From: Ilumatobacteraceae bacterium
GTDB lineage: Bacteria; Actinomycetota; Acidimicrobiia; Acidimicrobiales; Iamiaceae
Reading direction: 5' to 3'
Length of the DNA: 64,000 bases
Assembly (NCBI GenBank): GCA_025463265.1
Contig: JAOBWH010000165.1
Span: forward strand, 1-64,000
Part shown: positions 1-64,000 of the stretch, in pieces
How the letters are laid out: the number at the start of each line of letters is the position of its first letter
Numbering within the stretch: the stretch's first letter is position 1
The notes under the pieces: generated by a model
Database searches by the model: none
What the model was told of the DNA's origin: nothing
Seen by the model: the letters and a program-made list of their open reading frames with translations, nothing else
Program-made: the position numbers and the translations under genes

Positions 1-103
1 CTTGCTGTCATCGAGGCGGCGGGCCGGCGCGACCGCTCACTGCACAGCGACCGCACAGCCAGCCCCGGTCGAGCGCACAGAGCCGGTCCGGATGGTGGGC
101 CCC

Positions 104-1774
104 ATGAACGCATCGAACGCATCGAACGCATCGAACGCATCGCAGGCGACGGCCGTCGCGCCCGAGGCGCCGGAGCACGGCGCCTCGCCCGACGGGCCGG
201 TCGCAGGAGGGGCGACAGGTGAGGCGGCTCCGGGGGAGGGGCGAGCCGACCTGCGCGAGCTCCGGCGGCGGCGCTCGCTCCTCGACGACGCCGCCCGTCC
301 CGACGCCGTGGCCAAGCGGCACGGGCGGGGACAGCGCACCGCCCGGGAGAACGTGGCCGACCTGTGCGACGACGGCACGTTCGAGGAGTACGGCGGGTTC
401 GCCTTCGCGGCCCAGGAAAGCCGGCGTGACCGGGATGACCTGCAGGCCAACACGCCGGCCGATGGGCTGATCACCGGGATCGGCCGCGTGAACGGCGGGC
501 CGTGCGCCGTGGTGGCCTACGACTACACGGTCCTGGCCGGCACCCAGGGCCAGCGGAACCACGCCAAGAAGGACCGCATCTTCGAGCTGATCGAGCGGAT
601 GCGCCTCCCGGTGGTGCTCTTCGCCGAAGGGGGAGGCGGCCGTCCGGGCGACACCGACATGCCCGTCATCGCCGGGCTCGACACCCGGGCCTTCGAGCAC
701 TTCGCGCGCCTGTCGGGGCTGGTGCCCAGCGTGGGCATCGCCGTCGGCCGGGTCTTCGCCGGCAACGCTGCCCTCCTCGGGTGCTGCGACACGGTCATCG
801 CCACCGCCGACTCGAACATCGGGATGGGCGGGCCGGCGATGATCGAGGGCGGCGGGCTCGGGACCTTCACCCCCGAGGACATCGGACCGATCGGCACGCA
901 GGTGGCGAACGGCGTCGTCGACATCGCCGTCGCCGACGAGGCCGAGGCGGTCGCCGTGGCCAAGCAGTACCTCTCCTACTTCCAGGGCCCGCTCGAAGGG
1001 GGAGCGGCACCAGACCAGGGCGCGCTGCGGGCGATCGTGCCCGAACAGCGCAAGCGGGTGTACGAGGTGCGCCGGGTGATCGCCGGCCTGGCCGATGAGG
1101 GGAGCGTGCTGGAGCTGCGCGCCGCCTACGGCACCGGGATCATCACCGCGCTGGTGCGGCTCGACGGTCTGGCGGTCGGTGTCATCGCCAACGACCCCGC
1201 GGTGCTCGGCGGCGCCATCGACGCCCCGGCTGCCGACAAGGCCGCACGATTCCTGCAGCTGTGCGACGGTCACGATCTGCCGGTGCTGTCGCTGTGCGAC
1301 ACCCCGGGCTTCCTTGTGGGTCCCGAGGCGGAGGAGACGGCTCAGGTCCGGCGGTTCTCCCGGCTGTTCATCACCGCCCAGTCGATGACCGTCCCGTTGG
1401 TGACCGTGGTGCTGCGCAAGGGCTACGGGCTCGGTGCCCAGGCGATGGCGGGCGGCAGCTTCCGGTCCCCGCTCGCCACCCTCAGCTGGCCCACCGGCGA
1501 GTTCGGCGGCATGGGTCTCGAGGGGGCCGTCCGGTTGGGGTTCCGGCGAGAGCTGGAGGCGATCGAGGATCCCGATGAGCGGCAGGCGGCGTTCGACTCG
1601 ATGGTCGAGGCGGCCTACCGCCACGGTCAGGCCCTCAACATGGCGGCCCACCTCGAGATCGACGACGTGATCGATCCCGCCGAGACGCGCGGGCGGGTCC
1701 TCCACGCCTTCCGGTCGGTGCCGCCGCCGCCCGTCCGGACCGGTCGGAAGCGCCCGGGCATCGATCCCTGGTAG
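104..1774 (+). CDS. Acyl-CoA carboxylase carboxyltransferase (beta) subunit
   Basis: This is a biotin-dependent carboxyltransferase of the propionyl/acetyl-CoA carboxylase beta family, which moves CO2 from carboxybiotin to an acyl-CoA in the cytoplasm. Two crotonase-like halves are visible: the N-half carries the glycine-rich stretch FAEGGGGRPGDTD (about residues 172-184) and the C-half carries CDTPGFLVGPEAEE (from about 399) followed by a KGYGLGAQAMAGGSF segment. With the ATG at 104 it has 556 residues, slightly long for the family because of a low-complexity N-terminus containing four N-A-S repeats. The frame stays open to the window edge and another ATG lies at 92, so the start is uncertain. 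No biotin carboxylase or biotin carrier gene is seen downstream; a partner may lie upstream of the window. Substrate is not determinable. Confidence 0.9.
   Translation: MNASNASNASNASQATAVAPEAPEHGASPDGPVAGGATGEAAPGEGRADLRELRRRRSLLDDAARPDAVAKRHGRGQRTARENVADLCDDGTFEEYGGFAFAAQESRRDRDDLQANTPADGLITGIGRVNGGPCAVVAYDYTVLAGTQGQRNHAKKDRIFELIERMRLPVVLFAEGGGGRPGDTDMPVIAGLDTRAFEHFARLSGLVPSVGIAVGRVFAGNAALLGCCDTVIATADSNIGMGGPAMIEGGGLGTFTPEDIGPIGTQVANGVVDIAVADEAEAVAVAKQYLSYFQGPLEGGAAPDQGALRAIVPEQRKRVYEVRRVIAGLADEGSVLELRAAYGTGIITALVRLDGLAVGVIANDPAVLGGAIDAPAADKAARFLQLCDGHDLPVLSLCDTPGFLVGPEAEETAQVRRFSRLFITAQSMTVPLVTVVLRKGYGLGAQAMAGGSFRSPLATLSWPTGEFGGMGLEGAVRLGFRRELEAIEDPDERQAAFDSMVEAAYRHGQALNMAAHLEIDDVIDPAETRGRVLHAFRSVPPPPVRTGRKRPGIDPW
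107..142 (+). repeat. Four perfect 9-bp tandem repeats (AACGCATCG) inside the carboxyltransferase N-terminus
   Basis: Four identical copies of AACGCATCG directly follow the chosen ATG and encode Asn-Ala-Ser four times. The unit length keeps the reading frame, so copy-number change would alter the length of the flexible N-terminus without disrupting the enzyme. Confidence 0.95.
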
Positions 1775-1818
1775 GGGGTCCGGATTCGTGGTCGGGCCAG
1801 CACGGAGCGCGTTCGAAT

Positions 1819-1832
1819 TGTAACGTGTTCTC
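1819..1832. promoter_or_regulatory. KstR-like palindromic operator candidate
   Basis: The sequence TGTAACGTGTTCTC contains the AAC-N2-GTT core and matches 13 of 14 positions, counting free positions, of TnnAACnnGTTnnA, the motif bound by the TetR-family sterol regulator KstR in mycobacteria and rhodococci. It lies about 48 bases before the amidohydrolase start in a 105-base gap. No KstR gene is present in the window, so the regulator is inferred only from the motif. Confidence 0.4.
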
Positions 1833-1879
1833 GTTCGGCGCTCCTCCCTCCGGCGCCCGGAACACAAGGGGACAACGCC

Positions 1880-3604
<1,725 letters not shown>

Positions 3605-3670
3605 CCGCGGTCCCGCTCCGGCGGCAGGTCGGGCCGGTGCGCGCCCGACGATACGGATGAGTGGCACGCG

Positions 3671-3699
3671 TTGAACTCGGCGTGCGTGGCTCCTACGGT
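3671..3699 (+). promoter_or_regulatory. Sigma70-type promoter of the I36-like secreted protein gene
   Basis: TTGAAC (3671-3676) and TACGGT (3694-3699) are separated by 17 bases, the best -35/-10 pair I see in the window. The predicted transcription start near 3706 leaves a leader of about 80 bases before the ATG at 3787. Confidence 0.6.
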
Positions 3700-3705
3700 G
3701 CCCCT

Positions 3706-3726
3706 CGGCGCTGGTCTCCAGCGCCG
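3706..3726 (+). promoter_or_regulatory. 5'-leader hairpin 1 (9-bp perfect stem)
   Basis: CGGCGCTGG and CCAGCGCCG pair perfectly around a TCT loop, right at the predicted 5' end of the mRNA. Such a terminal hairpin could stabilise the transcript; that role is inference. Confidence 0.5.
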
Positions 3727-3731
3727 GTTCC

Positions 3732-3753
3732 GGCGAACAGGAGGGTGTTCGCC
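3732..3753 (+). promoter_or_regulatory. 5'-leader hairpin 2 with a Shine-Dalgarno-like loop
   Basis: GGCGAAC and GTTCGCC form a perfect 7-bp stem whose 8-base loop, AGGAGGGT, is itself a perfect Shine-Dalgarno sequence. The true ribosome site of the gene (AAGGAG at 3776-3781) lies downstream, so the loop is either a decoy or ribosome standby site, or chance. Confidence 0.45.
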
Positions 3754-3786
3754 TTCGTCTGGGGGGATCCATTCGAAGGAGTGCCC

Positions 3787-4380
3787 ATGAAGAAGTCCAC
3801 CACCCTGGCCGCGCTCGGCCTGGCCACCCTCTCGCTGGCCGGTCCGCCCAAGGCGGTGCTCGCCGAACCGGTCGCACCGGTGCGCGAGCAGCCCTCAGCG
3901 GATCCGTTCCCGGGCATGACCTGGATGTCCGGTGAGGAGTCCGACCGCCGAGGCCTGTCCGGTCCCATCGAGGAGACCACCCCCGAGCTGCCGCCGGGCG
4001 CGATGCCGCCGGCGTCCGGGTCGGACCGGTCGGCTGCGGCAGCCGCAGCAGCGGCCTCGATGCGGTGTCCGTCGGGGAAGCAGTGCATGTGGACCGGCGG
4101 CCACTTCTCCGGACCCGGCCACTGGCTGCGCGCCGGCCACGCCGGGACCTACTGGGCCTGGGCGGAGTCCAAGTGCGTGAACTCGGGCAACCCCAAGGGG
4201 AACTGGAAGAACTGCGCCAGTTCCTTGCAGAACGACAGCCGCGGGTTCGGCTTCACGGTGTACATGCACTCCGATTCCACGCCCGCAAACTCTTACAAGA
4301 CCGTCGGGGCCCTAGGCGAGCGCGCACAGCTCGGCCCGTTCGACAACAACATCGAGCGCTCCGTCGGCGTCGGGTCTTGA
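3787..4380 (+). CDS. Secreted peptidase-inhibitor family I36-like protein
   Basis: A 197-residue exported protein. Residues 1-27 are a Sec signal peptide (MKKSTT, hydrophobic core, cleavage near AVLA-EP). A Pro/Ser/Ala-rich linker with an eight-Ala run leads to a C-terminal Cys/Trp/Gly-rich domain beginning MRCPSGKQCMW and continuing with HFSGPGHW, which resembles the beta/gamma-crystallin-like fold of Streptomyces I36 metalloprotease inhibitors such as SMPI. Four cysteines in this domain would give two disulfides. The ATG at 3787 is chosen for AAGGAG at 3776-3781; an in-frame GTG at 3745 is less likely because it abuts a leader hairpin. It heads a cassette with two lipoproteins and an ACP-like/GNAT protein. 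Protease inhibition is family inference, not shown. Confidence 0.75.
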   Translation: MKKSTTLAALGLATLSLAGPPKAVLAEPVAPVREQPSADPFPGMTWMSGEESDRRGLSGPIEETTPELPPGAMPPASGSDRSAAAAAAAASMRCPSGKQCMWTGGHFSGPGHWLRAGHAGTYWAWAESKCVNSGNPKGNWKNCASSLQNDSRGFGFTVYMHSDSTPANSYKTVGALGERAQLGPFDNNIERSVGVGS

Positions 4381-4385
4381 GCGCC

Positions 4386-5303
4386 GTGCACACTGGTGCA
4401 CGATTGCTCCTCGTGCTCGTGCTGGGGGTCGTTGCAACAGGCTGCACACGCGCCGAAACCCGGACCGAGCACCGCGAGCGGAGAGTCCGGCCTCTCACTC
4501 GGGTTGCGCCCGTCGATCCGCGCGATGTCGTGCTCCGTCCGAAGCGGTACTTCGAGCGGATGGAGAAGATCCAGCGGGCCACGGAGCACCTCACGGACGA
4601 CTGCATGAGGCGCAAGGGCCTTCGCTACGGGGGTGTCGCCCAGCTGATCGATCCGATCCAGGGCGGTCTTCCCCCGGACCTGGAGTATCGGGCGGCGCAG
4701 GGCTATGGGTTCGCGCACACCCTGCGTCCGATCTGGGAGCCTCCCGACGCTGAGGCCGACGACTGGTACCTCGCCTACTCGGGCGGCGAGGGCGAGCGCG
4801 TCAAGTGGAAGACGATTGCCAGCAGCGGCTCGATCGCTGGTGGCGGCTGCTTCGGCGAGGCGCGGAGGAAGGTGTCCGGGTCCGTCCTCGACTGGGTCTG
4901 GGCCAGGAGCGCCGAGCAGGACTACTGGCTGATCGTGGCCAAGGTGATCGAGTTCGACGACCGCTTCCCGGCGGCTCGTGCTGCGTGGTCCACGTGCATG
5001 GCCGAGCGCGGCCATCCCCGGTTCCAGGGTCCGATGCAGCCGTGGGTCCGGGCTCGCGAGAAGATCTTCAGCGAGCACGAGCGGATCGGGCGCGTCACCG
5101 AGCAGATGCGGGCGGACGAGATCGAGCTGGCGACGGCGGACGCGGAGTGCGAGATCTCGAGCGGCATGGTCGACCTCGACCGGACGATCCGCGAGGAGTT
5201 CTTGGCCCAAGCACCGCCCCAGTACCTCCGTGACATCAAACGGATCGCGGATGCCCAGACCGAGGCGCTGCAGACCATCGAGCGAGAAGGGCTCGACCCG
5301 TGA
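4386..5303 (+). CDS. Lipoprotein paralogue A (unknown function)
   Basis: A predicted lipoprotein of 305 residues: after the GTG start a hydrophobic stretch LLLVLVLGVVATGC ends in the lipobox cysteine, then a charged linker and a mature domain beginning RVAPVDPRDVV. The mature part is Trp- and acid-rich and has four conserved cysteines (in DDCMRRKG, GGGCFGEA, STCMAERG and DAECEIS), suggesting two disulfides outside the membrane. I do not recognise a characterised family. The start is GTG 4386, five bases after the preceding stop; a TTG at 4377 overlapping that stop is the alternative. Its last 800 bases are duplicated in the next gene, with which it overlaps by 4 bases (GTGA). Confidence 0.75.
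   Translation: MHTGARLLLVLVLGVVATGCTRAETRTEHRERRVRPLTRVAPVDPRDVVLRPKRYFERMEKIQRATEHLTDDCMRRKGLRYGGVAQLIDPIQGGLPPDLEYRAAQGYGFAHTLRPIWEPPDAEADDWYLAYSGGEGERVKWKTIASSGSIAGGGCFGEARRKVSGSVLDWVWARSAEQDYWLIVAKVIEFDDRFPAARAAWSTCMAERGHPRFQGPMQPWVRAREKIFSEHERIGRVTEQMRADEIELATADAECEISSGMVDLDRTIREEFLAQAPPQYLRDIKRIADAQTEALQTIEREGLDP
4504..5303 (+). repeat. 800-bp direct repeat, copy 1
   Basis: This tract aligns without gaps to 5451-6250 at a constant offset of 947 bases. It covers the mature domain of lipoprotein A up to and including the stop codon and the overlapping GTG start of the next gene. The first 150 bases or so carry most of the differences; the rest is nearly identical. Confidence 0.9.
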
Positions 5304-6250
5304 CCCGCCTCGACCGCTGCTGGTTCCGCGCATGGCGGGTGGGATGCGTCGGTGTGGCGCTCGTGATGCTCGCCGGATGCAGCAACGCGTCGCCGCGCCC
5401 GGAGGGGCGATCGGAAGATGGCGCCCACCGTGTCCGGTCCCCGAGACGCGTTGCGCCCGTCGATCCGCGCGATGTGGTGCTCCGTCCGAAGCGGTACTTC
5501 GACCGGATGGAGAAGATCCAACGGGTCACCGAACGGCTGGCCGACGACTGTATGAGGCGCAAGGGGCTGCGGCCCGGCGAGGTCGCCCAGCTGATCGATC
5601 CCGGCCAGGGTGAGCTCCTACCCGACCTGGAGTATCGGGCGACGCAGGGCTTTGGGTTCGCGCACACCTTGCGTCCGATCTGGGAGCCTTCCGACGCCGA
5701 GGCCGACGACTGGTACCTCGCCTACCGGGGCGGCGAGGGCGAGCGCGTCAAGTGGAAGACGATTGCCAGTAGCGGCTCGATCGCTGGTGGCGGCTGCTTC
5801 GGCGAGGCGCGGCGGAGGGTGTCGGGGTCTGTCCTCGACTGGGTCTGGGCCAGGAGCGCCGAGCAGGACTACTGGCTGATCGTGGCCAAGGTGATCGAGT
5901 TCGACGACCGCTTCCCGGCGGCGCGTGCTGCGTGGTCCAGGTGCATGGCCGAGCGCGGCCATCCCGGGTTCCAGGGTCCGATGCAGCCGTGGGTGCAGGC
6001 TCGCGAGAAAATCTTCAGCGAGCACGATCGGATCGGGCGCGTCACCGAGCAGATGCGGGCGGACGAGATCGAGCTGGCGACGGCGGACGCGGAGTGCGAG
6101 ATCTCGAGCGGCATGGTCGACCTCGACCGGAGGATCCGCGAGGAGTTCCTGGCCCAAGCACCGCCCCAGTACCTCCGTGACATCAAACGGATCGCGGATG
6201 CCCAGACCGAGGCGCTGCAGACCATCGAACGAGAAGGGCTCGACCCGTGA
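5300..6250 (+). CDS. Lipoprotein paralogue B (unknown function)
   Basis: A 316-residue paralogue of the preceding lipoprotein. Its signal peptide is unrelated in sequence (MTRLDRCWFRAWRVG then a hydrophobic core) and ends in a textbook lipobox, LVMLAGC. From RVAPVDPRDVV onward it matches copy A; I count 8 amino-acid changes over roughly the last 190 residues, against 9 in the 45 residues before that. All four mature-domain cysteines are kept. It starts with GTG overlapping the stop of copy A (GTGA) and ends in the same overlap with the acetyltransferase gene, so three genes are probably translationally coupled. Function unknown; a surface location is inferred from the lipobox. Confidence 0.8.
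   Translation: MTRLDRCWFRAWRVGCVGVALVMLAGCSNASPRPEGRSEDGAHRVRSPRRVAPVDPRDVVLRPKRYFDRMEKIQRVTERLADDCMRRKGLRPGEVAQLIDPGQGELLPDLEYRATQGFGFAHTLRPIWEPSDAEADDWYLAYRGGEGERVKWKTIASSGSIAGGGCFGEARRRVSGSVLDWVWARSAEQDYWLIVAKVIEFDDRFPAARAAWSRCMAERGHPGFQGPMQPWVQAREKIFSEHDRIGRVTEQMRADEIELATADAECEISSGMVDLDRRIREEFLAQAPPQYLRDIKRIADAQTEALQTIEREGLDP
5451..6250 (+). repeat. 800-bp direct repeat, copy 2
   Basis: Second copy of the repeat described for 4504-5303. It too ends exactly in the GTGA stop/start overlap, so the duplicated unit carries its own downstream start codon. Confidence 0.9.
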
Positions 6251-7089
6251 CCGAAGGCTCCGGCGGCGTCGGCCCCCTCGCCGAAGGCGAGTTCATCCAG
6301 CGCCTCGGGGCACGCCTGGCGATCCCGACGACCGTGCTCAGCCGGGCGACGCGCTTCGACGCGCTGCCGCAGGACCGAGCCTCGCGTGCCTTCCTGCTCC
6401 GAGCGCTCACGGATCTGCTCCCCGGTGCTCCGCCAGACCTGGTCCTCAGCGTCGAGACGGTCGGGGAGGCCCACGAGTGGCACGTGCAGCGCTTGCAAGC
6501 CGTCCGAACCGGCCGGGTGGTCGGGGACGCCGCCGGAGCCGAGGACGCGCCACGGGTTCTCCTTCGGCCCATCGACCCGAGCGACCACTGGCCGCTCTAC
6601 CAGGCGGCGATCCGACCGGAGTCGGCGTTCCGCTGGCGCTACCGGGGCGCCACGCCGAGCTTCGAACGGTTCATCGCAGGGCTCCACGATGGCGTCCTCG
6701 TCCAGCACGTGGTGCAGGCCGTCGATGGCCCGCCCGTCGGGCTGGTGGTCTGCTACCAGGCCAGCATGGAGAGCCGGACCGCCTTCTTCGGCTTCATCCG
6801 GACGACCGAGACCTCGCAGGACGGGATGATGTTCGAAGGGCTGATGCTGTTCCTGCGGTTCCTCTTCGACACCTGGGACTTCCGCAAGCTGTACGCCGAG
6901 GTTCCGGCGTACAACTTCGACGGCATCCTCTCGGAGCAGACGAGGGGCATCGAGGTGGAGGGCATCCTGCGCGGCCACCTCTTCCACGCTGGGACGTGGT
7001 GGGATCAGTACCTGATCGCGCTGTGGCGGGAGCGCTGGATGGCAGAGTCGGCGAGCTGGTTCGGGACCGAGAGCCCCGCACCGGCCTGA
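6247..7089 (+). CDS. ACP-like domain fused to a GNAT N-acetyltransferase
   Basis: A 280-residue cytoplasmic protein with two parts. Residues about 10-80 look like an acyl-carrier domain: helices around RFDALPQDRASRAF and LLRALTDLLPG, and an ETVGEAHEW segment like the last helix of ACPs. The serine that would carry phosphopantetheine is not at the usual Asp-Ser-Leu position; the sequence reads QDRAS. Residues about 97-265 are a GNAT fold (LLRPIDPSDHWPLYQAAI at the start, then VGLVVCYQASMESRTAFFGF) of the type that acetylates amino groups. It begins with GTG overlapping the stop of lipoprotein B and closes the cassette. The acyl donor and acceptor are unknown; the domain reading of the N-terminus is moderate confidence. 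Confidence 0.75.
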   Translation: MTEGSGGVGPLAEGEFIQRLGARLAIPTTVLSRATRFDALPQDRASRAFLLRALTDLLPGAPPDLVLSVETVGEAHEWHVQRLQAVRTGRVVGDAAGAEDAPRVLLRPIDPSDHWPLYQAAIRPESAFRWRYRGATPSFERFIAGLHDGVLVQHVVQAVDGPPVGLVVCYQASMESRTAFFGFIRTTETSQDGMMFEGLMLFLRFLFDTWDFRKLYAEVPAYNFDGILSEQTRGIEVEGILRGHLFHAGTWWDQYLIALWRERWMAESASWFGTESPAPA

Positions 7090-7110
7090 CGTCGACGTCG
7101 GAGCCGGCGG

Positions 7111-8109
7111 CTACTCGACAGCTTCGAGGGGGCGGGGGGCTGCCGGCTCGGTGGGAGCGGAGCGGGCCTCGCTGCCGAAGCGCATCTTCTTGGTGTGCTC
7201 GAGGGTGTCTTCGATGAGCATCCGGTTGGTGCGGATGAGGTCCGAGATGATGCCGAGCATCACCGACAAGAAGGCGGCGAGGATGCCAGCGACGCCGAGG
7301 AGCAGCGACTGCAGGTGGCTGCCGCTGCTGTCGGTGAGCTTGAGGTAGCCGTAGCGGGCGAACGGGAACACGCCGAGCACCATGAAGATGGCGGCCACGG
7401 TTCCGAAGATCGCGTACGGCTTGTACATGATGTAGGCCCGCACGATGGCCATGCCGGAGCGGGCGACGTGCTCCTTGGTGGAGCCGAACAGCCGGGACTC
7501 GCGGGTCTTCGGGTTCGTGGTGACGGGGATGCTGACGATCTTCAGCTTCTTGATGCCCGCCTGGATGATGGTCTCCATGCAGTAGCTGAACCGGGTGATC
7601 GTGTTCAGCAGCATCAGCGACTCTCGCGAGTAGGCGCGGAACCCGCTGGCGGCGTCGGGCATGTCGGTGCCGCCGGCGATGTTCACGATCTTGCTGCCGA
7701 ACTTCTGGAGGGCGATCTTGCCCTTCGAGAAGTGCTCGACGAGGTGGACCTGGCGGTCCGCGATGACGATCTCCGCCTCGCCCCGCAGGATCGGCTGGAC
7801 GAGGTCGCTGATGCGCTCCTGCGGATACTGGTTGTCGCCGTCGGTGTTGACCACGATGTCGGCGCCGAGCTCGAGCGCCCGTTGGATGCCGTCGTGGAAC
7901 GAGCGGCCGAGGCCGCGGTTGCGGGCGTGGTGGACGAACTCCGTGACGCCGTGCTCACGGGCGACCTCGACGGTCCGGTCGGTGGACCCGTCGTCGATGA
8001 TGAGGACGATGATCTCGTCGATCCCCGGGATCTCCTTGGGGATCGTGCCCAGCACGAGGGGGAGGGTCTCCTCCTCGTTCAGGCATGGCACCTGGACCAC
8101 GAGCTTCAC
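7111..8109 (-). CDS. Family 2 glycosyltransferase with C-terminal membrane segments
   Basis: A GT2 enzyme of about 332 residues. The GT-A fold is clear: VVQVPCLNEEETLP, VLIIDDGSTDRT, then the metal-binding NTDGDNQYP (DxD), and ASGFRAYSRES. Two hydrophobic helices near the end (YAIFGTVAAIFMVLGVFPFA and LLLGVAGILAAFLSVMLGII) anchor it to the membrane, as in polyprenyl-phosphate glycosyltransferases of the DPM1/GtrB type. A role in making a lipid-linked sugar for envelope glycans fits but is inferred. The start is GTG 8109 (MKLVVQVP) with GAGAGG upstream; the frame stays open to 8196. A candidate -10 box TATCCT lies on this strand at 8147-8142. Confidence 0.88.
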   Translation of the reverse strand: MKLVVQVPCLNEEETLPLVLGTIPKEIPGIDEIIVLIIDDGSTDRTVEVAREHGVTEFVHHARNRGLGRSFHDGIQRALELGADIVVNTDGDNQYPQERISDLVQPILRGEAEIVIADRQVHLVEHFSKGKIALQKFGSKIVNIAGGTDMPDAASGFRAYSRESLMLLNTITRFSYCMETIIQAGIKKLKIVSIPVTTNPKTRESRLFGSTKEHVARSGMAIVRAYIMYKPYAIFGTVAAIFMVLGVFPFARYGYLKLTDSSGSHLQSLLLGVAGILAAFLSVMLGIISDLIRTNRMLIEDTLEHTKKMRFGSEARSAPTEPAAPRPLEAVE

Positions 8110-8271
8110 GCGCCGCACTACCTCTCTCACGGGAACGATCCAGGATAGTTCTTGCCGGCCCGGGATCGGCAACGCGCCACTGGACATCCGTCCCACCGCG
8201 GAGGGCGGCCCCAGCGCCTACCGTGCCCGTGCTCGCTGTGCCTGCAGCGCCGATCCGTGAAGGAAGTCCCG

Positions 8272-9108
8272 ATGCAACGACGCACCCTCGCCCTCGTCCT
8301 CGCCGCTGCGCTCAGCCTCGGCACGCTCGCCGCGTGCGGATCCTCCGGGAGCGACGGCGCGAGCACGAGCACCACCACGACCGCTGCGAAGGCCGACGAG
8401 ACCACCACGACCGCCGCTGCCGCCGAGCCGCTGCAGATCCTGGTGGGCAACGACGACGGGTACTCGGCCGAGGGCATCGACACGCTGGTGACCGCGCTCC
8501 AGACGCTCGACGACGTGGAGATCACCGTGGTGGCCCCGCTCACCCAGCAGAGCGGCCAGGGCGGCAAGACCACCGACGGCGAGCTGGAGGTCACCGACGT
8601 GAAGACCAAGAGCGGCTACCCGGCCAAGGCCGTGGCGGGCTACCCGGCCGACGCCATCAACGTGGCGTTCGACGACCTCGGCGTGAAGCCCGACGTGGTC
8701 ATCACGGGCATCAACGAGGGTCAGAACCTCGGCGGCCTCCAGGACATCTCGGGCACCGTCGGCGCCGCCCGAGCGGCCGCCTCGCACGGCGTCCCCGCCC
8801 TGGCCGCCAGCCAGGGCACCACGTCGTTCGACTACGACGCAGCGGTGCCGTTCATCCTGGACTGGGTGAAGGAGAACCGGGAAGCGATCCAATCCGGTGA
8901 CTTCGAGGTCGGGGTGAGCAGCATGAACGTCCCGAGCTGCGACAGCGGGGAGATCCGCGGCCTGGTCGAGCCCGAGGTCGCGGACACGGTCGACGCGGCC
9001 ATCGCCGATCAGGACTGCACGTCCACGACGCCGGAGGCCGACCTGGCGACCGACATCGCTGCGTTCAACGCAGGGTTCGTGACGCTGACCCCCGCCGACG
9101 TGGAGTAG
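8272..9108 (+). CDS. Exported SurE-like nucleotidase lipoprotein
   Basis: A SurE-family phosphatase domain with an N-terminal lipoprotein signal (LALVLAAALSLGTLAAC, lipobox LAAC) and a Thr/Ala-rich linker, 278 residues in all. The family's catalytic features are intact: the Asp pair in VGNDDGYSAEG, the Ser in APLTQQSGQG and the Asn motif TGINEGQNLGG. Family members remove phosphate from nucleoside monophosphates with a divalent metal. Classical SurE is cytoplasmic and lacks a signal peptide, so this version probably works outside the membrane, for example in nucleotide scavenging (inference). ATG 8272 has AAGGAAG upstream. It is divergent from the GT2 gene. Confidence 0.85.
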   Translation: MQRRTLALVLAAALSLGTLAACGSSGSDGASTSTTTTAAKADETTTTAAAAEPLQILVGNDDGYSAEGIDTLVTALQTLDDVEITVVAPLTQQSGQGGKTTDGELEVTDVKTKSGYPAKAVAGYPADAINVAFDDLGVKPDVVITGINEGQNLGGLQDISGTVGAARAAASHGVPALAASQGTTSFDYDAAVPFILDWVKENREAIQSGDFEVGVSSMNVPSCDSGEIRGLVEPEVADTVDAAIADQDCTSTTPEADLATDIAAFNAGFVTLTPADVE

Positions 9109-9127
9109 GCCGGCCGGCCCGCACGGG

Positions 9128-10051
9128 TCAGTAGTGCCAGGGGTAGGGGGACCAGTCGGGGTCGCGCTTCTCCAGGAACGAGTCCCGGCCCTCTGCGGCC
9201 TCATCGGTGCCGTAGGCGAGGCGGGTGGCCTCGCCGGCGAACACCTGCTGGCCGACCAGGCCGTCGTCGATCAGGTTGAAGCTGAACTTGAGCATGCGCT
9301 GGGCGGTGGGGCTCTTGCCCATGATCTTGCGCGCCCACTCCAGGCCTTCCGCCTCGAGGTCGGCGTGGTCGACGACCCGGTTGACCATCCCCATCCGGTG
9401 CGCGTCCTCGGCGGTGTAGGTGTCGCCGAGGAAGAAGATCTCCCGGGCGAACTTCTGACCCACCTGCCGGGCGAGGTACGCCGACCCGAAGCCGCCATCG
9501 AAGCTGGCCACGTCGGCGTCGGTCTGGCGGAAGCGGGCATGCTCGCGGCTGGCGAGCGTGAGGTCGGCCACCACGTGGAGGCTGTGCCCACCGCCTGCGG
9601 CCCAGCCGTTGACTAGGCAGATCACGATCTTGGGCATGGTGCGGATGAGGCGCTGCACCTCGAGGATGTGCAGGCGTCCGGAGCGGGCGGGGTCGATGGT
9701 CTCGGACGTGTCGCCCTCGGCGTAGCGGTAGCCGTCGCGGCCCCGGATGCGCTGGTCGCCGCCGGAGCAGAACGCCCAGCCGCCGTCCTTCGGAGAGGGT
9801 CCGTTGCCGGTGAGCAGGACGCAGCCGACGTCGGAGGACTGGCGAGCGTGGTCGAGCACGCGGTACAGCTCGTCGACCGTGGCGGGCCGGAACGCGTTGC
9901 GGATCTCCGGCCGGTCGAACGCCACCCGGACGCAGCCCACGTCGACGGCCCGGTGGTAGGTGATGTCTCGGAGGTCGTCGAAGCCGGGGACGGGGGCCCA
10001 GGCCGACGGATCGAAGGTCTCCGAGATGCCGGGGACGGCGGTGCCGCTCAC
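9128..10051 (-). CDS. menB: 1,4-dihydroxy-2-naphthoyl-CoA synthase
   Basis: A crotonase-fold protein of 307 residues that matches MenB, which closes the second ring of the naphthoquinone in menaquinone synthesis, converting o-succinylbenzoyl-CoA to DHNA-CoA. Diagnostic features are FCSGGDQRIRG, the oxyanion segment NGWAAGGGHSLHVVADL, and the C-terminus YPWHY typical of MenB rather than of generic enoyl-CoA hydratases. The start is GTG 10051. It follows a DoxX-like gene with only 4 bases between, so the two are likely co-transcribed. Other men genes are not in the window. Menaquinone as main respiratory quinone fits an actinobacterium. Confidence 0.9.
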   Translation of the reverse strand: MSGTAVPGISETFDPSAWAPVPGFDDLRDITYHRAVDVGCVRVAFDRPEIRNAFRPATVDELYRVLDHARQSSDVGCVLLTGNGPSPKDGGWAFCSGGDQRIRGRDGYRYAEGDTSETIDPARSGRLHILEVQRLIRTMPKIVICLVNGWAAGGGHSLHVVADLTLASREHARFRQTDADVASFDGGFGSAYLARQVGQKFAREIFFLGDTYTAEDAHRMGMVNRVVDHADLEAEGLEWARKIMGKSPTAQRMLKFSFNLIDDGLVGQQVFAGEATRLAYGTDEAAEGRDSFLEKRDPDWSPYPWHY

Positions 10052-10055
10052 CGCG

Positions 10056-10466
10056 TCACCCCTCGCCCTTGGCGAGGCGGATCCCCGAGGCGATCATCGG
10101 GAACTGCATCGGCAGGCGCAGCCAGGCGGCGATGGCCGCCGGGTTGGTGGGCCTGCCGGCCTGGATCGCCATGTTGATGTTGGCCGGGTAGACGCCGATG
10201 AAGGTGGCCGTGGCGAGCGCGCCGCCGGCCTTCTGCTTCTGAACGTCGCTGGAGAGCAGCAGGGCACCGGCGGCCCCTTCGGCCGCACCGGCTGCGAGGT
10301 TCCAGAACCGCGGTGCACCCAGCGACCGCGGGATGATCTTGATGAACTGCTTGGGGACGAGCACGTGGAGCACGGCCATGAAGAGAAGGCCGCCGCCGAC
10401 GCGGAGTCGGAGCTTGCGGTAGCCGGGCGACTCCACGGGAGCCGGTGTGGTGGTGGGTGCGGTCAC
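10056..10466 (-). CDS. DoxX-like small integral membrane protein
   Basis: A 136-residue membrane protein with about four hydrophobic segments (GGGLLFMAVLHVLVPKQF, NLAAGAAEGAAGALLL, GGALATATFIGVYPANINMA, MQFPMIASGI) and the DoxX-family PANINMA and RLPMQFPM signatures. The family is often found beside quinone or redox enzymes but has no firm biochemical role. GTG 10466 lies 7 bases after a TAGCCT box on this strand (10479-10474), which fits a leaderless transcript. It precedes menB by 4 bases. Confidence 0.75.
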   Translation of the reverse strand: MTAPTTTPAPVESPGYRKLRLRVGGGLLFMAVLHVLVPKQFIKIIPRSLGAPRFWNLAAGAAEGAAGALLLSSDVQKQKAGGALATATFIGVYPANINMAIQAGRPTNPAAIAAWLRLPMQFPMIASGIRLAKGEG

Positions 10467-10473
10467 GGCGGCG

Positions 10474-10479
10474 AGGCTA
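10474..10479 (-). promoter_or_regulatory. -10 box for the doxX-menB transcript (leaderless)
   Basis: TAGCCT on the minus strand lies 7 bases before the GTG at 10466, placing the transcription start at or next to the start codon. No good -35 hexamer is seen. Confidence 0.5.
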
Positions 10480-10502
10480 CCGATCGCCCCACCCCCGCGT
10501 GA

Positions 10503-10519
10503 CCTGACGCTGTGTCAGG
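10503..10519. promoter_or_regulatory. Palindromic operator in the doxX/NTF2 divergent promoter region
   Basis: CCTGAC-N5-GTCAGG is a perfect inverted repeat with 6-bp arms, the TGAC-N5-GTCA form typical of TetR-family binding sites. It lies between the divergent starts at 10466 and 10528 and overlaps the candidate -10 of the rightward gene (CAGGAT, 10516-10521). The regulator is not identified. Confidence 0.5.
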
Positions 10520-10527
10520 ATCGGCCC

Positions 10528-10989
10528 ATGGACGCTGCTGATCTGGTCACCTACCGGGAGCTCGAGGAGCTCAAGTACCGCTACACGCGGGCGCTCGACC
10601 ACAAGGACTGGGACCTGTTCGCGTCCTGCTTCACACCCACCGCCACCGCCACCTACGGCGAGCGGCTCGACTTCACCGGCCCCGATGAGATCGTGGCCTT
10701 CATGCGCGAGAACCTCGGCACCAACATGATCACCCTGCACCAGGTGCACCACCCGGAGTTCACCGTCGACGGTGACACGGCGACCGGCACCTGGAGCCTG
10801 ATGGACCGCGTGATCATGACCGAGTACCGGTTCCTGCTCGACGGCGCCTCCACCTACCAGGACCGCTACGAGCGGGGCGCCGACGGGGTGTGGCGCATCG
10901 CCCACACCGGCTACGAGCGCATCTACGAGCAGATGGTCTCGTTCGACGACGTCCCGAGCTTCCACCTCACCGCCAACAAGTTCGCGTGA
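10528..10989 (+). CDS. NTF2-like (SnoaL-type) protein
   Basis: A 153-residue cytoplasmic protein with the cone-shaped NTF2-like fold: an N-terminal helix YRELEELKYRYTRALDHKDWDLFASCF followed by strands with HQVHHPEFTVDGDTATGTWSL and a late WRIAHTGYERIYEQM. The family includes SnoaL-like cyclases, isomerases and non-enzymatic ligand binders, so function is not fixed by sequence. The ATG at 10528 is 6 bases after CAGGAT, consistent with a leaderless or very short-leader mRNA under the palindrome at 10503-10519. It overlaps the next lipoprotein gene by 4 bases. Confidence 0.8.
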   Translation: MDAADLVTYRELEELKYRYTRALDHKDWDLFASCFTPTATATYGERLDFTGPDEIVAFMRENLGTNMITLHQVHHPEFTVDGDTATGTWSLMDRVIMTEYRFLLDGASTYQDRYERGADGVWRIAHTGYERIYEQMVSFDDVPSFHLTANKFA

Positions 10990-11510
10990 TCCGACGCGCA
11001 CTTCCGGCGCTGGCCGCACTGGTCGCGCTGGGCCTTGCGCTCGCCGTGACCGGGTGCAGCTCCGGTGACGACGCCGGCGGATCGACCACCACGGCCATGC
11101 CGGCGAGCACGACGACCACCCGGCCGGAGATCACCGACGAGGAGATCATCGACAACATCAACGAAGACCTCCGCCCATCGCTCGACGGGGCGTTCGAGCC
11201 GAAGGCCGTCGACTGCATCATCAGCGTCCTCGAGGACGGAGGGATCGGCGAGCTGGACGCCGACGAGGTCGTCCCGGAGTACGAAGCGCGCTGCGGTGTC
11301 ACGGCGACGAAGGTGACCGGCGTGATCACCGGCGCCGCGCTCGTGGAGCAGGGCGCCACCCCCGAGCAGGGGCTCTGCATCGCCGATGCCATCGCCAAGC
11401 TCACCTACGACCAGGTCGCTGCGTTCGGCGAGACCGAGACGAACGCGCTCTACGCGTCCTGCGACATCGACGTCGATGCGCTCGCCAGCCCGGTGGCGCC
11501 CGGCGGCTGA
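10986..11510 (+). CDS. Small lipoprotein of unknown function
   Basis: A 174-residue predicted lipoprotein: VIRRALPALAALVALGLALAVTGC is a lipoprotein signal, followed by a Ser/Thr-rich linker (STTTAMPASTTTTRP). The mature region, DEEIIDNINEDLRPSLDGAF onward, is acidic and has four cysteines at regular spacing (DCIISV, ARCGV, GLCIAD, ASCDID). No family recognised. It starts at GTG 10986 overlapping the stop of the NTF2-like gene (GTGA), so the two are probably coupled. Its 3' end overlaps the end of the convergent repair gene by 61 bases. Confidence 0.75.
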   Translation: MIRRALPALAALVALGLALAVTGCSSGDDAGGSTTTAMPASTTTTRPEITDEEIIDNINEDLRPSLDGAFEPKAVDCIISVLEDGGIGELDADEVVPEYEARCGVTATKVTGVITGAALVEQGATPEQGLCIADAIAKLTYDQVAAFGETETNALYASCDIDVDALASPVAPGG

Positions 11511-13021
11511 GGGGCGCTCGCCGGCCAGAGGTGGTGGAGCGCGTACGAGCGCCACGGTCGCCAGCGCTCGGCCAGAGCGGCGGCGTGCTTCGGCTCGGTC
11601 GGGCCGGCCAGGTTGCCGAGGCCGCGCAGGACGCCGAGGTCGGTGGGGAGGAAGACGTCCGGATCGCTCAGCGCCCGCATCGCGATGTAGGCGGTGGTCC
11701 ACGGACCGATGCCCTTCACGGCCAGCAGCCGCTGCTCGACCTCCTCTCGGTCGGAGCCGGGGTCGAGCACCACCGACGCGTCGGCGACCAGACCGCACGC
11801 CTCGGTCAGCGCCAGACCCCGGGCGCGGGGCATGGAGAACGAGGTCGGGTCGGCAGCGGCCAGCGTGGCGGCGGCGGGGAAGGCCCGTTCGAGGCGGTCC
11901 CCCGCCGAAGAGGCGGCTCGCAGCACGGGAGGCAGGTCTTCGCCGAGGGCGGTGGCGACCCGGCCGGCCACCGTCCGGGCTCCGGCGACCGACACCTGCT
12001 GGCCGATCACGGCGCGGACCAGAAGCTCCGTCCCGTCCGCCGCGCCCGGCGACCGGCGGCCGGGCACGCTGACGACGAGCGGGCGGAGCACCGGATCGGC
12101 GCCCAGGGCGGCGTCGACGGCCTCCGGATCGGCGTCGAGGTCGAGGAGCCGCCGACAGCGGGCCACGGCTGGCCCCAGGTCGCGGAGGTCGGCGAGCAGC
12201 AGGTCGGCGGTGACGTGGTCGGGCTGGGCGCGCAGCGTGACGATCGCCATGCCGGTGGGGAGGCGCAGCACGCGGTGGTAGGTGCCGTCGGGATCGACCG
12301 CCTCCACCCCCGGGATCGCCCTCGCGGCCAGGAACCCCACCACCTCGTCGCCGGCGAACGGGGTCCGGGTCGCCAGGCGCAGCGAGATGGGGGTGGGGCC
12401 GGCGCCGTCGTGGCGCACGTGGGCGCCCGACCGCCCCCGCTTGATCGACGTGGTCCGATCGGAGCGCAGCACGGTGGGACTGGCACCGAAGAACTCGCGG
12501 ACCGTGTCGTTGAACTGGCGGATGCTCGCGAACCCCGCGGCGAACGCGATCTCGGTGAACGGCAGCTCGGTCGTCTCGATCAGGACGCGGGCGGTCTGGG
12601 CGCGGCGGGAGCGGGCGAGCGGCAGGGGAGCGGCGCCCAGCTCCTGGACCAGCACCCGGTGCAGGTGGCGCTCGCTCACCGCGAGGCGTCGGGCGACACC
12701 GCCGACCCCCTCCCGGTCCACCAGCCCGTCGTCGATCAGCCGCATCGCCCGTGACGCCAGATCGCCGCGCACGTTCCACTCCGGGCTCCCCGGGGCCGTG
12801 TCCGGCCGGCACCGTCGGCAGGCCCGGAACCCGGCGCCCTGGGCGGCGGCGGCGGTGGGGTAGAAGCGGACGTTCCGGCGGCGCGGGGTGGTGGCCGGGC
12901 AGCTCGGCCGACAGAAGATGCCCGTGGTGGTCACCCCGACGAAGAACCAGCCGTCGAACCGGCGGTCCTTGCTCCGGATGGCGGCGTAGCAGCCTGCGTC
13001 GTCGATGATCACGACGGCCAT
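11450..13021 (-). CDS. Ada-like zinc/AraC regulator fused to an AlkA-type DNA glycosylase
   Basis: A 523-residue DNA alkylation-repair protein. Order of domains: Ada-type zinc module with Cys37, Cys41, Cys68 and Cys71 (FCRPSCPA and RACRRC); an AraC-type helix-turn-helix about residues 85-185 (VGGVARRLAVSERHLHRVL and FTEIAFAAGFASIRQFNDTV); an AlkA N-terminal domain; and a helix-hairpin-helix glycosylase domain with LAVKGIGPWTTAYIAMRAL and the catalytic-Asp motif PTDLGV. It removes alkylated bases such as 3-methyladenine, and the zinc module in Ada senses methyl phosphotriesters. There is no O6-methyltransferase domain (no PCHRV). ATG 13021 is chosen over an upstream TTG at 13042. Confidence 0.9.
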   Translation of the reverse strand: MAVVIIDDAGCYAAIRSKDRRFDGWFFVGVTTTGIFCRPSCPATTPRRRNVRFYPTAAAAQGAGFRACRRCRPDTAPGSPEWNVRGDLASRAMRLIDDGLVDREGVGGVARRLAVSERHLHRVLVQELGAAPLPLARSRRAQTARVLIETTELPFTEIAFAAGFASIRQFNDTVREFFGASPTVLRSDRTTSIKRGRSGAHVRHDGAGPTPISLRLATRTPFAGDEVVGFLAARAIPGVEAVDPDGTYHRVLRLPTGMAIVTLRAQPDHVTADLLLADLRDLGPAVARCRRLLDLDADPEAVDAALGADPVLRPLVVSVPGRRSPGAADGTELLVRAVIGQQVSVAGARTVAGRVATALGEDLPPVLRAASSAGDRLERAFPAAATLAAADPTSFSMPRARGLALTEACGLVADASVVLDPGSDREEVEQRLLAVKGIGPWTTAYIAMRALSDPDVFLPTDLGVLRGLGNLAGPTEPKHAAALAERWRPWRSYALHHLWPASAPQPPGATGLASASTSMSQDA

Positions 13022-13035
13022 CCTGGCGGTTGGAA

Positions 13036-13053
13036 CCCGCAACTACTAGCGGG
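13036..13053. promoter_or_regulatory. Inverted repeat upstream of the Ada-like/AlkA gene
   Basis: CCCGC-N8-GCGGG, a perfect 5-bp inverted repeat, lies 15 bases before the ATG at 13021. Minus-strand TAGTAG within its spacer could be the -10 box. It could be the site at which the encoded regulator controls its own gene, but this is inference. Confidence 0.3.
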
Positions 13054-13107
13054 AATCGGCCGGGCCAGTCGCCCAGGGTGGTCCCCTCGTCACCGGGTCG
13101 CGGCGCG

Positions 13108-13113
13108 TACCGT
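13108..13113 (+). promoter_or_regulatory. -10 box for the small protein gene at 13121 (leaderless)
   Basis: TACCGT ends 7 bases before GTG 13121, the spacing expected of a leaderless transcript. This favours the GTG at 13121 over the one at 13112, which lies inside the box. Confidence 0.45.
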
Positions 13114-13120
13114 GGGCCGG

Positions 13121-13339
13121 GTGATCGACGAGGAGCCCCGAACCGGCCCCGCCGACGTCTCCCGGTCCCTGACCGATGCCATGGAGCGCGCCGGCGTGCA
13201 CCCGGCCTACGTCTACGCGGTGCGGCGCTGCGGCTTCGTGTCCACCGAGGAGAACGCCCACACCCTCACCGCCGATCAGGTGGCGCGCTGGAACGCCGCC
13301 ATGGACGAGTGGTTCGCCGACCATCCCGACGAGGCCTGA
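13121..13339 (+). CDS. Small conserved-looking protein, unknown function
   Basis: A 72-residue soluble protein starting MIDEEPRTGPAD, with helices around SLTDAMERAGVHPAYVYAVRRCGF and TADQVARWNAAMDEWFADHP. It has no signal peptide or membrane segment. The run AGVHPAYVYAVRRCG looks like a small helix-turn-helix-type or protein-binding core, but I cannot assign a family. A frame of this composition (acidic, normal residue usage) and a leaderless-type -10 box support its being real. It is divergent from the repair gene and is followed by a GC hairpin and the helicase promoter. Confidence 0.65.
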   Translation: MIDEEPRTGPADVSRSLTDAMERAGVHPAYVYAVRRCGFVSTEENAHTLTADQVARWNAAMDEWFADHPDEA

Positions 13340-13343
13340 CCCC

Positions 13344-13358
13344 GGCCCGACCCGGGCC
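13344..13358 (+). terminator. Candidate GC hairpin terminator after the small protein gene
   Basis: GGCCCG-ACC-CGGGCC is a perfect 6-bp stem starting 5 bases after the stop codon. No T-run follows, so intrinsic termination is uncertain. Confidence 0.3.
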
Positions 13359-13406
13359 AGACCCCGTCTGACCGGGCCCGATGTGACGCCTGACCGCGCG
13401 ACGGGG

Positions 13407-13436
13407 TTCGAGCGGCTCCCCGCCACCCGGTAGGCT
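13407..13436 (+). promoter_or_regulatory. Candidate promoter of the DEAD-box helicase gene
   Basis: TTCGAG (13407-13412) and TAGGCT (13431-13436) are 18 bases apart. Transcription from here would give a leader of about 195 bases. Confidence 0.4.
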
Positions 13437-13639
13437 CACCAGGTCGATCAGTGCAGGCTCCGGCCGGCGCGATCGGACAGCGATCTCACAGGGGGCGCCG
13501 AGAGGCGAACCCAAGACCCACGTTCGGGTCCGTCGGCTCCGGCTGACAGGAGCGGGAGATGGCTGTCGACCTCGGCTCCGGCCGACGCCGTTCCTGCCAC
13601 ACCCGATCCGCCCACGTGGCGTCAAGGAGATCTGCCCCC
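13437..13639 (+). promoter_or_regulatory. Long 5' leader of the DEAD-box helicase gene
   Basis: The 300-base gap 13340-13639 holds no convincing gene. Its second part looks like a structured leader: GACCC-N6-GGGTC forms a hairpin, the nonamer CGGCTCCGG occurs twice, and a CGTCGG element can pair with a later CCGACG. Long leaders are known for cold-induced DEAD-box helicase mRNAs in other bacteria; that comparison is inference. Confidence 0.35.
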
Positions 13640-15541
13640 ATGTCCACCACCTTCGCCTCCCTCGGCGTCCCCGATGCCATCGCCACCGCGCTGTCGAACC
13701 GCGGCATCGACGAGGCCTTCCCCATCCAGGTCGCCACCATCCCGCCGGCGCTCGCCGGCCGCGACCTCTGCGGCAAGGCCCCCACCGGCTCCGGCAAGAC
13801 CATCGCCTTCGGCGTCCCCATGGTCGCCCGGGTCACCCGGTCCGCCCCCAAGAAGCCCCACGGCCTGGTGCTCGCCCCCACCCGTGAGCTCGCCATCCAG
13901 GTCGCCGAGGAGCTCGAGAACCTGAACAGCGGGCTGCGGATCCTCGCCGTGTACGGCGGCGCCGGGATCGAGCCCCAGATCAAGAAGCTGCGGGCCGGCA
14001 TCGACATCGTGGTCGCCACGCCGGGCCGCCTCATCGACCTCCTCGACCGCAACTGCTGCGACCTCCGGTCCGTCACCTTCGCCGTGGTCGACGAGGCCGA
14101 TCGGATGGCGGACATGGGCTTCCTGCCCGACGTCAAGCGCATCCTCGACGACACGCGCGACGACCGCCAGACCGTGCTGTTCAGCGCCACGCTCGACGGC
14201 GCGATCGACTCCCTCGTGAAGCGGTACCAGAAGAACCCGGTGATCCACGAGGTCGAAGACGAAGAGACCGGCGACGTCGTCCACCACTTCTGGCTGTGCG
14301 AGCGCCCCGAGCGCGTCGCCGTGCTCGCCCAGATCGTCGACCGCCTCGGCCCCACCATCGTGTTCAGCCGGACCAAGCACGGCTCGGACCGCATCGCCAA
14401 GCAGCTCGGCAACGCCGGCATCAAGGCCGCCGCCATCCACGGCAACCGGAGCCAGGCCCAGCGCGAGCGGGCGCTCGAGGCGTTCCACCGCGGCGACGTC
14501 CAAGCCCTCGTGGCCACCGATGTGGCCGCTCGCGGCATCCACGTCGACGGCGTCATGGGCGTGGTCCACTTCGATCTCCCCGCCGATCACAAGGACTACA
14601 TCCACCGCTCCGGCCGCACCGGCCGCGCCGGGATGACCGGCACGGTCGTGACGCTCATCGACAAGAGCCAGCGCAAGGACGCCGTCAAGATCAAGAAGGG
14701 CGCCGGGGTCGACGTCGAGATCGGCGAGCCGGACGTCGCCTCGCTGCCCGAAGGCCCTCAGCAGGCCTTCCGGCCCAAGTCCGGCCGCAACAAGGCCCTG
14801 GTCAAGGACCTGACCCCGCCCGTCCCCGCCAACAGTCCATCGCGGTCGAAGGCCAAGGCGCGCACCAGCGCCGATCGCCAGCGCGACTGGGACGAGCCCA
14901 AGCCCCGTGGCGGACGGCCAAGCAGCTCGCGCTCGGGCACCCCGCGCCCGGACCGGTCATCGGCCACCGACCGCTCGGGTTCGTCGGACCGCACCCCGGC
15001 GCGCTCGACCAACCGTCACGAGGACCAGAGCCGCAGCGGGGCCCGCCCGTCGGACCTCAGCCGCCCGTCTCGTGGGGCGTCCCGCCCCGGTCGCAGCGAA
15101 CGCCAGGACCGGGCCGACCACGGTTCGCCCCGCTCGTCGCGCCCGGAGGACCGCTCGGAGCGCTCCGAGCGCCAGGCCCGCTGGGACGGCGAGGAGCGCG
15201 CCACCAAGTCCAGCCGCGAGAACCGCGCCGACCGTCGCACCCGCCAGTTCACCGATGAGGAGCGCAGCCTCCGGGCCGAGGTGAACGAGCGCGAGGAGGA
15301 GCGTCGCTCCAAGCAGCGTGCCACCGACCGCGCCAGCCACCGCGCGCAGGGGAGCCCGTCGAGCGATCAGACCCTGCCGGGCGACGTCGCCGGCGGCGCG
15401 AAGGTCCGGCCGTCCGGTGCGTCTCGCCGCAAGGCCAAGCGCGAGGTCCTCGTCGCCAACGGCGAGGCCCCGGCCCGCACGAAGAAGAAGCGGAGCGGCA
15501 AGGCCCGTCCGCCGGCCGCGGCCAAGAACCGGGCCCGCTGA
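13640..15541 (+). CDS. DEAD-box ATP-dependent RNA helicase
   Basis: A 633-residue RNA helicase. All core motifs are present: the Q-motif region FPIQ, motif I APTGSGKT, Ia PTRELAIQ, II VVDEADRMADMGF, III SAT, then VFSRTKHG, V ATDVAARGIHV and VI HRSGRTGRAG. The core ends near residue 400; the remaining 230 residues are a disordered tail rich in Arg, Ser, Asp and Lys (for example RSDRTPARSTNRHEDQ-like stretches and a final KKKRSGKARPP), probably for RNA binding. It likely unwinds structured RNA in ribosome assembly or at low temperature, as RhlE/CsdA-type enzymes do. ATG 13640 has AAGGAG at 13624-13629; an ATG at 13559 is in frame but lacks that support and encodes an unlikely N-terminus. Confidence 0.93.
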   Translation: MSTTFASLGVPDAIATALSNRGIDEAFPIQVATIPPALAGRDLCGKAPTGSGKTIAFGVPMVARVTRSAPKKPHGLVLAPTRELAIQVAEELENLNSGLRILAVYGGAGIEPQIKKLRAGIDIVVATPGRLIDLLDRNCCDLRSVTFAVVDEADRMADMGFLPDVKRILDDTRDDRQTVLFSATLDGAIDSLVKRYQKNPVIHEVEDEETGDVVHHFWLCERPERVAVLAQIVDRLGPTIVFSRTKHGSDRIAKQLGNAGIKAAAIHGNRSQAQRERALEAFHRGDVQALVATDVAARGIHVDGVMGVVHFDLPADHKDYIHRSGRTGRAGMTGTVVTLIDKSQRKDAVKIKKGAGVDVEIGEPDVASLPEGPQQAFRPKSGRNKALVKDLTPPVPANSPSRSKAKARTSADRQRDWDEPKPRGGRPSSSRSGTPRPDRSSATDRSGSSDRTPARSTNRHEDQSRSGARPSDLSRPSRGASRPGRSERQDRADHGSPRSSRPEDRSERSERQARWDGEERATKSSRENRADRRTRQFTDEERSLRAEVNEREEERRSKQRATDRASHRAQGSPSSDQTLPGDVAGGAKVRPSGASRRKAKREVLVANGEAPARTKKKRSGKARPPAAAKNRAR

Positions 15542-15614
15542 ACCCAGGAGTCGAGTCGCGCCGCCCTCGTCCCGGGGGTGGCGCCGTTGCGTCCACGGGG
15601 GGTGACGGCGTGCA

Positions 15615-15652
15615 TACATCGGATGGTCGACATTTGTAGGCCGACCGATGTA
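15615..15652. promoter_or_regulatory. 38-bp inverted-repeat operator over the tetR-P450 operon promoter
   Basis: Two 18-base half-sites, TACATCGGATGGTCGACA and the reverse complement TACATCGGTCGGCCTACA, match at 14 of 18 positions and flank a 2-base centre at 15633-15634. The right edge overlaps the candidate -10 TAAGTT (15651-15656). The layout is that of a TetR-family autoregulatory site. Confidence 0.65.
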
Positions 15653-15656
15653 AGTT
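15651..15656 (+). promoter_or_regulatory. -10 box of the tetR-P450 operon (leaderless)
   Basis: TAAGTT ends 7 bases before the ATG at 15664, so the transcript is likely leaderless. It shares bases 15651-15652 with the operator. Confidence 0.45.
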
Positions 15657-15663
15657 GCGCTGC

Positions 15664-16287
15664 ATGGGGAGAACGCAGGAGGAACGACGCGCCGAGACGC
15701 GCGCCCTGCTGTTGAACGCTGCTGCCGAGCTGTTCGCCCAGCGGGGGTTCCACGCCACCTCGGCTGAGGCGGTGGCCACCGCTGCGGATCGCACCACCGG
15801 AGCCCTCTACAACCACTTCGGCGGCAAGGAAGGCCTGCTCGTCGGCCTGCTGGAGCAGTGGATCGAGCAGACGATCGTCGACATCGGGGCGTCGCTCCAG
15901 GGCGAGCACGATCTCGACGGCCGCCTCGGGGCCCTGTGGGACGGTGTGGTCCGGCGCGACAGCGAGAGCGGCGACGCCTGGCTGCTGCTCGAGTTCGAGC
16001 TCTGGCTGCACGCGGTGCGCGACCCGGAGATGGGCGTCGTCGGCGCCGAACGGTTCCAGGTGATGCGCCGCGGTCTCGCAGGCGGGCTCGAAGACTGGTC
16101 CCGGGAGTTCGGCTTCGACCTCCCGGCACCGTCGGACGAGCTGGCCGCCCAGGTCATCGCCCTGCTGCTCGGCGCCGCGTTCCAGTACCGCCTCGATCCC
16201 GCTGCGTTCCCGCAGCCGGTCGTCGTCTCCGGCCTGCGCCGGGTCCTCGGCCTGCCCGCACCCATCACCACAGGAGCCACCCGATGA
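15664..16287 (+). CDS. TetR-family transcriptional regulator
   Basis: A 207-residue TetR-type repressor. The N-terminal helix-turn-helix reads AAELFAQRGFHATSAEAVATAADRTTGALYNHFGGKEGLL, shown here only to mark residues about 17-55, followed by an all-helical ligand domain (WLLLEFELWLHAVRDPEMG). It probably represses its own operon from the 38-bp palindrome directly upstream and is released by a substrate-like ligand, perhaps an acyl-CoA or sterol derivative (inference). ATG 15664 (MGRTQEER) is preferred to the TTG three codons earlier because of the leaderless spacing. It overlaps the P450 gene by 4 bases (ATGA). Confidence 0.92.
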   Translation: MGRTQEERRAETRALLLNAAAELFAQRGFHATSAEAVATAADRTTGALYNHFGGKEGLLVGLLEQWIEQTIVDIGASLQGEHDLDGRLGALWDGVVRRDSESGDAWLLLEFELWLHAVRDPEMGVVGAERFQVMRRGLAGGLEDWSREFGFDLPAPSDELAAQVIALLLGAAFQYRLDPAAFPQPVVVSGLRRVLGLPAPITTGATR

Positions 16288-17501
16288 GCATCTCCCTCGA
16301 CCAGATCGACCTCCTCGAAGACACGTGGGCCCAGGCCGTGCCCTACGACCAGTTCGAGCTGCTGCGCAACGAGGCGCCCGTGTTCTGGCACGAGCACCCG
16401 GAGTTCACGGGCTTCTGGGTGGTCACCCGCTACGACGACGTGCGCGCCGTCAGCCGCGACCACACGACCTTCAGCGCCGAGCTCGGCTCCACGTTCCTCG
16501 CCGACATGCCCGAGGAGGCCATGGAGCTGGTGAGGATGACGATCCTCAACATGGATCCGCCGAAGCACTCGCGGTTCCGCCGCCTCGTCAGCGCAGGGTT
16601 CACGCCCCGCATGATCAACGCCCTCGTCGACCACATCGATGAGCTGGCCGTCGGCATCGTGGACGGCCTCGAGGGCAGGGACGAGATCGAGTTCGTCGAG
16701 CAGGTCGCAGCCGAGCTGCCGCTGATGGTGATCTGCGAGCTGCTCGGCGTGCCGGTGGAGGACCGCCACCTCGTGTTCGACTGGAGCAATCGCATGGTCG
16801 GTGCGCAGGACCCCGACTTCCGGGTGTCCGAGGAGGACGGCGAGGCCGCCATGGCCGAGATCTACATGTACTGCGACGCCCTCGCCGCCGACCGCCGCGC
16901 CAACCCCCGAGACGACATCATCACCGCCCTCGCCCTGGCCGAGATCGACGGCGACCGGTTGTCGGACCAGGAGCTCAACATGTTCTTCGTCACCCTCGTG
17001 GTGGCCGGGAACGAGACCACCCGCAACCTCATCGCCCACTCGATGGTCGCGCTCCTCGAGTTCCCCGAGCTCAAGCAGCAGCTGGTGGACGGCATCGACG
17101 ACGACGAGCTGTGGACCAGCGCCACCGAGGAGTTCCTCCGGTGGGGCGCGTCGATCCACAACTTCCGTCGCACCGCCACGGTCGACACCGAGATCGCCGG
17201 CCAGGCGATCAAGGCCGGCGACAAGGTGGTCATCTACTACCCGGCGGCCAACCGGGACCCGAACCACTTCGCCGACGCCGACGTGTTCGACGCCCGCCGC
17301 ACCCCCAACGACCACGTCACCTTCGGCGGTGGCGGCACTCACTTCTGCCTCGGCGCCAACCTCGCCCGGGCGCAGATCAAGACCATGCTGCGCACCTTCC
17401 TGCGCCGCTACCCGAACGTCGAGGCCGCCGGCCAGCACAAGCGCATGCGCTCGGACTTCGTCAACGGCATCAAGCACCTCCCTGTTTCCCTGAAAGGCTG
17501 A
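16284..17501 (+). CDS. Cytochrome P450 (CYP124/125/142-like group)
   Basis: A soluble 405-residue P450. Visible signatures are the I-helix oxygen-binding VAGNETTRN, the K-helix EEFLRW (ExxR), and the heme-ligand loop FGGGGTHFCLGANLAR with the axial Cys. The loop and overall pattern match the actinobacterial group that hydroxylates the terminal carbon of sterol side chains and branched lipids (CYP124, CYP125, CYP142). The exact substrate is not determinable. The ATG at 16284 overlaps the tetR stop and has AGGAG upstream. It is the first enzyme of a tetR-P450-NMO-P450 operon. Electron-transfer partners (ferredoxin, reductase) are not in the operon. Confidence 0.9.
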   Translation: MSISLDQIDLLEDTWAQAVPYDQFELLRNEAPVFWHEHPEFTGFWVVTRYDDVRAVSRDHTTFSAELGSTFLADMPEEAMELVRMTILNMDPPKHSRFRRLVSAGFTPRMINALVDHIDELAVGIVDGLEGRDEIEFVEQVAAELPLMVICELLGVPVEDRHLVFDWSNRMVGAQDPDFRVSEEDGEAAMAEIYMYCDALAADRRANPRDDIITALALAEIDGDRLSDQELNMFFVTLVVAGNETTRNLIAHSMVALLEFPELKQQLVDGIDDDELWTSATEEFLRWGASIHNFRRTATVDTEIAGQAIKAGDKVVIYYPAANRDPNHFADADVFDARRTPNDHVTFGGGGTHFCLGANLARAQIKTMLRTFLRRYPNVEAAGQHKRMRSDFVNGIKHLPVSLKG

Positions 17502-17512
17502 AAGAGAAAATC

Positions 17513-18643
17513 ATGCAGACCGACGTAGCCAAGAAGCTCGGCATCGAGTTCCCCATCTTCGCCTTCACCCACTGTCGCGACGTGGTGGTGGCCGTCAGCA
17601 AGGCGGGAGGCCTCGGGGTCCTCGGGGCCGTCGGGTTCACCCCAGAGCAGCTCGAGGTCGAGCTGAACTGGATCGACGAGCACATCGGCGACAAGCCCTA
17701 CGGCGTCGACATCGTGATCCCCGGCAAGTACGAGGGTATGGGGGCCACCGACGCCGACAAGCTCGAAGAGGACCTCAAGGCGATGATCCCCCAGGAGCAC
17801 CGCGACTTCGTGCAGAAGCTGCTCGCCGAGCACAACGTGCCGGACCTCCCGGAGGAGGAGAAGATGCGCGAGCTGATCGGCTTCGGCACCGCGATCGCCG
17901 GTCCGCAGGCGGAGATCGCCCTCTCGCACGACAAGGTCGTGCTGCTCGCCAACGCCCTCGGCACGCCGCCGCCCGACGTCATCGAGAACGTCCACGCCAA
18001 GGGCAAGTTCATCGCCGCGCTGTGCGGATCGGCCGCACAGGCCGCCCGCCACAAGGCGGCCGGGGTCGACATCGTGATCGCCCAGGGGACCGAGGGCGGC
18101 GGCCACACCGGCGAGATCGGCTCGGTCGTGCTGTGGCCGGAGGTGCTCGACGTGCTCGGCGACACCCCGAGGCTCGCCGCCGGCGGCGTGGGCAACGGCC
18201 GCCAGATGGCCGCAGCGCTCGCCATGGGCGCCCAGGGCGTGTGGACCGGTTCGCTGTGGCTGACCGTCGCCGAGGCCGACGTGCCGCCGGCGCAGATGCA
18301 GAGCTACTTCGAGGCCACCAGCAAGGACACGCTCCGCAGCCGTTCGTGGACCGGCAAGCCCTGCCGCATGCTCCGCAACGACTGGACCGAGGCCTGGGAG
18401 GACCCGGAGAACCCGAAGCCGCTCGGGATGCCGATGCAGTTCATGGTCACCTCCAACGCCGTGCAGCGCGGCCACAAGTACCCGGAGCAGGCCCGAGATG
18501 TGCAGTTCAACCCGGTGGGCCAGATCGTGGGCACCTTCGAGAAGATGCGCCCGACCCGCGACGTGATCTTCGAGATGGTCGAGGACTGCATCGATGCGAG
18601 CGAGCGTATGAGCAACCTGATGAACCAGAACGTGGAGGCCTGA
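17513..18643 (+). CDS. Nitronate monooxygenase-like FMN flavoprotein
   Basis: A 376-residue TIM-barrel flavoprotein of the nitronate monooxygenase / 2-nitropropane dioxygenase superfamily. Recognisable parts are SKAGGLGVLGAVGF near the N-terminus, the FMN-binding GTEGGGHTGEIGS, and AAGGVGNGRQMAAALAMGAQGVW for phosphate binding. It has an insert of about 60 residues (GKYEGMGATDADKLEEDL onward) between the first strands, typical of a subgroup found beside lipid genes in mycobacteria. Whether it acts on nitronates is doubtful; an acyl-CoA or enone substrate linked to the flanking P450s is more plausible (inference). ATG 17513 follows an A-rich stretch with only a weak ribosome site, 11 bases after the P450 stop. 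Confidence 0.85.
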   Translation: MQTDVAKKLGIEFPIFAFTHCRDVVVAVSKAGGLGVLGAVGFTPEQLEVELNWIDEHIGDKPYGVDIVIPGKYEGMGATDADKLEEDLKAMIPQEHRDFVQKLLAEHNVPDLPEEEKMRELIGFGTAIAGPQAEIALSHDKVVLLANALGTPPPDVIENVHAKGKFIAALCGSAAQAARHKAAGVDIVIAQGTEGGGHTGEIGSVVLWPEVLDVLGDTPRLAAGGVGNGRQMAAALAMGAQGVWTGSLWLTVAEADVPPAQMQSYFEATSKDTLRSRSWTGKPCRMLRNDWTEAWEDPENPKPLGMPMQFMVTSNAVQRGHKYPEQARDVQFNPVGQIVGTFEKMRPTRDVIFEMVEDCIDASERMSNLMNQNVEA

Positions 18644-18650
18644 GGCCCCG

Positions 18651-19889
18651 ATGAGCATCGATCGCTGTCCCGTCGCGCGCGGGACCGACTTCACCGACCC
18701 CGACACCATGGTCGCCGGGGTGCCCCTGCCCGAGTTCGCCTACCTGCGCGAGAACAAGCCGCTCTTCTGGAACCCCCAGACCAAGGAGAACTCCAGCTTC
18801 ACCGACGGCGGCTTCTGGCTCGCCACCCGCCACGAAGACGTCAAGGCCATCTCCGGAGCCCGTGAGGGCTGGTCGAGCGCCGAGAACACGGCCATCGTCA
18901 AGTTCCAGGGGACCATCGGCCAAGCCGAGCGCGAGATCCAGCGCAACATGCTCCTCAACATGGACGACCCGCAGCACAACAAGGTCCGCGGCATCGTGTC
19001 TCGTGGTGTGTTCACGCCCCGCGGCGTCGCCAAGATCGAGGACGTCCTGCGAGAGCGGGCAAACCAGATCTGCATCGAGGCCAAGGCCAAGGGCAAGGGC
19101 AACTTCGTCGAAGACGTGGCGTGCGAGCTCCCGCTCCAGGCCCTGGCCGACCTGATGGGCTTCCCGCAGGACGACCGCAAGCAGATCTTCAACTGGTCCA
19201 ACCAGATGATGGCCTACGACGACCCGGACCTGGACGGCGATCCGGCCGTGGCCTCCGCCGAGATCCTCGGCTACGCCATGACCCTCGCCGAGGAGCGCAA
19301 GGCCTGTCCCGCCGACGACATCATCACGCGGCTCGTGGTCGCCTCGACCGATGGCGAGACGCTCACCTCCGAGGAGCTGGGCTGGTTCGTGCTGATCCTG
19401 GCGGTGGCCGGCAACGAGACCACCCGCAACGCCATCAGCCACGGCATGCACGCCTTCTTGCAGAACCCCGAGCAGTGGGAGCTGTACAAGGCGGAGCGCC
19501 CCGAGACCACGGCCGACGAGATCGTCCGCTGGGCCACGCCGGTCGTCATGTTCCAGCGCACCGCGGAGCACGACGTCGAGCTCCACGGTGAGCAGATCCA
19601 CAAGGGCCAGCGCGTCGGCCTCGTCTACTCCTCGGCCAACTTCGACGAGACGGTCTTCGAGGATCCGCACTCGTTCAACATCTTGCGCGACCCCAACCCG
19701 CACGTCGGGTTCGGCGGCGGCGGTGCCCACTTCTGCGTGGGTGCCAACCTGGCCAAGGTCGAGATCAACCTGATGTTCAACGCCATCGCCGACCACCTGC
19801 CCGACATCACCCAGCTCGGCGAGCCGTCGCGGCTCCGCTCCGGCTGGCTGCACGCCCTCAAGGAGTTCCCGGTCAGCTACGGCAGCTGA
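18651..19889 (+). CDS. CYP125-like steroid side-chain cytochrome P450
   Basis: A 412-residue P450. It shows the I-helix VAGNETTRNAISHG, the heme loop FGGGGAHFCVGANLAK, and a C-terminus (NAIADHLPDI, LRSGWLHALKEFPVSY) that strongly resembles mycobacterial CYP125, which oxidises the C26 methyl of cholesterol and cholestenone to the acid for CoA activation. The K-helix reads DEIVRW. The ATG at 18651 comes 7 bases after the NMO stop with GGAGG at 18633-18637, so it is in the same operon. Substrate assignment to sterols is by resemblance only; no sterol ring-degradation genes are in the window. Confidence 0.88.
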   Translation: MSIDRCPVARGTDFTDPDTMVAGVPLPEFAYLRENKPLFWNPQTKENSSFTDGGFWLATRHEDVKAISGAREGWSSAENTAIVKFQGTIGQAEREIQRNMLLNMDDPQHNKVRGIVSRGVFTPRGVAKIEDVLRERANQICIEAKAKGKGNFVEDVACELPLQALADLMGFPQDDRKQIFNWSNQMMAYDDPDLDGDPAVASAEILGYAMTLAEERKACPADDIITRLVVASTDGETLTSEELGWFVLILAVAGNETTRNAISHGMHAFLQNPEQWELYKAERPETTADEIVRWATPVVMFQRTAEHDVELHGEQIHKGQRVGLVYSSANFDETVFEDPHSFNILRDPNPHVGFGGGGAHFCVGANLAKVEINLMFNAIADHLPDITQLGEPSRLRSGWLHALKEFPVSYGS

Positions 19890-19916
19890 CCAGGCCGAGC
19901 GCTGTCGCCTCGTGGC

Positions 19917-20477
19917 TCAGGCGGTGACGAGGGGGACGGCGTCGAAGAGCTCGCGGTCCTGCTCGAGGTAGCGGTGGCCCCAGCCGACCCCGATGGTCGG
20001 CAGGCCGAGCGCCGCGAACACGCCGTGGTGGGACTCGCTGGCGAACACGTTGTCGGCGCGGAGCGCGTGCTCCACGGCGGCGGCATCCCCGCGCCCGACT
20101 GCGGCGACCAGCGCGGCGGCGGTGGCGGCGGGGTCAGCGGGCTCGGGCGCCTCGCCGCCGGCGTCGCCCATCATCTCGCCCATGATCGCGGCCCCGTTCG
20201 GCGGAGCGACGGCGGACGCCACCACCTCGCCTCCGGCCACGACGTGGATCTGCACGAAGTCCTCGTCCAGCACGATCACGTCGACGGTGGTGGCGCCGAG
20301 GGCGGCGGCCACCTGCTGCGCCGTGACCTGCGCGCCCATCTGCTCCTCGTCGTACGGCGAGAACACCACGACGTCGCCGCCTTCCGCCGCGAGGTGCGCA
20401 CCGCTGCCGGCGAGCGCCTCCTTCACGGCGTCGACGCCGGTGTCGAGGACGGTGACGTTCGCGTAGGTGCTGCCCAT
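19917..20477 (-). CDS. Protein of unknown function, 186 residues
   Basis: I do not recognise this protein. It begins MGSTYANVTVLDTGVDAVKEAL and alternates beta strands and helices (VVVFSPYDEEQMGAQVTAQQVAAALG, VDVIVLDEDFVQIHVVAGG), ending with IGVGWGHRYLEQDRELFDAVP. There is no signal peptide or membrane segment. A CAGGCT box lies on this strand at 20491-20486, 8 bases before the ATG, fitting a leaderless transcript. It converges on the CYP125-like gene with 27 bases between the stops. The first 100 residues may form a small ferredoxin-like domain; this is a guess. Confidence 0.7.
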   Translation of the reverse strand: MGSTYANVTVLDTGVDAVKEALAGSGAHLAAEGGDVVVFSPYDEEQMGAQVTAQQVAAALGATTVDVIVLDEDFVQIHVVAGGEVVASAVAPPNGAAIMGEMMGDAGGEAPEPADPAATAAALVAAVGRGDAAAVEHALRADNVFASESHHGVFAALGLPTIGVGWGHRYLEQDRELFDAVPLVTA

Positions 20478-20485
20478 GGCGGAGC

Positions 20486-20491
20486 AGCCTG
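20486..20491 (-). promoter_or_regulatory. -10 box for the unknown gene at 20477 (leaderless)
   Basis: Minus-strand CAGGCT ends 8 bases before the ATG at 20477. It deviates from TANNNT at the first base. Confidence 0.35.
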
Positions 20492-20578
20492 CCAGATCCG
20501 CCAGGATCGGTCCTCCGGCACGAAGGGGGTCGCACGTGGCGCCGGAGCGACTCATCGGGTGCACGGAGGCGCGAGGGA

Positions 20579-22087
20579 TCAGCGCTGCGCCGAGCGAAGC
20601 GATCGCTTGTCGAGCTTGCCGAGGGGGTTGCGGCCCAGGTCGTCCACGATGCGGATCTCCCTCGGGCACTTGAACCGCGACAGGCGGGTCTCGCACCAGG
20701 CCTGCAGCTGCTCGGTCGACGGCGGATCCGCCGGGTCGGCGGGGACGACGAGGGCGACGAGCTGCTCGCCGAGGTCGGGGTGGGGGAGGCCGATGCCGGC
20801 GACGTCGGCCACGCCGGGATGGGCGACCAGGACCTGCTCCATCTCCGCCGGGTAGACGTTGACGCCTCCGGTCACGACCATGTCGGAGAAGCGGTCGGTG
20901 ATGGACACGAAGCCGTCTTGGTCCACCTTGCCGATCTCGCCGAGCGTGAACACGCCCGGTTCGAGGTGGGCGGCGGCGGTGCGGTCCGGGTCGCCCTCGT
21001 AGACGATGCCCCGGCCGGTGGCGTCCCGGAAGTACAGGCGGCCCTCCTCGCCGGCGGGCAGCTCGGTGCCGTCGTCGTCCACCACCAGGGCGGTGTAGGG
21101 GGCGACCGACCGTCCCACCGAACCGGGGTGGGCCAGCCAGTCCTCGCTGCTGATCGACGCGGTGACCCCGACCTCGGTGGCGCCGTACGCCTCCAGCACC
21201 ACCGGTCCCCACCAGTCGATGATCGCCCGCTTCACGTCGACCGGGCAGGCGGCCCCGGTCAGGAACACGAGCCGCAGGCTCGACACGTCCCACCGCTCCC
21301 GGACCTCGGGGGCGAGCGCCGCCAGCCGGGCCAGGTGCGTGGGGACGACCGTGGTCGACGCGATGTCCCACTCGTCGATGGTCCGGAGCACCTGCTCGGC
21401 GTCGAAGCGGGGGAGCACCCCGATGGGGGTGCCGGCGGCGAGGGCGCGGACGGCGTTGAGGGGGCCGGTGTGGTGGAGCGGCGCGACCACGAGGTGGCGC
21501 CCGAGGCCCACGAACCGGTTGGCCCGGGTCGCCTCGATGAACTCCGCCCACGAGGCGCGCGGGGGGAACACGTTGGGCGGGAGGTGGGTGGCCTTGGGCG
21601 TGCCCGTGGTGCCGGAGGTGAAGAGCAGGTTCGGGACGATGGCGGTGGTGTCCGACGGGGGACCCGCCGGCGCAGAGGCCAGCCAGTCCGACCAGCCGGG
21701 GTCGCTCCACGCTCGGACCTCGCAGCTCCCGGCGAGGGCTGCTGCTTCTCGAGCCCGTTCCGCCGTCCGCGGACCGGCGATGACCAGGGCGACGTCGCCG
21801 GTGGCCAGCTGGTACGCAGCCTCCGCTGCGGCGAGGTGGCCGTTGACCGCCACGACCGACGCGCCGGAGCGCAGCCCCCCGAGGTGGGCGATGACGGCCT
21901 CGCCGGCGTTCTCGGCGAACACCGCGACGCGCCGTCGAGGGGACCCCGGATCGGGGACGAGGCCGACCGCCGCCCGAGCAAGGTGGGCGATGCGGTCGGC
22001 GGTGTCCCACACCTCGGCGGCGGTCCAGGACCGGCGCAGGTCGGTGACGAGCGCATCGCCTGCGACGGTCAGGGTGGAACCGGTCAC
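20579..22087 (-). CDS. Acyl-CoA ligase (AMP-forming, FadD-like)
   Basis: A 502-residue ANL-superfamily ligase that activates a carboxylic acid with ATP to the adenylate and then the CoA thioester. The P-loop LLFTSGTTGTPKATHL, the YGATE motif, the hinge region FTLGEIGKVDQDGFVSITDR and the C-terminal catalytic Lys in NPLGKLDKR are all present. It could activate acids produced by the nearby P450s (inference). It starts at GTG 22087, overlapping the stop of the reductase-like gene by 4 bases, so the two are co-translated. The substrate pocket cannot be read from sequence. Confidence 0.9.
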   Translation of the reverse strand: MTGSTLTVAGDALVTDLRRSWTAAEVWDTADRIAHLARAAVGLVPDPGSPRRRVAVFAENAGEAVIAHLGGLRSGASVVAVNGHLAAAEAAYQLATGDVALVIAGPRTAERAREAAALAGSCEVRAWSDPGWSDWLASAPAGPPSDTTAIVPNLLFTSGTTGTPKATHLPPNVFPPRASWAEFIEATRANRFVGLGRHLVVAPLHHTGPLNAVRALAAGTPIGVLPRFDAEQVLRTIDEWDIASTTVVPTHLARLAALAPEVRERWDVSSLRLVFLTGAACPVDVKRAIIDWWGPVVLEAYGATEVGVTASISSEDWLAHPGSVGRSVAPYTALVVDDDGTELPAGEEGRLYFRDATGRGIVYEGDPDRTAAAHLEPGVFTLGEIGKVDQDGFVSITDRFSDMVVTGGVNVYPAEMEQVLVAHPGVADVAGIGLPHPDLGEQLVALVVPADPADPPSTEQLQAWCETRLSRFKCPREIRIVDDLGRNPLGKLDKRSLRSAQR

Positions 22088-22740
22088 GCCGGCGTCACCG
22101 GTTCCCTGCCGTTTTCGTAGAGCTCGTCGCTGTGGCCCGTGACGAGCGGTGCGCCGGTGGGACGGAACTTGCAGATCTGGACGCCGGTCGAGGCCAAGGT
22201 GGTGGACACGAGCTCGAACACCCGAGCGGACCCGTCGTCGGGGAAGAGGCGCTTGCCGCCCCCCAGGGAGACGGGTTCGATCATGAGGTTGAGCTCGTCG
22301 ACCAGGTCAGCCTCGATGAGCGACCGCGACAGGGTCGCGCTGCCCATGATCGACAGATCCCCGCCGTCTCGGGCCCGGAGGGCGCGGATGGCGTCGAGGG
22401 CGCCGTCGGCGGGGATCAGCTCGGCGTTCTCCCACGTGATGGCATCGGGGGTGAGGGTGCTCGACACCACGTACTTCTTGATGGCGTTCATCTGATCCGC
22501 GAACGGATCGCCCGCCCGGTCGGGCCAGGCAGCGGCCATGCCGTTGAAGGTGCGGCGGCCGAAGAGGAGGGCCTCGACCGAGGCGAAGCCCGCCCCGATG
22601 GCGGCGCCCATGATCTCGGGATCGAAGAACGGGAGCGACCAGCCACCGTGGGCGAAGCCGCCGTCGGTGTCCTCCTGGGGCCCGCCTGGGGCCTGGATGA
22701 CTCCGTCGAGGCTGATGAACTCGCTGATGACGATCCGCAT
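22084..22740 (-). CDS. Dihydrofolate reductase-like (RibD C-terminal domain) protein
   Basis: A 218-residue protein of the RibD_C / YwjB-type reductase family: MRIVISEFISLDGVIQAPGG at the start, LLFGRRTFNGMAAAW, and a nucleotide-binding MGSATLSRSLIEADLVDELNLMI with PVSLGGGKRLF. Members bind NADPH and resemble the reductase half of riboflavin-synthesis RibD; most stand-alone copies have no known substrate, and it is not a true FolA. ATG 22740 is clear. It is followed by the acyl-CoA ligase with a GTGA overlap. The 151 bases upstream (22741-22891) hold no recognised feature. Confidence 0.82.
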   Translation of the reverse strand: MRIVISEFISLDGVIQAPGGPQEDTDGGFAHGGWSLPFFDPEIMGAAIGAGFASVEALLFGRRTFNGMAAAWPDRAGDPFADQMNAIKKYVVSSTLTPDAITWENAELIPADGALDAIRALRARDGGDLSIMGSATLSRSLIEADLVDELNLMIEPVSLGGGKRLFPDDGSARVFELVSTTLASTGVQICKFRPTGAPLVTGHSDELYENGREPVTPA

Positions 22741-22891
22741 GTGGGTGCTCCTGGTTCCGGTCGCGTGCGACCCCGATGTTGCCTGGTCAGACCGCGTCGG
22801 GGGCGCGAACTCATCGGAAGCACGGTTCGGATCGAGCGGAGCGAGCGCCGGAGCGCGGGCGGCGACCAGCGGACGAGCGCCGACGGTCCGG

Positions 22892-25351
22892 TCAATCGAA
22901 GGTCTGGCGGGAGAACCCGGAGGGCTCCCGGCCGGCGAGGACCCACCCGGCGGCTGTCGCCAGCAGCGGCAACCCGATCGCGATGGTGGCCAGGTGCGCC
23001 CACGGGAGCGGGACCAGGCGTCCCAGGTCGCTGTGGTAGCCGGCGGTGAGGGCGACGTACGCACCTGCCGTCCCGAGCGCGACCCCCATCGCGCCGAGGA
23101 AGCCCGCGGTGCTGGCCGTCAGGGCGCGACGGGTGCGGCTGTTGGCGCCGGTGGCGGTCAGCGTGCGGAGGTCGCGTGCCGACTCGCTGCGGATCAACCC
23201 CACCGTCATGGCGAGGATGGCGAGGGCGAGGAGCGCCGCGGCCCCGGTGGTGACCGTCCGCAGGGCGGCGAGCGAGTCCTGCGACGACCGGACCTCGATG
23301 GTCATCCCGGCGTCTGCGGCTGCGGCGCGGGCCGACGCGATCTCGTCGGTGGTGAGCGCGTGGTCTGCGTCGACCAGCCAGCCGGAGCGCACCGCCTCCC
23401 ACCCGTGCTCGTGGAGCGCGTGCTCGGTGATCAGCCACCGCGGGGCCGAGGTGTACGGCGGCAGTTCGACGCGCTGCACCTTGGTGGTGCCGGGGTCGCG
23501 CCGGGAGATGTCGAGGATGGTGACGTCGCGGTGGTCTCCGCTGAGCAGCTCGGTGCCGGGTCGGATGGATGCCGGGTCGATGCCGTAGTGCTCCAGGAGC
23601 TCGGGGGTGGCGACGGGCGGGTAGCCCAGGTGGCGCCAGCTGTGGTCTCCGACCGACAGCGCCACCGAGAGCGGCTCGTTCAGCATCGGGTCGGCGGGAT
23701 CGCTGGTGGCCGGTCGCCGTGCCACATCGAGCGCGAGCACGTCGGCGCCCTCGATCTCGCTGCCGATCGCGGCGGCACGGGCATCGAGCGCCGCGGACTG
23801 CTCGGCGCTCAGGCCGGGGTCCGCGGTGGGATCGGCTTGAGGGCCGGCGATCTCGATCAGCAGCTGGCGGCTCGACAGGTTGCCCTCGTCGGTGCGGTAC
23901 TGGTTCACGCCGGCGATGGCGACGATGGTGACCGAGATGCCCACGACGAACGTGATGGCCGCGAGCGCAGCGGCGGATCGGGACTGGAAGCGGGCGAGAT
24001 CCCGGAGCGCGAGGCGCCTGGAGAAGGCCAGGTGCGCTGCGGGGGCGGCGCCGATCTTGATCACGGCAGGAGCGGCGAACACGGTGCCGACGGCGACGGC
24101 GATGACCCCGGCGATGAGCAGGAGGGGTTTGACGTCGTCGCCATGGGGGATGGCCGTGGCGATGGCCGCGACGCCGGCCACCAGCGCCGCCATCGCCACC
24201 AGGAGCGACCGGTGGACCGGAGCAGGTGACGGGGGCCGCCCGGCGAGCGCCGCCATGACGGGGATGCGGGCCATCCGGCGGGCCGGCCACCACGCAGCGG
24301 CCACCGACACGACCACGGCGATGGCGGCGCACCCGAGGACCACACCCCAGGGCAGGTCGAAGCGACCGAGGCGCCGGTCGGCGGCGGCTTCGACTGCGGG
24401 GGTCGCGAGCGCCCAGCCCAGCACGCCGAGACCGGTGCCGGCGACCGCAGCCACGAGACCGACGATGGCGCCGTTGGCGACCACGACGAGGCGGAGGTGT
24501 CGTTCGGTGGCGCCGATGGCCGCCAGCAGGCCGAGCTGGCGCTGCCTGCGCTGGGCGACCACGACGAAGCCGGCTGCAGCGATGAGGCCCACCAGGGTCA
24601 TGGCCGAAGCGACGGCGACCAGGACCAGGGCTGCGACCGGGCCGTTGTCGCCACGGATCATCACGGGAACGGAGGCGAGGCCGCTCTCGTCGGTCGACCG
24701 CGGGTCCGAGGTCCCCGTCCCGCGAGCGCTGCGGCCTGCGGTGCCCGGCCGCTCGAACAGCAGCACGAGCGTGGTTGCGGACCGGCCGCGGTCCGGTGCG
24801 ACGAGGGCGAAGTCATCGCCGAGCCCGGTCGGGTTCTCCACCAGGCCCACGACGGTGCGGTCCTTGCGGTCCAGCTCCACCTGGTCGCCGATCCCGGCAC
24901 CGAGCAGGTCGGCGACCGCGGGGGTGAGCGCGACCTCGCCGACAGCGGTGGGGTAGCGCCCGTCTCGGAGGGCGAGCATGCTGTGCCCGAACCGGCCGTC
25001 GGGGTCCTGGGCCCGGATGTCGAGCCGGTCGGCTGAGCCCGCCACGGTCGTGTCCCGGTGGCCGATCACCTCGACCGAGCCGTAGCGAGCCTCCGCACTG
25101 GCGATGAGGGCTGGCACGCGGGCGGGGTCGGCGATCGGGATCCGGGCCGTGGCGCCGGCGGACCCGAACCCCGGCTGGGTGGCGCCGGCCGCGTTCATGG
25201 CCATCGTGGAGCCGGCCACGGCGATCGCCACCGCGATGGTCACCAGTCCCAGGATGAGGGCCTGTTGGCGCCACTCCTTGCGGAACATGCGCCACGACCA
25301 GCGGACCAGGGCCCGCCGTGGCGGCCCGCCGGGTCGTCGGGCGGTGCTCAC
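22892..25351 (-). CDS. ABC transporter permease, FtsX/MacB-like
   Basis: An 819-residue integral membrane protein with a duplicated FtsX-like plan. An N-terminal membrane helix (LILGLVTIAVAIAVAGSTMAM) is followed by a large extracytoplasmic domain; then three helices (LVLVAVASAMTLVGLIAAAGFVV onward) with the RRQRQLGLLAAIGATERHLR cytoplasmic loop; then a second such unit ending LLATAAGWVLAGREP. Such permeases export or extract lipids, peptides or lipoproteins with an ATPase partner. It starts at GTG 25351, overlapping the ATPase stop (GTGA). The cargo is unknown. There is no separate adaptor or outer-membrane partner, as expected for an actinobacterium. Confidence 0.88.
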   Translation of the reverse strand: MSTARRPGGPPRRALVRWSWRMFRKEWRQQALILGLVTIAVAIAVAGSTMAMNAAGATQPGFGSAGATARIPIADPARVPALIASAEARYGSVEVIGHRDTTVAGSADRLDIRAQDPDGRFGHSMLALRDGRYPTAVGEVALTPAVADLLGAGIGDQVELDRKDRTVVGLVENPTGLGDDFALVAPDRGRSATTLVLLFERPGTAGRSARGTGTSDPRSTDESGLASVPVMIRGDNGPVAALVLVAVASAMTLVGLIAAAGFVVVAQRRQRQLGLLAAIGATERHLRLVVVANGAIVGLVAAVAGTGLGVLGWALATPAVEAAADRRLGRFDLPWGVVLGCAAIAVVVSVAAAWWPARRMARIPVMAALAGRPPSPAPVHRSLLVAMAALVAGVAAIATAIPHGDDVKPLLLIAGVIAVAVGTVFAAPAVIKIGAAPAAHLAFSRRLALRDLARFQSRSAAALAAITFVVGISVTIVAIAGVNQYRTDEGNLSSRQLLIEIAGPQADPTADPGLSAEQSAALDARAAAIGSEIEGADVLALDVARRPATSDPADPMLNEPLSVALSVGDHSWRHLGYPPVATPELLEHYGIDPASIRPGTELLSGDHRDVTILDISRRDPGTTKVQRVELPPYTSAPRWLITEHALHEHGWEAVRSGWLVDADHALTTDEIASARAAAADAGMTIEVRSSQDSLAALRTVTTGAAALLALAILAMTVGLIRSESARDLRTLTATGANSRTRRALTASTAGFLGAMGVALGTAGAYVALTAGYHSDLGRLVPLPWAHLATIAIGLPLLATAAGWVLAGREPSGFSRQTFD

Positions 25352-26082
25352 GAGGGCTGAGGAGCGACCGTGCTGAGCAGGGACTCCGGCCCCGCCGCAG
25401 GTGTGGTCTGGTCCACGACGCGGCCGTCGCGCAGGAAGACGACCCGGTTGGCCCACGAGGCGAGCTGGGCATCGTGGGTCACGACCACGCCGGCGGCACC
25501 CTGGGCGCAGACCCGGCGCAGCAGCCGCATCACGGCCTCGCTGTTGACCGAGTCCAACGCTCCGGTGGGCTCGTCGGCGAGGAGGAGGCGGCGCCCCTCC
25601 CCGACGAGGGCCCGGGCGATGGCGACGCGCTGCCGCTCGCCGCCAGACAGGTCGTCGGGGAAGTGCTCGGCCCGCTCGGCCAGCCCCAGCTCGTCGAGCA
25701 CCTCGAGCGCCCGGGTCCGGGCCTTGCGGCCCGAGGTCCCGTCGAGCTCGAGGGGCATCGAGACGTTCTCGGCCGCGGTCAGGCCCGGGAGGAGGTTGAA
25801 GTCCTGGAAGACGAACCCGATGGAGCGCCGCCTCAGCGCCGCCTTCTGGTTGCGTGACAGCCCGGCGAGGTCGACGCCGTCGATCCGCACCTCGCCGCTG
25901 GTGGCATGCTCGAGGCTGCCGGCGATGGTGAGCAGGCTGCTCTTGCCCGACCCGCTCGGGCCCATGATCGCCACCAGCTCGCCGGCGTCGACGGCCAGGT
26001 CGATGCCTCGCAGCGCGTGCACCTCGCCCGCTCCCTCGCCATAGACCTTGGTGGTGCTGCGCAGCTCCAACACGGCGGTCAC
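25348..26082 (-). CDS. ABC transporter ATP-binding protein (LolD/MacB type)
   Basis: A 244-residue ATPase with Walker A GPSGSGKS, Q-loop FVFQDFNLLPGLTA, signature LSGGERQRVAIARAL, Walker B LLLADEPTGALD and H-loop VVVTHD. The tight spacing and NLLPGLTAAENV are typical of the MacB/LolD/FtsE export branch. It pairs with the FtsX-like permease and is preceded by a PadR regulator; all three genes overlap by 4 bases (GTGA), which should keep their amounts matched. GTG 26082 is chosen because it overlaps the padR stop and begins directly before the first ABC strand. Confidence 0.92.
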   Translation of the reverse strand: MTAVLELRSTTKVYGEGAGEVHALRGIDLAVDAGELVAIMGPSGSGKSSLLTIAGSLEHATSGEVRIDGVDLAGLSRNQKAALRRRSIGFVFQDFNLLPGLTAAENVSMPLELDGTSGRKARTRALEVLDELGLAERAEHFPDDLSGGERQRVAIARALVGEGRRLLLADEPTGALDSVNSEAVMRLLRRVCAQGAAGVVVTHDAQLASWANRVVFLRDGRVVDQTTPAAGPESLLSTVAPQPS

Positions 26083-26660
26083 GACCGGACCTCCTCGGCC
26101 GCGACCTGTTCCTCGGCGGCGGTGGGCGCCGGCGACGGGGGCGCGCTGGCGAGGAGCCGGGGGAGCCGGATCTCCGCGGTGTCCAGCCACCGCACCATGG
26201 CCTCGATCCGGAAGAGCTCGGCGTCGACGACGAGCGCCAGGGCGACGTCGTCGTCGGACGCGTCGGCCTTCACCGACGTGTAGCGCTGCATCGACTCGAT
26301 GAGGTGGCGCCGGTGGGTCTGGATGATGGCGTGGACGTCGACGCCGGGCACCTGAGCGGCCACAAGGACCTTGATCAGGAGCTCGTCACGGGGCGGTTGG
26401 GCCATCTCCGGCGGCGTCTCCAGCCAGGTGGTGAGCTCCGTGGTGCCGTCGCCGGTGATCCGGTAGCCCTTCTGCGGCCCGTCGTCGGACCCGTCGGAGG
26501 CGACGAGGCCGTCGCGCTCGAGGCGCTGGAGGGTCGTGTACACCTGCCCGACGTTGAGGGGCCAGACCTCACCGGTCCGGGCCTCGAACGCATGACGGAG
26601 CTGGAGGCCGTACTTGGGGCCGTCGCTCAGCAGGGCGAGCAGGGCGTGTCGGACGCTCAT
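26079..26660 (-). CDS. PadR-family transcriptional regulator
   Basis: A 193-residue PadR-type repressor: an N-terminal winged helix (MSVRHALLALLSDGPKYGLQLRHAFEAR, LNVGQVYTTLQRLERDGLV) and a C-terminal helical dimerisation domain with a Pro/Ala-rich end. PadR regulators commonly control a neighbouring multidrug or lipid ABC exporter and respond to its cargo. ATG 26660 has GAGGAGA upstream, better than an upstream in-frame ATG. It leads the padR-ATPase-permease operon. An AT-rich promoter region with a TACT-N6-AGTA inverted repeat lies 30 bases upstream. Confidence 0.92.
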   Translation of the reverse strand: MSVRHALLALLSDGPKYGLQLRHAFEARTGEVWPLNVGQVYTTLQRLERDGLVASDGSDDGPQKGYRITGDGTTELTTWLETPPEMAQPPRDELLIKVLVAAQVPGVDVHAIIQTHRRHLIESMQRYTSVKADASDDDVALALVVDAELFRIEAMVRWLDTAEIRLPRLLASAPPSPAPTAAEEQVAAEEVRS

Positions 26661-26689
26661 CGGTCGTCTCCTCGACGTGGGATACCGCG

Positions 26690-26703
26690 TACTATACCGA
26701 GTA
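26690..26703. promoter_or_regulatory. Candidate PadR operator
   Basis: TACT-N6-AGTA is a perfect short inverted repeat in an AT-rich island (26681-26704) that also has ATACCG twice, 12 bases apart. It lies between the divergent padR and CoA-transferase genes and could serve both promoters. Confidence 0.4.
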
Positions 26704-26721
26704 TGCACCCGCCGTCAAGGC

Positions 26722-26727
26722 TAGGTT
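26722..26727 (+). promoter_or_regulatory. -10 box for the CoA-transferase gene (leaderless)
   Basis: TAGGTT ends 8 bases before the ATG at 26736. This supports that ATG over an in-frame one at 26703. Confidence 0.5.
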
Positions 26728-26735
26728 GCCCAGCC

Positions 26736-28031
26736 ATGACGGAGCGCCTGACCCCCGAGCAGGCTGCGGCCCTGCTCCACCCCACCGATGTGCTGGGGAT
26801 CCCCCTCGGCCCCGGCCACCCCGGGGGCTTCCTCCACGCGCTCGGCGCGAGGACCGACTGGGACGACCTCGTCATCACCGGCGCGCTCCTCACGGACTTC
26901 TACGAGGTGTTCGGCCGGCCCGGCGTCCGGTTCCTCTCGGGGTTCTACGGACCGCTCGAGCGGTTGATGCGGGACCAGGGCGGCGCCATCGAGTTCGTGC
27001 CGGCGGACTTCCGCCGGTTCGGACCCGCGCTCGAGCGGATCAACCCTCGGGTCGTGGCCACCGCCGCCGCCCCACCCGACGCCGACGGCTGGTGCAGCCT
27101 CTCGCTCCACGCCGGGGCCACCATCAAGGAGATCCAGCGGGCGGGCGATGATCCCGGGCGGCTCCTGGTGGTGGAGACCAGCCCCCGGTTCCCGGTCACG
27201 CTCGGCCTCGGGGAGCACCGCCACCGCATCCACGTCGACCAGATCGATGTGCTCGTGGAGTCCGACCGGGAGCCGTTCGTGATCGGCGACCCCGAGCCGT
27301 CCGACGACGAGCGGGCCATCGCCGCCTACGTCGACGACTACGTGATCGACGGCGCCACCATCCAGACCGGCATCGGCGGCGTGCCCTCCACCGTGGCCTC
27401 GCTGCTGGCCGACAGCGACAAGGGCGACTTCGGGATCCACTCGGAGATGTTCACCACGGGGCTCATGAAGCTCCACGTCGCCGGCAAGGTCACCAACAAC
27501 AAGGGCGTCTACGACGGCGTGTCCATCACCACCTTCGCCGGCGGCACCCGCGAGCTCTACGACTGGCTGGACGGCAACACCGAGGTGCGCTTCCTGCCGG
27601 TGGAGCTGGTCAACTCGCCGGAGCTCATCTCCAAGAACCGCCGCATGATCTCGATCAACGGCGCGCTCGCGGTCGACCTCGCCGGTCAGGCGGTGGCCGA
27701 CACGCTCGCCGGGGCCCAGTTCTCGGGCATCGGCGGCCACGAGGACTTCGTGGCGGCCTCGGGGCTCGAGCTCGAGGATCGCTCGCTCATCTGCCTGCGG
27801 TCGTCCACGATCATCGACGGGGTGCGGGTCTCGCGGATCGCGGGGCAGTTCCCGGCGGGCACCATCGTCACCACGCCGCGCCACCAGCTCGACGTCGTCA
27901 TCACGGAGTTCGGCGTGGCCGAGCTGCGGGGCCGCACGGTGCGCGAACGGGCGCGGGCGCTGGCCGCCATCGCCCACCCGGACTTCCGCGACCGCCTGCT
28001 CGCGGAGGCCGAGGTGTGGCCTCCTGCGTGA
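26736..28031 (+). CDS. Acetyl-CoA hydrolase/transferase family CoA-transferase
   Basis: A 431-residue class I CoA-transferase of the acetyl-CoA hydrolase / 4-hydroxybutyrate CoA-transferase group. Both halves are visible: an N-terminal domain with VVETSPRFPVTLGLGEHRHRIHVDQIDVLVE, and a C-terminal domain with GIGGVPSTVASLL, the likely catalytic Glu237 in GIHSEMFTTG, SGIGGHEDFV and TEFGVAELRGRTVRERA. It would swap CoA between short-chain or medium-chain acids, with a covalent glutamyl-CoA intermediate. Substrate unknown. It is divergent from padR and stands alone; a role in recycling CoA during lipid use is inferred. Confidence 0.88.
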   Translation: MTERLTPEQAAALLHPTDVLGIPLGPGHPGGFLHALGARTDWDDLVITGALLTDFYEVFGRPGVRFLSGFYGPLERLMRDQGGAIEFVPADFRRFGPALERINPRVVATAAAPPDADGWCSLSLHAGATIKEIQRAGDDPGRLLVVETSPRFPVTLGLGEHRHRIHVDQIDVLVESDREPFVIGDPEPSDDERAIAAYVDDYVIDGATIQTGIGGVPSTVASLLADSDKGDFGIHSEMFTTGLMKLHVAGKVTNNKGVYDGVSITTFAGGTRELYDWLDGNTEVRFLPVELVNSPELISKNRRMISINGALAVDLAGQAVADTLAGAQFSGIGGHEDFVAASGLELEDRSLICLRSSTIIDGVRVSRIAGQFPAGTIVTTPRHQLDVVITEFGVAELRGRTVRERARALAAIAHPDFRDRLLAEAEVWPPA

Positions 28032-28111
28032 ATCCGCTCCACATCGGGCGCCGAGGTGCCGATTGGGTCAGGTGACCACTAGCCTTCCCGTCGGGGGATG
28101 ACCACAGGGCG

Positions 28112-29365
28112 ATGATGCAGCCTTCTCGTAGCTTCGGCCGCCGAACCATGGCGGTGCTCGCGCTCTGCAGCGCACTCGGGTTCAGCGCGCTCGTCGTGCC
28201 CACCGCGTCGGCCCAGGACGGCGAGAGCTCGGCGCTGAAGTCCGAGTACGAGGCGTTCACCGTCCAGGAGCAGCAGATGCTCCAGGAGCTGAGCGATGCC
28301 CAGGCCGCCAGCCAGGAGGCCTCGCTGAAGCTGGACGCGCTCAACCGGGACACGCAGGCCAAGCAGATCGAGCTGCTCGACGCCACCCAGCGCCTCACCG
28401 AGGCCGAGCACGAGGTCGAGGTCCGAGTCGCCGAGCGCAAGCGGGCCGAGAAGAAGGTGAAGGTCGCACGCGAGCGGCTGCGCAAGCAGATCGTGGCGTC
28501 CTACGTGACCGGCGGCGAGCCCGGTCAGATGGAGGCGTTCCTCAACGCCCAGAGCGGTGAGCAGATCGGCCAGGCCCTGGCCTACGGGCGGGCCATCTCC
28601 GGGAGCACCGAGACCCTCCTCGGCGACCTGAAGGCGGCTGAGAAGGCCCGCACCAAGGCGGCCAAGGCGGCGAAGGCGGCCAAGGACGATGCCGTCGAGA
28701 CCCGCGACGAGACCCAGGACGCAGCGAAGTTCCTGATCGACGCCCGTTCGATGCAGACCTCGCTGCTGGCGGACCTCAACGTGCAGTACGTCAAGGAGGC
28801 CGCCGCCCTCCGCCAGATCCAAGGCCAGAAGGCGGTCATCGAGGGCCGCATCAACTCGATGAACCGGGCGTCGGACGGCATCCAGCAGATCCTCGCCGAG
28901 CTCCAGAAGGACCAGGAGGACTGGTTCCCCGGGGCGGTCGAGACCTCGAACCCGCTCCCGGGTGTGAAGCCCGGATCTGCGTTCGGCATGCGCGTCCACC
29001 CGATCCTCGGCGTCGCCCGCCTCCACGCCGGCGACGACATGGGCGCCCCGACGGGGACCGAGATCCACGCCGCCGCCGACGGCATCGTGGTCCTCGCCGA
29101 GGTCCGGGGCGGCTACGGCAACGCCGTCGTGATCGACCACGGCCACTCGCTCGGCACCATGTACGGCCACACCAGCAAGCTGCTGGTGAAGCCCGGCCAG
29201 ATCGTCAAGCGGGGCGACGTCATCGCCCTCGTCGGGTCCACCGGCCTGTCCACCGGCCCGCACCTGCACTTCGAGACCCGGATCAAGGGTCTGCCGATCG
29301 ACCCGGTGGGCGTCGTCGACTTCGACGCCCCGGTCGACTTCGGCGACGACGCCGAGGGCGACTGA
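28112..29365 (+). CDS. Secreted M23 (LytM-type) peptidoglycan hydrolase with coiled coil
   Basis: A 417-residue exported protein laid out like EnvC/NlpD-type division factors: signal peptide (MAVLALCSALGFSALVVPTASA), a long coiled coil about residues 40-270 rich in Glu/Lys/Ala/Gln, and a C-terminal M23 domain. The zinc-enzyme residues are intact: His305 and Asp309 in HAGDDMG and His384/His386 in HLHFE, so it is probably active rather than a pure activator. It would cut peptide cross-bridges in the cell wall during septation. The ATG at 28112 is followed by another at 28115. Its stop is separated by one base from the stop of the convergent J-domain gene. Confidence 0.92.
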   Translation: MMQPSRSFGRRTMAVLALCSALGFSALVVPTASAQDGESSALKSEYEAFTVQEQQMLQELSDAQAASQEASLKLDALNRDTQAKQIELLDATQRLTEAEHEVEVRVAERKRAEKKVKVARERLRKQIVASYVTGGEPGQMEAFLNAQSGEQIGQALAYGRAISGSTETLLGDLKAAEKARTKAAKAAKAAKDDAVETRDETQDAAKFLIDARSMQTSLLADLNVQYVKEAAALRQIQGQKAVIEGRINSMNRASDGIQQILAELQKDQEDWFPGAVETSNPLPGVKPGSAFGMRVHPILGVARLHAGDDMGAPTGTEIHAAADGIVVLAEVRGGYGNAVVIDHGHSLGTMYGHTSKLLVKPGQIVKRGDVIALVGSTGLSTGPHLHFETRIKGLPIDPVGVVDFDAPVDFGDDAEGD

Positions 29366-29366
29366 T

Positions 29367-29972
29367 CTAATCCGGCGGGAGGGGCGACCGGCGCCGGTGC
29401 AGGGCCAGCTCCAGCAGGTCGACCACGGCGCTCGTCGGTGGCGCCGGGCGGGCCTCGATGGACTCCACGGTGCAGAAGACCTCCGTGCGCTCGCCGCGGC
29501 CCTGGAGGGTGAGCAGGAGCGACGTGGCGGGCTCGCCCTCGAAGCGGCACAGCACCTCCATGATCGGCATGGAGCGGTCGACGTAGGTGATCTCGCCTAC
29601 GTCGTGGGCCGCATCGAGCAGCCAGCGGAACGACTCGTCGGGCGGGGCGCCGAGGGCGAGGGTGTCCTCATCCAACCGGCCCACCGGCGGCGCACCGAAG
29701 GCGAGGTCGTCCGTGGCGGGACGCGGCGGGACCGGTCCCGTGGCGGTGGTCCGGGCTCCGGGTCGAGGTTCCTGCGGCTCCTCCGGGGCCGCAGGGCCCC
29801 GCTCGACGAGCACCCGGTAGGCCTCGGTGATGGACGCGGCCCGATCCGAGGACCGCGCCCCCGCCCGGTCGGGGTGGTGGGTGCGGATCTGGGACCGGTA
29901 GGCGATCCGGACCTCGTCGGGGGTGGCCCCGGCGCCCACGCCCAGGATGCGGGCGGCCTCGGCCGGGGTCAC
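29367..29972 (-). CDS. J-domain (DnaJ-like) protein
   Basis: A 201-residue protein. Residues 1-60 are a J domain (AEAARILGVGAGATPDEVRIAYRSQIRTHHPDRAG) with the HPD motif needed to stimulate Hsp70 ATPase. A Pro/Arg-rich linker follows, then a roughly 100-residue C-terminal domain I do not recognise (FRWLLDAAHDVGEITYVDRSMPIMEVLCRFEG). It lacks the zinc-finger and substrate domains of true DnaJ, so it is a specialised co-chaperone. It starts at GTG 29972 overlapping the stop of the M18 aminopeptidase (GTGA), suggesting co-translation and perhaps joint work in protein turnover (inference). Confidence 0.82.
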   Translation of the reverse strand: MTPAEAARILGVGAGATPDEVRIAYRSQIRTHHPDRAGARSSDRAASITEAYRVLVERGPAAPEEPQEPRPGARTTATGPVPPRPATDDLAFGAPPVGRLDEDTLALGAPPDESFRWLLDAAHDVGEITYVDRSMPIMEVLCRFEGEPATSLLLTLQGRGERTEVFCTVESIEARPAPPTSAVVDLLELALHRRRSPLPPD

Positions 29973-31264
29973 GTGCGCAGGAAGGCGCCCACGAGGCGCA
30001 CGAACCGCTCGGCGTCGGCCGCCCCGCACAGCTCGCGGGCCGAGTGCATCGACAGCTGGGCCACGCCGACGTCGGCCGTGGCGATGCCGAGGCGGGCGGC
30101 GGTGAGCGGGCCGATGGTGGAGCCGCACGGCTGGTCGTTCCGGCTGACGAAGACCTGGTGGGGGACACCGGCGCGGTCGGCGGCATCGATGAGCACGGCC
30201 TGGCCGCCAGCGTCGGTGGCGTAGCGCTGGTTGGCGTTCACCTTGATCACCGGCCCGCCGTCGATGGCGATGTGGTGGCCGGGCTCGTGGCGCTCGGGGT
30301 AGTTCGGGTGGGTGGCGTGGGCGCCGTCGGTCGAGGCGCACACCGATGCGGCGAGGGCGCGCAGCAGGTCGTCCCGGGTCCCGCCGCGTGCGTTGACCGT
30401 GCGCTCCAGCACCTGCGCCAGGAGCGCACCGTCGGCGCCGGTGGAGGAGGTGGAGCCCACCTCCTCGTGATCGAACAGGCAGACCACGGCGACCGGGGCG
30501 TCGGGACCCGGGTCCGCTGCAGGACCGGCGTCGCGGTCGGCGGCGAGCGCGGTGACCCCGGCCCAGCACGAGAGGAGGTTGTCGAGGCGGGCGGTGGACA
30601 CCAGCTCGTGACGGCGGCCGATGAGGGCGCCCGGCGTCAGGTCGTGGACCATGGCGTCCCACGCCACCACCGCGTCCGGCGCCACGCCCACCTCCTCGGC
30701 GACGTGGGCGGCGAAGGCCCCGACCTCCACCGGACCGACGCCCCACACCGGTGTCAAGTGCTGCTGCGGGTTCAGCTTGAGGCCCTGCCCGTTGACGTCG
30801 CGGTCGAGGTGGATGGCCAGCTGCGGGATCCGCAGGAGCGGGCAGTCGCAGTGGAAGAGCCGTTCCTCGAGCTCCCCGCCGACCCGGACCACCGCCCGGC
30901 CGGACAGGCCGAGGTCGCGGTCGAGCCAGGAGTTCCAGAGCGCCCCGCCGTAGACCTCGACGCCGAGCTGCTGCCATCCGGCGGTGCCCGTGTCGGGGTG
31001 GGGCTTGATGCGGAGGTTCGGGCTGTCGGTGTGGGCGCCGACGATGCGGAACCCTCGCTCGGGCCCGGCACCGTCCGGCACCTCCCAGGCCACCAGCGCT
31101 CCGCCGCGCGCCACGAGGTAGCGCCCGGGTCCCGCCGGCCACGGCTCGGTGAGGTCCAGGGTGGTGAAGCCGGCGTCGGCCAGCCGGCGGCGGCTCTCGG
31201 CCACGGCGTGGAACGGCGATGGCGCCGCCCCGATGTAGGTCAGCAGGTCCTTGGCGTCGCTCAC
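29969..31264 (-). CDS. M18-family aminopeptidase
   Basis: A 431-residue metallo-aminopeptidase of family M18 (aspartyl aminopeptidase-like), which trims N-terminal residues from peptides in the cytoplasm. Zinc-site motifs are present: [30 protein letters not shown] with the catalytic Glu pair, and [11 protein letters not shown] with the last His. Length fits bacterial members. GTG 31264 is chosen because a Shine-Dalgarno-like AGGG lies upstream; the frame stays open to 31405. Divergent from gltB and translationally coupled to the J-domain gene downstream. Confidence 0.92.
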
Positions 31265-31287
31265 GCCGATGACCCTACGACCCCCTT

Positions 31288-31323
31288 TTGCATTGGAGGG
31301 TCGATTCGGGCCTCGGCTAGTGT
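31288..31323 (+). promoter_or_regulatory. Candidate gltB promoter
   Basis: A TAGTGT -10 box (31318-31323) lies about 95 bases before the gltB start, with TTGGAG (31293-31298) 19 bases upstream and TTGCAT (31288-31293) overlapping it. Spacing is suboptimal, so the call is tentative. Confidence 0.3.
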
Positions 31324-31371
31324 CGCTTGACCTGCGATACGGGCCAACGGCGTCCCGGCGAGCCCCACATC

Positions 31372-31389
31372 GGGGGGAGCAGTCCCCCC
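31372..31389 (+). promoter_or_regulatory. gltB leader hairpin 1
   Basis: GGGGGGA-GCAG-TCCCCCC is a perfect 7-bp stem with a tetraloop, 15 bases before the Shine-Dalgarno hairpin. Confidence 0.5.
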
Positions 31390-31395
31390 TCCGTC

Positions 31396-31410
31396 CTTCC
31401 AGCAAGGAAG
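31396..31410 (+). promoter_or_regulatory. gltB leader hairpin 2 that can hide the ribosome-binding site
   Basis: CTTCC-AGCAA-GGAAG is a perfect 5-bp stem whose 3' arm is the gltB Shine-Dalgarno sequence (AAGGAAG, 31404-31410). Pairing would block ribosome access. Confidence 0.45.
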
Positions 31411-31418
31411 CAACGCCG

Positions 31419-34400
31419 ATGCGAACGCCGCCGCCCGCCCAAGGGCTCTACGACCCCCGTTTCGAGCACGAGAACTGTGGTGTGGCCTTCGTGGTCGACA
31501 TGCACGGTCGCCGGAGCCACCAGCTGGTGGAGCAGGGCATCACCGCCCTCGTCCACCTGGACCACCGCGGCGCCTCGGGTGCCGAGACCAACACGGGCGA
31601 CGGCGCCGGCATCTTGATCCAGGTCCCCGATGCGTTCTACCGGGCCGAGCTCAGCGTCGAGCTCCCCGCCGCCGGGGCCTACGCCACGGGCATCGGCTTC
31701 ATCCCCGGCGACGCGTCGGAGGTGGCCGCCGCCCTCGAGGCCGTCGGCAAGATCGTGGCCAGCGAGGGCCTGGAGGTGCTGGCCTGGCGCGACGTGCCGG
31801 TCGACGCGTCCAGCCTCGGCACGGGTGCGCTCGACGCCATGCCGTCGTTCCGCCAGCTGTTCGTCGCCGCCCCCGGGGGGTCGCTCACCGACCTCGATCT
31901 GGAGCGCCGGGTGTACGTGGTGCGCAAGCGCATCGAGCACGAGATCGGCCAGGGCGACGACCGCATCTACTTCTCGAGCTTGTCGGCTCGGACCATCGTC
32001 TACAAGGGCATGCTCACCACGCCGCAGCTCCGGGACTTCTACCCGGATCTGTCCGACCCGCGGGTGGAGAGCGCCATCGCGCTGGTCCACTCCCGGTTCT
32101 CGACCAACACGTTCCCCTCGTGGCCCCTGGCGCACCCGTACCGGTACCTCGCCCACAACGGCGAGATCAACACGGTCGAGGGCAACCGCAACTGGATGCG
32201 CGCGCGCGAGGCCCTGCTCGCCAGCGACCTCTTCCCCGGCGACATCTCCCGGCTGTACCCGATCTGCACCCCCGGCGCGTCGGACACCGCCTCGTTCGAC
32301 GAGGTGCTCGAGCTGCTGCACCTCGGCGGCCGGCCGCTGCCGCACGCCGTGCTGATGATGATCCCCGAGGCGTGGGAGAACCACAGCCACATGGATCCGG
32401 CCCGCAAGGCCTTCTACCGGTTCCACGCCTCCTTGATGGAGCCGTGGGACGGCCCGGCCAACGTCAGCTTCACCGACGGCACCGTGATCGGTGCCGTGCT
32501 GGACCGCAACGGCCTGCGTCCCGGACGCTTCTGGGTCACCGCGGACGGCCTCGTCGTGCTCGGCTCCGAGGCCGGCGTGCTGGACATCCCGGCGGATCAG
32601 GTGGTCCGCAAGGGCCGGCTCCAGCCCGGGAAGATGTTCCTGGTCGACACCGCCCAGGGCCGCATCATCGAAGACGACGAGGTCAAGGCCCAGCTGGCCG
32701 GCGAGCTGCCGTACCAGGAGTGGCTCGCCGCCGGGATCATCGAGCTCGACAAGCTGCCCGAGCGGCCCCACGTGCGCTACCCGCACGGCGACGTCGTCCG
32801 CCGCCAGCTCACGTTCGGCTACACGATCGAGGACCAGAAGATCCTGATCGGCCCGATGGCGCGCACCGGCGGCGAGGCCCTCGGCTCGATGGGCACCGAC
32901 ACGCCCATCGCCGTGCTGTCCGAGCGGCCCCGGCTGCTGTTCGACTACTTCGCTCAGCGCTTCGCCCAGGTCACGAACCCGCCGCTCGACGCCATCCGCG
33001 AGGAGATGGTCACGAGCCTCGGAGGCACCATCGGCCCCGAGCAGAACCTCTTGTCCCCGGGGCCCCGCTCGTGCCGCCAGATCCAGCTGCCGTTCCCCAT
33101 CCTCGACAACGACCAGCTGGCCAAGCTCATCCACGTCGACGAGACGGTCGATGACTTCCGCGCCGTCATCGTCCGGGGCCTGTACCCGGTGGCCGGCGGC
33201 GGCGAGGCCCTGCGCGCCGCCATCGAGGACGTCCGCCGACAGGTCAGCGAGGCCATCGCCGAGGGCGCCAACGTCGTCATCCTCTCGGACCGGGACTCCA
33301 CCCGGGACCTGGCGCCGATCCCGTCGCTGCTGCTCACCGCAGCGGTCCACCACCACCTGGTGCGGGAGAAGACCCGCACGGCGGTCGGCCTGGTGGTCGA
33401 GGCCGGCGACGCCCGCGAGGTGCACCACATGGCGCTGCTCGTCGGGTACGGCGCCGCAGCCATCAACCCCTACCTCGCCTTCGAGACCATCGAGGACATG
33501 TGCGCACGCGGCGCGCTGCCCGACGTCGGCCTCGACCAGGCCGTGAAGAACTACATCAAGGGGGCGGGCAAGGGCATCCTCAAGGTCATGTCCAAGATGG
33601 GCATCTCCACGGTGGCCAGCTACACGGGCGCCCAGGTGTTCGAGATCGTCGGGCTCGGCCAGGACCTGGTCGACGAGTACTTCACCGGCACCACCTCCAA
33701 GCTCGGCGGCATCGGCATCGACGAGGTCGCCAAGGAGGTGCAGCTCCGCCACGTCAAGGCGTACCCGGACCGTCCCAGCGAGCGAGCCCACCGCGAGCTC
33801 GAGGTCGGCGGCGAGTACCAGTGGCGCCGCGAGGGCGAGCACCACCTCTTCAACCCGGAGACGGTGTTCAAGCTCCAGCACGCCACGCGCACCAAGCGCT
33901 ACGACATCTTCAAGGAGTACACGGCCAAGGTCGACGAGCAGTCCACCCGCCTGGCCACGCTCCGCGGCCTGTTCCAGCTCTCGTCGGACCGCCCGTCGAT
34001 CAGCATCGACGAGGTCGAGCCGGTCTCGGAGATCGTCCGGCGGTTCTCCACCGGAGCGATGAGCTACGGCTCCATCTCCCAGGAGGCCCACCAGACCCTC
34101 GCCATCGCCATGAACCGGCTGGGCGCCAAGTCCAACACCGGCGAGGGCGGCGAGGACCCCGAGCGCCTCTACGACCCGGAGCGCCGCAGCTCCATCAAGC
34201 AGGTCGCCTCGGGCCGCTTCGGCGTCACCAGCGAGTACCTGACCAACGCCGACGACATCCAGATCAAGATGGCGCAGGGCGCCAAGCCCGGCGAGGGCGG
34301 CCAGCTGCCCGGCCACAAGGTGTACCCGTGGGTCGCCAAGACCCGCTACTCCACGCCCGGCGTGGGCCTCATCAGCCCGCCGCCACACCACGACATCTAC

Positions 34401-35954
34401 TCCATCGAGGATCTGGCCCAGCTGATCCACGACCTGAAGAACGCCAACCCGTCCGCCCGGATCCACGTGAAGCTGGTGGCCGAGGTCGGCGTCGGCACGG
34501 TGGCCGCCGGGGTCTCGAAGGCCCACGCCGACGTGGTGCTCATCTCGGGCCACGACGGCGGTACCGGGGCCAGCCCGCTCACCTCGCTCAAGCACGCCGG
34601 CGGACCCTGGGAGCTCGGACTGGCCGAGACCCAGCAGACCCTCCTGCTCAACGGCCTCCGAGACCGCATCGTGGTCCAGGCCGACGGGCAGCTGAAGACG
34701 GGTCGCGACGTGATCATCGCCGCCCTCCTCGGCGCCGAGGAGTACGGCTTCGCCACCGCTCCGCTGGTCGTGTCGGGCTGCATCATGATGCGCGTCTGCC
34801 ACCTCGACACGTGCCCGGTGGGCATCGCCACCCAGAACCCGGAGCTGCGGGCGCGCTTCGCCGGCAAGCCCGAGTTCGTCGAGCACTTCTTCGAGTTCAT
34901 CGCCGAGGAGGTCCGGGAGCTGCTCGCCGAGCTCGGGTTCCGGACGCTCCAGGAGGCTGTCGGCCACGCCGAGGTCATCGACACCTCCGGCGCCGTCGAC
35001 CACTGGAAGGCGTCGGGCCTCGACCTCACGCCCATCCTGCACGTGCCCGAGCGCCCCTTCGGCGACGAGCTCCACAACACGAAGGGCCAGGACCACGGCC
35101 TCGACCGGGCGCTCGACCAGCAGCTCATCTCGGCGGCCCGCCAGTCCATCGACACCGGTGAGCCGATCAAGCTCGAGTTCCCGGTCCGCAACGTGAACCG
35201 GACGGTCGGCACCATGCTCGGCCACGAGGTCACCAAGCGCCACGGCGGTCTCGGTCTGCCCGACGACACCATCGACATCACCCTGCGGGGTGCGGCGGGC
35301 CAGAGCATCGGGGCGTTCCTGCCCAAGGGCATCACGCTGCGCCTGATCGGCGATGCCAACGACTACGCCGGCAAGGGCCTGTCGGGCGGCCGACTGATCG
35401 TCCGCCCCTCCGAGGACGCCCCCGCCGGGTTCGTGGCCGAGGACAACATCATCGCCGGCAACGTGCTGCTCTACGGCGCCACCGCCGGCGAGGCGTTCTT
35501 CCGCGGCCGGGTGGGGGAGCGGTTCTGCGTGCGCAACTCCGGCGCCACCGCCGTCGTGGAGGGCGTGGGCGACCACGGCTGCGAGTACATGACAGGCGGC
35601 CGGGCGGTGATCCTCGGGTCCACCGGTCGGAACTTCGGCGCCGGCATGTCCGGCGGCATCGCCTACGTGTGGGACCCCGACGGCACCTTCCCGTCGCTCG
35701 TCAACGACGAGATGGTCGACCTCGACCCGCTCGACGACCTCGACACCTCGTGGCTCGTGACCGCGATCTTCCGCCACCAGAGCGAGACCGGATCCGAGGT
35801 GGCCGGCCGGATCCTCTCGGACTGGCAGTACACGGTGCACCAGTTCGTGAAGGTCATGCCCCGGGACTACAAGCGGGTCCTCTCGGCCATCAAGGTGGCC
35901 GAGGAATCCGGGACCGACATCGACGACGCCATCATGGCTGCGGCAAGGAGCTGA
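31419..35954 (+). CDS. gltB: Glutamate synthase large subunit
   Basis: A 1511-residue NADPH-type glutamate synthase alpha chain, full length. It makes two glutamates from glutamine and 2-oxoglutarate. Domains in order: class II glutaminase with nucleophile Cys20 ([11 protein letters not shown]; the short N-terminal peptide is expected to be removed), central domain, FMN synthase domain ([34 protein letters not shown] begins near residue 880) with the 3Fe-4S cysteines 1121, 1127 and 1132 ([17 protein letters not shown]), and the C-terminal beta-helix (GXGXG) domain. ATG 31419 follows AAGGAAG. It is in operon with gltD, 5 bases apart. Two leader hairpins suggest post-transcriptional control. 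Confidence 0.97.
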
Positions 35955-35959
35955 TCCAG

Positions 35960-37411
35960 ATGGGTGATGTGCAAGGGTTCCTCAAGCACGGTCGGGAGCT
36001 GCCCTCGCGGCGGCCCGTGCCGGTCCGCATCAAGGACTGGAAGGAGGTCTACGAGCCCTTCGCCGAAGGCAAGCTCGAGACCCAGGCCAGCCGGTGCATG
36101 GACTGCGGCATCCCGTTCTGCAACAACGGCTGCCCGCTCGGCAACCTCATCCCGGACTGGAACGACCTCGTGTTCCGGGACCGCTGGCAGGAGGCCATCG
36201 AGCGCCTCCACGCCACGAACAACTTCCCCGAGTTCACCGGACGCCTCTGCCCCGCACCGTGCGAAGCGGCCTGCGTCCTGGGCATCAACCAGGACCCGGT
36301 GACCATCAAGCAGGTCGAGGTCTCGATCATCGACCGAGCCTGGGACGAGGGCTGGGTCCAGCCGGTCCTGGCCGACGTGAAGACCGGCAAGAAGGTCGCG
36401 GTGGTGGGCTCGGGCCCCGCCGGCCTCGCCGCGGCCCAGCAGCTCACCCGCGCCGGCCACACGGTGGTCGTGTTCGAGCGGGCCGATCGCATCGGCGGCC
36501 TGCTCCGCTACGGCATCCCCGAGTTCAAGATGGAGAAGCGCCACCTCGACCGGCGCCTCGGCCAGATGGAGGCCGAAGGCACCGAGTTCCGCACCGGCGT
36601 CGACGTCGGCACCGACGTCACCGCCGATGACCTGCGCGCCGAGTTCGACGCCGTCGTGCTCGCCGGTGGCGCCACGTCTGCCCGCGACCTGCCGATCCCC
36701 GGCCGGGAGCTGGCCGGCATCCACCAGGCCATGGAGTACCTCCCGCTGGCCAACCGGGTGCAGGAGGGCGACCTGCCCGCCTCGCCCATCGACGTGGCCG
36801 GCAAGCACGTCGTCATCATCGGCGGCGGCGACACCGGAGCGGACTGCCTCGGCACGGCGCACCGCCAGGGTGCGGCCACGATCTCGCAGTTCGAGATCAT
36901 GCCCCGTCCGGCGGACTCCCGTCCGGACACCACGCCGTGGCCCACCTGGCCGCTCGTCTACCGCACCGCATCGGCGCACGAAGAGGGCGGGGACCGGGTC
37001 TTCTCGGTCAACACCGAGTGCTTCCTCGACGACGGCGACGGCCGGGTTCGGGCGCTCAAGGCCCACGAGGTCCAGATGGTCGACGGCCGCTTCGAGAAGG
37101 TCGAGGGCACCGACTTCGAGCTGCCCGCCGACTTCGTGTTCCTGTCGATGGGCTTCACCGGCCCCGAGTCGACGTGGATCACCGAGCAGTTCGGTGTCGA
37201 GCTCGATGCCCGCTCCAACGTCGCACGCGACCTGGACTGGGCCACCAACGTCCCCGGCGTGTTCGTGGCCGGCGACATGGGTCGGGGCCAGAGCCTCATC
37301 GTGTGGGCCATCGCCGAGGGCCGGGCCTGCGCCGCCGCCGTCGACGAGCACCTGATGGGCACCACCTTGCTGCCCCGCCCGCTCGACCCCACCGCTGCGC
37401 CCATCCGCTAG
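35960..37411 (+). CDS. gltD: Glutamate synthase small subunit
   Basis: A 483-residue beta subunit that passes electrons from NADPH to the large subunit. It begins with the Fe-S cysteine-rich domain (CMDCGIPFCNNGCPLGN, then LCPAPCEAACVLG), followed by the FAD-binding VAVVGSGPAGLAAAQQL, the NADPH-binding VIIGGGDTGADCLG, and the C-terminal GVFVAGDMGRGQSLIVWAIAEGR motif. ATG 35960 is 5 bases after the gltB stop with AAGGAG at 35945-35950. The operon ends after this gene in a strong hairpin at 37462-37491. Confidence 0.97.
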   Translation: MGDVQGFLKHGRELPSRRPVPVRIKDWKEVYEPFAEGKLETQASRCMDCGIPFCNNGCPLGNLIPDWNDLVFRDRWQEAIERLHATNNFPEFTGRLCPAPCEAACVLGINQDPVTIKQVEVSIIDRAWDEGWVQPVLADVKTGKKVAVVGSGPAGLAAAQQLTRAGHTVVVFERADRIGGLLRYGIPEFKMEKRHLDRRLGQMEAEGTEFRTGVDVGTDVTADDLRAEFDAVVLAGGATSARDLPIPGRELAGIHQAMEYLPLANRVQEGDLPASPIDVAGKHVVIIGGGDTGADCLGTAHRQGAATISQFEIMPRPADSRPDTTPWPTWPLVYRTASAHEEGGDRVFSVNTECFLDDGDGRVRALKAHEVQMVDGRFEKVEGTDFELPADFVFLSMGFTGPESTWITEQFGVELDARSNVARDLDWATNVPGVFVAGDMGRGQSLIVWAIAEGRACAAAVDEHLMGTTLLPRPLDPTAAPIR

Positions 37412-37412
37412 C

Positions 37413-37436
37413 GCCGACGCCGACGCCGACGCCGAC
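37413..37436 (+). repeat. Four perfect 6-bp tandem repeats (GCCGAC) just after gltD
   Basis: Four copies of GCCGAC start one base after the gltD stop codon. They are non-coding on the plus strand and precede the terminator hairpin by 25 bases. Confidence 0.9.
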
Positions 37437-37461
37437 CCCGGCACCGGCTTCGTCGGCGCGG

Positions 37462-37491
37462 AACGGCCCCGGGCTCGCGCCCGGGGCCGTT
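37462..37491. terminator. Strong bidirectional terminator hairpin after gltBD
   Basis: AACGGCCCCGGGC and GCCCGGGGCCGTT form a perfect 13-bp stem with a TCGC tetraloop between two convergent genes. There is no T-run, which is common for actinobacterial hairpin terminators. Confidence 0.75.
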
Positions 37492-37522
37492 CGTCGTGCT
37501 CAGGTGCTCGGGTTGCCCCAGA

Positions 37523-38311
37523 TCAGGGGGCGACCGGCTCGTTGTTGAGGCGGCGGTACAGGTAGGCGTTGCCGATGAAGACCACCGGGGCGGCCACCAG
37601 GTAGCCGACGCAGCAGAGGGCGAAGCCGACGAAGGTGAGGATCACGGCGACGATGGCCCACACCAGGACGGTGCCGACGTTGTTGCGGATCAGCTCGATG
37701 GACGCCTTGATGGCCTCCACCGGCTCCATGTTCTTGTCCACGACGTAGAAGTTCCAGAAGTACGACAGGAACAGGAAGATCACACCGGGGATGATGCACA
37801 GGATGAAGCCGATGGTGGCGCCGAGCGCCACCAGGATGGAGCCGATGATGTACGGGCCGAGGTTGTCGGTCTTGAACAGCTCGGCGGTGTCGATCTGCTT
37901 GCCGTCGACCACCATCAGCACGGCGCGGATCAACACGATGCTGACCGCGCTGGAGACGACGAGCTGCAGGAAGGTGAAGATCAGCGACCCGAAGATGCTG
38001 TCGACCGACGACGAGATGATGTTGCCGATGAACGAGAACACCACCACCACGCCGACGTAGATGAGCACGGCCACGATGATCTGGCCGAGGTACTCCTGGA
38101 ACTTCTTCCAGCCGTACCCGACGATGTCACCGACGTCGGTGCCGCCACCGCCGCCGCCGGCCGGTGCGCCGTAGGCCGGGGGCGTGCCGTAGCCGGGCGG
38201 GGGCCCGCCGGCGGGTGCACCCGTGGGCGTGGCCCCGGGGGCCTGCTCCGGCGGGTACCACTTGCCGTCAGAGGCCTGCCACCAGCCAGGCCCTTGTGAG
38301 ATGTCGCTCAT
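37523..38311 (-). CDS. DUF2510-containing integral membrane protein
   Basis: A 262-residue protein. The N-terminus has the short DUF2510 motif GWWQASDGKWYPPEQ (a cytosolic Trp-rich motif common in actinobacterial membrane proteins), then a Pro/Gly-rich linker with a six-Gly run, then about five to six membrane helices (LGQIIVAVLIYVGVVVVFSFIG, LIFTFLQLVVSSAVSIVLI, LGATIGFILCIIPGVIFLFLSYFW, VLVWAIVAVILTFVGFALCCVG). The membrane part resembles DUF975-like or glycerophosphodiesterase-associated membrane domains (ELIRNNVGTVL after an EPVEAIKAS loop). No enzymatic residues recognised. ATG 38311 has GGAGAA upstream. Confidence 0.82.
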   Translation of the reverse strand: MSDISQGPGWWQASDGKWYPPEQAPGATPTGAPAGGPPPGYGTPPAYGAPAGGGGGGTDVGDIVGYGWKKFQEYLGQIIVAVLIYVGVVVVFSFIGNIISSSVDSIFGSLIFTFLQLVVSSAVSIVLIRAVLMVVDGKQIDTAELFKTDNLGPYIIGSILVALGATIGFILCIIPGVIFLFLSYFWNFYVVDKNMEPVEAIKASIELIRNNVGTVLVWAIVAVILTFVGFALCCVGYLVAAPVVFIGNAYLYRRLNNEPVAP

Positions 38312-38404
38312 ATTTTCCGTTCTCCCGCACTCGAGGGGCTGCAAGGTTCCGCCGAAGGGTACCTCTGAACAGGAGTCCCGTCTGACGATGCTCCCCCGGG
38401 AGGG

Positions 38405-38902
38405 TCACGAGGCGGGCAGACCGCCGTTGACGAGCGTGACGATCCAGTGCCCGGCGGCGAGGGCGACGACGCCGGCGATGAGGATCGGACTGCCCAGCCA
38501 GCGCGGTGCGTCGCGCTTCTGGATCACCACCCGGACGAGGTAGGTGGTGGCCAGGACCACGATGACGCCGAGGATCGCCACGCCGGCCGGGTCGTGGCCG
38601 ACGGCGTCACCGATGCGTCCGTGGGCCACGGCATCGGCCAGGCGGGTCATCCCGCACCCGGGGCAGGGCACGCCGGTGGCGGCACGGAACGGGCAGGCCG
38701 GGCCGTGGACGCCGACGGTCCGCAGGGCCAGCAGGCCCGCACCGAGGCCGAGCAGGGTGAGCGCCCCCTGTCCGACCGCACGGGCCCGCGTGTCGCCCCG
38801 GTCACTCCGCTCGTCCTCGAGCGACGCCGGGAGGGGCCCGGCAGGGAGGGGAGCGGCCAGCTCGGGCTCGGCCGAACCGGGACCTGGGGGCGCAGCGGTC
38901 AT
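38405..38902 (-). CDS. DUF2752 membrane protein
   Basis: A 165-residue protein whose central motif CPFRAATGVPCPGCGMTRLADAVAHG is the DUF2752 signature, with four cysteines that could bind metal or form a redox pair. Three hydrophobic segments surround it (ALTLLGLGAGLLALRTVG, VAILGVIVVLATTYLVRVVI, ILIAGVVALAAGHWIVTLV). Function is unknown. A CAGACT box on this strand (38916-38911) is 8 bases before the ATG, again fitting a leaderless transcript. DUF2752 proteins often sit near DUF2510/interferon-induced-transmembrane-like proteins, as here. Confidence 0.82.
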   Translation of the reverse strand: MTAAPPGPGSAEPELAAPLPAGPLPASLEDERSDRGDTRARAVGQGALTLLGLGAGLLALRTVGVHGPACPFRAATGVPCPGCGMTRLADAVAHGRIGDAVGHDPAGVAILGVIVVLATTYLVRVVIQKRDAPRWLGSPILIAGVVALAAGHWIVTLVNGGLPAS

Positions 38903-39078
38903 GGACGCTCAGTCTGCCCCGGCTGGAAGCGGTTGTCGCCCACCGGGTCGCCGGGATGGGCCGTTCGGCCTATCTGGGGGGCGGAGGAGCCACCCGGTGC
39001 TCAAGACCAGGCACCTCCGGCCGATCTGACCTCTGTCCGGTGCTCCCCGCCGGTCGCCCCCACTCTGACGAGGACGCC

Positions 39079-42000
39079 GTGTTCGACGATCTGAAGATCC
39101 GCAACAAGCTGATCCTGCTGATGGCAGGTCCCATCGCCATCATCTTGTTGCTGTCCGCGCTCGGGGCCCAGGACCGCCGGGAGGCAGCGGCCGAGAGCCG
39201 CGACGTGGCCAAGCTCGTCACCGTCGCGCGGCTCAACAGCGACGTCGCCGACGCCCTCCAGCAGGAGGCGCTGTACAGCTCGGCGTACGTGGGCTCGGAT
39301 CGGTCCGCCTGGGAGAAGGAGCTGAAGGCGGCCCGCGCCAACAGCAACACCGTCATGGATCAGGCCCTGCCGGTCCTCCAGGAGGGCCTCGGCGGCACCG
39401 ACGAGGGGATCCAGACGTCGGCAGGGCTCGCCGTGGGCGCGGCCGACAAGCTCGGGTTCTACCGGGAGTCGGTCGACCAGGGGTTCCGGCCCGACCAGGT
39501 GAACGAGATGGTGGTCAGCTACGGCGACCTCCAGAACACGTTCCTCGCCGTCAACACCAACATCGCTGATGCGATGTCGGACCCGCAGGCGTCGGCCGAG
39601 CTGCGCTCCGCCGCGGCGCTGGCGGCGTACAAGTCCTCCCTCGCACGCCAGGGCGCCCTGCTCGCCGGCGCCGCCGAGACCAAGTCGTTCGGCTCCGACA
39701 AGACCTATGAGCTCTTCCAGAAGGCCCAGGCCACCGAGAAGAGCCAGCTCGAGCTGCTCAACTCGCTATCGGGCCTCAACCGCAAGGGGGCGGTGCGCAA
39801 CGCGCTGGCCACCGATCAGAGCCAGGTGTTCGACACCGTCCGCGAGGCCGGTTCCGCAGCCAAGGCCGACGGCAAGCTCGGCTTCGAGGGCAAAGCGGTC
39901 GTCAACTCGACCGCCGCCGTGCTCAAGGACCTGCACACGGTCGAGTCCGACCTGCTCAGCCAGCTGATCGCGGACAGCACCGCCGCACGAGACAGCGCCG
40001 AACGGGCCTCCAACTTCTTCCTGCTGGCGGCCCTCATCGCCATCGGCGGCGCCGTGGCCGCCGCCATGTTCCTCGGCCGCCGGATCACCAAGCCGCTCGG
40101 TCGCCTCACGGATGCCGCGGACCACCTCTCGGGCGAGCAGATGCCCCGCCTCATCGAGACCCTGAAGAACCCCTCGGAGGACGAGCTCGGCTTCCAGATC
40201 GGGACCATGACCCCGATCGACATCGACAGCAACGACGAGATCGGCCAGCTCGCCCGCTCGTTCAACGAGGTCCAGCGGGTGGCCGGCGAGGTCGCGAACG
40301 AGCAGGCCCAGCTCCTCCGCAAGGGCATCGGCGACATGTTCGTCAACCTGGCCCGGCGCAACCAGGCCCTGCTCGACCGCCAGATCGAGTTCATCGACGA
40401 GCTCGAGCGCGGCGAGGAGGACCCGGACCAGCTCGAGAACCTCTACCGGCTCGACCACCTGGCCACCCGCATGCGCCGCAACGCCGAGTCGCTCCTGGTG
40501 CTCGCCGGTGCCGAGCCGCCCCGCCGTCGCGGTCGGCCCGCTCCACTGGCCAACGTGGTGCGCGCCGCCCTGGCCGAGGTCGAGGACTTCGGGCGGATCG
40601 AGCTGCTGTCCTTCGACGAGGTGCTCGTGGCCTCCAACGCCGCCGCCGACCTCGCCCACCTGCTCTCGGAGCTGATGGAGAACGCGACCAACTTCTCGCC
40701 GCCGGAGACCCGGGTCGAGGTGGTCGGCCACAAGACGAAGGCCGACGGCTACGTCATCTCGGTGACCGACCACGGCATCGGCATGTCGCCCGCTCAGATC
40801 ACCGAGGCGAACGACTCCCTGGCCCGCCCGCCGCTCGTCGGCCTGGCCATGTCCCGCTCCCTGGGGTTCATCGTCGTCGGCCGCCTCGCCTCCCGTCACG
40901 GGATCGCGGTGCGGATGATGCCGTCGGCCGCCGGTGGCGTGACCGCCGTCGTCTCCATCCCGCCCGCCCTCGTGGTCGACACGCCCGGCGGCATGGCGGA
41001 GCCCCAGCCCACGGTCGACGCCCCGGCCCGCCTGAAGCCGGTGCTGGACAGCCCCACCTCGGGTCTGGCCCCGCTGACCTTCAACCCGGCCGACACGCCG
41101 GCCCCCACTGCGGAACCAGCTCCGTCGGACGCGCCGGCGCCGGCCCTGTTCGCCCCGCCGGCCGCTCCGGCACCGTCGGCTCCGCTGGCTGCGCCCCCGG
41201 CGGCTGCAGCCCCGGTGGACGCCTCCCAGCTGGGCGAGCCGGTGGCCTGGCCGTCCGAACCGCCGGCTGCCGCTGAGCCCGCCGCCCCCGCGGCGTCGGC
41301 TTCGGGCGTCGACGAGTCGGCCCTGCCGACCCGGTCCATCTTCGACGACGCACCGCCGGTCGGGTCGCCGCTCGACGACGCCGAGTCGGCCATGGCCGCC
41401 CGGGTCGACGAGGCCGTGAGCCCGGCGGTCCCGGCCGCCCTTTCGTTCGAGGCACCGGAGTCGTCGCCGTCGGCGCCGATCCCGCCCTCGGTCGAGGCCA
41501 CCGGTGCGAGCCGCCTCGACGGCCCGCCGCCCCGCGCCCCGCAGACCAGCCGACCCTTCTTCCTCGAGGATGCCGAGCCTCCCCGAGCCTTCGGTCGAGA
41601 CGACCAGCCCGCCGATGCGCCTCCCACCCCGGCCCCCAGCGCCCCGGCCCCGGCCCGTCTCTTCGGCGGTCCGTCCCCCTCGGGCCCGTCCCCGTCGGGG
41701 CCGTCCATCCCGCCCGAGACCCCCGGCAAGCTGCCCGGCCGCAGCACGAACGCCAACGGGGCACCGCCTGCGCCGTTGACCGCCCGTCGCCCCGCCGGCT
41801 CGCCGCCACCGGCTGCGGCCGCCCCCGAGGAGCTGCCCGGCGCCGCCGCGCTCGCCGCTGCGCCCGCAGCCGAGGCCCCGCCCGTCGAGACCCCGGTCAT
41901 CGAGGCGCCGACGGTCGAGGCCCCGGGAGACCCGGTCACGACCTCGAGCGGCCTGGCCAAGCGGGTGCCCCGCTCGGCCGGAGCATCTCGAGCCATCCCG

Positions 42001-42153
42001 GGCTCCGAGACCGAGCGCGGCGTGGCCGCCACCCGACGCTCGCCCGAGGAGATCCGCAAGATGCTGGCCCAGCACTCCGCCGGACGCCAGCGAGCACGAG
42101 TCCAAGAGTCGGTCCCCGCCGGCGCACCAGATGAGAAGGAAACCCATGAGTGA
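39079..42153 (+). CDS. Conservon sensor histidine kinase (NIT-HAMP-HATPase) with long Pro/Ala tail
   Basis: A 1024-residue membrane kinase-like protein and first gene of a conservon. Order: helix 1 (KLILLMAGPIAIILLLSALG), an extracellular nitrate/nitrite-sensing type (NIT) helical domain to about residue 300, helix 2 about 314-333, HAMP to about 405, a DHp-like segment with His460 in RLDHLATRMRRNAESLL, and a HATPase domain with ELMENATNFSPP (N box) and TDHGIGMS (G1). From about 630 on, some 370 residues are Pro/Ala/Ser-rich and likely disordered. GTG 39079 has GAGGA upstream. In Streptomyces such proteins (CvnA) assemble with the three downstream proteins at the membrane. The sensed signal is unknown. 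Confidence 0.9.
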   Translation: MFDDLKIRNKLILLMAGPIAIILLLSALGAQDRREAAAESRDVAKLVTVARLNSDVADALQQEALYSSAYVGSDRSAWEKELKAARANSNTVMDQALPVLQEGLGGTDEGIQTSAGLAVGAADKLGFYRESVDQGFRPDQVNEMVVSYGDLQNTFLAVNTNIADAMSDPQASAELRSAAALAAYKSSLARQGALLAGAAETKSFGSDKTYELFQKAQATEKSQLELLNSLSGLNRKGAVRNALATDQSQVFDTVREAGSAAKADGKLGFEGKAVVNSTAAVLKDLHTVESDLLSQLIADSTAARDSAERASNFFLLAALIAIGGAVAAAMFLGRRITKPLGRLTDAADHLSGEQMPRLIETLKNPSEDELGFQIGTMTPIDIDSNDEIGQLARSFNEVQRVAGEVANEQAQLLRKGIGDMFVNLARRNQALLDRQIEFIDELERGEEDPDQLENLYRLDHLATRMRRNAESLLVLAGAEPPRRRGRPAPLANVVRAALAEVEDFGRIELLSFDEVLVASNAAADLAHLLSELMENATNFSPPETRVEVVGHKTKADGYVISVTDHGIGMSPAQITEANDSLARPPLVGLAMSRSLGFIVVGRLASRHGIAVRMMPSAAGGVTAVVSIPPALVVDTPGGMAEPQPTVDAPARLKPVLDSPTSGLAPLTFNPADTPAPTAEPAPSDAPAPALFAPPAAPAPSAPLAAPPAAAAPVDASQLGEPVAWPSEPPAAAEPAAPAASASGVDESALPTRSIFDDAPPVGSPLDDAESAMAARVDEAVSPAVPAALSFEAPESSPSAPIPPSVEATGASRLDGPPPRAPQTSRPFFLEDAEPPRAFGRDDQPADAPPTPAPSAPAPARLFGGPSPSGPSPSGPSIPPETPGKLPGRSTNANGAPPAPLTARRPAGSPPPAAAAPEELPGAAALAAAPAAEAPPVETPVIEAPTVEAPGDPVTTSSGLAKRVPRSAGASRAIPGSETERGVAATRRSPEEIRKMLAQHSAGRQRARVQESVPAGAPDEKETHE

Positions 42154-42568
42154 TCTCAGCGCAGCCGCCAGGAACGTCAACTGGCTGGTCGAGCACTTCG
42201 TCGACCACATCCCCGGCGTCAACGAAGCCGTGGTCGTCTCGGCCGACGGGCTGCCGATGGCCGTGTCGAAGGGCCTCGACCGTGACGCCGCCGACCGGTT
42301 CGCAGCAGTAGCGTCGGGTCTCATCGGATTGGCGTACGGGGCCGCCGGCCGCTTCGGCGGTGGTGCCGTCACCCAGATCATGATCGAGATGGAGAACGCC
42401 TTCTTGTTCGTCACCGGCATCAGCGATGGGTCCTGCCTCGCGGTCGTCGCCGCCGCCAACTGCGACGTCGGCCTCGTCGGCTACGAGATGGCGGTCCTCG
42501 TCGAGCGGGCTGGCGCGGTGCTCACGCCCGAGCTGCGTGCCGAGCTGCAGGGGGCCCTGCCCCGATGA
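42146..42568 (+). CDS. Roadblock/LC7 domain protein (conservon B)
   Basis: A 140-residue Roadblock/LC7 protein: NVNWLVEHFVDHIPGVNEAVVVSADGLPMAVSKGL is the characteristic first half, and QIMIEMENAFLFVTGISDGSCLAV the second. The fold dimerises and serves as a GTPase-binding or activating platform, matching the GTPase encoded two genes later. ATG 42146 lies 8 bases inside the kinase gene, with GAAGGAA ahead, so translation is coupled. Confidence 0.92.
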   Translation: MSDLSAAARNVNWLVEHFVDHIPGVNEAVVVSADGLPMAVSKGLDRDAADRFAAVASGLIGLAYGAAGRFGGGAVTQIMIEMENAFLFVTGISDGSCLAVVAAANCDVGLVGYEMAVLVERAGAVLTPELRAELQGALPR

Positions 42569-42918
42569 GCCTCGGCGACGCTGGCGACGGTCTGCGGGTC
42601 CGCCCGTACGCCATCACCGGCGGTCGCACGCGCGCGACCACGGATGTGCCCATCGAGGCCATCGTGTACCGCACGCCCAACGGTGAGCGGGCCTCGTCCT
42701 CGCTCTCGCTCGAGCGCGGGCAGATCCTCGCCCTGCTCGCCTCCCCCCAGTCTGCGGCCGAGATCTCGGCCCGCCTCCGCCTGCCCCTCGGTGTGGCCCG
42801 TGTCGTCCTCGGCGACCTGGTCGACGAGGGCTACGTCGCCCTGAACACGCGGTCGGCCACCGGCCGCCCCGATCTCCGACTCCTCGAAAGGGTCCTCGAT
42901 GGCCTCCAAGCCCTCTGA
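42565..42918 (+). CDS. DUF742 protein (conservon C)
   Basis: A 117-residue DUF742 protein with the family pattern RVRPYAITGGRTR near the start and a winged-helix-like C-terminal half (AEISARLRLPLGVARVVLGDLVDEGYV). In studied conservons the protein bridges the kinase-like component and the GTPase. It starts at ATG 42565 overlapping the roadblock stop (ATGA) and ends 20 bases inside the GTPase gene. Confidence 0.92.
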   Translation: MSLGDAGDGLRVRPYAITGGRTRATTDVPIEAIVYRTPNGERASSSLSLERGQILALLASPQSAAEISARLRLPLGVARVVLGDLVDEGYVALNTRSATGRPDLRLLERVLDGLQAL

Positions 42919-43501
42919 CATGGTCATGACCTCCGACGACGCCACCGGCGGTCCGGGCCCGATGCCGGTCAAGATCGTGGTCGCCGGCGGCTTCGCGGTC
43001 GGCAAGACCACCTTCATCGGCTCCATCTCCGAGATCGAGCCGCTCACGACCGAGGCCGCCCTGACCAAGGTCAGCGAGGGCGTCGACGACACCTCCAAGG
43101 TGTCCACGAAGACCACCACCACCGTGGCCATGGACTTCGGCCGCATCACGCTGGGCGACGACCTGATCCTGTACCTGTTCGGCACCCCCGGCCAGGACCG
43201 CTTCTGGTTCATGTGGGACGAGCTGGTCCGCGGTGCCATCGGCGCCGTCGTGCTCATCGACACCCGCCGCCTGGAGGAGTGCTTCCCGGCGGTCGACTAC
43301 TTCGAGGAGAACCAGATCCCGTTCGTGGTGGGGATGAACTGCTTCGACGGTGACTCGACGCACTCGCCCGACGACGTGCGCGAGGCCCTGGCGGTGTCGC
43401 CCGACACCCCCGTGCTGCTCATCGACGCCCGCGAGCGGGTGTCCACCCGAGACACCCTCCTCGAGCTCGTCCAGCACGCCCTGGTGCGCGCCACCGCCTG
43501 A
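42899..43501 (+). CDS. Small Ras-like GTPase (conservon D)
   Basis: A 200-residue GTP-binding protein of the conservon/MglA-like branch. The P-loop GGFAVGKTT spans residues 30-38. The G3 region reads GTPGQDRF, with Gly where most Ras-like proteins have Asp, and the G4 region reads GMNCFDG instead of NKxD; both are normal for conservon GTPases. It probably cycles between GTP and GDP under control of the roadblock and DUF742 partners. The start at 42899 gives a 20-base overlap with the DUF742 gene. Confidence 0.9.
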   Translation: MASKPSDMVMTSDDATGGPGPMPVKIVVAGGFAVGKTTFIGSISEIEPLTTEAALTKVSEGVDDTSKVSTKTTTTVAMDFGRITLGDDLILYLFGTPGQDRFWFMWDELVRGAIGAVVLIDTRRLEECFPAVDYFEENQIPFVVGMNCFDGDSTHSPDDVREALAVSPDTPVLLIDARERVSTRDTLLELVQHALVRATA

Positions 43502-43628
43502 AGCGGAGCGCCAGGACGGGCAAGCGGCTGACCTGCGGGAACCGGGTCTGACCTCGGGGTCTGCGGGCTGCGGTGTGGCAAGATGGTGGCGCCAGGAACC
43601 CCCTCGCTGGCGTCCCAGGAAGCTCCCG

Positions 43629-43949
43629 ATGCAACCGTTCCCCCTCTCCATCACCTCAGAGGTCGTCGACGGCGTCACCCATCTGCGGCTGACGGGGGAG
43701 ATCGACCTGTCCTCGGCCCACCTGATGGTCGACTCCATCGACGAGGCTGTCGACGCCGGCGCGACCACGGTGGTGCTGGACTTCGCTGGCGTCACCTTCG
43801 TCAACTCCACCGGCCTCGGGGCCATGGTGGCGGCCACCAAGCGCCTGCGGGCCGACGGGGGGGATCTGATCCTGCGTCAGTTCCGGGGCATCCCGGCCAG
43901 CGCCCTGGCCACCACCGGCCTGGACCGCTTCTTCACCATCGAGAGCTGA
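43629..43949 (+). CDS. STAS-domain anti-sigma factor antagonist
   Basis: A 106-residue single STAS domain of the SpoIIAA/RsbV type. TGEIDLSSAHLMVDSIDEAV and VLDFAGVTFVNSTGLGAMVAATKRL are the hallmark segments, with the Ser of NSTGL as the expected phosphorylation site of an anti-sigma kinase. No anti-sigma factor or sigma factor is in the window, so its partner is elsewhere, or it may work with the HATPase-bearing conservon kinase next door (speculative). ATG 43629 has AGGAAG upstream; 127 bases separate it from the GTPase gene. Confidence 0.92.
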   Translation: MQPFPLSITSEVVDGVTHLRLTGEIDLSSAHLMVDSIDEAVDAGATTVVLDFAGVTFVNSTGLGAMVAATKRLRADGGDLILRQFRGIPASALATTGLDRFFTIES

Positions 43950-43956
43950 CCGGCGC

Positions 43957-43991
43957 GAGCCCGGCGGGGGCCCGGGTCCTCGGTCGGGCTC
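43957..43991. terminator. Candidate bidirectional terminator between the STAS and GGDEF-EAL genes
   Basis: GAGCCCG and CGGGCTC are perfect 7-base arms 21 bases apart, with an inner GGGCCC palindrome, lying in the 46-base gap between convergent stops. Confidence 0.4.
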
Positions 43992-43995
43992 CGTC

Positions 43996-45864
43996 CTAGT
44001 CGGACTCGGTGGGCCGGTACTCGCGGAGGCGGGGGAGCGCGGGTGCGGCGGAGCGGTCGGCGGTCATGGCCGGGTCCAGCTCGTCGGCGCCGATGGCAGC
44101 GCCCACGAGGGGCGCCCGGTCCAAGACGACGTCCGAGCCCGCTGCTGCCGGTGCTCGGGGTGCCGACGGTGCTGCGGGTGCTGTCGTCGGGGCCACGAAC
44201 TCGAGAGGCCCGACGGCGGGGCGGGCGGCCGCCGTCTCGACGACGGAGGCCGGAGGGTTCGCCGCCTCGAGCGCCGGCGCCGTGGAGGGGTAGAGGAAGT
44301 CCGGGTTGGTGCTCACCCGCGTCACGGCGGCGACCGAGGGCACGATCCCGGCGGTGATCCCGAACGGGTCGCTCTCGTGCCGGCTGAGGATGGCCTCGAA
44401 CTCCTCGCCCGGGATCGGGCGGGACATGACGTAGCCCTGGGCCAGCTTGCAGCCGAGACGGCGGAGCCACTGGAGCTGCTCGGGGCGCTCGACGCCCTCG
44501 GCGACGGTGACCATGCCCAGCGCCTGGGCCATGCCGACGACGTGCTCGACGATGGCCCGGTCCTCGGGGCTGGAGTCGATGCCGTCGATGAAGCTCTTGT
44601 CGATCTTCAACATGTCGAGGCTGAAGCGGCGGACGTAGGACAGCGACGAGTACCCGGTGCCGAAGTCGTCGAGGGCGAGCTTCACGCCGAGCGCCTTGGC
44701 CTGGCGCAGCACGGTCCAGGCCGAGCTCACGTCGTGCATGAGGGCGCCTTCGGTGATCTCCAGGTGGATCTGGCCGGCGTTGATGGCGGCGGTCTGGATG
44801 GCGCTGGCGACCCGGTCGCCGAAGTCGAGCTGCACGAGCTGGCGGGCCGACACGTTGATGGTGATGGTGGGCGGCTTCTGGCCGTCGCAGATGGCGGCAA
44901 CCCGGGCGGCCTCGCGGCACGCCTCCTCGAGCACCCAGGTGCCGACCGGCACGATGAGGCCGGTCTCCTCGAGGATCGGGATGAACTCGGCGGGGGACAT
45001 GGTCCCGCGGTCCGGAGAGATCCAGCGGAGCAGGGCCTCGGCGCCCACGATGCGCCCCGTCGCCATCTCGACGACGGGCTGGTAGTGGAGGTGGAACTCC
45101 CCGGCTTCGAGGGCGTCGCGGATCTGCTCCTCCGCCGTGGCGGGGGTGAGGGTGCCGGTCATGGAGCGGTCGAAGACGGTCACGTGGCCCGAGCCCTGCG
45201 CCTTGGCCTGGTACATGGCCACATCGGCGTCCCGCAGCACGTCTTCGGGCTTCACCCCGCGGTGCTCGGCGAGGGCGACGCCGACGCTGGCGGAGATCCG
45301 CATGCTCTCGTCACCGATGGTGAAGGGCTGCTCGATGATCTCGATGACCCGGTGGGCGACCTTCTCGGCCGCAGCGGCGCTGTTCACGTCCGGGCAGAGC
45401 ACCACGAACTCGTCGCCGCCGAAGCGGATGACCCGGTCCTGGGGGCGCAGCATCGTGCGGAGGCGGTCGGCCACGGCCCGCATGAGGCGGTCGCCGACCT
45501 CGTGGCCGTGGGTGTCGTTGACGTGCTTGAACTTGTCGAGGTCCACGAACAGCACGGCGGCCTGGCTGTTGCGGCGCTGGGAGCTCTGGATGTCGGCGGC
45601 CAGCCAATCGGCGAGCAGCATCCGGTTGGGGAGGCCGGTCAGGGAGTCGTGGAGGGAGAGGCGGACCAGCTCGCGCCTCACGCTGATGGCGTCCTTGTAG
45701 CGCCGCCGGGCGAACACGGTCGTGGCCAGCGGGATGAGGATGAGCAGGGCGAAGACGCCGTTGAAGTTCAGGTCGCTCGACTCGCTCGTCCAGTGGATGA
45801 CCTTGTCGAACACCCGGGTGGACATGGCGACGGCGGCGAACAGAGCGCAGCCGGTGGCCAGCAC
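43996..45864 (-). CDS. Membrane GGDEF-EAL c-di-GMP signalling protein
   Basis: A 622-residue protein with about two membrane helices (residues 1-15 and 36-51), a GGDEF domain with an intact GGDEF motif at 149-153, an EAL domain with EAL at 276-278 and DDFGTGYSS, and an Ala/Pro-rich C-terminal tail of about 110 residues. Both domains look catalytically complete, so it could make and break c-di-GMP; EAL-domain residues ITEGALMHD, KIDKSFIDG and AEGVERPEQ are conserved. The start is GTG 45864: the frame continues upstream to an in-frame stop near 45960 but contains no usable start codon there. There is no large sensor domain. Confidence 0.9.
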   Translation of the reverse strand: MLATGCALFAAVAMSTRVFDKVIHWTSESSDLNFNGVFALLILIPLATTVFARRRYKDAISVRRELVRLSLHDSLTGLPNRMLLADWLAADIQSSQRRNSQAAVLFVDLDKFKHVNDTHGHEVGDRLMRAVADRLRTMLRPQDRVIRFGGDEFVVLCPDVNSAAAAEKVAHRVIEIIEQPFTIGDESMRISASVGVALAEHRGVKPEDVLRDADVAMYQAKAQGSGHVTVFDRSMTGTLTPATAEEQIRDALEAGEFHLHYQPVVEMATGRIVGAEALLRWISPDRGTMSPAEFIPILEETGLIVPVGTWVLEEACREAARVAAICDGQKPPTITINVSARQLVQLDFGDRVASAIQTAAINAGQIHLEITEGALMHDVSSAWTVLRQAKALGVKLALDDFGTGYSSLSYVRRFSLDMLKIDKSFIDGIDSSPEDRAIVEHVVGMAQALGMVTVAEGVERPEQLQWLRRLGCKLAQGYVMSRPIPGEEFEAILSRHESDPFGITAGIVPSVAAVTRVSTNPDFLYPSTAPALEAANPPASVVETAAARPAVGPLEFVAPTTAPAAPSAPRAPAAAGSDVVLDRAPLVGAAIGADELDPAMTADRSAAPALPRLREYRPTESD

Positions 45865-46045
45865 GGCGAGCTCGGTCGCGGCCCGGCGCTCTGGCGCACC
45901 GACGTGCCCGGACTTGGTGGTGGATCGTCGCTTGATGGCCCCGTACCCCCGAAGAACAAGACCTGGTGGTCCCTACCCGTTCGGACCTATCGGCGGCGCA
46001 GCGCCGAGGTTGAGGAGTACCTGACCGGTACCTGTTGCAGTCTCA

Positions 46046-46059
46046 TGACGGTTCCGTCA
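46046..46059. promoter_or_regulatory. 14-bp palindrome overlapping the stop of the AftD-like gene
   Basis: TGACGG-TT-CCGTCA is a near-perfect palindrome that includes the stop codon of the AftD-like gene. Downstream on the minus strand GGTAC occurs twice (in GGTACCGGTCAGGTAC) before the GGDEF-EAL gene. With a 2-base spacer it is more likely a protein-binding site than a terminator. Confidence 0.3.
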
Positions 46060-49000
46060 GGTGTCGGCGGCGTCGCTGGCCCACCAGCGCCGCAGCCAGC
46101 ACCGTTCGACCACGGCGTCGAGCAGGAGGAGCAGCACCGCGATCCACGCTGGGGACTGCGCACCCTCGAAGTAGGTGGGCCAGTCGAAGCCCGGCGGCAG
46201 GTTGGTGACCAGCTGGCGCACGCCCATCCAGCCGATGGTGAGGACCACGATGAGCGGGCCGCCGACGGTGAGCAACGGCCGAGAGCGGGGGAGCCGGAGC
46301 GTGATGGCGGCGGCGGCGCCCAGCACCACCGCGCCGACGAGGCCGGTGAAGGCGTAGCCGAAGACGAGGGCGGCGAGGGTGGTGGCGATCCAGGCGAACA
46401 GCGACGGGGCGGGACCGGTGTAGCGGCGCACCCGGTCCCACGAGAGGGCCAGGGGCATGCTCGGCCGCCGGTCGAGCGGGATCCACGGCAGCTCGTCACC
46501 GGCACCGGCACCGGCGCCTGTTGCTGCGGCCGCGGCGGCGGCCGTCCGGCGGCGGCGCGGCCAGAGGGCCAGCCCGAAGGCCGCCACGATGAACACCAGC
46601 GAGACCGCGATCATCCCCCACACCACCTTCTGGGGCGTCCACTCCAGGTGGACCTCGATGTCGGTTCCCGCTGGGACCTTCCAGCCGTTGGCGTAGCCGT
46701 TGACGAGGGTGGGCTCGCCCAGGTCCTTCCCGTCGGCGGTGGCGTGCCAGCCCGGGTTGTAGCTCTGGCCGAGGATGAGCCAGAAGTCGTCGTCGGCCTT
46801 CGGCACGCTCACCTCGACGGTGGTGCGCGCCTCGTGCGTGACCTCCATGTCGGGCCGGGGCTCCTGGTCAGCGGGGTCGACGAGGGGCCCGTCCGCGGTG
46901 CTCGCGTCGCCGCCGGCGGCGGAGCGCAGCACCAGGCGGTCGAGGTCGAAGCCGGTGTCGCGGCCTTCGGCGGTGCGCAGGACCGTGTTCCCGGACGGGA
47001 GGTCGAGGGGCTCGTCGTCGCAGGCGACGAGGTCGATCGGGTTGCCGGCGAGGAGGTCCTCGGTGGTGCCCTGCAGCGAGACCGGCACCGCTTCGCCGTC
47101 GACCTCCACCAGGTCGGTGCGGCAGCGGTCGTCGACCTTCTCCGGGGTCGGCGGCGCCTCGAGCCCGTCGATGCCGAGGTCGACGATGCCCATCGGCATG
47201 ACGAGCGGGCGGTCTGTGAACCAGTCGAGCGTCTCCACATCGCGGACGGCCGCTCGCTCGTCCTCCACCACCAGGCTGATCTCCTTGCCGGTGTACGCCC
47301 GCTCCAGCTCGATCGGGAAGGTGTGGCGGGCGTTCTGCTCGGGCTGGTCGCCGATGTCGGGCAGGTCGATGCGCTGGACGACCTTGCCGTCGACCTCCAG
47401 GCGGAGGCTCCGGGGCACCGAGTGGCGACCGTCGGCCAGCACGGTGAGGTTCATCGAGTCGAACGTGATCGGGTCCGGCACCTTGTAGTTGAGGTACTCG
47501 CCGTGCTGGTCCAAGAAGCCGGGGGAGTACCAGGTGTCGGGGTCGCCGTCGATGGCGTTCATCGCCCGGTTCGAGAGGCCGCCGGGCAGGCGGCGCTTCG
47601 AGTTGGCGGTGACGCCGCCGTGCCGGGCGTCGGGGATCCCGAGGGCCTCGTCGACGACCGGATCGGCGGCGGCGTTGGCCAGGCGGACCTGGCCGACCAG
47701 CTCGAACCGGCGACCTTCGGGCAGCGAGAAGATCCGGGCCATCGAGCGCTCCGGGTCCGACCGCACGGCCACGGTGCCGGCGACGCGCTGGCGGGTGAGG
47801 ACGATGGCGAGCTGGTTGTCGATCGAGGCGGTCCCGGCCGTGTCGAGGAGGTCCTTCGGGAGGCGGATGATGTCGTCGGCGACGGGGCGGTCGCCGTTCT
47901 CGTCCACCACCCCCACCTCGGCGAAGCCCACCGAGCTGATGCCGTCGTAGCGGCGGAGTCGGCCCGGGTCGGTCTCGGTGACGGTGATGTCGATCGTCGA
48001 GAAGGTCTGCTTCGGGAAGTCGACCCGCTGGCCCTCGCTGCCGGTCTCGGTGCCCCGCGACTCGTCGCCGAGCTCGACCGTGAACGGGTCGCCGCCGTCG
48101 ACGCTGATCTCGACCTCGGTGACGAAGCGGTTGCGGACCCCACCCAGGGCCTGGAGCAGCGTGAGGTGGTCCGTCGTGACCGGGTCGCGGTAGGTGAGGC
48201 GCAGGGTCTCGTCGGTGGCGGAGCTGAAGCCGCCGATGCGCCACGCCGTGCCGGGGTCGCCGTCGACGGCGTTCACCGGGTCGTCCTCGGGGGTGAGCGA
48301 CACCGAGTTGCCGTAGCTGGTGGCCTCGGCCCACACGCCGCCCTTGACGTCGTTGACGGTGAAGGCGTCGTCGTCGGCGTCGGGGAACAGCTCCAGGCGC
48401 TGGTCCTTGGGGTCGACCTCCACCGGGTCCTGACCGGGCCGCTCGGTGACGCCGGTGTTGTCTCGCACCGTGCCCCAGCGCCGAGCCTCTCGCCGGTTGG
48501 TGTCGGTGAGGACGAGGACGGCGTCGTCGTCGAGCTTGGACCTCAGCGCCGCGGGGTCGCCGGCGAAGGTGCCCGAGTAGAAGAGCAGCTCGTGACCGGT
48601 GACCAGGCCGGCACCGGCGAGATCGACGATGCCCTCGCCGTCGCCCGCCATGATGATCGGCTGGTCGGTGGACGCTGTCCGGACGATCTTCTCCGGGTCG
48701 TCGACCGGCACGATGGCCACCTGCGGCGGATCCTCGGCATCGGGAGAGGTGAGCAGCTCCTGCTCGTCGATGAGCGGCAGGTGCGGCGGAGCCGTGTTGC
48801 GGGCGGTGCCGCCGAACCCGATGGGCTGGCCCAGCCCCGGCGTGGCCTTGACGAGGGCCCACAGGCGGCGGGGGCGCGGCGTGTTGTAGCGCTCGTAGGT
48901 GAGATCGGAGCGCACCGAGATGTCGCCCACGCCCATGAAGCGGGCCATGGCGGCGACGGAGGCGGGCTCGGCCACCTGCTCCTGGAAGCGGCGGTCCACG

Positions 49001-50496
49001 GCGTTCAACACGTTGGCCGAGGGCGGCGAGCCGTAGGGGATGAGCTCGCGGGCGACGAACGGACGGTCCATCAAGCCCGGCGTGATGGGGTCGACCGTGG
49101 TGCCCCAGCGGTACGAGGCGAAGTCCTCGCCCGGGATCTCGAGGACCCGGGTGCCGTTGTCGCGGGCGTCGAGCGCCGCGGCCGCCTCCACCCAGTAGTC
49201 GGGGATGTCCTCGGCCCGGTCCAGGTTCTCGTCGACCATCTGGCCGCGCCACAGCGGCGGGAGGCTCAGCACGGCCAGCACCATGATCCCGGCGGTGGCG
49301 GGGCGGGCCCAGCGCTGGTGGTTGCGGGTGGCGGCGGCGACGAGGGACCCGACGAAGACCGACATGGCCAAGATCACGAGCGGGGCGGCGCGCGGCAGGC
49401 TCCGCATCGACAGGCCGATGTCGGACTGAAGGAAGGACTTCACCGCCGACCCGGCGGGCGACGGGTCGTCCCACGGGTGGGCGCCGACGGCCAGGAACAG
49501 GCCGGTGGTCATCAGCAGCAGGAAGAAGGTGCGCTCGCGGAACCGGGTGATGGCGGCGCCGATCAGGCCCAGGACCGGGAGGATGTAGGTGAGCAGCAGG
49601 ATCTCGACGCGCTGCGTGTAGTCGCGGGACGGGGCGATCCAGGGGCCGAACCGGTCCTCGCCGTAGAAGAACCAGTAGCCCAGCCCGCGCAGCACCTCCA
49701 GCGACAGCGATGCGGTGGCCACCGTCTCGGCGGTCTCGGTGTAGCGGAGGATGTCGATCCCGTAGCCGCCCTGCGCCCAGAGCCCCGCCATCCACCACAG
49801 CGAGCACCCGACGGTCATCACGCCGATGCGCCCGACCGTGGCCGCTGCGTCCCGGACCCGGACCTCCCGGGTGATGATGACCTCGTGGGCGATCCAGAGG
49901 ATCGGCCCGACCCCGGCGAGGATCAGCGCGGTCGCGTTGACGCTGCCGATCGTGGCCACCACCAGGCCGAACAGGGCCGGATAGCGCCAGCCGCCCTTGC
50001 GCAGGGCGAGCGCGGCGAGCCCGATCATCCAGGGCAGCCCGGCGTAGGGCAACAAGATGACCGACAGGCGGGCAGCGAGGCTCAAGACGTAGGGCGTCAG
50101 GGCGTAGACGAAGGTCGCGGCGGTGACGTGCGGGCCCTCCTGGCCCAGGGCCTTGAGCATGAAGCGCACGCCGACGCCTGCGGCGAACAAGATGGTCGCG
50201 AGCCACAGGCGCTGCGCCACCCAGTCGGGCATGCCCATGACGTCGGCGAGCCAGTACCAGGGCCCGATGGGCCAGAGGTAGCCGATGTTCTGGTGGGTGA
50301 CCGTGCCCATCCCGATGTTCGGGTCCCACATGCTCGTGGCCCGTCCGAGCATGCGTGCCGGGTCGAGGTACAGGTAGGTCTTGGTGTCGGCGCCGACGCG
50401 GCCCGGCTTGGTGAGCAGCAGCGGCACGTAGATCGTGACGGCCAAGATGGCCGTGGGCACCGCCTCGCGCAGGCGCCGGCGGAGGGCGGGGCTCAA
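46057..50496 (-). CDS. AftD-like GT-C arabinofuranosyltransferase family membrane protein (DUF3367)
   Basis: A 1479-residue polytopic protein resembling the alpha-(1,3)-arabinofuranosyltransferase AftD of mycobacteria. The N-terminal ~500 residues hold about ten or more helices, with an early GADTKTYLYLDPARMLGRATSMWDP loop carrying the acidic residues expected of GT-C enzymes. A large extracytoplasmic part contains two discoidin-like sugar-binding modules marked by NAVDGDPGTAWRIGGF and NAIDGDPDTWYSPGF. Four helices close the protein. The TTG start overlaps the stop of the GT4 gene (TTGA). It would use a polyprenyl-phosphate sugar to extend an envelope polysaccharide; that the sugar is arabinose is not proven here. 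Confidence 0.82.
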   Translation of the reverse strand: MSPALRRRLREAVPTAILAVTIYVPLLLTKPGRVGADTKTYLYLDPARMLGRATSMWDPNIGMGTVTHQNIGYLWPIGPWYWLADVMGMPDWVAQRLWLATILFAAGVGVRFMLKALGQEGPHVTAATFVYALTPYVLSLAARLSVILLPYAGLPWMIGLAALALRKGGWRYPALFGLVVATIGSVNATALILAGVGPILWIAHEVIITREVRVRDAAATVGRIGVMTVGCSLWWMAGLWAQGGYGIDILRYTETAETVATASLSLEVLRGLGYWFFYGEDRFGPWIAPSRDYTQRVEILLLTYILPVLGLIGAAITRFRERTFFLLLMTTGLFLAVGAHPWDDPSPAGSAVKSFLQSDIGLSMRSLPRAAPLVILAMSVFVGSLVAAATRNHQRWARPATAGIMVLAVLSLPPLWRGQMVDENLDRAEDIPDYWVEAAAALDARDNGTRVLEIPGEDFASYRWGTTVDPITPGLMDRPFVARELIPYGSPPSANVLNAVDRRFQEQVAEPASVAAMARFMGVGDISVRSDLTYERYNTPRPRRLWALVKATPGLGQPIGFGGTARNTAPPHLPLIDEQELLTSPDAEDPPQVAIVPVDDPEKIVRTASTDQPIIMAGDGEGIVDLAGAGLVTGHELLFYSGTFAGDPAALRSKLDDDAVLVLTDTNRREARRWGTVRDNTGVTERPGQDPVEVDPKDQRLELFPDADDDAFTVNDVKGGVWAEATSYGNSVSLTPEDDPVNAVDGDPGTAWRIGGFSSATDETLRLTYRDPVTTDHLTLLQALGGVRNRFVTEVEISVDGGDPFTVELGDESRGTETGSEGQRVDFPKQTFSTIDITVTETDPGRLRRYDGISSVGFAEVGVVDENGDRPVADDIIRLPKDLLDTAGTASIDNQLAIVLTRQRVAGTVAVRSDPERSMARIFSLPEGRRFELVGQVRLANAAADPVVDEALGIPDARHGGVTANSKRRLPGGLSNRAMNAIDGDPDTWYSPGFLDQHGEYLNYKVPDPITFDSMNLTVLADGRHSVPRSLRLEVDGKVVQRIDLPDIGDQPEQNARHTFPIELERAYTGKEISLVVEDERAAVRDVETLDWFTDRPLVMPMGIVDLGIDGLEAPPTPEKVDDRCRTDLVEVDGEAVPVSLQGTTEDLLAGNPIDLVACDDEPLDLPSGNTVLRTAEGRDTGFDLDRLVLRSAAGGDASTADGPLVDPADQEPRPDMEVTHEARTTVEVSVPKADDDFWLILGQSYNPGWHATADGKDLGEPTLVNGYANGWKVPAGTDIEVHLEWTPQKVVWGMIAVSLVFIVAAFGLALWPRRRRTAAAAAAATGAGAGAGDELPWIPLDRRPSMPLALSWDRVRRYTGPAPSLFAWIATTLAALVFGYAFTGLVGAVVLGAAAAITLRLPRSRPLLTVGGPLIVVLTIGWMGVRQLVTNLPPGFDWPTYFEGAQSPAWIAVLLLLLDAVVERCWLRRWWASDAADT

Positions 50497-51680
50497 GCTC
50501 GGGTGCCGGGCCGGCGGAGCCCGGGCCGGCCGAGCGCCTCGTCGACCAGGATCTCCATGATCTTGGTGGCGGTGGCGTCCCAGGTGAAGTGACCGGCATG
50601 GCCGAGCGCCCCGGTGGTGAGCCGTTGGCGCAGCGGGGCGTCGGTGGCGATGCGGGCGAGCTGGCGGACGAGGTCCGCCTGGTCGTCGGCGAGCAGGCCG
50701 CTGGTGCCCTCGGCCAGGGCGTCGACATGGCCGGGGATGCGGGTGGCGACCGCCGGGGTCCCGCAGGCGGCGGCCTCGGTGAGCGTCATGCCCCACCCCT
50801 CGCGGACCGAGGCCGAGGCCACGGCCCAGGCGGACTGGTAGATGGCGACGAGCTCCTCGTCGCTGACCCGCCCGGCGAAGCGCACGTAGCTGTCGGCGTC
50901 GAGCTCCTCCACCAGCGCCTCGAGCTCGCCGCGGTCCGGTCCGGTGCCCACGAGGGTGAGCGCCAGCTCCGGAGCGGAGCGGCGGGCCTCGACCACGGCG
51001 CGGATGAGGCGATCGAACCGCTTGACCGGGACCAACCGTCCCACCCCGACGATGAGCGGGGTGGCGCTGCGGGTGCCGCCGGGGCGGAAGTGGGCGTCGA
51101 CGCCGGGCGGGACGATCTCGACCAGATCGTCCTTGAAGCCGATCTCGAGCATCTCCTCCTTCGACGAGGGGGAGAGCGTGACCATGCGCGAGTTTCGGTA
51201 GATCCGAGGTGCGACGTGGCGCTCGAGCGTGTCGCCCATGCGCGCCAGGTTCGGCGGCAGGACCATCTTCCACATGTCGGCGTGGACGTGGTGGAGGAAC
51301 ACCACCCGGGGGCCCGACGCCCACAGCGGGGAGAAGAACGGCATGCCGTTCCAGATCTCGACGAGGGCGTCGCGCCCCCCGTAGCGGTGCATCGCCTCGC
51401 TGGCCGCAGCACGGGGGAACACCAGGTAGCGACCGGCCTTGCGGATCACCTGGTAGCCGTCGCGCTTGGCCGTGGGCGGGTGGCCCTGGGCGTAGGACGT
51501 GCGCATGACGACCTCGATGCCGGCCTCCGACCAGAGGCGGGCGACCTCGGCCGCGTGCACCTCCGACCCTCCCGCCTCCACGTCATCGAGGTCTCGCCAG
51601 GCGAGCATGTGGATGCGGCGGATCCCTGCGGCGGCGGCAAGGTCTCCGAGCTTCTGGCGGGGATCGGGAGTGTCGGTCAC
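50493..51680 (-). CDS. Family 4 glycosyltransferase
   Basis: A 395-residue GT-B-fold GT4 enzyme, likely soluble or peripheral. Landmarks are EAGGSEVHAAEVARLWSEAGIEV near the N-terminus, VFLHHVHADMWKM, IVGVGRLVPVKRFDRLIRAV, and the nucleotide-sugar site EGWGMTLTEAAACGTPAVATRIPGH (Ex7E). It transfers a sugar from a nucleotide donor, typically retaining, to a growing lipid-linked glycan. GTG 51680 is the first plausible start although no clear Shine-Dalgarno sequence precedes it. It overlaps the AftD-like gene by 4 bases, so the two are co-expressed. Confidence 0.9.
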   Translation of the reverse strand: MTDTPDPRQKLGDLAAAAGIRRIHMLAWRDLDDVEAGGSEVHAAEVARLWSEAGIEVVMRTSYAQGHPPTAKRDGYQVIRKAGRYLVFPRAAASEAMHRYGGRDALVEIWNGMPFFSPLWASGPRVVFLHHVHADMWKMVLPPNLARMGDTLERHVAPRIYRNSRMVTLSPSSKEEMLEIGFKDDLVEIVPPGVDAHFRPGGTRSATPLIVGVGRLVPVKRFDRLIRAVVEARRSAPELALTLVGTGPDRGELEALVEELDADSYVRFAGRVSDEELVAIYQSAWAVASASVREGWGMTLTEAAACGTPAVATRIPGHVDALAEGTSGLLADDQADLVRQLARIATDAPLRQRLTTGALGHAGHFTWDATATKIMEILVDEALGRPGLRRPGTRA

Positions 51681-51823
51681 GGTGATCGGGTGCCGGGGCA
51701 GTGAGAGGGTGTGAAGTACGCTGCTCGCCGGTCGTCGCCCTCGATGGGCACGGAGGCACCATAGTGCCGACCCACCCCCGCAGCCCCTCACCGGCTGCAA
51801 GATCGCTGCCCGGAGGCCCTTCC

Positions 51824-52582
51824 ATGTCCACGTCGCCCGCCACCACCTTCGACGAGGTCCAGGTGGCCGTCGCCGATGTCGAGGGGTGGATGACCCCGGG
51901 GCAGGCCCGGCGCCTGTGGACCTGCGCCCGCACGGTGCGCCCCGGGCGCACCATCGTGGAGATCGGCTCGTTCCGCGGCCGGTCGATGGTCGTGCTCGCC
52001 TCGGCCGCCGAAGCGGGGGTGGACCTCGTCGCCATCGACCCGCACGCCGGCAACGACCGCGGCCCCCACGAGTTCGAGGGGTTCGAGGACCAGGCGTCGG
52101 AGGACCACGACGTCTTCATCGCCAACCTGGAGGACGCCGGAGTGCGCGACAAGGTCCGCCACGTCCGGAAGTTCTCCCACGACGCCCTGGCCGACGTGCC
52201 CGGGGAGATCGATCTGCTGTACATCGACGGCGCGCACCGCTTCAAGCCGGCGCTCGACGACATCCGGCGCTGGAGCGCCAAGGTGCGCCCGGGCGGGGAC
52301 CTGCTCATCCACGACTCGTTCTCCTCGGTGGGCGTCACCGGTGCCATCGCCGTCTCGCTCCTGGCCAGCTCGGACTGGCGCTACCTCGGCCGGTCGGAGT
52401 CGATGACCCACTACCGCCGGGAGCCCCTCACCTCGAGCGAGCGGGCCCGCAACGTCGCCCGCCAGGCCGCCTCGCTGCCGTACTTCGCCAAGAACCTGCT
52501 CATCAAGGCGCTGATCTTGGCCAAGCTCGGGTTCCTGACCCAGCCACTCTTCAAGCACGACCCGGCCACCTGGCCCCACTGA
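51824..52582 (+). CDS. Class I SAM-dependent methyltransferase
   Basis: A 252-residue methyltransferase of the Methyltransf_24 type. The SAM-binding loop is IVEIGSFRGRSMVVLA, the acidic ribose-binding strand is LVAIDPHAG, and LLYIDGAHRFKPALDDIRRW follows. Such enzymes often O-methylate sugars in glycan clusters. The C-terminal FAKNLLIKALILAKLG could be a membrane-associated helix. ATG 51824 has CGGAGG upstream. It is divergent from the GT4 gene and followed after 13 bases by a GT2 gene. Confidence 0.85.
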   Translation: MSTSPATTFDEVQVAVADVEGWMTPGQARRLWTCARTVRPGRTIVEIGSFRGRSMVVLASAAEAGVDLVAIDPHAGNDRGPHEFEGFEDQASEDHDVFIANLEDAGVRDKVRHVRKFSHDALADVPGEIDLLYIDGAHRFKPALDDIRRWSAKVRPGGDLLIHDSFSSVGVTGAIAVSLLASSDWRYLGRSESMTHYRREPLTSSERARNVARQAASLPYFAKNLLIKALILAKLGFLTQPLFKHDPATWPH

Positions 52583-52595
52583 GCGGGAAGCACCC

Positions 52596-53288
52596 ATGAC
52601 CTCCTTGACCATCGTCATGCCCGTCTACAACGAGCGAGACACGCTCCGCGTGGCGCTCGACCGGCTGCTCGCCGTCACCATGCCCGTGCCCACCGAGGTG
52701 CTCATCGTCGACGACGGGTCCACCGACGGGTGCACCGACACCATCGCCGACCTGGTCGAGTCCGGGGCGGTGACGCTGTACGTCCAGAACCCGAACCAGG
52801 GCAAGGGCGCAGCGCTGCGGCGCGGCATCGCCGAGGCCACGGGCGACCTGCTCACCATCCTCGATGCCGACCTGGAGTACGACCCCGCCGACTTCCCGGC
52901 GCTGCTGCAGCCGATCCTCAACGAGGAGGCCAAGGTCGTCTACGGCGCCCGCTCCTACGGCGGCCATGCCGCCTACTCGTTCTGGTTCGTCATCGGGAAC
53001 AAGATGCTCGCCCTCTGGGCCTCGCTCCTGTTCGACGCCTGGCTCACCGACATCGAGACCTGCCTCAAGGTGGCCCCCACCGCCTACTGGCGGAAGGTGG
53101 ACCTGAAGTCGAACGGCTTCGGGATCGAGGCCGAGCTCACCGGCAAGCTCCTCACGATGAAGGAGCGCATCTTCGAGGTGCCGATCTCCTACCGGGCCCG
53201 CGGCCGCGAAGAGGGCAAGAAGATCCAGTGGACCGATGGCGTGGCGGCGCTGTGGATCCTGCTGCGCATCCGCCTCCGGGGGAAGTGA
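52596..53288 (+). CDS. Family 2 glycosyltransferase (polyprenyl-phosphate sugar synthase-like)
   Basis: A 230-residue GT2 enzyme without membrane helices: IVMPVYNERDTL, VLIVDDGSTDGCTD, QGKGAALRRGIAEATGD, and the metal motif LDADLEYDPADF. Compact DPM1-like enzymes of this kind make dolichyl/polyprenyl-phosphate mannose or glucose. An unusual GGHAAYSFWFVIGNKMLALW segment follows the catalytic half. It starts at ATG 52596 and overlaps the following membrane protein gene by 4 bases (GTGA), implying that it supplies the sugar donor for that protein. Confidence 0.88.
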   Translation: MTSLTIVMPVYNERDTLRVALDRLLAVTMPVPTEVLIVDDGSTDGCTDTIADLVESGAVTLYVQNPNQGKGAALRRGIAEATGDLLTILDADLEYDPADFPALLQPILNEEAKVVYGARSYGGHAAYSFWFVIGNKMLALWASLLFDAWLTDIETCLKVAPTAYWRKVDLKSNGFGIEAELTGKLLTMKERIFEVPISYRARGREEGKKIQWTDGVAALWILLRIRLRGK

Positions 53289-54742
53289 CCGCCGAGGTCC
53301 AGCCGGCGGCGCGCCGGATCCTGCCTCCCGCCCGCACCGCCGTCCTTCTGGGGCTGCTGGTGCTGGTGGGCTTCGTCATCCGCATCGACGCCCTCCGCAA
53401 CTCGGCGCCGCCGGTGCCGGTGCTGGGCGACGCCCGGGCGTACCACCTCCTCGCCGAGAACCTGGCGGAGGGGCGCGGCTACATCCGGCCCTACGAGTTC
53501 GCCGACGGCGGCGCCGAGATCGCCACCGCCGAGTATCCCCCGGGGCTGCCCGTGCTGCTGGCCGTCGCCACCAAGGCGGGGGCCACCTCGGACGAGGGGC
53601 AGCGGGCGCTGCTGTGCGGGATCGGGGCGCTCACGGTGGGACTGGTCGGGCTCATCGGACGCCGGCTCGGCGGCGATCACGTGGGGTACCTCGCCGCGCT
53701 GCTCGCCGCCGCGCACCCGGGGCTCTGGAACGCGGACGTGTCGCTGATGGCCGAGCCGCTGGCCTCGTTCATGGGTGCGGCGCTGATCCTCACCGCCCTC
53801 GCCGTGGTGGACCGGCCGGACCGGTGGCGGTGGGCGGCCTTCGGTGTGGTCGCCGGGCTGGGCTGCTTCGTGCGCTCGGAGTTCCTGCTCATGGGCCCGG
53901 CGCTCATGGCGATCGTCGCCTGGAGGACCACCGACGGGTGGCGGCCTCGGCTCGGACGCTTCGCCTTGGGGGTCGGTGCCCTCGTGCTGGTCCTGCTGCC
54001 CTGGACCATCCGCAACCTGGCCGCGTTCGACGGCCAGGTCGTCCCGCTGTCGAACAACTCGGGGTCCGTCGCCCAGGGCGCCAACTGCGACGCCGCGTAC
54101 GAGGGCCAGTTCAAGGGCCTCTGGGTCACCAACGTCTCGCTCGACGGCAACGACACCGACGCCGCCCGCGCCGGGTGCTTCGCCGGCTTCGCCATCACCG
54201 ACGATCGCGACGAGGCCCGAGCCTCCGCCGAGCTGCGCCGCGAGGGGCTGTCGTACACCCGGCACCACCTGACCCAGCTCCCCGGCGTGATGGCCGCCCG
54301 CCTGGGCCGGACGTTCGGGCTGTACCAGTTCCAGCAGCAGCAGAACTTCGCCGGGGCCGAAGGCCGCAACGTGGTGTGGGACGGGCGGGGCACCCGCAGC
54401 TTCCAGCTCCTCGCCCTGCTGGCCATCGTCGGGCTGGTGGTCTCGTCGGTCCGGCGGACCCGCACGTGGGAGCGGTGGCTCCTCGTGGTCCCTCCGGCCG
54501 CCGTGGTCCTGGTCGTGGCCCTCACCTACGGCAACCCCCGCTTCCGCGCCGTGGCGGAACCGGCGGTCGTCGTCCTCGCCGCGCTGGGAGCGTTCGACAT
54601 CCTCGCGGCCGTGCGGGGTCGGTCAGCAGGGGTGGCTGGTGTGGGTGCTGCTGAGGTCCGGGGCCTCGAGGGGGCCGAGCGTGGCGGGGTCGCGCTCATC
54701 GACGAAGACGGCGGAGGGCACGCCGCCGAGGACCAGGTCTGA
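53285..54742 (+). CDS. Polytopic GT-C-like glycosyltransferase (GT39/GT83-like)
   Basis: A 485-residue membrane protein with about ten helices and the features of polyprenyl-phosphate-sugar-dependent GT-C enzymes: an early acidic loop GDARAYHLLAENLAEGRGYIRPYEF, then AEYPPGLPVLL, and the central signature LPWTIRNLAAFDG followed by an extracytoplasmic loop. It shares the PWTxRN signature with two other proteins of this locus (at 56602 and 61763). GTG 53285 overlaps the stop of the GT2 gene. Its last 40 codons run 120 bases into the oppositely oriented next gene, so the true end may need checking. Sugar and acceptor unknown. Confidence 0.82.
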   Translation: MTAEVQPAARRILPPARTAVLLGLLVLVGFVIRIDALRNSAPPVPVLGDARAYHLLAENLAEGRGYIRPYEFADGGAEIATAEYPPGLPVLLAVATKAGATSDEGQRALLCGIGALTVGLVGLIGRRLGGDHVGYLAALLAAAHPGLWNADVSLMAEPLASFMGAALILTALAVVDRPDRWRWAAFGVVAGLGCFVRSEFLLMGPALMAIVAWRTTDGWRPRLGRFALGVGALVLVLLPWTIRNLAAFDGQVVPLSNNSGSVAQGANCDAAYEGQFKGLWVTNVSLDGNDTDAARAGCFAGFAITDDRDEARASAELRREGLSYTRHHLTQLPGVMAARLGRTFGLYQFQQQQNFAGAEGRNVVWDGRGTRSFQLLALLAIVGLVVSSVRRTRTWERWLLVVPPAAVVLVVALTYGNPRFRAVAEPAVVVLAALGAFDILAAVRGRSAGVAGVGAAEVRGLEGAERGGVALIDEDGGGHAAEDQV

Positions 54743-56557
54743 CGCCAGGTCGACCACGTGCTGGGTCTGTCCGGGAGCCAGCAGCAGGAGGTTGAGGCTC
54801 CGCTCGAGGCTGTCTCGGGTGACGGGGTCGGCGCCCGGCTCCTTCTGCGCGTTGAGCACGTCGACCAGCTCGTCAGCCGTCTCGTCCCAGGCCTCGGGGT
54901 CCTCGCGGGGGTCGGTGGCGGCCACCTCGGTGAGGCCCTCGCGCTGGCGGTAGCGCTCGATCGTGTTCTCGCCGGTGACCACGATGATGACCTGGTCGAA
55001 GTCGCCCGAGCACATCACCCGGTGGGGCTCGATGGCGGCGTCGTACTGGGGTTGGCCGCCCACGTCGAAGCCGCGGCGCTCGAGGTCGAGGATGAGCCCG
55101 AACCCGAGGCCACCGAGGTAGGCCGGATCGTCCCACGTGACCAGGTAGCGGGTGCCGGGGTCCAGCTTCGACGCCACGACCGGTGCGAGGGCCTGCTCCG
55201 AGCGCCAGGACTGGTCGTAGGGGATCTCCTGGCGGGAGATCCGCACCGCCGTCACGCCGCTGAGCACCACGAGGGCGATGACCGCAGCACCGGCCAGTCG
55301 GCGCTGGAGGATGGGGGAGGGCTTGGGCACGAGGGTGGCGAGGCCCCAGCCGAGCGTGAACAGCTGGAGCGCGACGATGACCACGATCCAGCGGAACGTG
55401 TAGAGGTACAGCGAGCCGAAGATCCGCGACACGGCGAACGTGGCGACGAGCAGCGTGCCGGCGAGCAGGGCGTTGAACCGGCTGAGCGCCGGGCGCTCGC
55501 CGCGGATGGTGACCAGCACGGCCACGACGGCCCAGGCGAGCAGGAACAGCTTCCCGGGCCACGCCGACCCTTCGACCGCCGCCCCGCCCCAGACCCACGA
55601 GCCGAACGGTCCGGTGGTCTGGAAGACGGCCTCGATGCCGGCCTTGAGCCCGATGGGCGGATCCGACGGCGAGGAGAAGTTGGCGATGATCTTCGAGACG
55701 TTCGACGGGTCGTTGGTCAGCAGGTCCCAGAGCGGACCGGACCAGGCCAGCAGCGCCACGACGACGGCCACGCCCATCGGCAGCGCCCAGGTGATCGCCC
55801 GGGGCCGTCCCGCCGGGGTGCTGCGGTCGTCGGCGCCCGCACCGACGTCGACGTCGACATCTGCGTCGGCCCCTGGTGCCGGCGCCTTCGGAGACCGCCA
55901 CCAGCGGGTGAGCGGGGCGACCAAGGCGATGCCGACCAGCGGCAGGACCAGCGGGAGGTACCCCACGTGGCCCTGGAGCGCGTAGCTGCCGGCGGCGACG
56001 GCGAGCACCGGCGACCACCGGTCACCCTCGATCGCGCCCCACGTCGACAGCAGGAGCACGGCGAAGGGGAGGAGCGCGACCCACGGGTTCCACGGCTGCG
56101 ACAGCGCGTCGAGCCCGAAGCCACCGATCAGGACCAGGGCGATCCCGCCGAACCAGGCGCAGGCGCCGAGCCCGGCGCGGCGCTTCACGAGCCAGACCGA
56201 CAGCGTCAGCCAGGCGACGTTGACGAGCGCGGTGGCGGCCTCGAACGCCCACGACGAGCTGCCGAGCAGCTTGTAGGCGGGCCAGGTGACCCAGAACATG
56301 AGCGGCCCCGGGTGGTTGCCCTGGCGGACCTGCTCGTCGGCGATGCGGCCGGCCGCCCCGACGAGCGGCGGGTGACCGGGCAGCGAGAGCATGCGCAGCT
56401 CGGCCTGGGCCTGGTCGCCCGTGGGGTACCAGGTCCGCTGCGCGAGCGCCGCGATCAGCACGAGGATCGGCACCGCGACCACGACCGCGATCAGCAGCCA
56501 TCGCCGGTCCGCGCCGCGAGCCGCGGCGGGTTCGTCGGCGGGTTCGTCGGCGGGCAC
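54623..56557 (-). CDS. Large polytopic membrane protein, putative GT-C-like
   Basis: A 644-residue membrane protein starting MPADEPADEP, a direct 4-residue repeat, then about eleven helices. Early residues WYPTGDQAQAELRMLSL and the NHPGPLMFWVTWPAYKLLG loop resemble GT39/GT83-type mannosyl- or arabinosyl-transferases, and the last ~200 residues are soluble (SEQALAPVVASKLDPGTRYLVTWDD). I cannot place it in a named family. The GTG start has no visible Shine-Dalgarno sequence. It is the only minus-strand gene inside the plus-strand part of the glycan locus and overlaps its neighbour's 3' end by 120 bases. Confidence 0.75.
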   Translation of the reverse strand: MPADEPADEPAAARGADRRWLLIAVVVAVPILVLIAALAQRTWYPTGDQAQAELRMLSLPGHPPLVGAAGRIADEQVRQGNHPGPLMFWVTWPAYKLLGSSSWAFEAATALVNVAWLTLSVWLVKRRAGLGACAWFGGIALVLIGGFGLDALSQPWNPWVALLPFAVLLLSTWGAIEGDRWSPVLAVAAGSYALQGHVGYLPLVLPLVGIALVAPLTRWWRSPKAPAPGADADVDVDVGAGADDRSTPAGRPRAITWALPMGVAVVVALLAWSGPLWDLLTNDPSNVSKIIANFSSPSDPPIGLKAGIEAVFQTTGPFGSWVWGGAAVEGSAWPGKLFLLAWAVVAVLVTIRGERPALSRFNALLAGTLLVATFAVSRIFGSLYLYTFRWIVVIVALQLFTLGWGLATLVPKPSPILQRRLAGAAVIALVVLSGVTAVRISRQEIPYDQSWRSEQALAPVVASKLDPGTRYLVTWDDPAYLGGLGFGLILDLERRGFDVGGQPQYDAAIEPHRVMCSGDFDQVIIVVTGENTIERYRQREGLTEVAATDPREDPEAWDETADELVDVLNAQKEPGADPVTRDSLERSLNLLLLAPGQTQHVVDLASDLVLGGVPSAVFVDERDPATLGPLEAPDLSSTHTSHPC

Positions 56558-56587
56558 GGGGAGTCAGGGTAGCCAGGGGTCGCCACC

Positions 56588-56593
56588 TAGGAT
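56588..56593 (+). promoter_or_regulatory. -10 box for the acyltransferase-GT fusion gene (leaderless)
   Basis: TAGGAT ends 8 bases before the ATG at 56602, the typical leaderless spacing. This would be the promoter for the genes at 56602 and 59247. Confidence 0.5.
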
Positions 56594-56601
56594 GTTCCGC
56601 C

Positions 56602-59250
56602 ATGGCTGCGACGACCACCGCAGCGGCGGACGCACCCGTCGAGCCCGGTTCGCTGAGCAGCCGGAACCCGCAGCTCGAGGGCCTCCGGGCGGTCGCCGCC
56701 CTCGCCGTGCTCGTCACCCACGTGTCGCTCAACGCCATGGGCAACCGCGGGCCCTTCGGTGGGCTGCTGGCCCGCCTCGACGTCGGTGTCGCCGTCTTCT
56801 TCGTGCTGTCGGGGTACCTGCTCTACCGCCCGTTCGTCCGGGCCCTGCTGCGCGACGAGCCGTTGCCGGGCATCCGCCGCTACTTCCGCCACCGGCTCCT
56901 GCGGATCGTGCCCCTGTACTGGGTCGTGGTGGTCGCGTCGTTCCTGTTCGCGCCCGCCATCGGGCTGGTCATGCCCACCACCGGCTTCGACCCCTCCGCC
57001 GTCGGCACCACGAGCGTGCCGCTGTGGACGATGGCTCGGTTCCTCTCGTTCACCCAGGTGTACTGGCACGACAGCCTGGCGGGGCCGTTCCCGCAGGCGT
57101 GGACGCTGGCCACCGAGATGGCCTTCTACCTGTTCCTGCCGGCGTTCGCCTGGTTCCTCGCCCGGCGCACCCGGCGCAACCGGGGCGACCGGCCCCAGCG
57201 GCTGCGCCGCCAGTGGCTCGCCCTCGGCACGGTGGTGCTCGTCGCCCAGCTGTACCGGCTGGCGATGGTGCTGGTCACGCACCCCTACGACCGGGGGGTC
57301 GACCCCGGCACCACCTACACGCAGCTGGGCGCCTGGCTGCCGAACCACCTCGACATGTTCGCGGCCGGCATGGCCATCGCCGTCGTCGTCGTCGAGCGCG
57401 ACGACCGCGGACCGGGGCGGCTGATCGGCCGGCGGTTCGACGCCATCTTCGGGCGACCCGGGGCGGCCGGCCTCTCCGTGGTCGCGGGCCTCGGGATCCT
57501 GTGGCTCGCCGGCTACGGGTTCGGCTTGTCGCGCACGGATCTGAGCTACGGGCAGGCGGGGGAGTTCGCCCGCCACCTCGCCTACCTCGCCATCGCGCTC
57601 GCGCTGGTGCTCCCGTGCGTGTTCGGCCGCCGCGCCGGTGGCGGGTTCCGGTGGTTCCTCGCCACGGCGCCCATGCAGTTCCTCGGTCGGATCTCCTACG
57701 GCATCTACCTGTGGCAGATCCTCGTCATAGGCCGGTGGGTGAGCAGCCCGTTCACCATCGGTGGCCCGGACCCGGCCCGCCATCCGGGCATGCAGTTCAA
57801 CGTGCCGTTCTGGACCACGCTCGGCTGGACGGTGGCCGTCACGATCATCTTGTCGGCCATCAGCTGGTACCTGGTCGAGAAGCCGGTCATGCGCCACAAG
57901 GACCGACCGCTCGGGCTGTTCCTCGGCGGCGTCTGGGCGGTCTCGCTGATCAGCTTCGCCACCCGCATCTGGACGTTCGGCACGATCATGGAACGCAACC
58001 CGGGCAACGGCGACCCGTTCTACTACCACGCCCAGGCCAACATGCTCGCCGACGGCGTGGGCTTCGGCGAGCCGATCCAGTGGCTCACCGAAGGCCGGTT
58101 CGTGCCCTCCGCGATCCACCCGCCGCTGTTCACGCTGTGGCTCACCCCGGCCTCGCTGCTGGGCGCGCGCAGCTACCTCTCGCACAAGACGATGGCGGCG
58201 CTCGCCGGCGTCGCGGTCATCGTCGTGGCCGCCCTGCTGGCCCGGCGCCTGGCGGGCGACAAGGCCGGGGTCGCAGCGGCCGTGCTCGTCGCGATCTACC
58301 CGAACCTGTTCATCATCGACGGCAGCCTCTGGCCCGAGGGGCTCTACACGGCGATCGTGGGGCTGGCGCTCGTGCTCACCTACCGGTGGAAGGACCGGCC
58401 CTCCTACCTGCGGGCCGGCCTGGTCGGCGCCGCCGTCGGCGCGGCGATCCTGACCCGCGGCGAAGCCATCTTCCTGCTGCCCCTGCTCTGCCTCCCGCTC
58501 GCCGTGTCGGGCCGCAAGCTCGTGCCGCGCTGGTGGCTGCACGCCGTCCTCATGGGCGTCGTGGCCCTGGGGATCCTGGCGCCGTGGACCGTCCGCAACC
58601 TGATCCGCTTCGACGAGACGGTCCCGGTGTCCACCAACAGCGAAGAGGTGCTGTTCTACGCCAACTGCCCCGACACCTACTCCGGTCCGCTCATCGGCTA
58701 CTGGTCGTTCAACTGCCAGGAGCGGGAGCGCCAGGCGCGCGTCTCCCGCGGCCTGCCCGCCGATCCGCCCGGCGACGAGTCGCAGCGGGCCGCCGGCTGG
58801 GGGAAGCTGGGCCGCCAGTACGCCAAGGACCACTCGGACCGGTGGCCCGCCGTCGCCGCTGCTCGCGTGGCCCGGGTGTGGGACCTGCGCTACGGCGAGA
58901 CCAACGCCAGGGTCCTCCAGTTCGAGGGTCGTCCGCACGACTGGTCGATCCGCGGCCTGTGGCTGTGGCGGCTCATGCTCATCCCCGGCATCGCCGGCCT
59001 GGTGATCCTCCGGCGCCGCCGCGTGATGGTCTGGCCGCTCGTGTCGATGCTGGCCATGGTGACCATCACCGCGATCGGCGTCTACGGTCACATCCGCTTC
59101 CGGACGGTGGGCGACCTGGTCATCATCGTCGGGACCGCCGTGAGCATCGACGCCCTGATCCGCCGGTTCCGTCCCTCGGACGACCCGACGGTCGATCCCG
59201 TCGGTGCCCCCGGATCCACCCCCGCACCCGCCATCGCCGAGACCTCATGA
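56602..59250 (+). CDS. OafA-type membrane acyltransferase fused to a GT-C-like domain
   Basis: An 882-residue protein with two membrane modules. Residues about 20-430 are an acyltransferase-3 domain: NPQLEGLRAVAALAVLVTHVS with the catalytic-type His, FFVLSGYLLYRPF, HRLLRIVPLYW, and LGRISYGIYLWQIL. Residues about 430-870 are a GT39/PMT-like domain with IHPPLFTLWLTPASLLG and the PWTVRNLIRFDETVPVSTN signature shared with neighbouring proteins. It may both acylate and glycosylate an envelope glycan or glycolipid (inference). There is no frameshift or stop between the modules. It overlaps the next gene by 4 bases (ATGA). Confidence 0.85.
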   Translation: MAATTTAAADAPVEPGSLSSRNPQLEGLRAVAALAVLVTHVSLNAMGNRGPFGGLLARLDVGVAVFFVLSGYLLYRPFVRALLRDEPLPGIRRYFRHRLLRIVPLYWVVVVASFLFAPAIGLVMPTTGFDPSAVGTTSVPLWTMARFLSFTQVYWHDSLAGPFPQAWTLATEMAFYLFLPAFAWFLARRTRRNRGDRPQRLRRQWLALGTVVLVAQLYRLAMVLVTHPYDRGVDPGTTYTQLGAWLPNHLDMFAAGMAIAVVVVERDDRGPGRLIGRRFDAIFGRPGAAGLSVVAGLGILWLAGYGFGLSRTDLSYGQAGEFARHLAYLAIALALVLPCVFGRRAGGGFRWFLATAPMQFLGRISYGIYLWQILVIGRWVSSPFTIGGPDPARHPGMQFNVPFWTTLGWTVAVTIILSAISWYLVEKPVMRHKDRPLGLFLGGVWAVSLISFATRIWTFGTIMERNPGNGDPFYYHAQANMLADGVGFGEPIQWLTEGRFVPSAIHPPLFTLWLTPASLLGARSYLSHKTMAALAGVAVIVVAALLARRLAGDKAGVAAAVLVAIYPNLFIIDGSLWPEGLYTAIVGLALVLTYRWKDRPSYLRAGLVGAAVGAAILTRGEAIFLLPLLCLPLAVSGRKLVPRWWLHAVLMGVVALGILAPWTVRNLIRFDETVPVSTNSEEVLFYANCPDTYSGPLIGYWSFNCQERERQARVSRGLPADPPGDESQRAAGWGKLGRQYAKDHSDRWPAVAAARVARVWDLRYGETNARVLQFEGRPHDWSIRGLWLWRLMLIPGIAGLVILRRRRVMVWPLVSMLAMVTITAIGVYGHIRFRTVGDLVIIVGTAVSIDALIRRFRPSDDPTVDPVGAPGSTPAPAIAETS

Positions 59251-61016
59251 CCGACCTCCCCGCTGCCACCGAGACGCCCGACGGCCAGGGAGGCCTGCCG
59301 TGGTGGGCCCGACGCCGGCCGTCGTGGAAGACGGTGCTGTCCGTGGTCATCGTCGGGATCGTTCTGGCGATCCCGATGCGGGCGCTGATGCGCTACCAGG
59401 GCCCGCCGATGGAGGAGGGCTTCATGCTCGTCTTCCCGGAGCGGATCCTGCACGGCGACCTGCCGCACAAGGACTTCCTGCACCTCTACGGGCCCGGCTC
59501 GTTGTGGGCCCTGGCGGGTTGGTACAAGCTCGTCGGCGTCTCCATCACCGCCGAGCGGGTGTTCGGCCTGGCCCAGCTGGCCGGCATCGTGTTCGGCGTG
59601 ATGGCGCTGGCCCGCCCGTGGGGCCGGCAGGTCGCCACCGCCGTCGGCATCCTCGGGGTGCTGCTCACGACCACGGCCATCGGCCTCACCGCGCTCGCCT
59701 GGGACGGCGCGGTCGCGCTGCTCGTCGCCTCGGTCTGGGTGGGGCTGCGCGCCCGACGCTGGGTCACCGACGCGCCCGACACGCCCGGGGACCTGGCCCG
59801 GTCGCGATCGGACCGCCTCCTCGTCCTGTCCGGGGTGCTCGCCGGGCTCGCGCTGCTGTTCCGGCCCGACGCCATCGTGGCCACCGCACTTGCCACCTTC
59901 GGCCTCATGGCCGGGCTCGGGTGGACCCGCTGGAAGCGCTGGCTGATCGGGGTGGTGCCGGTGACGGCGCTGTACCTCGTGCACCTGGCGCTGTCGGGTC
60001 CGTCGGCGGCGATCGAGGGCATGGTCATCGAGCCGGTGTTCGACCTGCGCGCCGGCCGCTCGCTGCCGAGGCCGCCGTCGTGGGACACCTTCGACGGGGC
60101 GCTCCAGAAGGTGGCGCTGCTGCGACCGCAGCCGTGGCCGCTCCCGTCGCTGCACTCGCCGGCACAGGCCTTCGTCTGGTTCTTCCTCCTGCCGGTCGCC
60201 ACCGCGTTCGTCATCGGCGTCGGTTGGTGGCGGGTCCGGTCCGAGCCGGGCGCGTGGCGGCCCCGGGTCATCCTCACCGTCGGCCTGCTCGGCCTCGGGC
60301 TCATGCCCCAGGCGATGCAGCGGGCCGACACCACCCACCTCGCCTGGGTCAGCTGCGTCACGCTCGCCTTCCTCCCGGTGGCCATCTGCGAGCTGCTCGG
60401 GCACGTGCGGGTCCCGCCGGTCCAGAGGTGGGCGCCCACCATCACCGTCGCCCTCGTCGCCCTCCTGCCGCTCGTGGTGATCCCGCACTTCACCGCCCGG
60501 ACCTACCTCGACCTGGCGAAGCAGAGCGCCAACGGCGAGGTGTTCGGCTACCCGGTCACCCACGAGGGCCGGACCTTCTACCTGGGGGCCAGGGACATCG
60601 CGCCCGTCGCCCAGCGGATGCTCGACGAGGTCGGCCCGCAGATCCAGCCCGGCGACCGGGTCCTGGTCGGCACGGCGGACCTCCGCAAGACGCCGTACTC
60701 CGACGCGTACCTCTACTACCTGCTCCCCGACGCCACGCCCGGCACCCGGTACATCGAGATGGACCCCGGCATGGCCAACGCGCCCGGCTCGGGGCTCGCA
60801 GGCGAGGTGGCGGGGTCGGACTGGCTGATCCTCAGCCACGTCTGGGACGCGTGGGACGAGCCGAACGACTCCCGGCTGAACGGCTCGGACGAGCCCAACG
60901 AGGTCGTCGCCCGGGACTTCTGCAAGGTCGGCGACTACGGCGAGGGCGACCGCACCTTCTTCGAGGTCTACCGGCGCCGCACGGCCGACGGCGGGTGCCC
61001 GGCCGGAAGCGACTGA
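59247..61016 (+). CDS. Polytopic membrane protein, putative GT-C glycosyltransferase
   Basis: A 589-residue protein with about eleven helices. Early loop residues GPPMEEGFMLVFPERILHGDLPHKDFLHLYGPGSLW include the acidic pair and His seen in GT39/GT83-like enzymes; the C-terminal ~150 residues (VFGYPVTHEGRTFYLGARDIAPVAQRML) form an extracytoplasmic domain, as in the 54623 gene product. It starts at ATG 59247 overlapping the stop of the fusion gene. The family assignment is by architecture only. Confidence 0.78.
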   Translation: MTDLPAATETPDGQGGLPWWARRRPSWKTVLSVVIVGIVLAIPMRALMRYQGPPMEEGFMLVFPERILHGDLPHKDFLHLYGPGSLWALAGWYKLVGVSITAERVFGLAQLAGIVFGVMALARPWGRQVATAVGILGVLLTTTAIGLTALAWDGAVALLVASVWVGLRARRWVTDAPDTPGDLARSRSDRLLVLSGVLAGLALLFRPDAIVATALATFGLMAGLGWTRWKRWLIGVVPVTALYLVHLALSGPSAAIEGMVIEPVFDLRAGRSLPRPPSWDTFDGALQKVALLRPQPWPLPSLHSPAQAFVWFFLLPVATAFVIGVGWWRVRSEPGAWRPRVILTVGLLGLGLMPQAMQRADTTHLAWVSCVTLAFLPVAICELLGHVRVPPVQRWAPTITVALVALLPLVVIPHFTARTYLDLAKQSANGEVFGYPVTHEGRTFYLGARDIAPVAQRMLDEVGPQIQPGDRVLVGTADLRKTPYSDAYLYYLLPDATPGTRYIEMDPGMANAPGSGLAGEVAGSDWLILSHVWDAWDEPNDSRLNGSDEPNEVVARDFCKVGDYGEGDRTFFEVYRRRTADGGCPAGSD

Positions 61017-61020
61017 CAAG

Positions 61021-61026
61021 TAGCCT
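61021..61026 (+). promoter_or_regulatory. -10 box for the GT2 gene at 61035 (leaderless)
   Basis: TAGCCT starts 4 bases after the preceding stop codon and ends 8 bases before GTG 61035, so the last two glycan genes may have their own leaderless promoter. Confidence 0.5.
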
Positions 61027-61034
61027 CGCCCATC

Positions 61035-61766
61035 GTGCGAACACTGGTCTGCGTGCCCACCTACCAGGAGGCGGCCAACGTCGACCGCTTCCTCCGGGCC
61101 GTGCGCGCCGCCGCTCCGCAGACCGACATCTTGGTGTGCGATGACAACAGCCCCGACGGCACGGGCGAGCTGGCCGAGAAGGCCGCCGCCGAGCTGGGCC
61201 GGGTCGACGTGTTGCACCGTCCCGGCAAGGAGGGCCTCGGGGCCGCCTACCGCGAGGGCTTCCGCTGGGGGCTCGACCAGGGCTACGAGGTCATCATCCA
61301 GATGGACTGCGACTTCTCGCACGACCCGGCGATGATCCCGACGCTGCTCGATGCCGTCGGCGACGGGGTCGACTGCGCCATCGGCAGCCGGTACGTCCCG
61401 GGCGGGTCCACGCCCGGCTGGCCGCTGCACCGTCGCCTGCTCTCCCGCTACGGAAACCGCTACACCGCCGGCGTCTTGCGCCTCGGCATCAAGGACGCCA
61501 CGGGCGGGTTCCGCGCCTACCGGGCCACCACGCTCGAGACCATCGACATCGACTCCACCCGTGCCAACGGGTACGCCTTCCAGAGCGAGGTCGCCCTGCG
61601 CATGGTCCAGGCCGGGCTGCGGCTCGAGGAGATCCCGATCACCTTCGTGGACCGGGAGTACGGCACCTCGAAGATGTCCGTGAAGATCATGGCCGAGTCG
61701 ATGGCCCGGGTGACCACGTGGGGCGTCCGGAGCAGGCTGTCGGGCAGGGGCACCCCGGCGTCGTGA
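61035..61766 (+). CDS. Polyprenol monophosphomannose synthase-like GT2 (Ppm1/DPM1)
   Basis: A 243-residue GT2 enzyme closely following the DPM1/Ppm1 pattern: VCVPTYQEAANVDRFL, VCDDNSPDGTGELAE, GLGAAYREGFRWGLDQGYEVIIQMDCDFSHDPAMIP with the metal-binding Asp residues, and GYAFQSEVALRMV. It transfers mannose from GDP-mannose to polyprenyl phosphate, giving the donor for GT-C enzymes outside the membrane. It has no membrane helices. The GTG start fits the leaderless promoter just upstream, and it overlaps the next gene by 4 bases (GTGA). Confidence 0.92.
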   Translation: MRTLVCVPTYQEAANVDRFLRAVRAAAPQTDILVCDDNSPDGTGELAEKAAAELGRVDVLHRPGKEGLGAAYREGFRWGLDQGYEVIIQMDCDFSHDPAMIPTLLDAVGDGVDCAIGSRYVPGGSTPGWPLHRRLLSRYGNRYTAGVLRLGIKDATGGFRAYRATTLETIDIDSTRANGYAFQSEVALRMVQAGLRLEEIPITFVDREYGTSKMSVKIMAESMARVTTWGVRSRLSGRGTPAS

Positions 61767-63145
61767 CCGACCGCCGGTACCGCCGCCTCCTGGCGGTCGT
61801 CATCGTGGTGGCCCTGGCGGTCCGGGTGGCGTGGGTGCTGTGGGTGAGCCGCGAGCCGTGGTCGGACGACGGCGGGATCTTCCGGGACCCCTCCCGGTAC
61901 CTCGGGTTCGCCCGCCAGATCGCGGACGGCAACGGCTTCACCGAGCCGTTCACCGGCCAGGCCACCGCCTACTACCCGCCCGGCTATCCGTGGTTCCTCG
62001 GGATCATCACCTGGGCGAGCACGCCGTTCACGAACGAGCCGTGGCTCGCCGCCGGGCTGGTCCAGGCCGTGCTCGGCGCCGCCTCGGTGGGTCTGGCGGC
62101 GTCGGTCACGAAGCGCGTGGCGGGATCCACCGCCGCCCTCGTCGCCGCCGTGGTCTACGCGCTCTACCCGAACCTGATCTTCCACACGGGTGCCCTGCTC
62201 GGCGAGACGCTCTACAACTTCTTGTTCCTCGCCTTCTTGGCGCTGCTGCTGTCGCGGCCTTGGGACGCCTCGTTCCGCACGCCCCGCATCGCCGGGTGCG
62301 GAGTCGTGCTCGGGCTCGCCGTGATGGTCCGGCCGATCTCGCTCGCCGTCATCCCCGTGGTCGTCTTGTGCTGGCTGTGGACCCGGAAGGACTACCGCGT
62401 CATCGCCCGGTGGACCGGTGCGCTGCTCCTCGGTGTCTTGGTGTGCATCGTGCCGTGGACCATCCGCAACGAGCTCCGGCTCCACGCCTTCGTCCCGATC
62501 TCCACCAACACGGGCGACAACCTGTGCATGGGCCACGCCGACGGCGCCACGGGCGAGTTCAAGGCCGGGCTCGAGGCGTGCCAGACCGACTTCGACTTCT
62601 CCGACGGCATCTCCGCCGAGCTGGGCAGCGACAAGGAGAAGCAACGCATCGCGGTGCGCGGGATGATCGACAACATCGACCGCGAGCCGTGGCTGCTCTG
62701 GAGCCGGACCTACTTCATGTGGGTCCGAGACGGCGACCACGACGGCCTCTTCGCCGTGCAGTCGTACCGCCTGGACCGGTGGATGGCCCTCGACACGGAG
62801 TCCCGGCTCATCTGGATCGCCGATCGCTTCTACTGGCTCGTCGTCGCCGCCGGCCTGGCCGGCCTCGTCCAGCTCACCCGACGCCGCGAGCCCGAGGCCT
62901 ACGTCCTCGTCGGCGCCACCGTCATGACCGCGCTGGTCCCGCTCCTGTTCTTCGGCGACCAGCGCTTCAAGGTCCCCGTCATCCCGCTGCTGATCATCGC
63001 CGCCGCCTGCCTGGCCGACGGCCGCTGGGGGAGGGCCCAGAGCCCGATCCACGCCGCCAACGCCGGCGACGGCGAGTCGGAGGGTGACCACGACCCAGGC
63101 GGCGCCGAACCCCTCGGTGGCGAGCGCGTGGTCAGCCGGTCGTGA
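61763..63145 (+). CDS. Polytopic GT39-like glycosyltransferase
   Basis: A 460-residue membrane protein with about ten helices: an early acidic loop FRDPSRYLGFARQIADGNGF, the FTGQATAYYPPGYPWFLG motif, VPWTIRNELRLHAFVPISTNTGDN, and a hydrophilic C-terminus. It belongs with the proteins at 53285 and 56602 and is coupled to the Ppm1-like gene upstream (GTGA overlap), so it probably uses the polyprenyl-phosphate mannose made there. The acceptor is unknown. Its end overlaps the end of the convergent thioesterase gene by 14 bases. Confidence 0.85.
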   Translation: MTDRRYRRLLAVVIVVALAVRVAWVLWVSREPWSDDGGIFRDPSRYLGFARQIADGNGFTEPFTGQATAYYPPGYPWFLGIITWASTPFTNEPWLAAGLVQAVLGAASVGLAASVTKRVAGSTAALVAAVVYALYPNLIFHTGALLGETLYNFLFLAFLALLLSRPWDASFRTPRIAGCGVVLGLAVMVRPISLAVIPVVVLCWLWTRKDYRVIARWTGALLLGVLVCIVPWTIRNELRLHAFVPISTNTGDNLCMGHADGATGEFKAGLEACQTDFDFSDGISAELGSDKEKQRIAVRGMIDNIDREPWLLWSRTYFMWVRDGDHDGLFAVQSYRLDRWMALDTESRLIWIADRFYWLVVAAGLAGLVQLTRRREPEAYVLVGATVMTALVPLLFFGDQRFKVPVIPLLIIAAACLADGRWGRAQSPIHAANAGDGESEGDHDPGGAEPLGGERVVSRS

Positions 63146-63773
63146 CGCCGGGCGGGAAGCCCCGGGGCCGGATGAAGAGGCCGTCGGCTTCGCTCAGGAG
63201 CGTGTCGCCATGGCGCATCTCGCCGCGGGCGAGGAACTTGCGGTCCTCGTGCTCCTCGAGCCAGGCCCGGAAGGTGATCGGCTCGAACAGCGGGGTGGGC
63301 TTGCGGTAGTTGACCGTGAGACGAGCGGTCATGCCGCCGCCGGCGCCGACCATGGCGGCGAGCCCCACGATGTCGTCGTACACGAGGGCGACGACGCCGC
63401 CGTGGCAGGTGTCCCAGGGCGGGCCGTTGTGGATCTCGGCGAACGTGACCGTGCCCTGCACGACCTTGTCGGCCGTCACCTCGAGGTCCACCTGCGGGGC
63501 GAAGGGGTTGGCGTCGCCGAGCGCCGGCGAGTACGTGTGGATCGTGGCCAGGCTGGCGGTGAGGTCGAAGTCCTCGAACGAGCGGAGGCCCGTGAGCCAG
63601 AACGGTCCCGGCGTCTCCTCCTGAGCGAGGATGGCGGTGGCCTGGTCGAGCAGGGCGATGGCGCGGTCGCGCTCAACGGCCGACACCGTGCTGACCCGGC
63701 TGCCCCGGGCGACGCGGCGGACGGCGGCGGCGAGGACGGTGTCGGGGAGGCGGTCGTCGGGTTCCACGGGCAT
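63132..63773 (-). CDS. PaaI-like hotdog-fold thioesterase
   Basis: A 213-residue acyl-CoA thioesterase of the PaaI/YiiD hotdog group. The catalytic-type segment is HNGPPWDTCHGGVVALVYDDIVGLAAM, followed by TARLTVNYRKPTPLFEPITFRAWLEEHEDRKFLARGEM, the usual strand order of the family. An N-terminal extension of about 75 residues is helical. It would hydrolyse an acyl-CoA in the cytoplasm; substrate unknown. ATG 63773. Confidence 0.85.
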   Translation of the reverse strand: MPVEPDDRLPDTVLAAAVRRVARGSRVSTVSAVERDRAIALLDQATAILAQEETPGPFWLTGLRSFEDFDLTASLATIHTYSPALGDANPFAPQVDLEVTADKVVQGTVTFAEIHNGPPWDTCHGGVVALVYDDIVGLAAMVGAGGGMTARLTVNYRKPTPLFEPITFRAWLEEHEDRKFLARGEMRHGDTLLSEADGLFIRPRGFPPGVTTG

Positions 63774-63794
63774 CGATCGAAGCGAACGGGCGTC

Positions 63795-64000
63795 CTACGC
63801 CTCGGTCTCGCCGGCGATCTCGGTTCCGGCGTCGTGGTCCATGGCGGCGAGGTCGTCGCTCTTGGCCGACGTGTCGGGCTTGTGGGCGTCGATGACCTCG
63901 CGCTTGATCACGGGGGCGTCACGGCCGGTGCCGTGGGAACCGGGGGCCCGGCCCTCCTTCTCGGCGATGAACTTCTCCTTCACCGAGGAGGTGGCCTCCT
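63795..64000 (-). CDS. Small hydrophilic protein, truncated at the window edge
   Basis: At least 67 residues of a charged protein ending TSAKSDDLAAMDHDAGTEIAGETEA; the readable part includes SSVKEKFIAEKEGRAPGSHGTG. The frame runs through the window edge at 64000 with no stop, so the true start is probably outside; a GTG at 63983 gives a minimum of 62 residues. No family recognised. Confidence 0.55.
   Translation of the reverse strand, partial: EATSSVKEKFIAEKEGRAPGSHGTGRDAPVIKREVIDAHKPDTSAKSDDLAAMDHDAGTEIAGETEA

Follow-up and report, generated by a model that had tools for sequence, protein, structure and literature searches.

A four-gene actinobacterial cassette joins a secreted I36-type protein and duplicated lipoproteins to a GNAT of a family tied to acyl carriers and exported proteins

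The last gene of the four-gene cassette analyzed here (Table 1) encodes a member of a distinct family of GNAT proteins that is tied both to acyl carriers and to exported proteins. The first two genes encode a secreted I36-type protein and a lipoprotein, and this I36-lipoprotein pair is a conserved unit found in several families. The cassette points to an undescribed route by which acyl groups may be attached to exported proteins.

The window, which is the whole 64,000-nucleotide stretch of DNA that was analyzed, comes from an uncultured actinobacterium. ORF calling confirmed all four genes, with the limits and the spacing given in the original prediction: a gap of 5 bases after gene 1, and then two GTGA overlaps. 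Gene 2 has two possible starts, GTG at 4386 and TTG at 4377, the latter overlapping the stop of gene 1. A promoter had also been proposed at 3671-3699, but when 3400-7400 was scanned by consensus, neither promoter-like nor terminator-like sites turned up at that position or anywhere else in the region. None of the families in the PADLOC profiles of anti-phage defence was matched by any of the four proteins, which rules out the cassette as a known anti-phage defence family.

Table 1. Features of the cassette, with positions in the window
Feature	Position	Strand	Basis
Gene 1, secreted I36-like protein, 197 aa	3787..4380	+	ORF; PF03995 score
I36 domain of gene 1	4045..4266	+	Pfam profile match
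Gene 2, lipoprotein A, lipobox ATGC, four-Cys all-alpha family	4386..5303	+	ORF; invariant Cys in alignment
Duplicated block, copy A, RVAPVD to stop	4500..5303	+	DNA comparison with copy B
Gene 3, lipoprotein B, lipobox LAGC, tandem duplicate of gene 2	5300..6250	+	ORF; alignment; fold model
Duplicated block, copy B	5447..6250	+	DNA comparison with copy A
Gene 4, serine-less ACP-like domain fused to GNAT, 280 aa	6247..7089	+	ORF; Pfam; alignment; model; tree
ACP-like helical N-domain of gene 4, phosphopantetheine Ser absent	6283..6507	+	alignments; model
GNAT domain of gene 4, about residues 103-272	6553..7062	+	Pfam; model; structure search

The GNAT family was evaluated from 67 loci, five of which had a best score below 85 bits and were dropped, leaving 62. 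In 34 of the 62, the GNAT was either fused to an ACP or had one encoded within 700 nt on its own strand; among 40 GNATs of the same order but from outside the family, none did. Because 11 of the loci served to build the ACP profiles, the 34 include seeds, whereas the 40 controls include none. A signal-bearing gene with at most two TM segments was directly upstream of 20 of the 62 family GNATs and of one of the 40 controls (Fisher p 1.4e-4), as called by a home-made hydrophobicity and motif rule rather than SignalP. This rule, identical for both sets, was loosened after a stricter one missed the window's own lipoprotein; the first, looser rule had given 20/42 versus 54/249, and the stricter one 11/37 versus 1/22. 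By the automatic test, 28 of the 62 family GNATs were without a carrier and 42 without a directly upstream signal-bearing gene. The phosphopantetheine serine was kept in 29 of 38 carrier-like segments.

Loci in three Nocardia genomes (L242, L243, and L246) shared the gene order AMP-ligase, ACP-GNAT, and secreted protein of about 110-120 aa, while in Rhizocola (L241) the ligase, carrier, and GNAT were a single protein. Pfam identified an AMP-binding domain in L246, L241, and L250. In the order set, an AMP-ligase was near only 5 of the 62 family GNATs, compared to 1 of the 40 controls. In the named set, which comprised 15 of 21 loci after six copies of genomes already examined were dropped, there was one in 7 of the 15, a partly circular figure since the profile was built from six named loci. 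MFP and ABC genes were in an operon with the GNAT in L038, L074, and L109. The neighboring genes were very varied, and clustering them gave no protein cluster present in more than 10 loci except the GNAT itself, ruling out one conserved partner for the whole family besides carriers. The protease labels of six loci (L036, L081, L090, L096, L105, and L119) are motifs seen in sequence, and for all of these except L090, which was left out, a Pfam search gave no match over the cutoff.

Phylogeny of the GNAT domain alone recovered a branch of nine rows (support 94/91) from which the carrier serine is gone while the domain itself has been retained. Gene 4 falls in this serine-less branch, whose members are repeatedly found after secreted and lipoprotein genes. 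A trio of secreted protein, lipoprotein, and GNAT was common to L033 (f1) and L118 (f19), with alignments between the two trios giving Z of 12.7 and 9.0 (0/300 shuffles each). An apparent kinship between the lipoproteins of L096 and L105 was not upheld (Z 0.2).

The prediction that gene 1 encodes an I36-like secreted protein was upheld, as it scored 24.1 bits to Pfam Inhibitor_I36 (PF03995, curated cutoff 21.1), with the domain behind a signal peptide (approximately residues 1-26) and a Pro/Ala-rich linker. It was the sole I36 match within its genome, and a search of PDB sequences gave nothing beyond chance-level matches. Genes 2 and 3, originally described simply as two lipoproteins, do both have a lipobox at the start, but they are a tandem duplicate with 86% protein identity. 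Their DNA is 93% identical beyond the RVAPVD motif and 95-98% identical beyond approximately codon 120, while the leader parts have about 46% identity; between the two copies of the duplicated block, Ks was 0.174 and Ka 0.039. Four cysteines (C84, C166, C215, and C266 in gene 3 numbering) were invariant across 27 alignment rows, which were chosen by profile. These cysteines and the lipobox place the lipoprotein in the four-Cys (twin CM) family, as defined in the present analysis, although a lipobox was called in only 38 of the 61 profile matches. The fold model of gene 3 had a pLDDT of 83. The lipoprotein matched no Pfam family above the cutoff and no PDB sequence at E 1, and its best Foldseek match had an E of 2.8. 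No relatives were found on viral contigs, and a viral link was ruled out on that basis.

Among 397 genomes of the same order, the four-Cys lipoprotein follows I36 at 7 of the 12 places where I36 was found. The complete set was not conserved in this way: the majority of lipoprotein homologs occurred without I36 and without the GNAT, the outcome that the original prediction had itself named as its refutation, and no second instance of the exact four-gene set was found. In 40 relatives there was no further I36 protein, and the lipoprotein was present in three, weakly. These relatives and the contexts of the lipoprotein homologs rule out a single transferable four-gene system of fixed make-up. What stands of the proposed tie between exported partners and an acyltransferase is the link of exported proteins to the GNAT across many genera and the I36-lipoprotein pair in several families, but not a fixed set of four genes.

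The pair was seen with no GNAT nearby in five genomes (G003, G172, G186, G265, and G122), the GNAT has many other neighbors, and I36 and this type of GNAT were side by side only once, in the window. Two independent modules may therefore simply adjoin here: one would be an I36 protein of inhibitor or killer type plus an immunity protein or anchored partner, and the other a GNAT with a different target. This is rather doubtful, because gene 3 is joined to gene 4 by GTGA coupling, and at seven of the nine loci of the gene 4 branch the GNAT comes immediately after a signal-bearing gene. In L038, too, a member of the lipoprotein family has a GNAT nearby, as it does in L070 and L109, where membership was assigned from the cysteine motif by eye.

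The model of gene 4 (pLDDT 84.9) predicts a GNAT fold. The best match to the predicted fold was SpeG 3wr7 (Z 18.4, rmsd 2.2, 165 aligned residues), the best PDB profile match was SpeG 5wif (E 7.6e-18), and the nearest solved structures are acetyltransferases. The score to Acetyltransf_3 was 24.9 bits, just below the Pfam cutoff of 25.4. HlyC, ApxC, and FeeM were absent among the structure matches listed, where absence does not exclude a family, and the plasmid collection gave weak Pantoea GNATs only (28-31% identity among the matches listed). The N-terminal part, with modeled helices at residues 13-24, 45-57, 63-68, and 72-87, could be aligned with the ACPs of relatives, with QDRAS where carriers show xDSL. 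PF00550 (PP-binding) was not matched in gene 4, and the phosphopantetheine serine (xDSx) is missing. The original description as ACP-like/GNAT is thus correct for the GNAT fold and, by alignment, for the ACP-like domain, but not for the serine; the ACP label applies to the GNAT family and, judging from sequence, not to the function of the gene 4 copy. The CoA loop reads TSQDGMMFEG, which departs from [QR]xxGx[GA], a strict motif that is missing in many carrier-bearing members as well.

The matches to SpeG and the lost serine are what would be expected if gene 4 were a plain acetyltransferase of the SpeG, RimJ, or RimL type, with N-termini or polyamines as substrates and the ACP-like domain kept as an oligomerization relic. 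This is unlikely given the family-wide tie to intact carriers, the AMP-ligases in Nocardia and others, and the linkage to exported proteins; moreover, the acyl donor cannot be read from the common GNAT fold. More improbable still is a non-catalytic, escorting role for the serine-less branch, in which the GNAT-carrier fusion would bind a nascent exported protein and pass it to Sec, since the branch-wide loss of serine from a retained domain and the weakened CoA loop (Gx[GA] in 4 of 9 branch proteins versus 21 of 24 serine-bearing ones) are set against at least 90% conservation of K214, E238, R131, and G165 across the family, which argues that the active site is kept.

We tentatively prefer a reading in which the cassette encodes an exported I36-type protein, two copies of a lipoprotein that partners it, and an enzyme of the acyltransferase type that has these exported products as its substrates. 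We infer both the chemistry and the substrate of the acyl transfer. In the family, a ligase would load an acyl chain on the carrier, and the GNAT would transfer it to an amine of the adjoining exported protein, with this step taking place in the cytoplasm and ahead of export by Sec. Outside the membrane, the lipoprotein may hold, anchor, or neutralize the secreted protein. The carrier domain of gene 4 is degenerate, so its GNAT may either draw acyl groups in trans, from CoA or a separate carrier, or have become an escort, binding without transfer. With greater reservation, this can be extended to a possible undescribed acylation of Sec-exported proteins in the Actinobacteria, in which an AMP-ligase loads the carrier, the GNAT modifies an adjoining I36-type, nuclease-like, protease-like, CHAP, or small cysteine-bearing protein, and, outside, the chain is accepted or tolerated by lipoprotein and MFP-ABC partners, with one branch, including the window, having a pseudo-carrier. 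We know of no acylated product of such loci.

Several known systems resemble these loci in part. MbtM, MbtL, and MbtK of mycobactin are likewise a set of AMP-ligase, ACP, and GNAT, the last a lysine acyltransferase, and the L246 ligase resembles MbtM (336 bits, under the cutoff of 621). That acylation serves a siderophore, whereas here the gene for an exported protein is beside the set. Gene 1 resembles the I36 inhibitors (SMI) and SKLP, the Streptomyces killer toxin-like protein with a related fold, in encoding a small secreted protein with a PF03995-type domain; here, in contrast, a conserved lipoprotein partner follows. No lanthionine synthetase was noticed in the loci read and no RiPP synthetase was recognized by reading among the ORFs of 1-12000, and the signal of gene 1 is of the Sec type. 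Goadvionins, selidamides, and nostolysamides are ribosomal peptides lipidated by GNATs, which place fatty acyl groups on gene-encoded peptides, but these GNATs act on leader-bearing lanthipeptides beside lanthionine synthetases, whereas signal-bearing exported proteins and lipoproteins adjoin here (PMC13060382). The toxin-activating acyltransferases HlyC and CyaC, and CdiC of class IV contact-dependent inhibition, share with these loci a dedicated acyltransferase gene adjoining the gene for an exported protein, and for HlyC and CyaC the donor is acyl-ACP (PMC8510554). Those systems have a His/Asp-dyad enzyme and RTX or CdiA exporters, whereas here there are Sec-type signals, a RimJ/SpeG-like GNAT, and a carrier encoded with it.

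The I36-lipoprotein pair provides a partner, and hence a functional handle, for a family that is widely annotated and little tested. Several loci come from named strains in culture, and the proposed acylation is therefore directly testable. If it is true, acyl groups missed by standard annotation would be present on many of the enzymes and small proteins that actinobacteria secrete, and the lipidation of exported proteins would extend beyond lipoprotein cysteines and RTX-type exporters.

The draft genome, 4.05 Mb in size, carries the window on its contig C131. ORF calling found four open reading frames where the original prediction had placed them (see table), separated by a 5-base gap and then two 4-base GTGA overlaps. 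The product of the first carries an export signal and an I36 domain scoring above the Pfam cutoff, as had been proposed. Neither of the two lipoprotein genes matched any Pfam family above its cutoff, and gene 4 scored just below the cutoff for Acetyltransf_3. The promoter claimed at 3671-3699 was not recovered, since a scan of 3400-7400 gave no promoter-like site; the scan gave no terminator-like site in that region either. The amidohydrolase gene on the same strand, which we take to resemble N-acyl-D-amino-acid deacylases, ends 182 bases upstream of the cassette. The presumably SurE-like protein opens with a lipobox and is thus apparently exported.

Coordinates of features in the window and in compared loci
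Feature	Location	Coordinates	Strand
Amidohydrolase gene	window	1880-3604	+
Gene 1, I36-like secreted protein	window	3787-4380	+
Gene 2, lipoprotein A	window	4386-5303	+
Gene 3, lipoprotein B	window	5300-6250	+
Gene 4, ACP-like domain and GNAT	window	6247-7089	+
SurE-like protein (presumed)	window	8152-9108	
Four-Cys domain after apparent anti-sigma factor part	L006 (genome G036; also L032)	1324-2349	
Second serine-less-branch GNAT of the window's own genome, upstream side lost at contig end	L034, contig C106	5165-5971	
AMP-binding, PP-binding and GNAT domains in one protein	L241, Rhizocola	7852-10164	

The four genes did not appear as a fixed set in the comparison of the own genome and 40 relatives: the I36 protein was present here only, the window lipoprotein had weak matches in three others, and GNAT relatives were found in 14 of the 41 genomes (own genome counted).

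Across the order, PF03995 was rare, with 12 places in 10 of the 397 genomes searched, while the lipoprotein profile matched 44 of the 397. At 7 of the 12 I36 places, comparison of coordinates put a same-strand lipoprotein gene directly downstream of the I36 gene: the window, three in G265, and one each in G172, G186, and G122. Between the two ORFs lay 5 nt in the window; one of the G265 copies had a gap of 3 nt, and G172 one of about 10 nt. The same pair was found in G003, where the I36-like protein scored 20.0 bits, below the cutoff, and in G573, which is outside the order. In G003 and G172 the unit was followed by a membrane fusion protein (MFP) and an ABC ATPase, and in G117 an I36 ORF lay about 2 kb past a lipoprotein-MFP-ABC set. 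Seen from the side of the lipoproteins, only a few of which had I36 upstream, pairing with I36 is the exception. A signal-bearing coding ORF ended within 400 nt upstream of 15 of the 61 lipoprotein matches above 80 bits, a count in which the window's lipoprotein A before B is one. G265 (loci L161, L163, and L180) alone contained seven matches to the lipoprotein family, three of them paired with I36.

Alignment of 27 members of this family showed four invariant cysteines, two within CMxxxG motifs; our guess is that they form disulfides. The modeled structure (pLDDT 83) was all-alpha except for a short hairpin. Searches of the PDB gave no match by sequence and none by fold (best E 2.8), and Pfam gave no support, with one member only at E 0.006. 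At L006, an ECF-type sigma factor gene adjoins the gene for the anti-sigma-like/four-Cys protein.

Genes 2 and 3 are a tandem duplicate, 86% identical. Over the stretch that starts at the RVAPVD motif and ends with the stop, DNA identity was 93% (Ks 0.174, Ka 0.039); along the genes it was 95-98% from about codon 120 onward and only 46% in the leader part, so that the copies look mosaic and constrained. The diverged leaders and nearly identical 3' halves (4386-6250) suggest that gene conversion took place or that the duplication was partial and recent.

A GNAT profile built from eight members matched 166 of the 397 genomes at E 0.001, and strong members were set apart from the weak tail. Sixty further neighbourhoods were examined, and 40 GNATs of the same order that matched weakly and fell outside the family served as controls. 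The ACP, or carrier, was fused at either end of the GNAT or encoded in an adjoining gene, and its serine was kept in 29 of the 38 carrier-like segments found. At 34 of 62 family loci the GNAT was fused to a carrier or had one within 700 nt on its own strand, compared to 0 of 40 controls; 11 of the family loci were seeds. An upstream signal-bearing gene with no more than two TM stretches was found at 20 of 62 family loci and 1 of 40 controls (Fisher p 1.4e-4), or 20 of 46 and 1 of 24 where an upstream gene was called (p 7e-4). These exported neighbours were of differing kinds: an Exo_endo_phos protein at L093 (24.9 bits, cutoff 24.5) and proteins resembling it by eye at L095 and L104, serine- or metalloprotease-like proteins judged on motif alone, small secreted proteins bearing cysteines, and, in Allorhizocola (L248), a CHAP protein.

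Scanning named genomes yielded 21 GNAT loci, with Nocardia, Frankia, Rhizocola, and Allorhizocola among the sources; 16 of the 21 were examined. In all five Nocardia loci (L242, L243, L244, L246, and L249) the product encoded next after the ACP-GNAT was small (about 115-125 aa) and started with a signal-like leader, and in three (L242, L243, and L246) an AMP-ligase directly preceded the ACP-GNAT. The models nearest to the L246 ligase were fatty-acid ligases including FAAL and MbtM, at scores below their cutoffs. The Rhizocola protein (770 aa) had all three of its domains above Pfam cutoffs.

In a tree built on the GNAT domain without the ACP columns (57 rows), those members lacking the phosphopantetheine serine that were entered, eight in all and gene 4 among them, grouped with L118 (support 94/91). 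The CoA-loop pattern Gx[GA] was present in 4 of 9 members of this branch versus 21 of 24 serine-bearing members. A signal-bearing gene was directly upstream at 7 of 9 branch loci; L034 had no upstream gene called, its GNAT being at a contig end, and L105 was negative, with a secreted protein further up. L033 (family f1) and L118 (f19) had in common a three-gene set for a secreted protein, a lipoprotein, and the GNAT; alignment gave Z 12.7 for the secreted proteins and Z 9.0 for the lipoproteins, with 0 of 300 shuffles in both cases. L096 and L105 had a small secreted HExxH-motif protein in common (Z 5.7, 1 of 300 shuffles), and alignment showed no kinship between their lipoproteins (Z 0.2). 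The order at L074 (f23) was lipoprotein, serine-less GNAT, MFP, ABC ATPase, and permease.

The gene 4 model (pLDDT 84.9) matched SpeG and other GNATs, including the lasso-peptide acetyltransferase 9iy3 and the NcdE acyltransferase domain 9nij/9nik; these matches establish a GNAT fold and say nothing on the acyl donor. CdiC is treated in PMC8510554 and lipidation of lanthipeptides by GNATs in PMC13060382. Among the open-access papers listed on GNATs with ACP, secreted proteins, and lipoproteins, on GNAT and ACP with a fatty acyl-AMP ligase, on I36 and its names or I36 beside ABC transporters, and on N-acyltransferase lipidation of secreted proteins, no title or abstract opening described such a set.

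Family GNATs would move an acyl group onto an exported protein before its export, and the ligase, carrier, transferase, and exported neighbour seen in the family fit such a transfer. Because the carrier in the window is degenerate, this reading of the family does not fix the acyl donor of gene 4, whose candidate targets may be the I36 protein or the lipoproteins.
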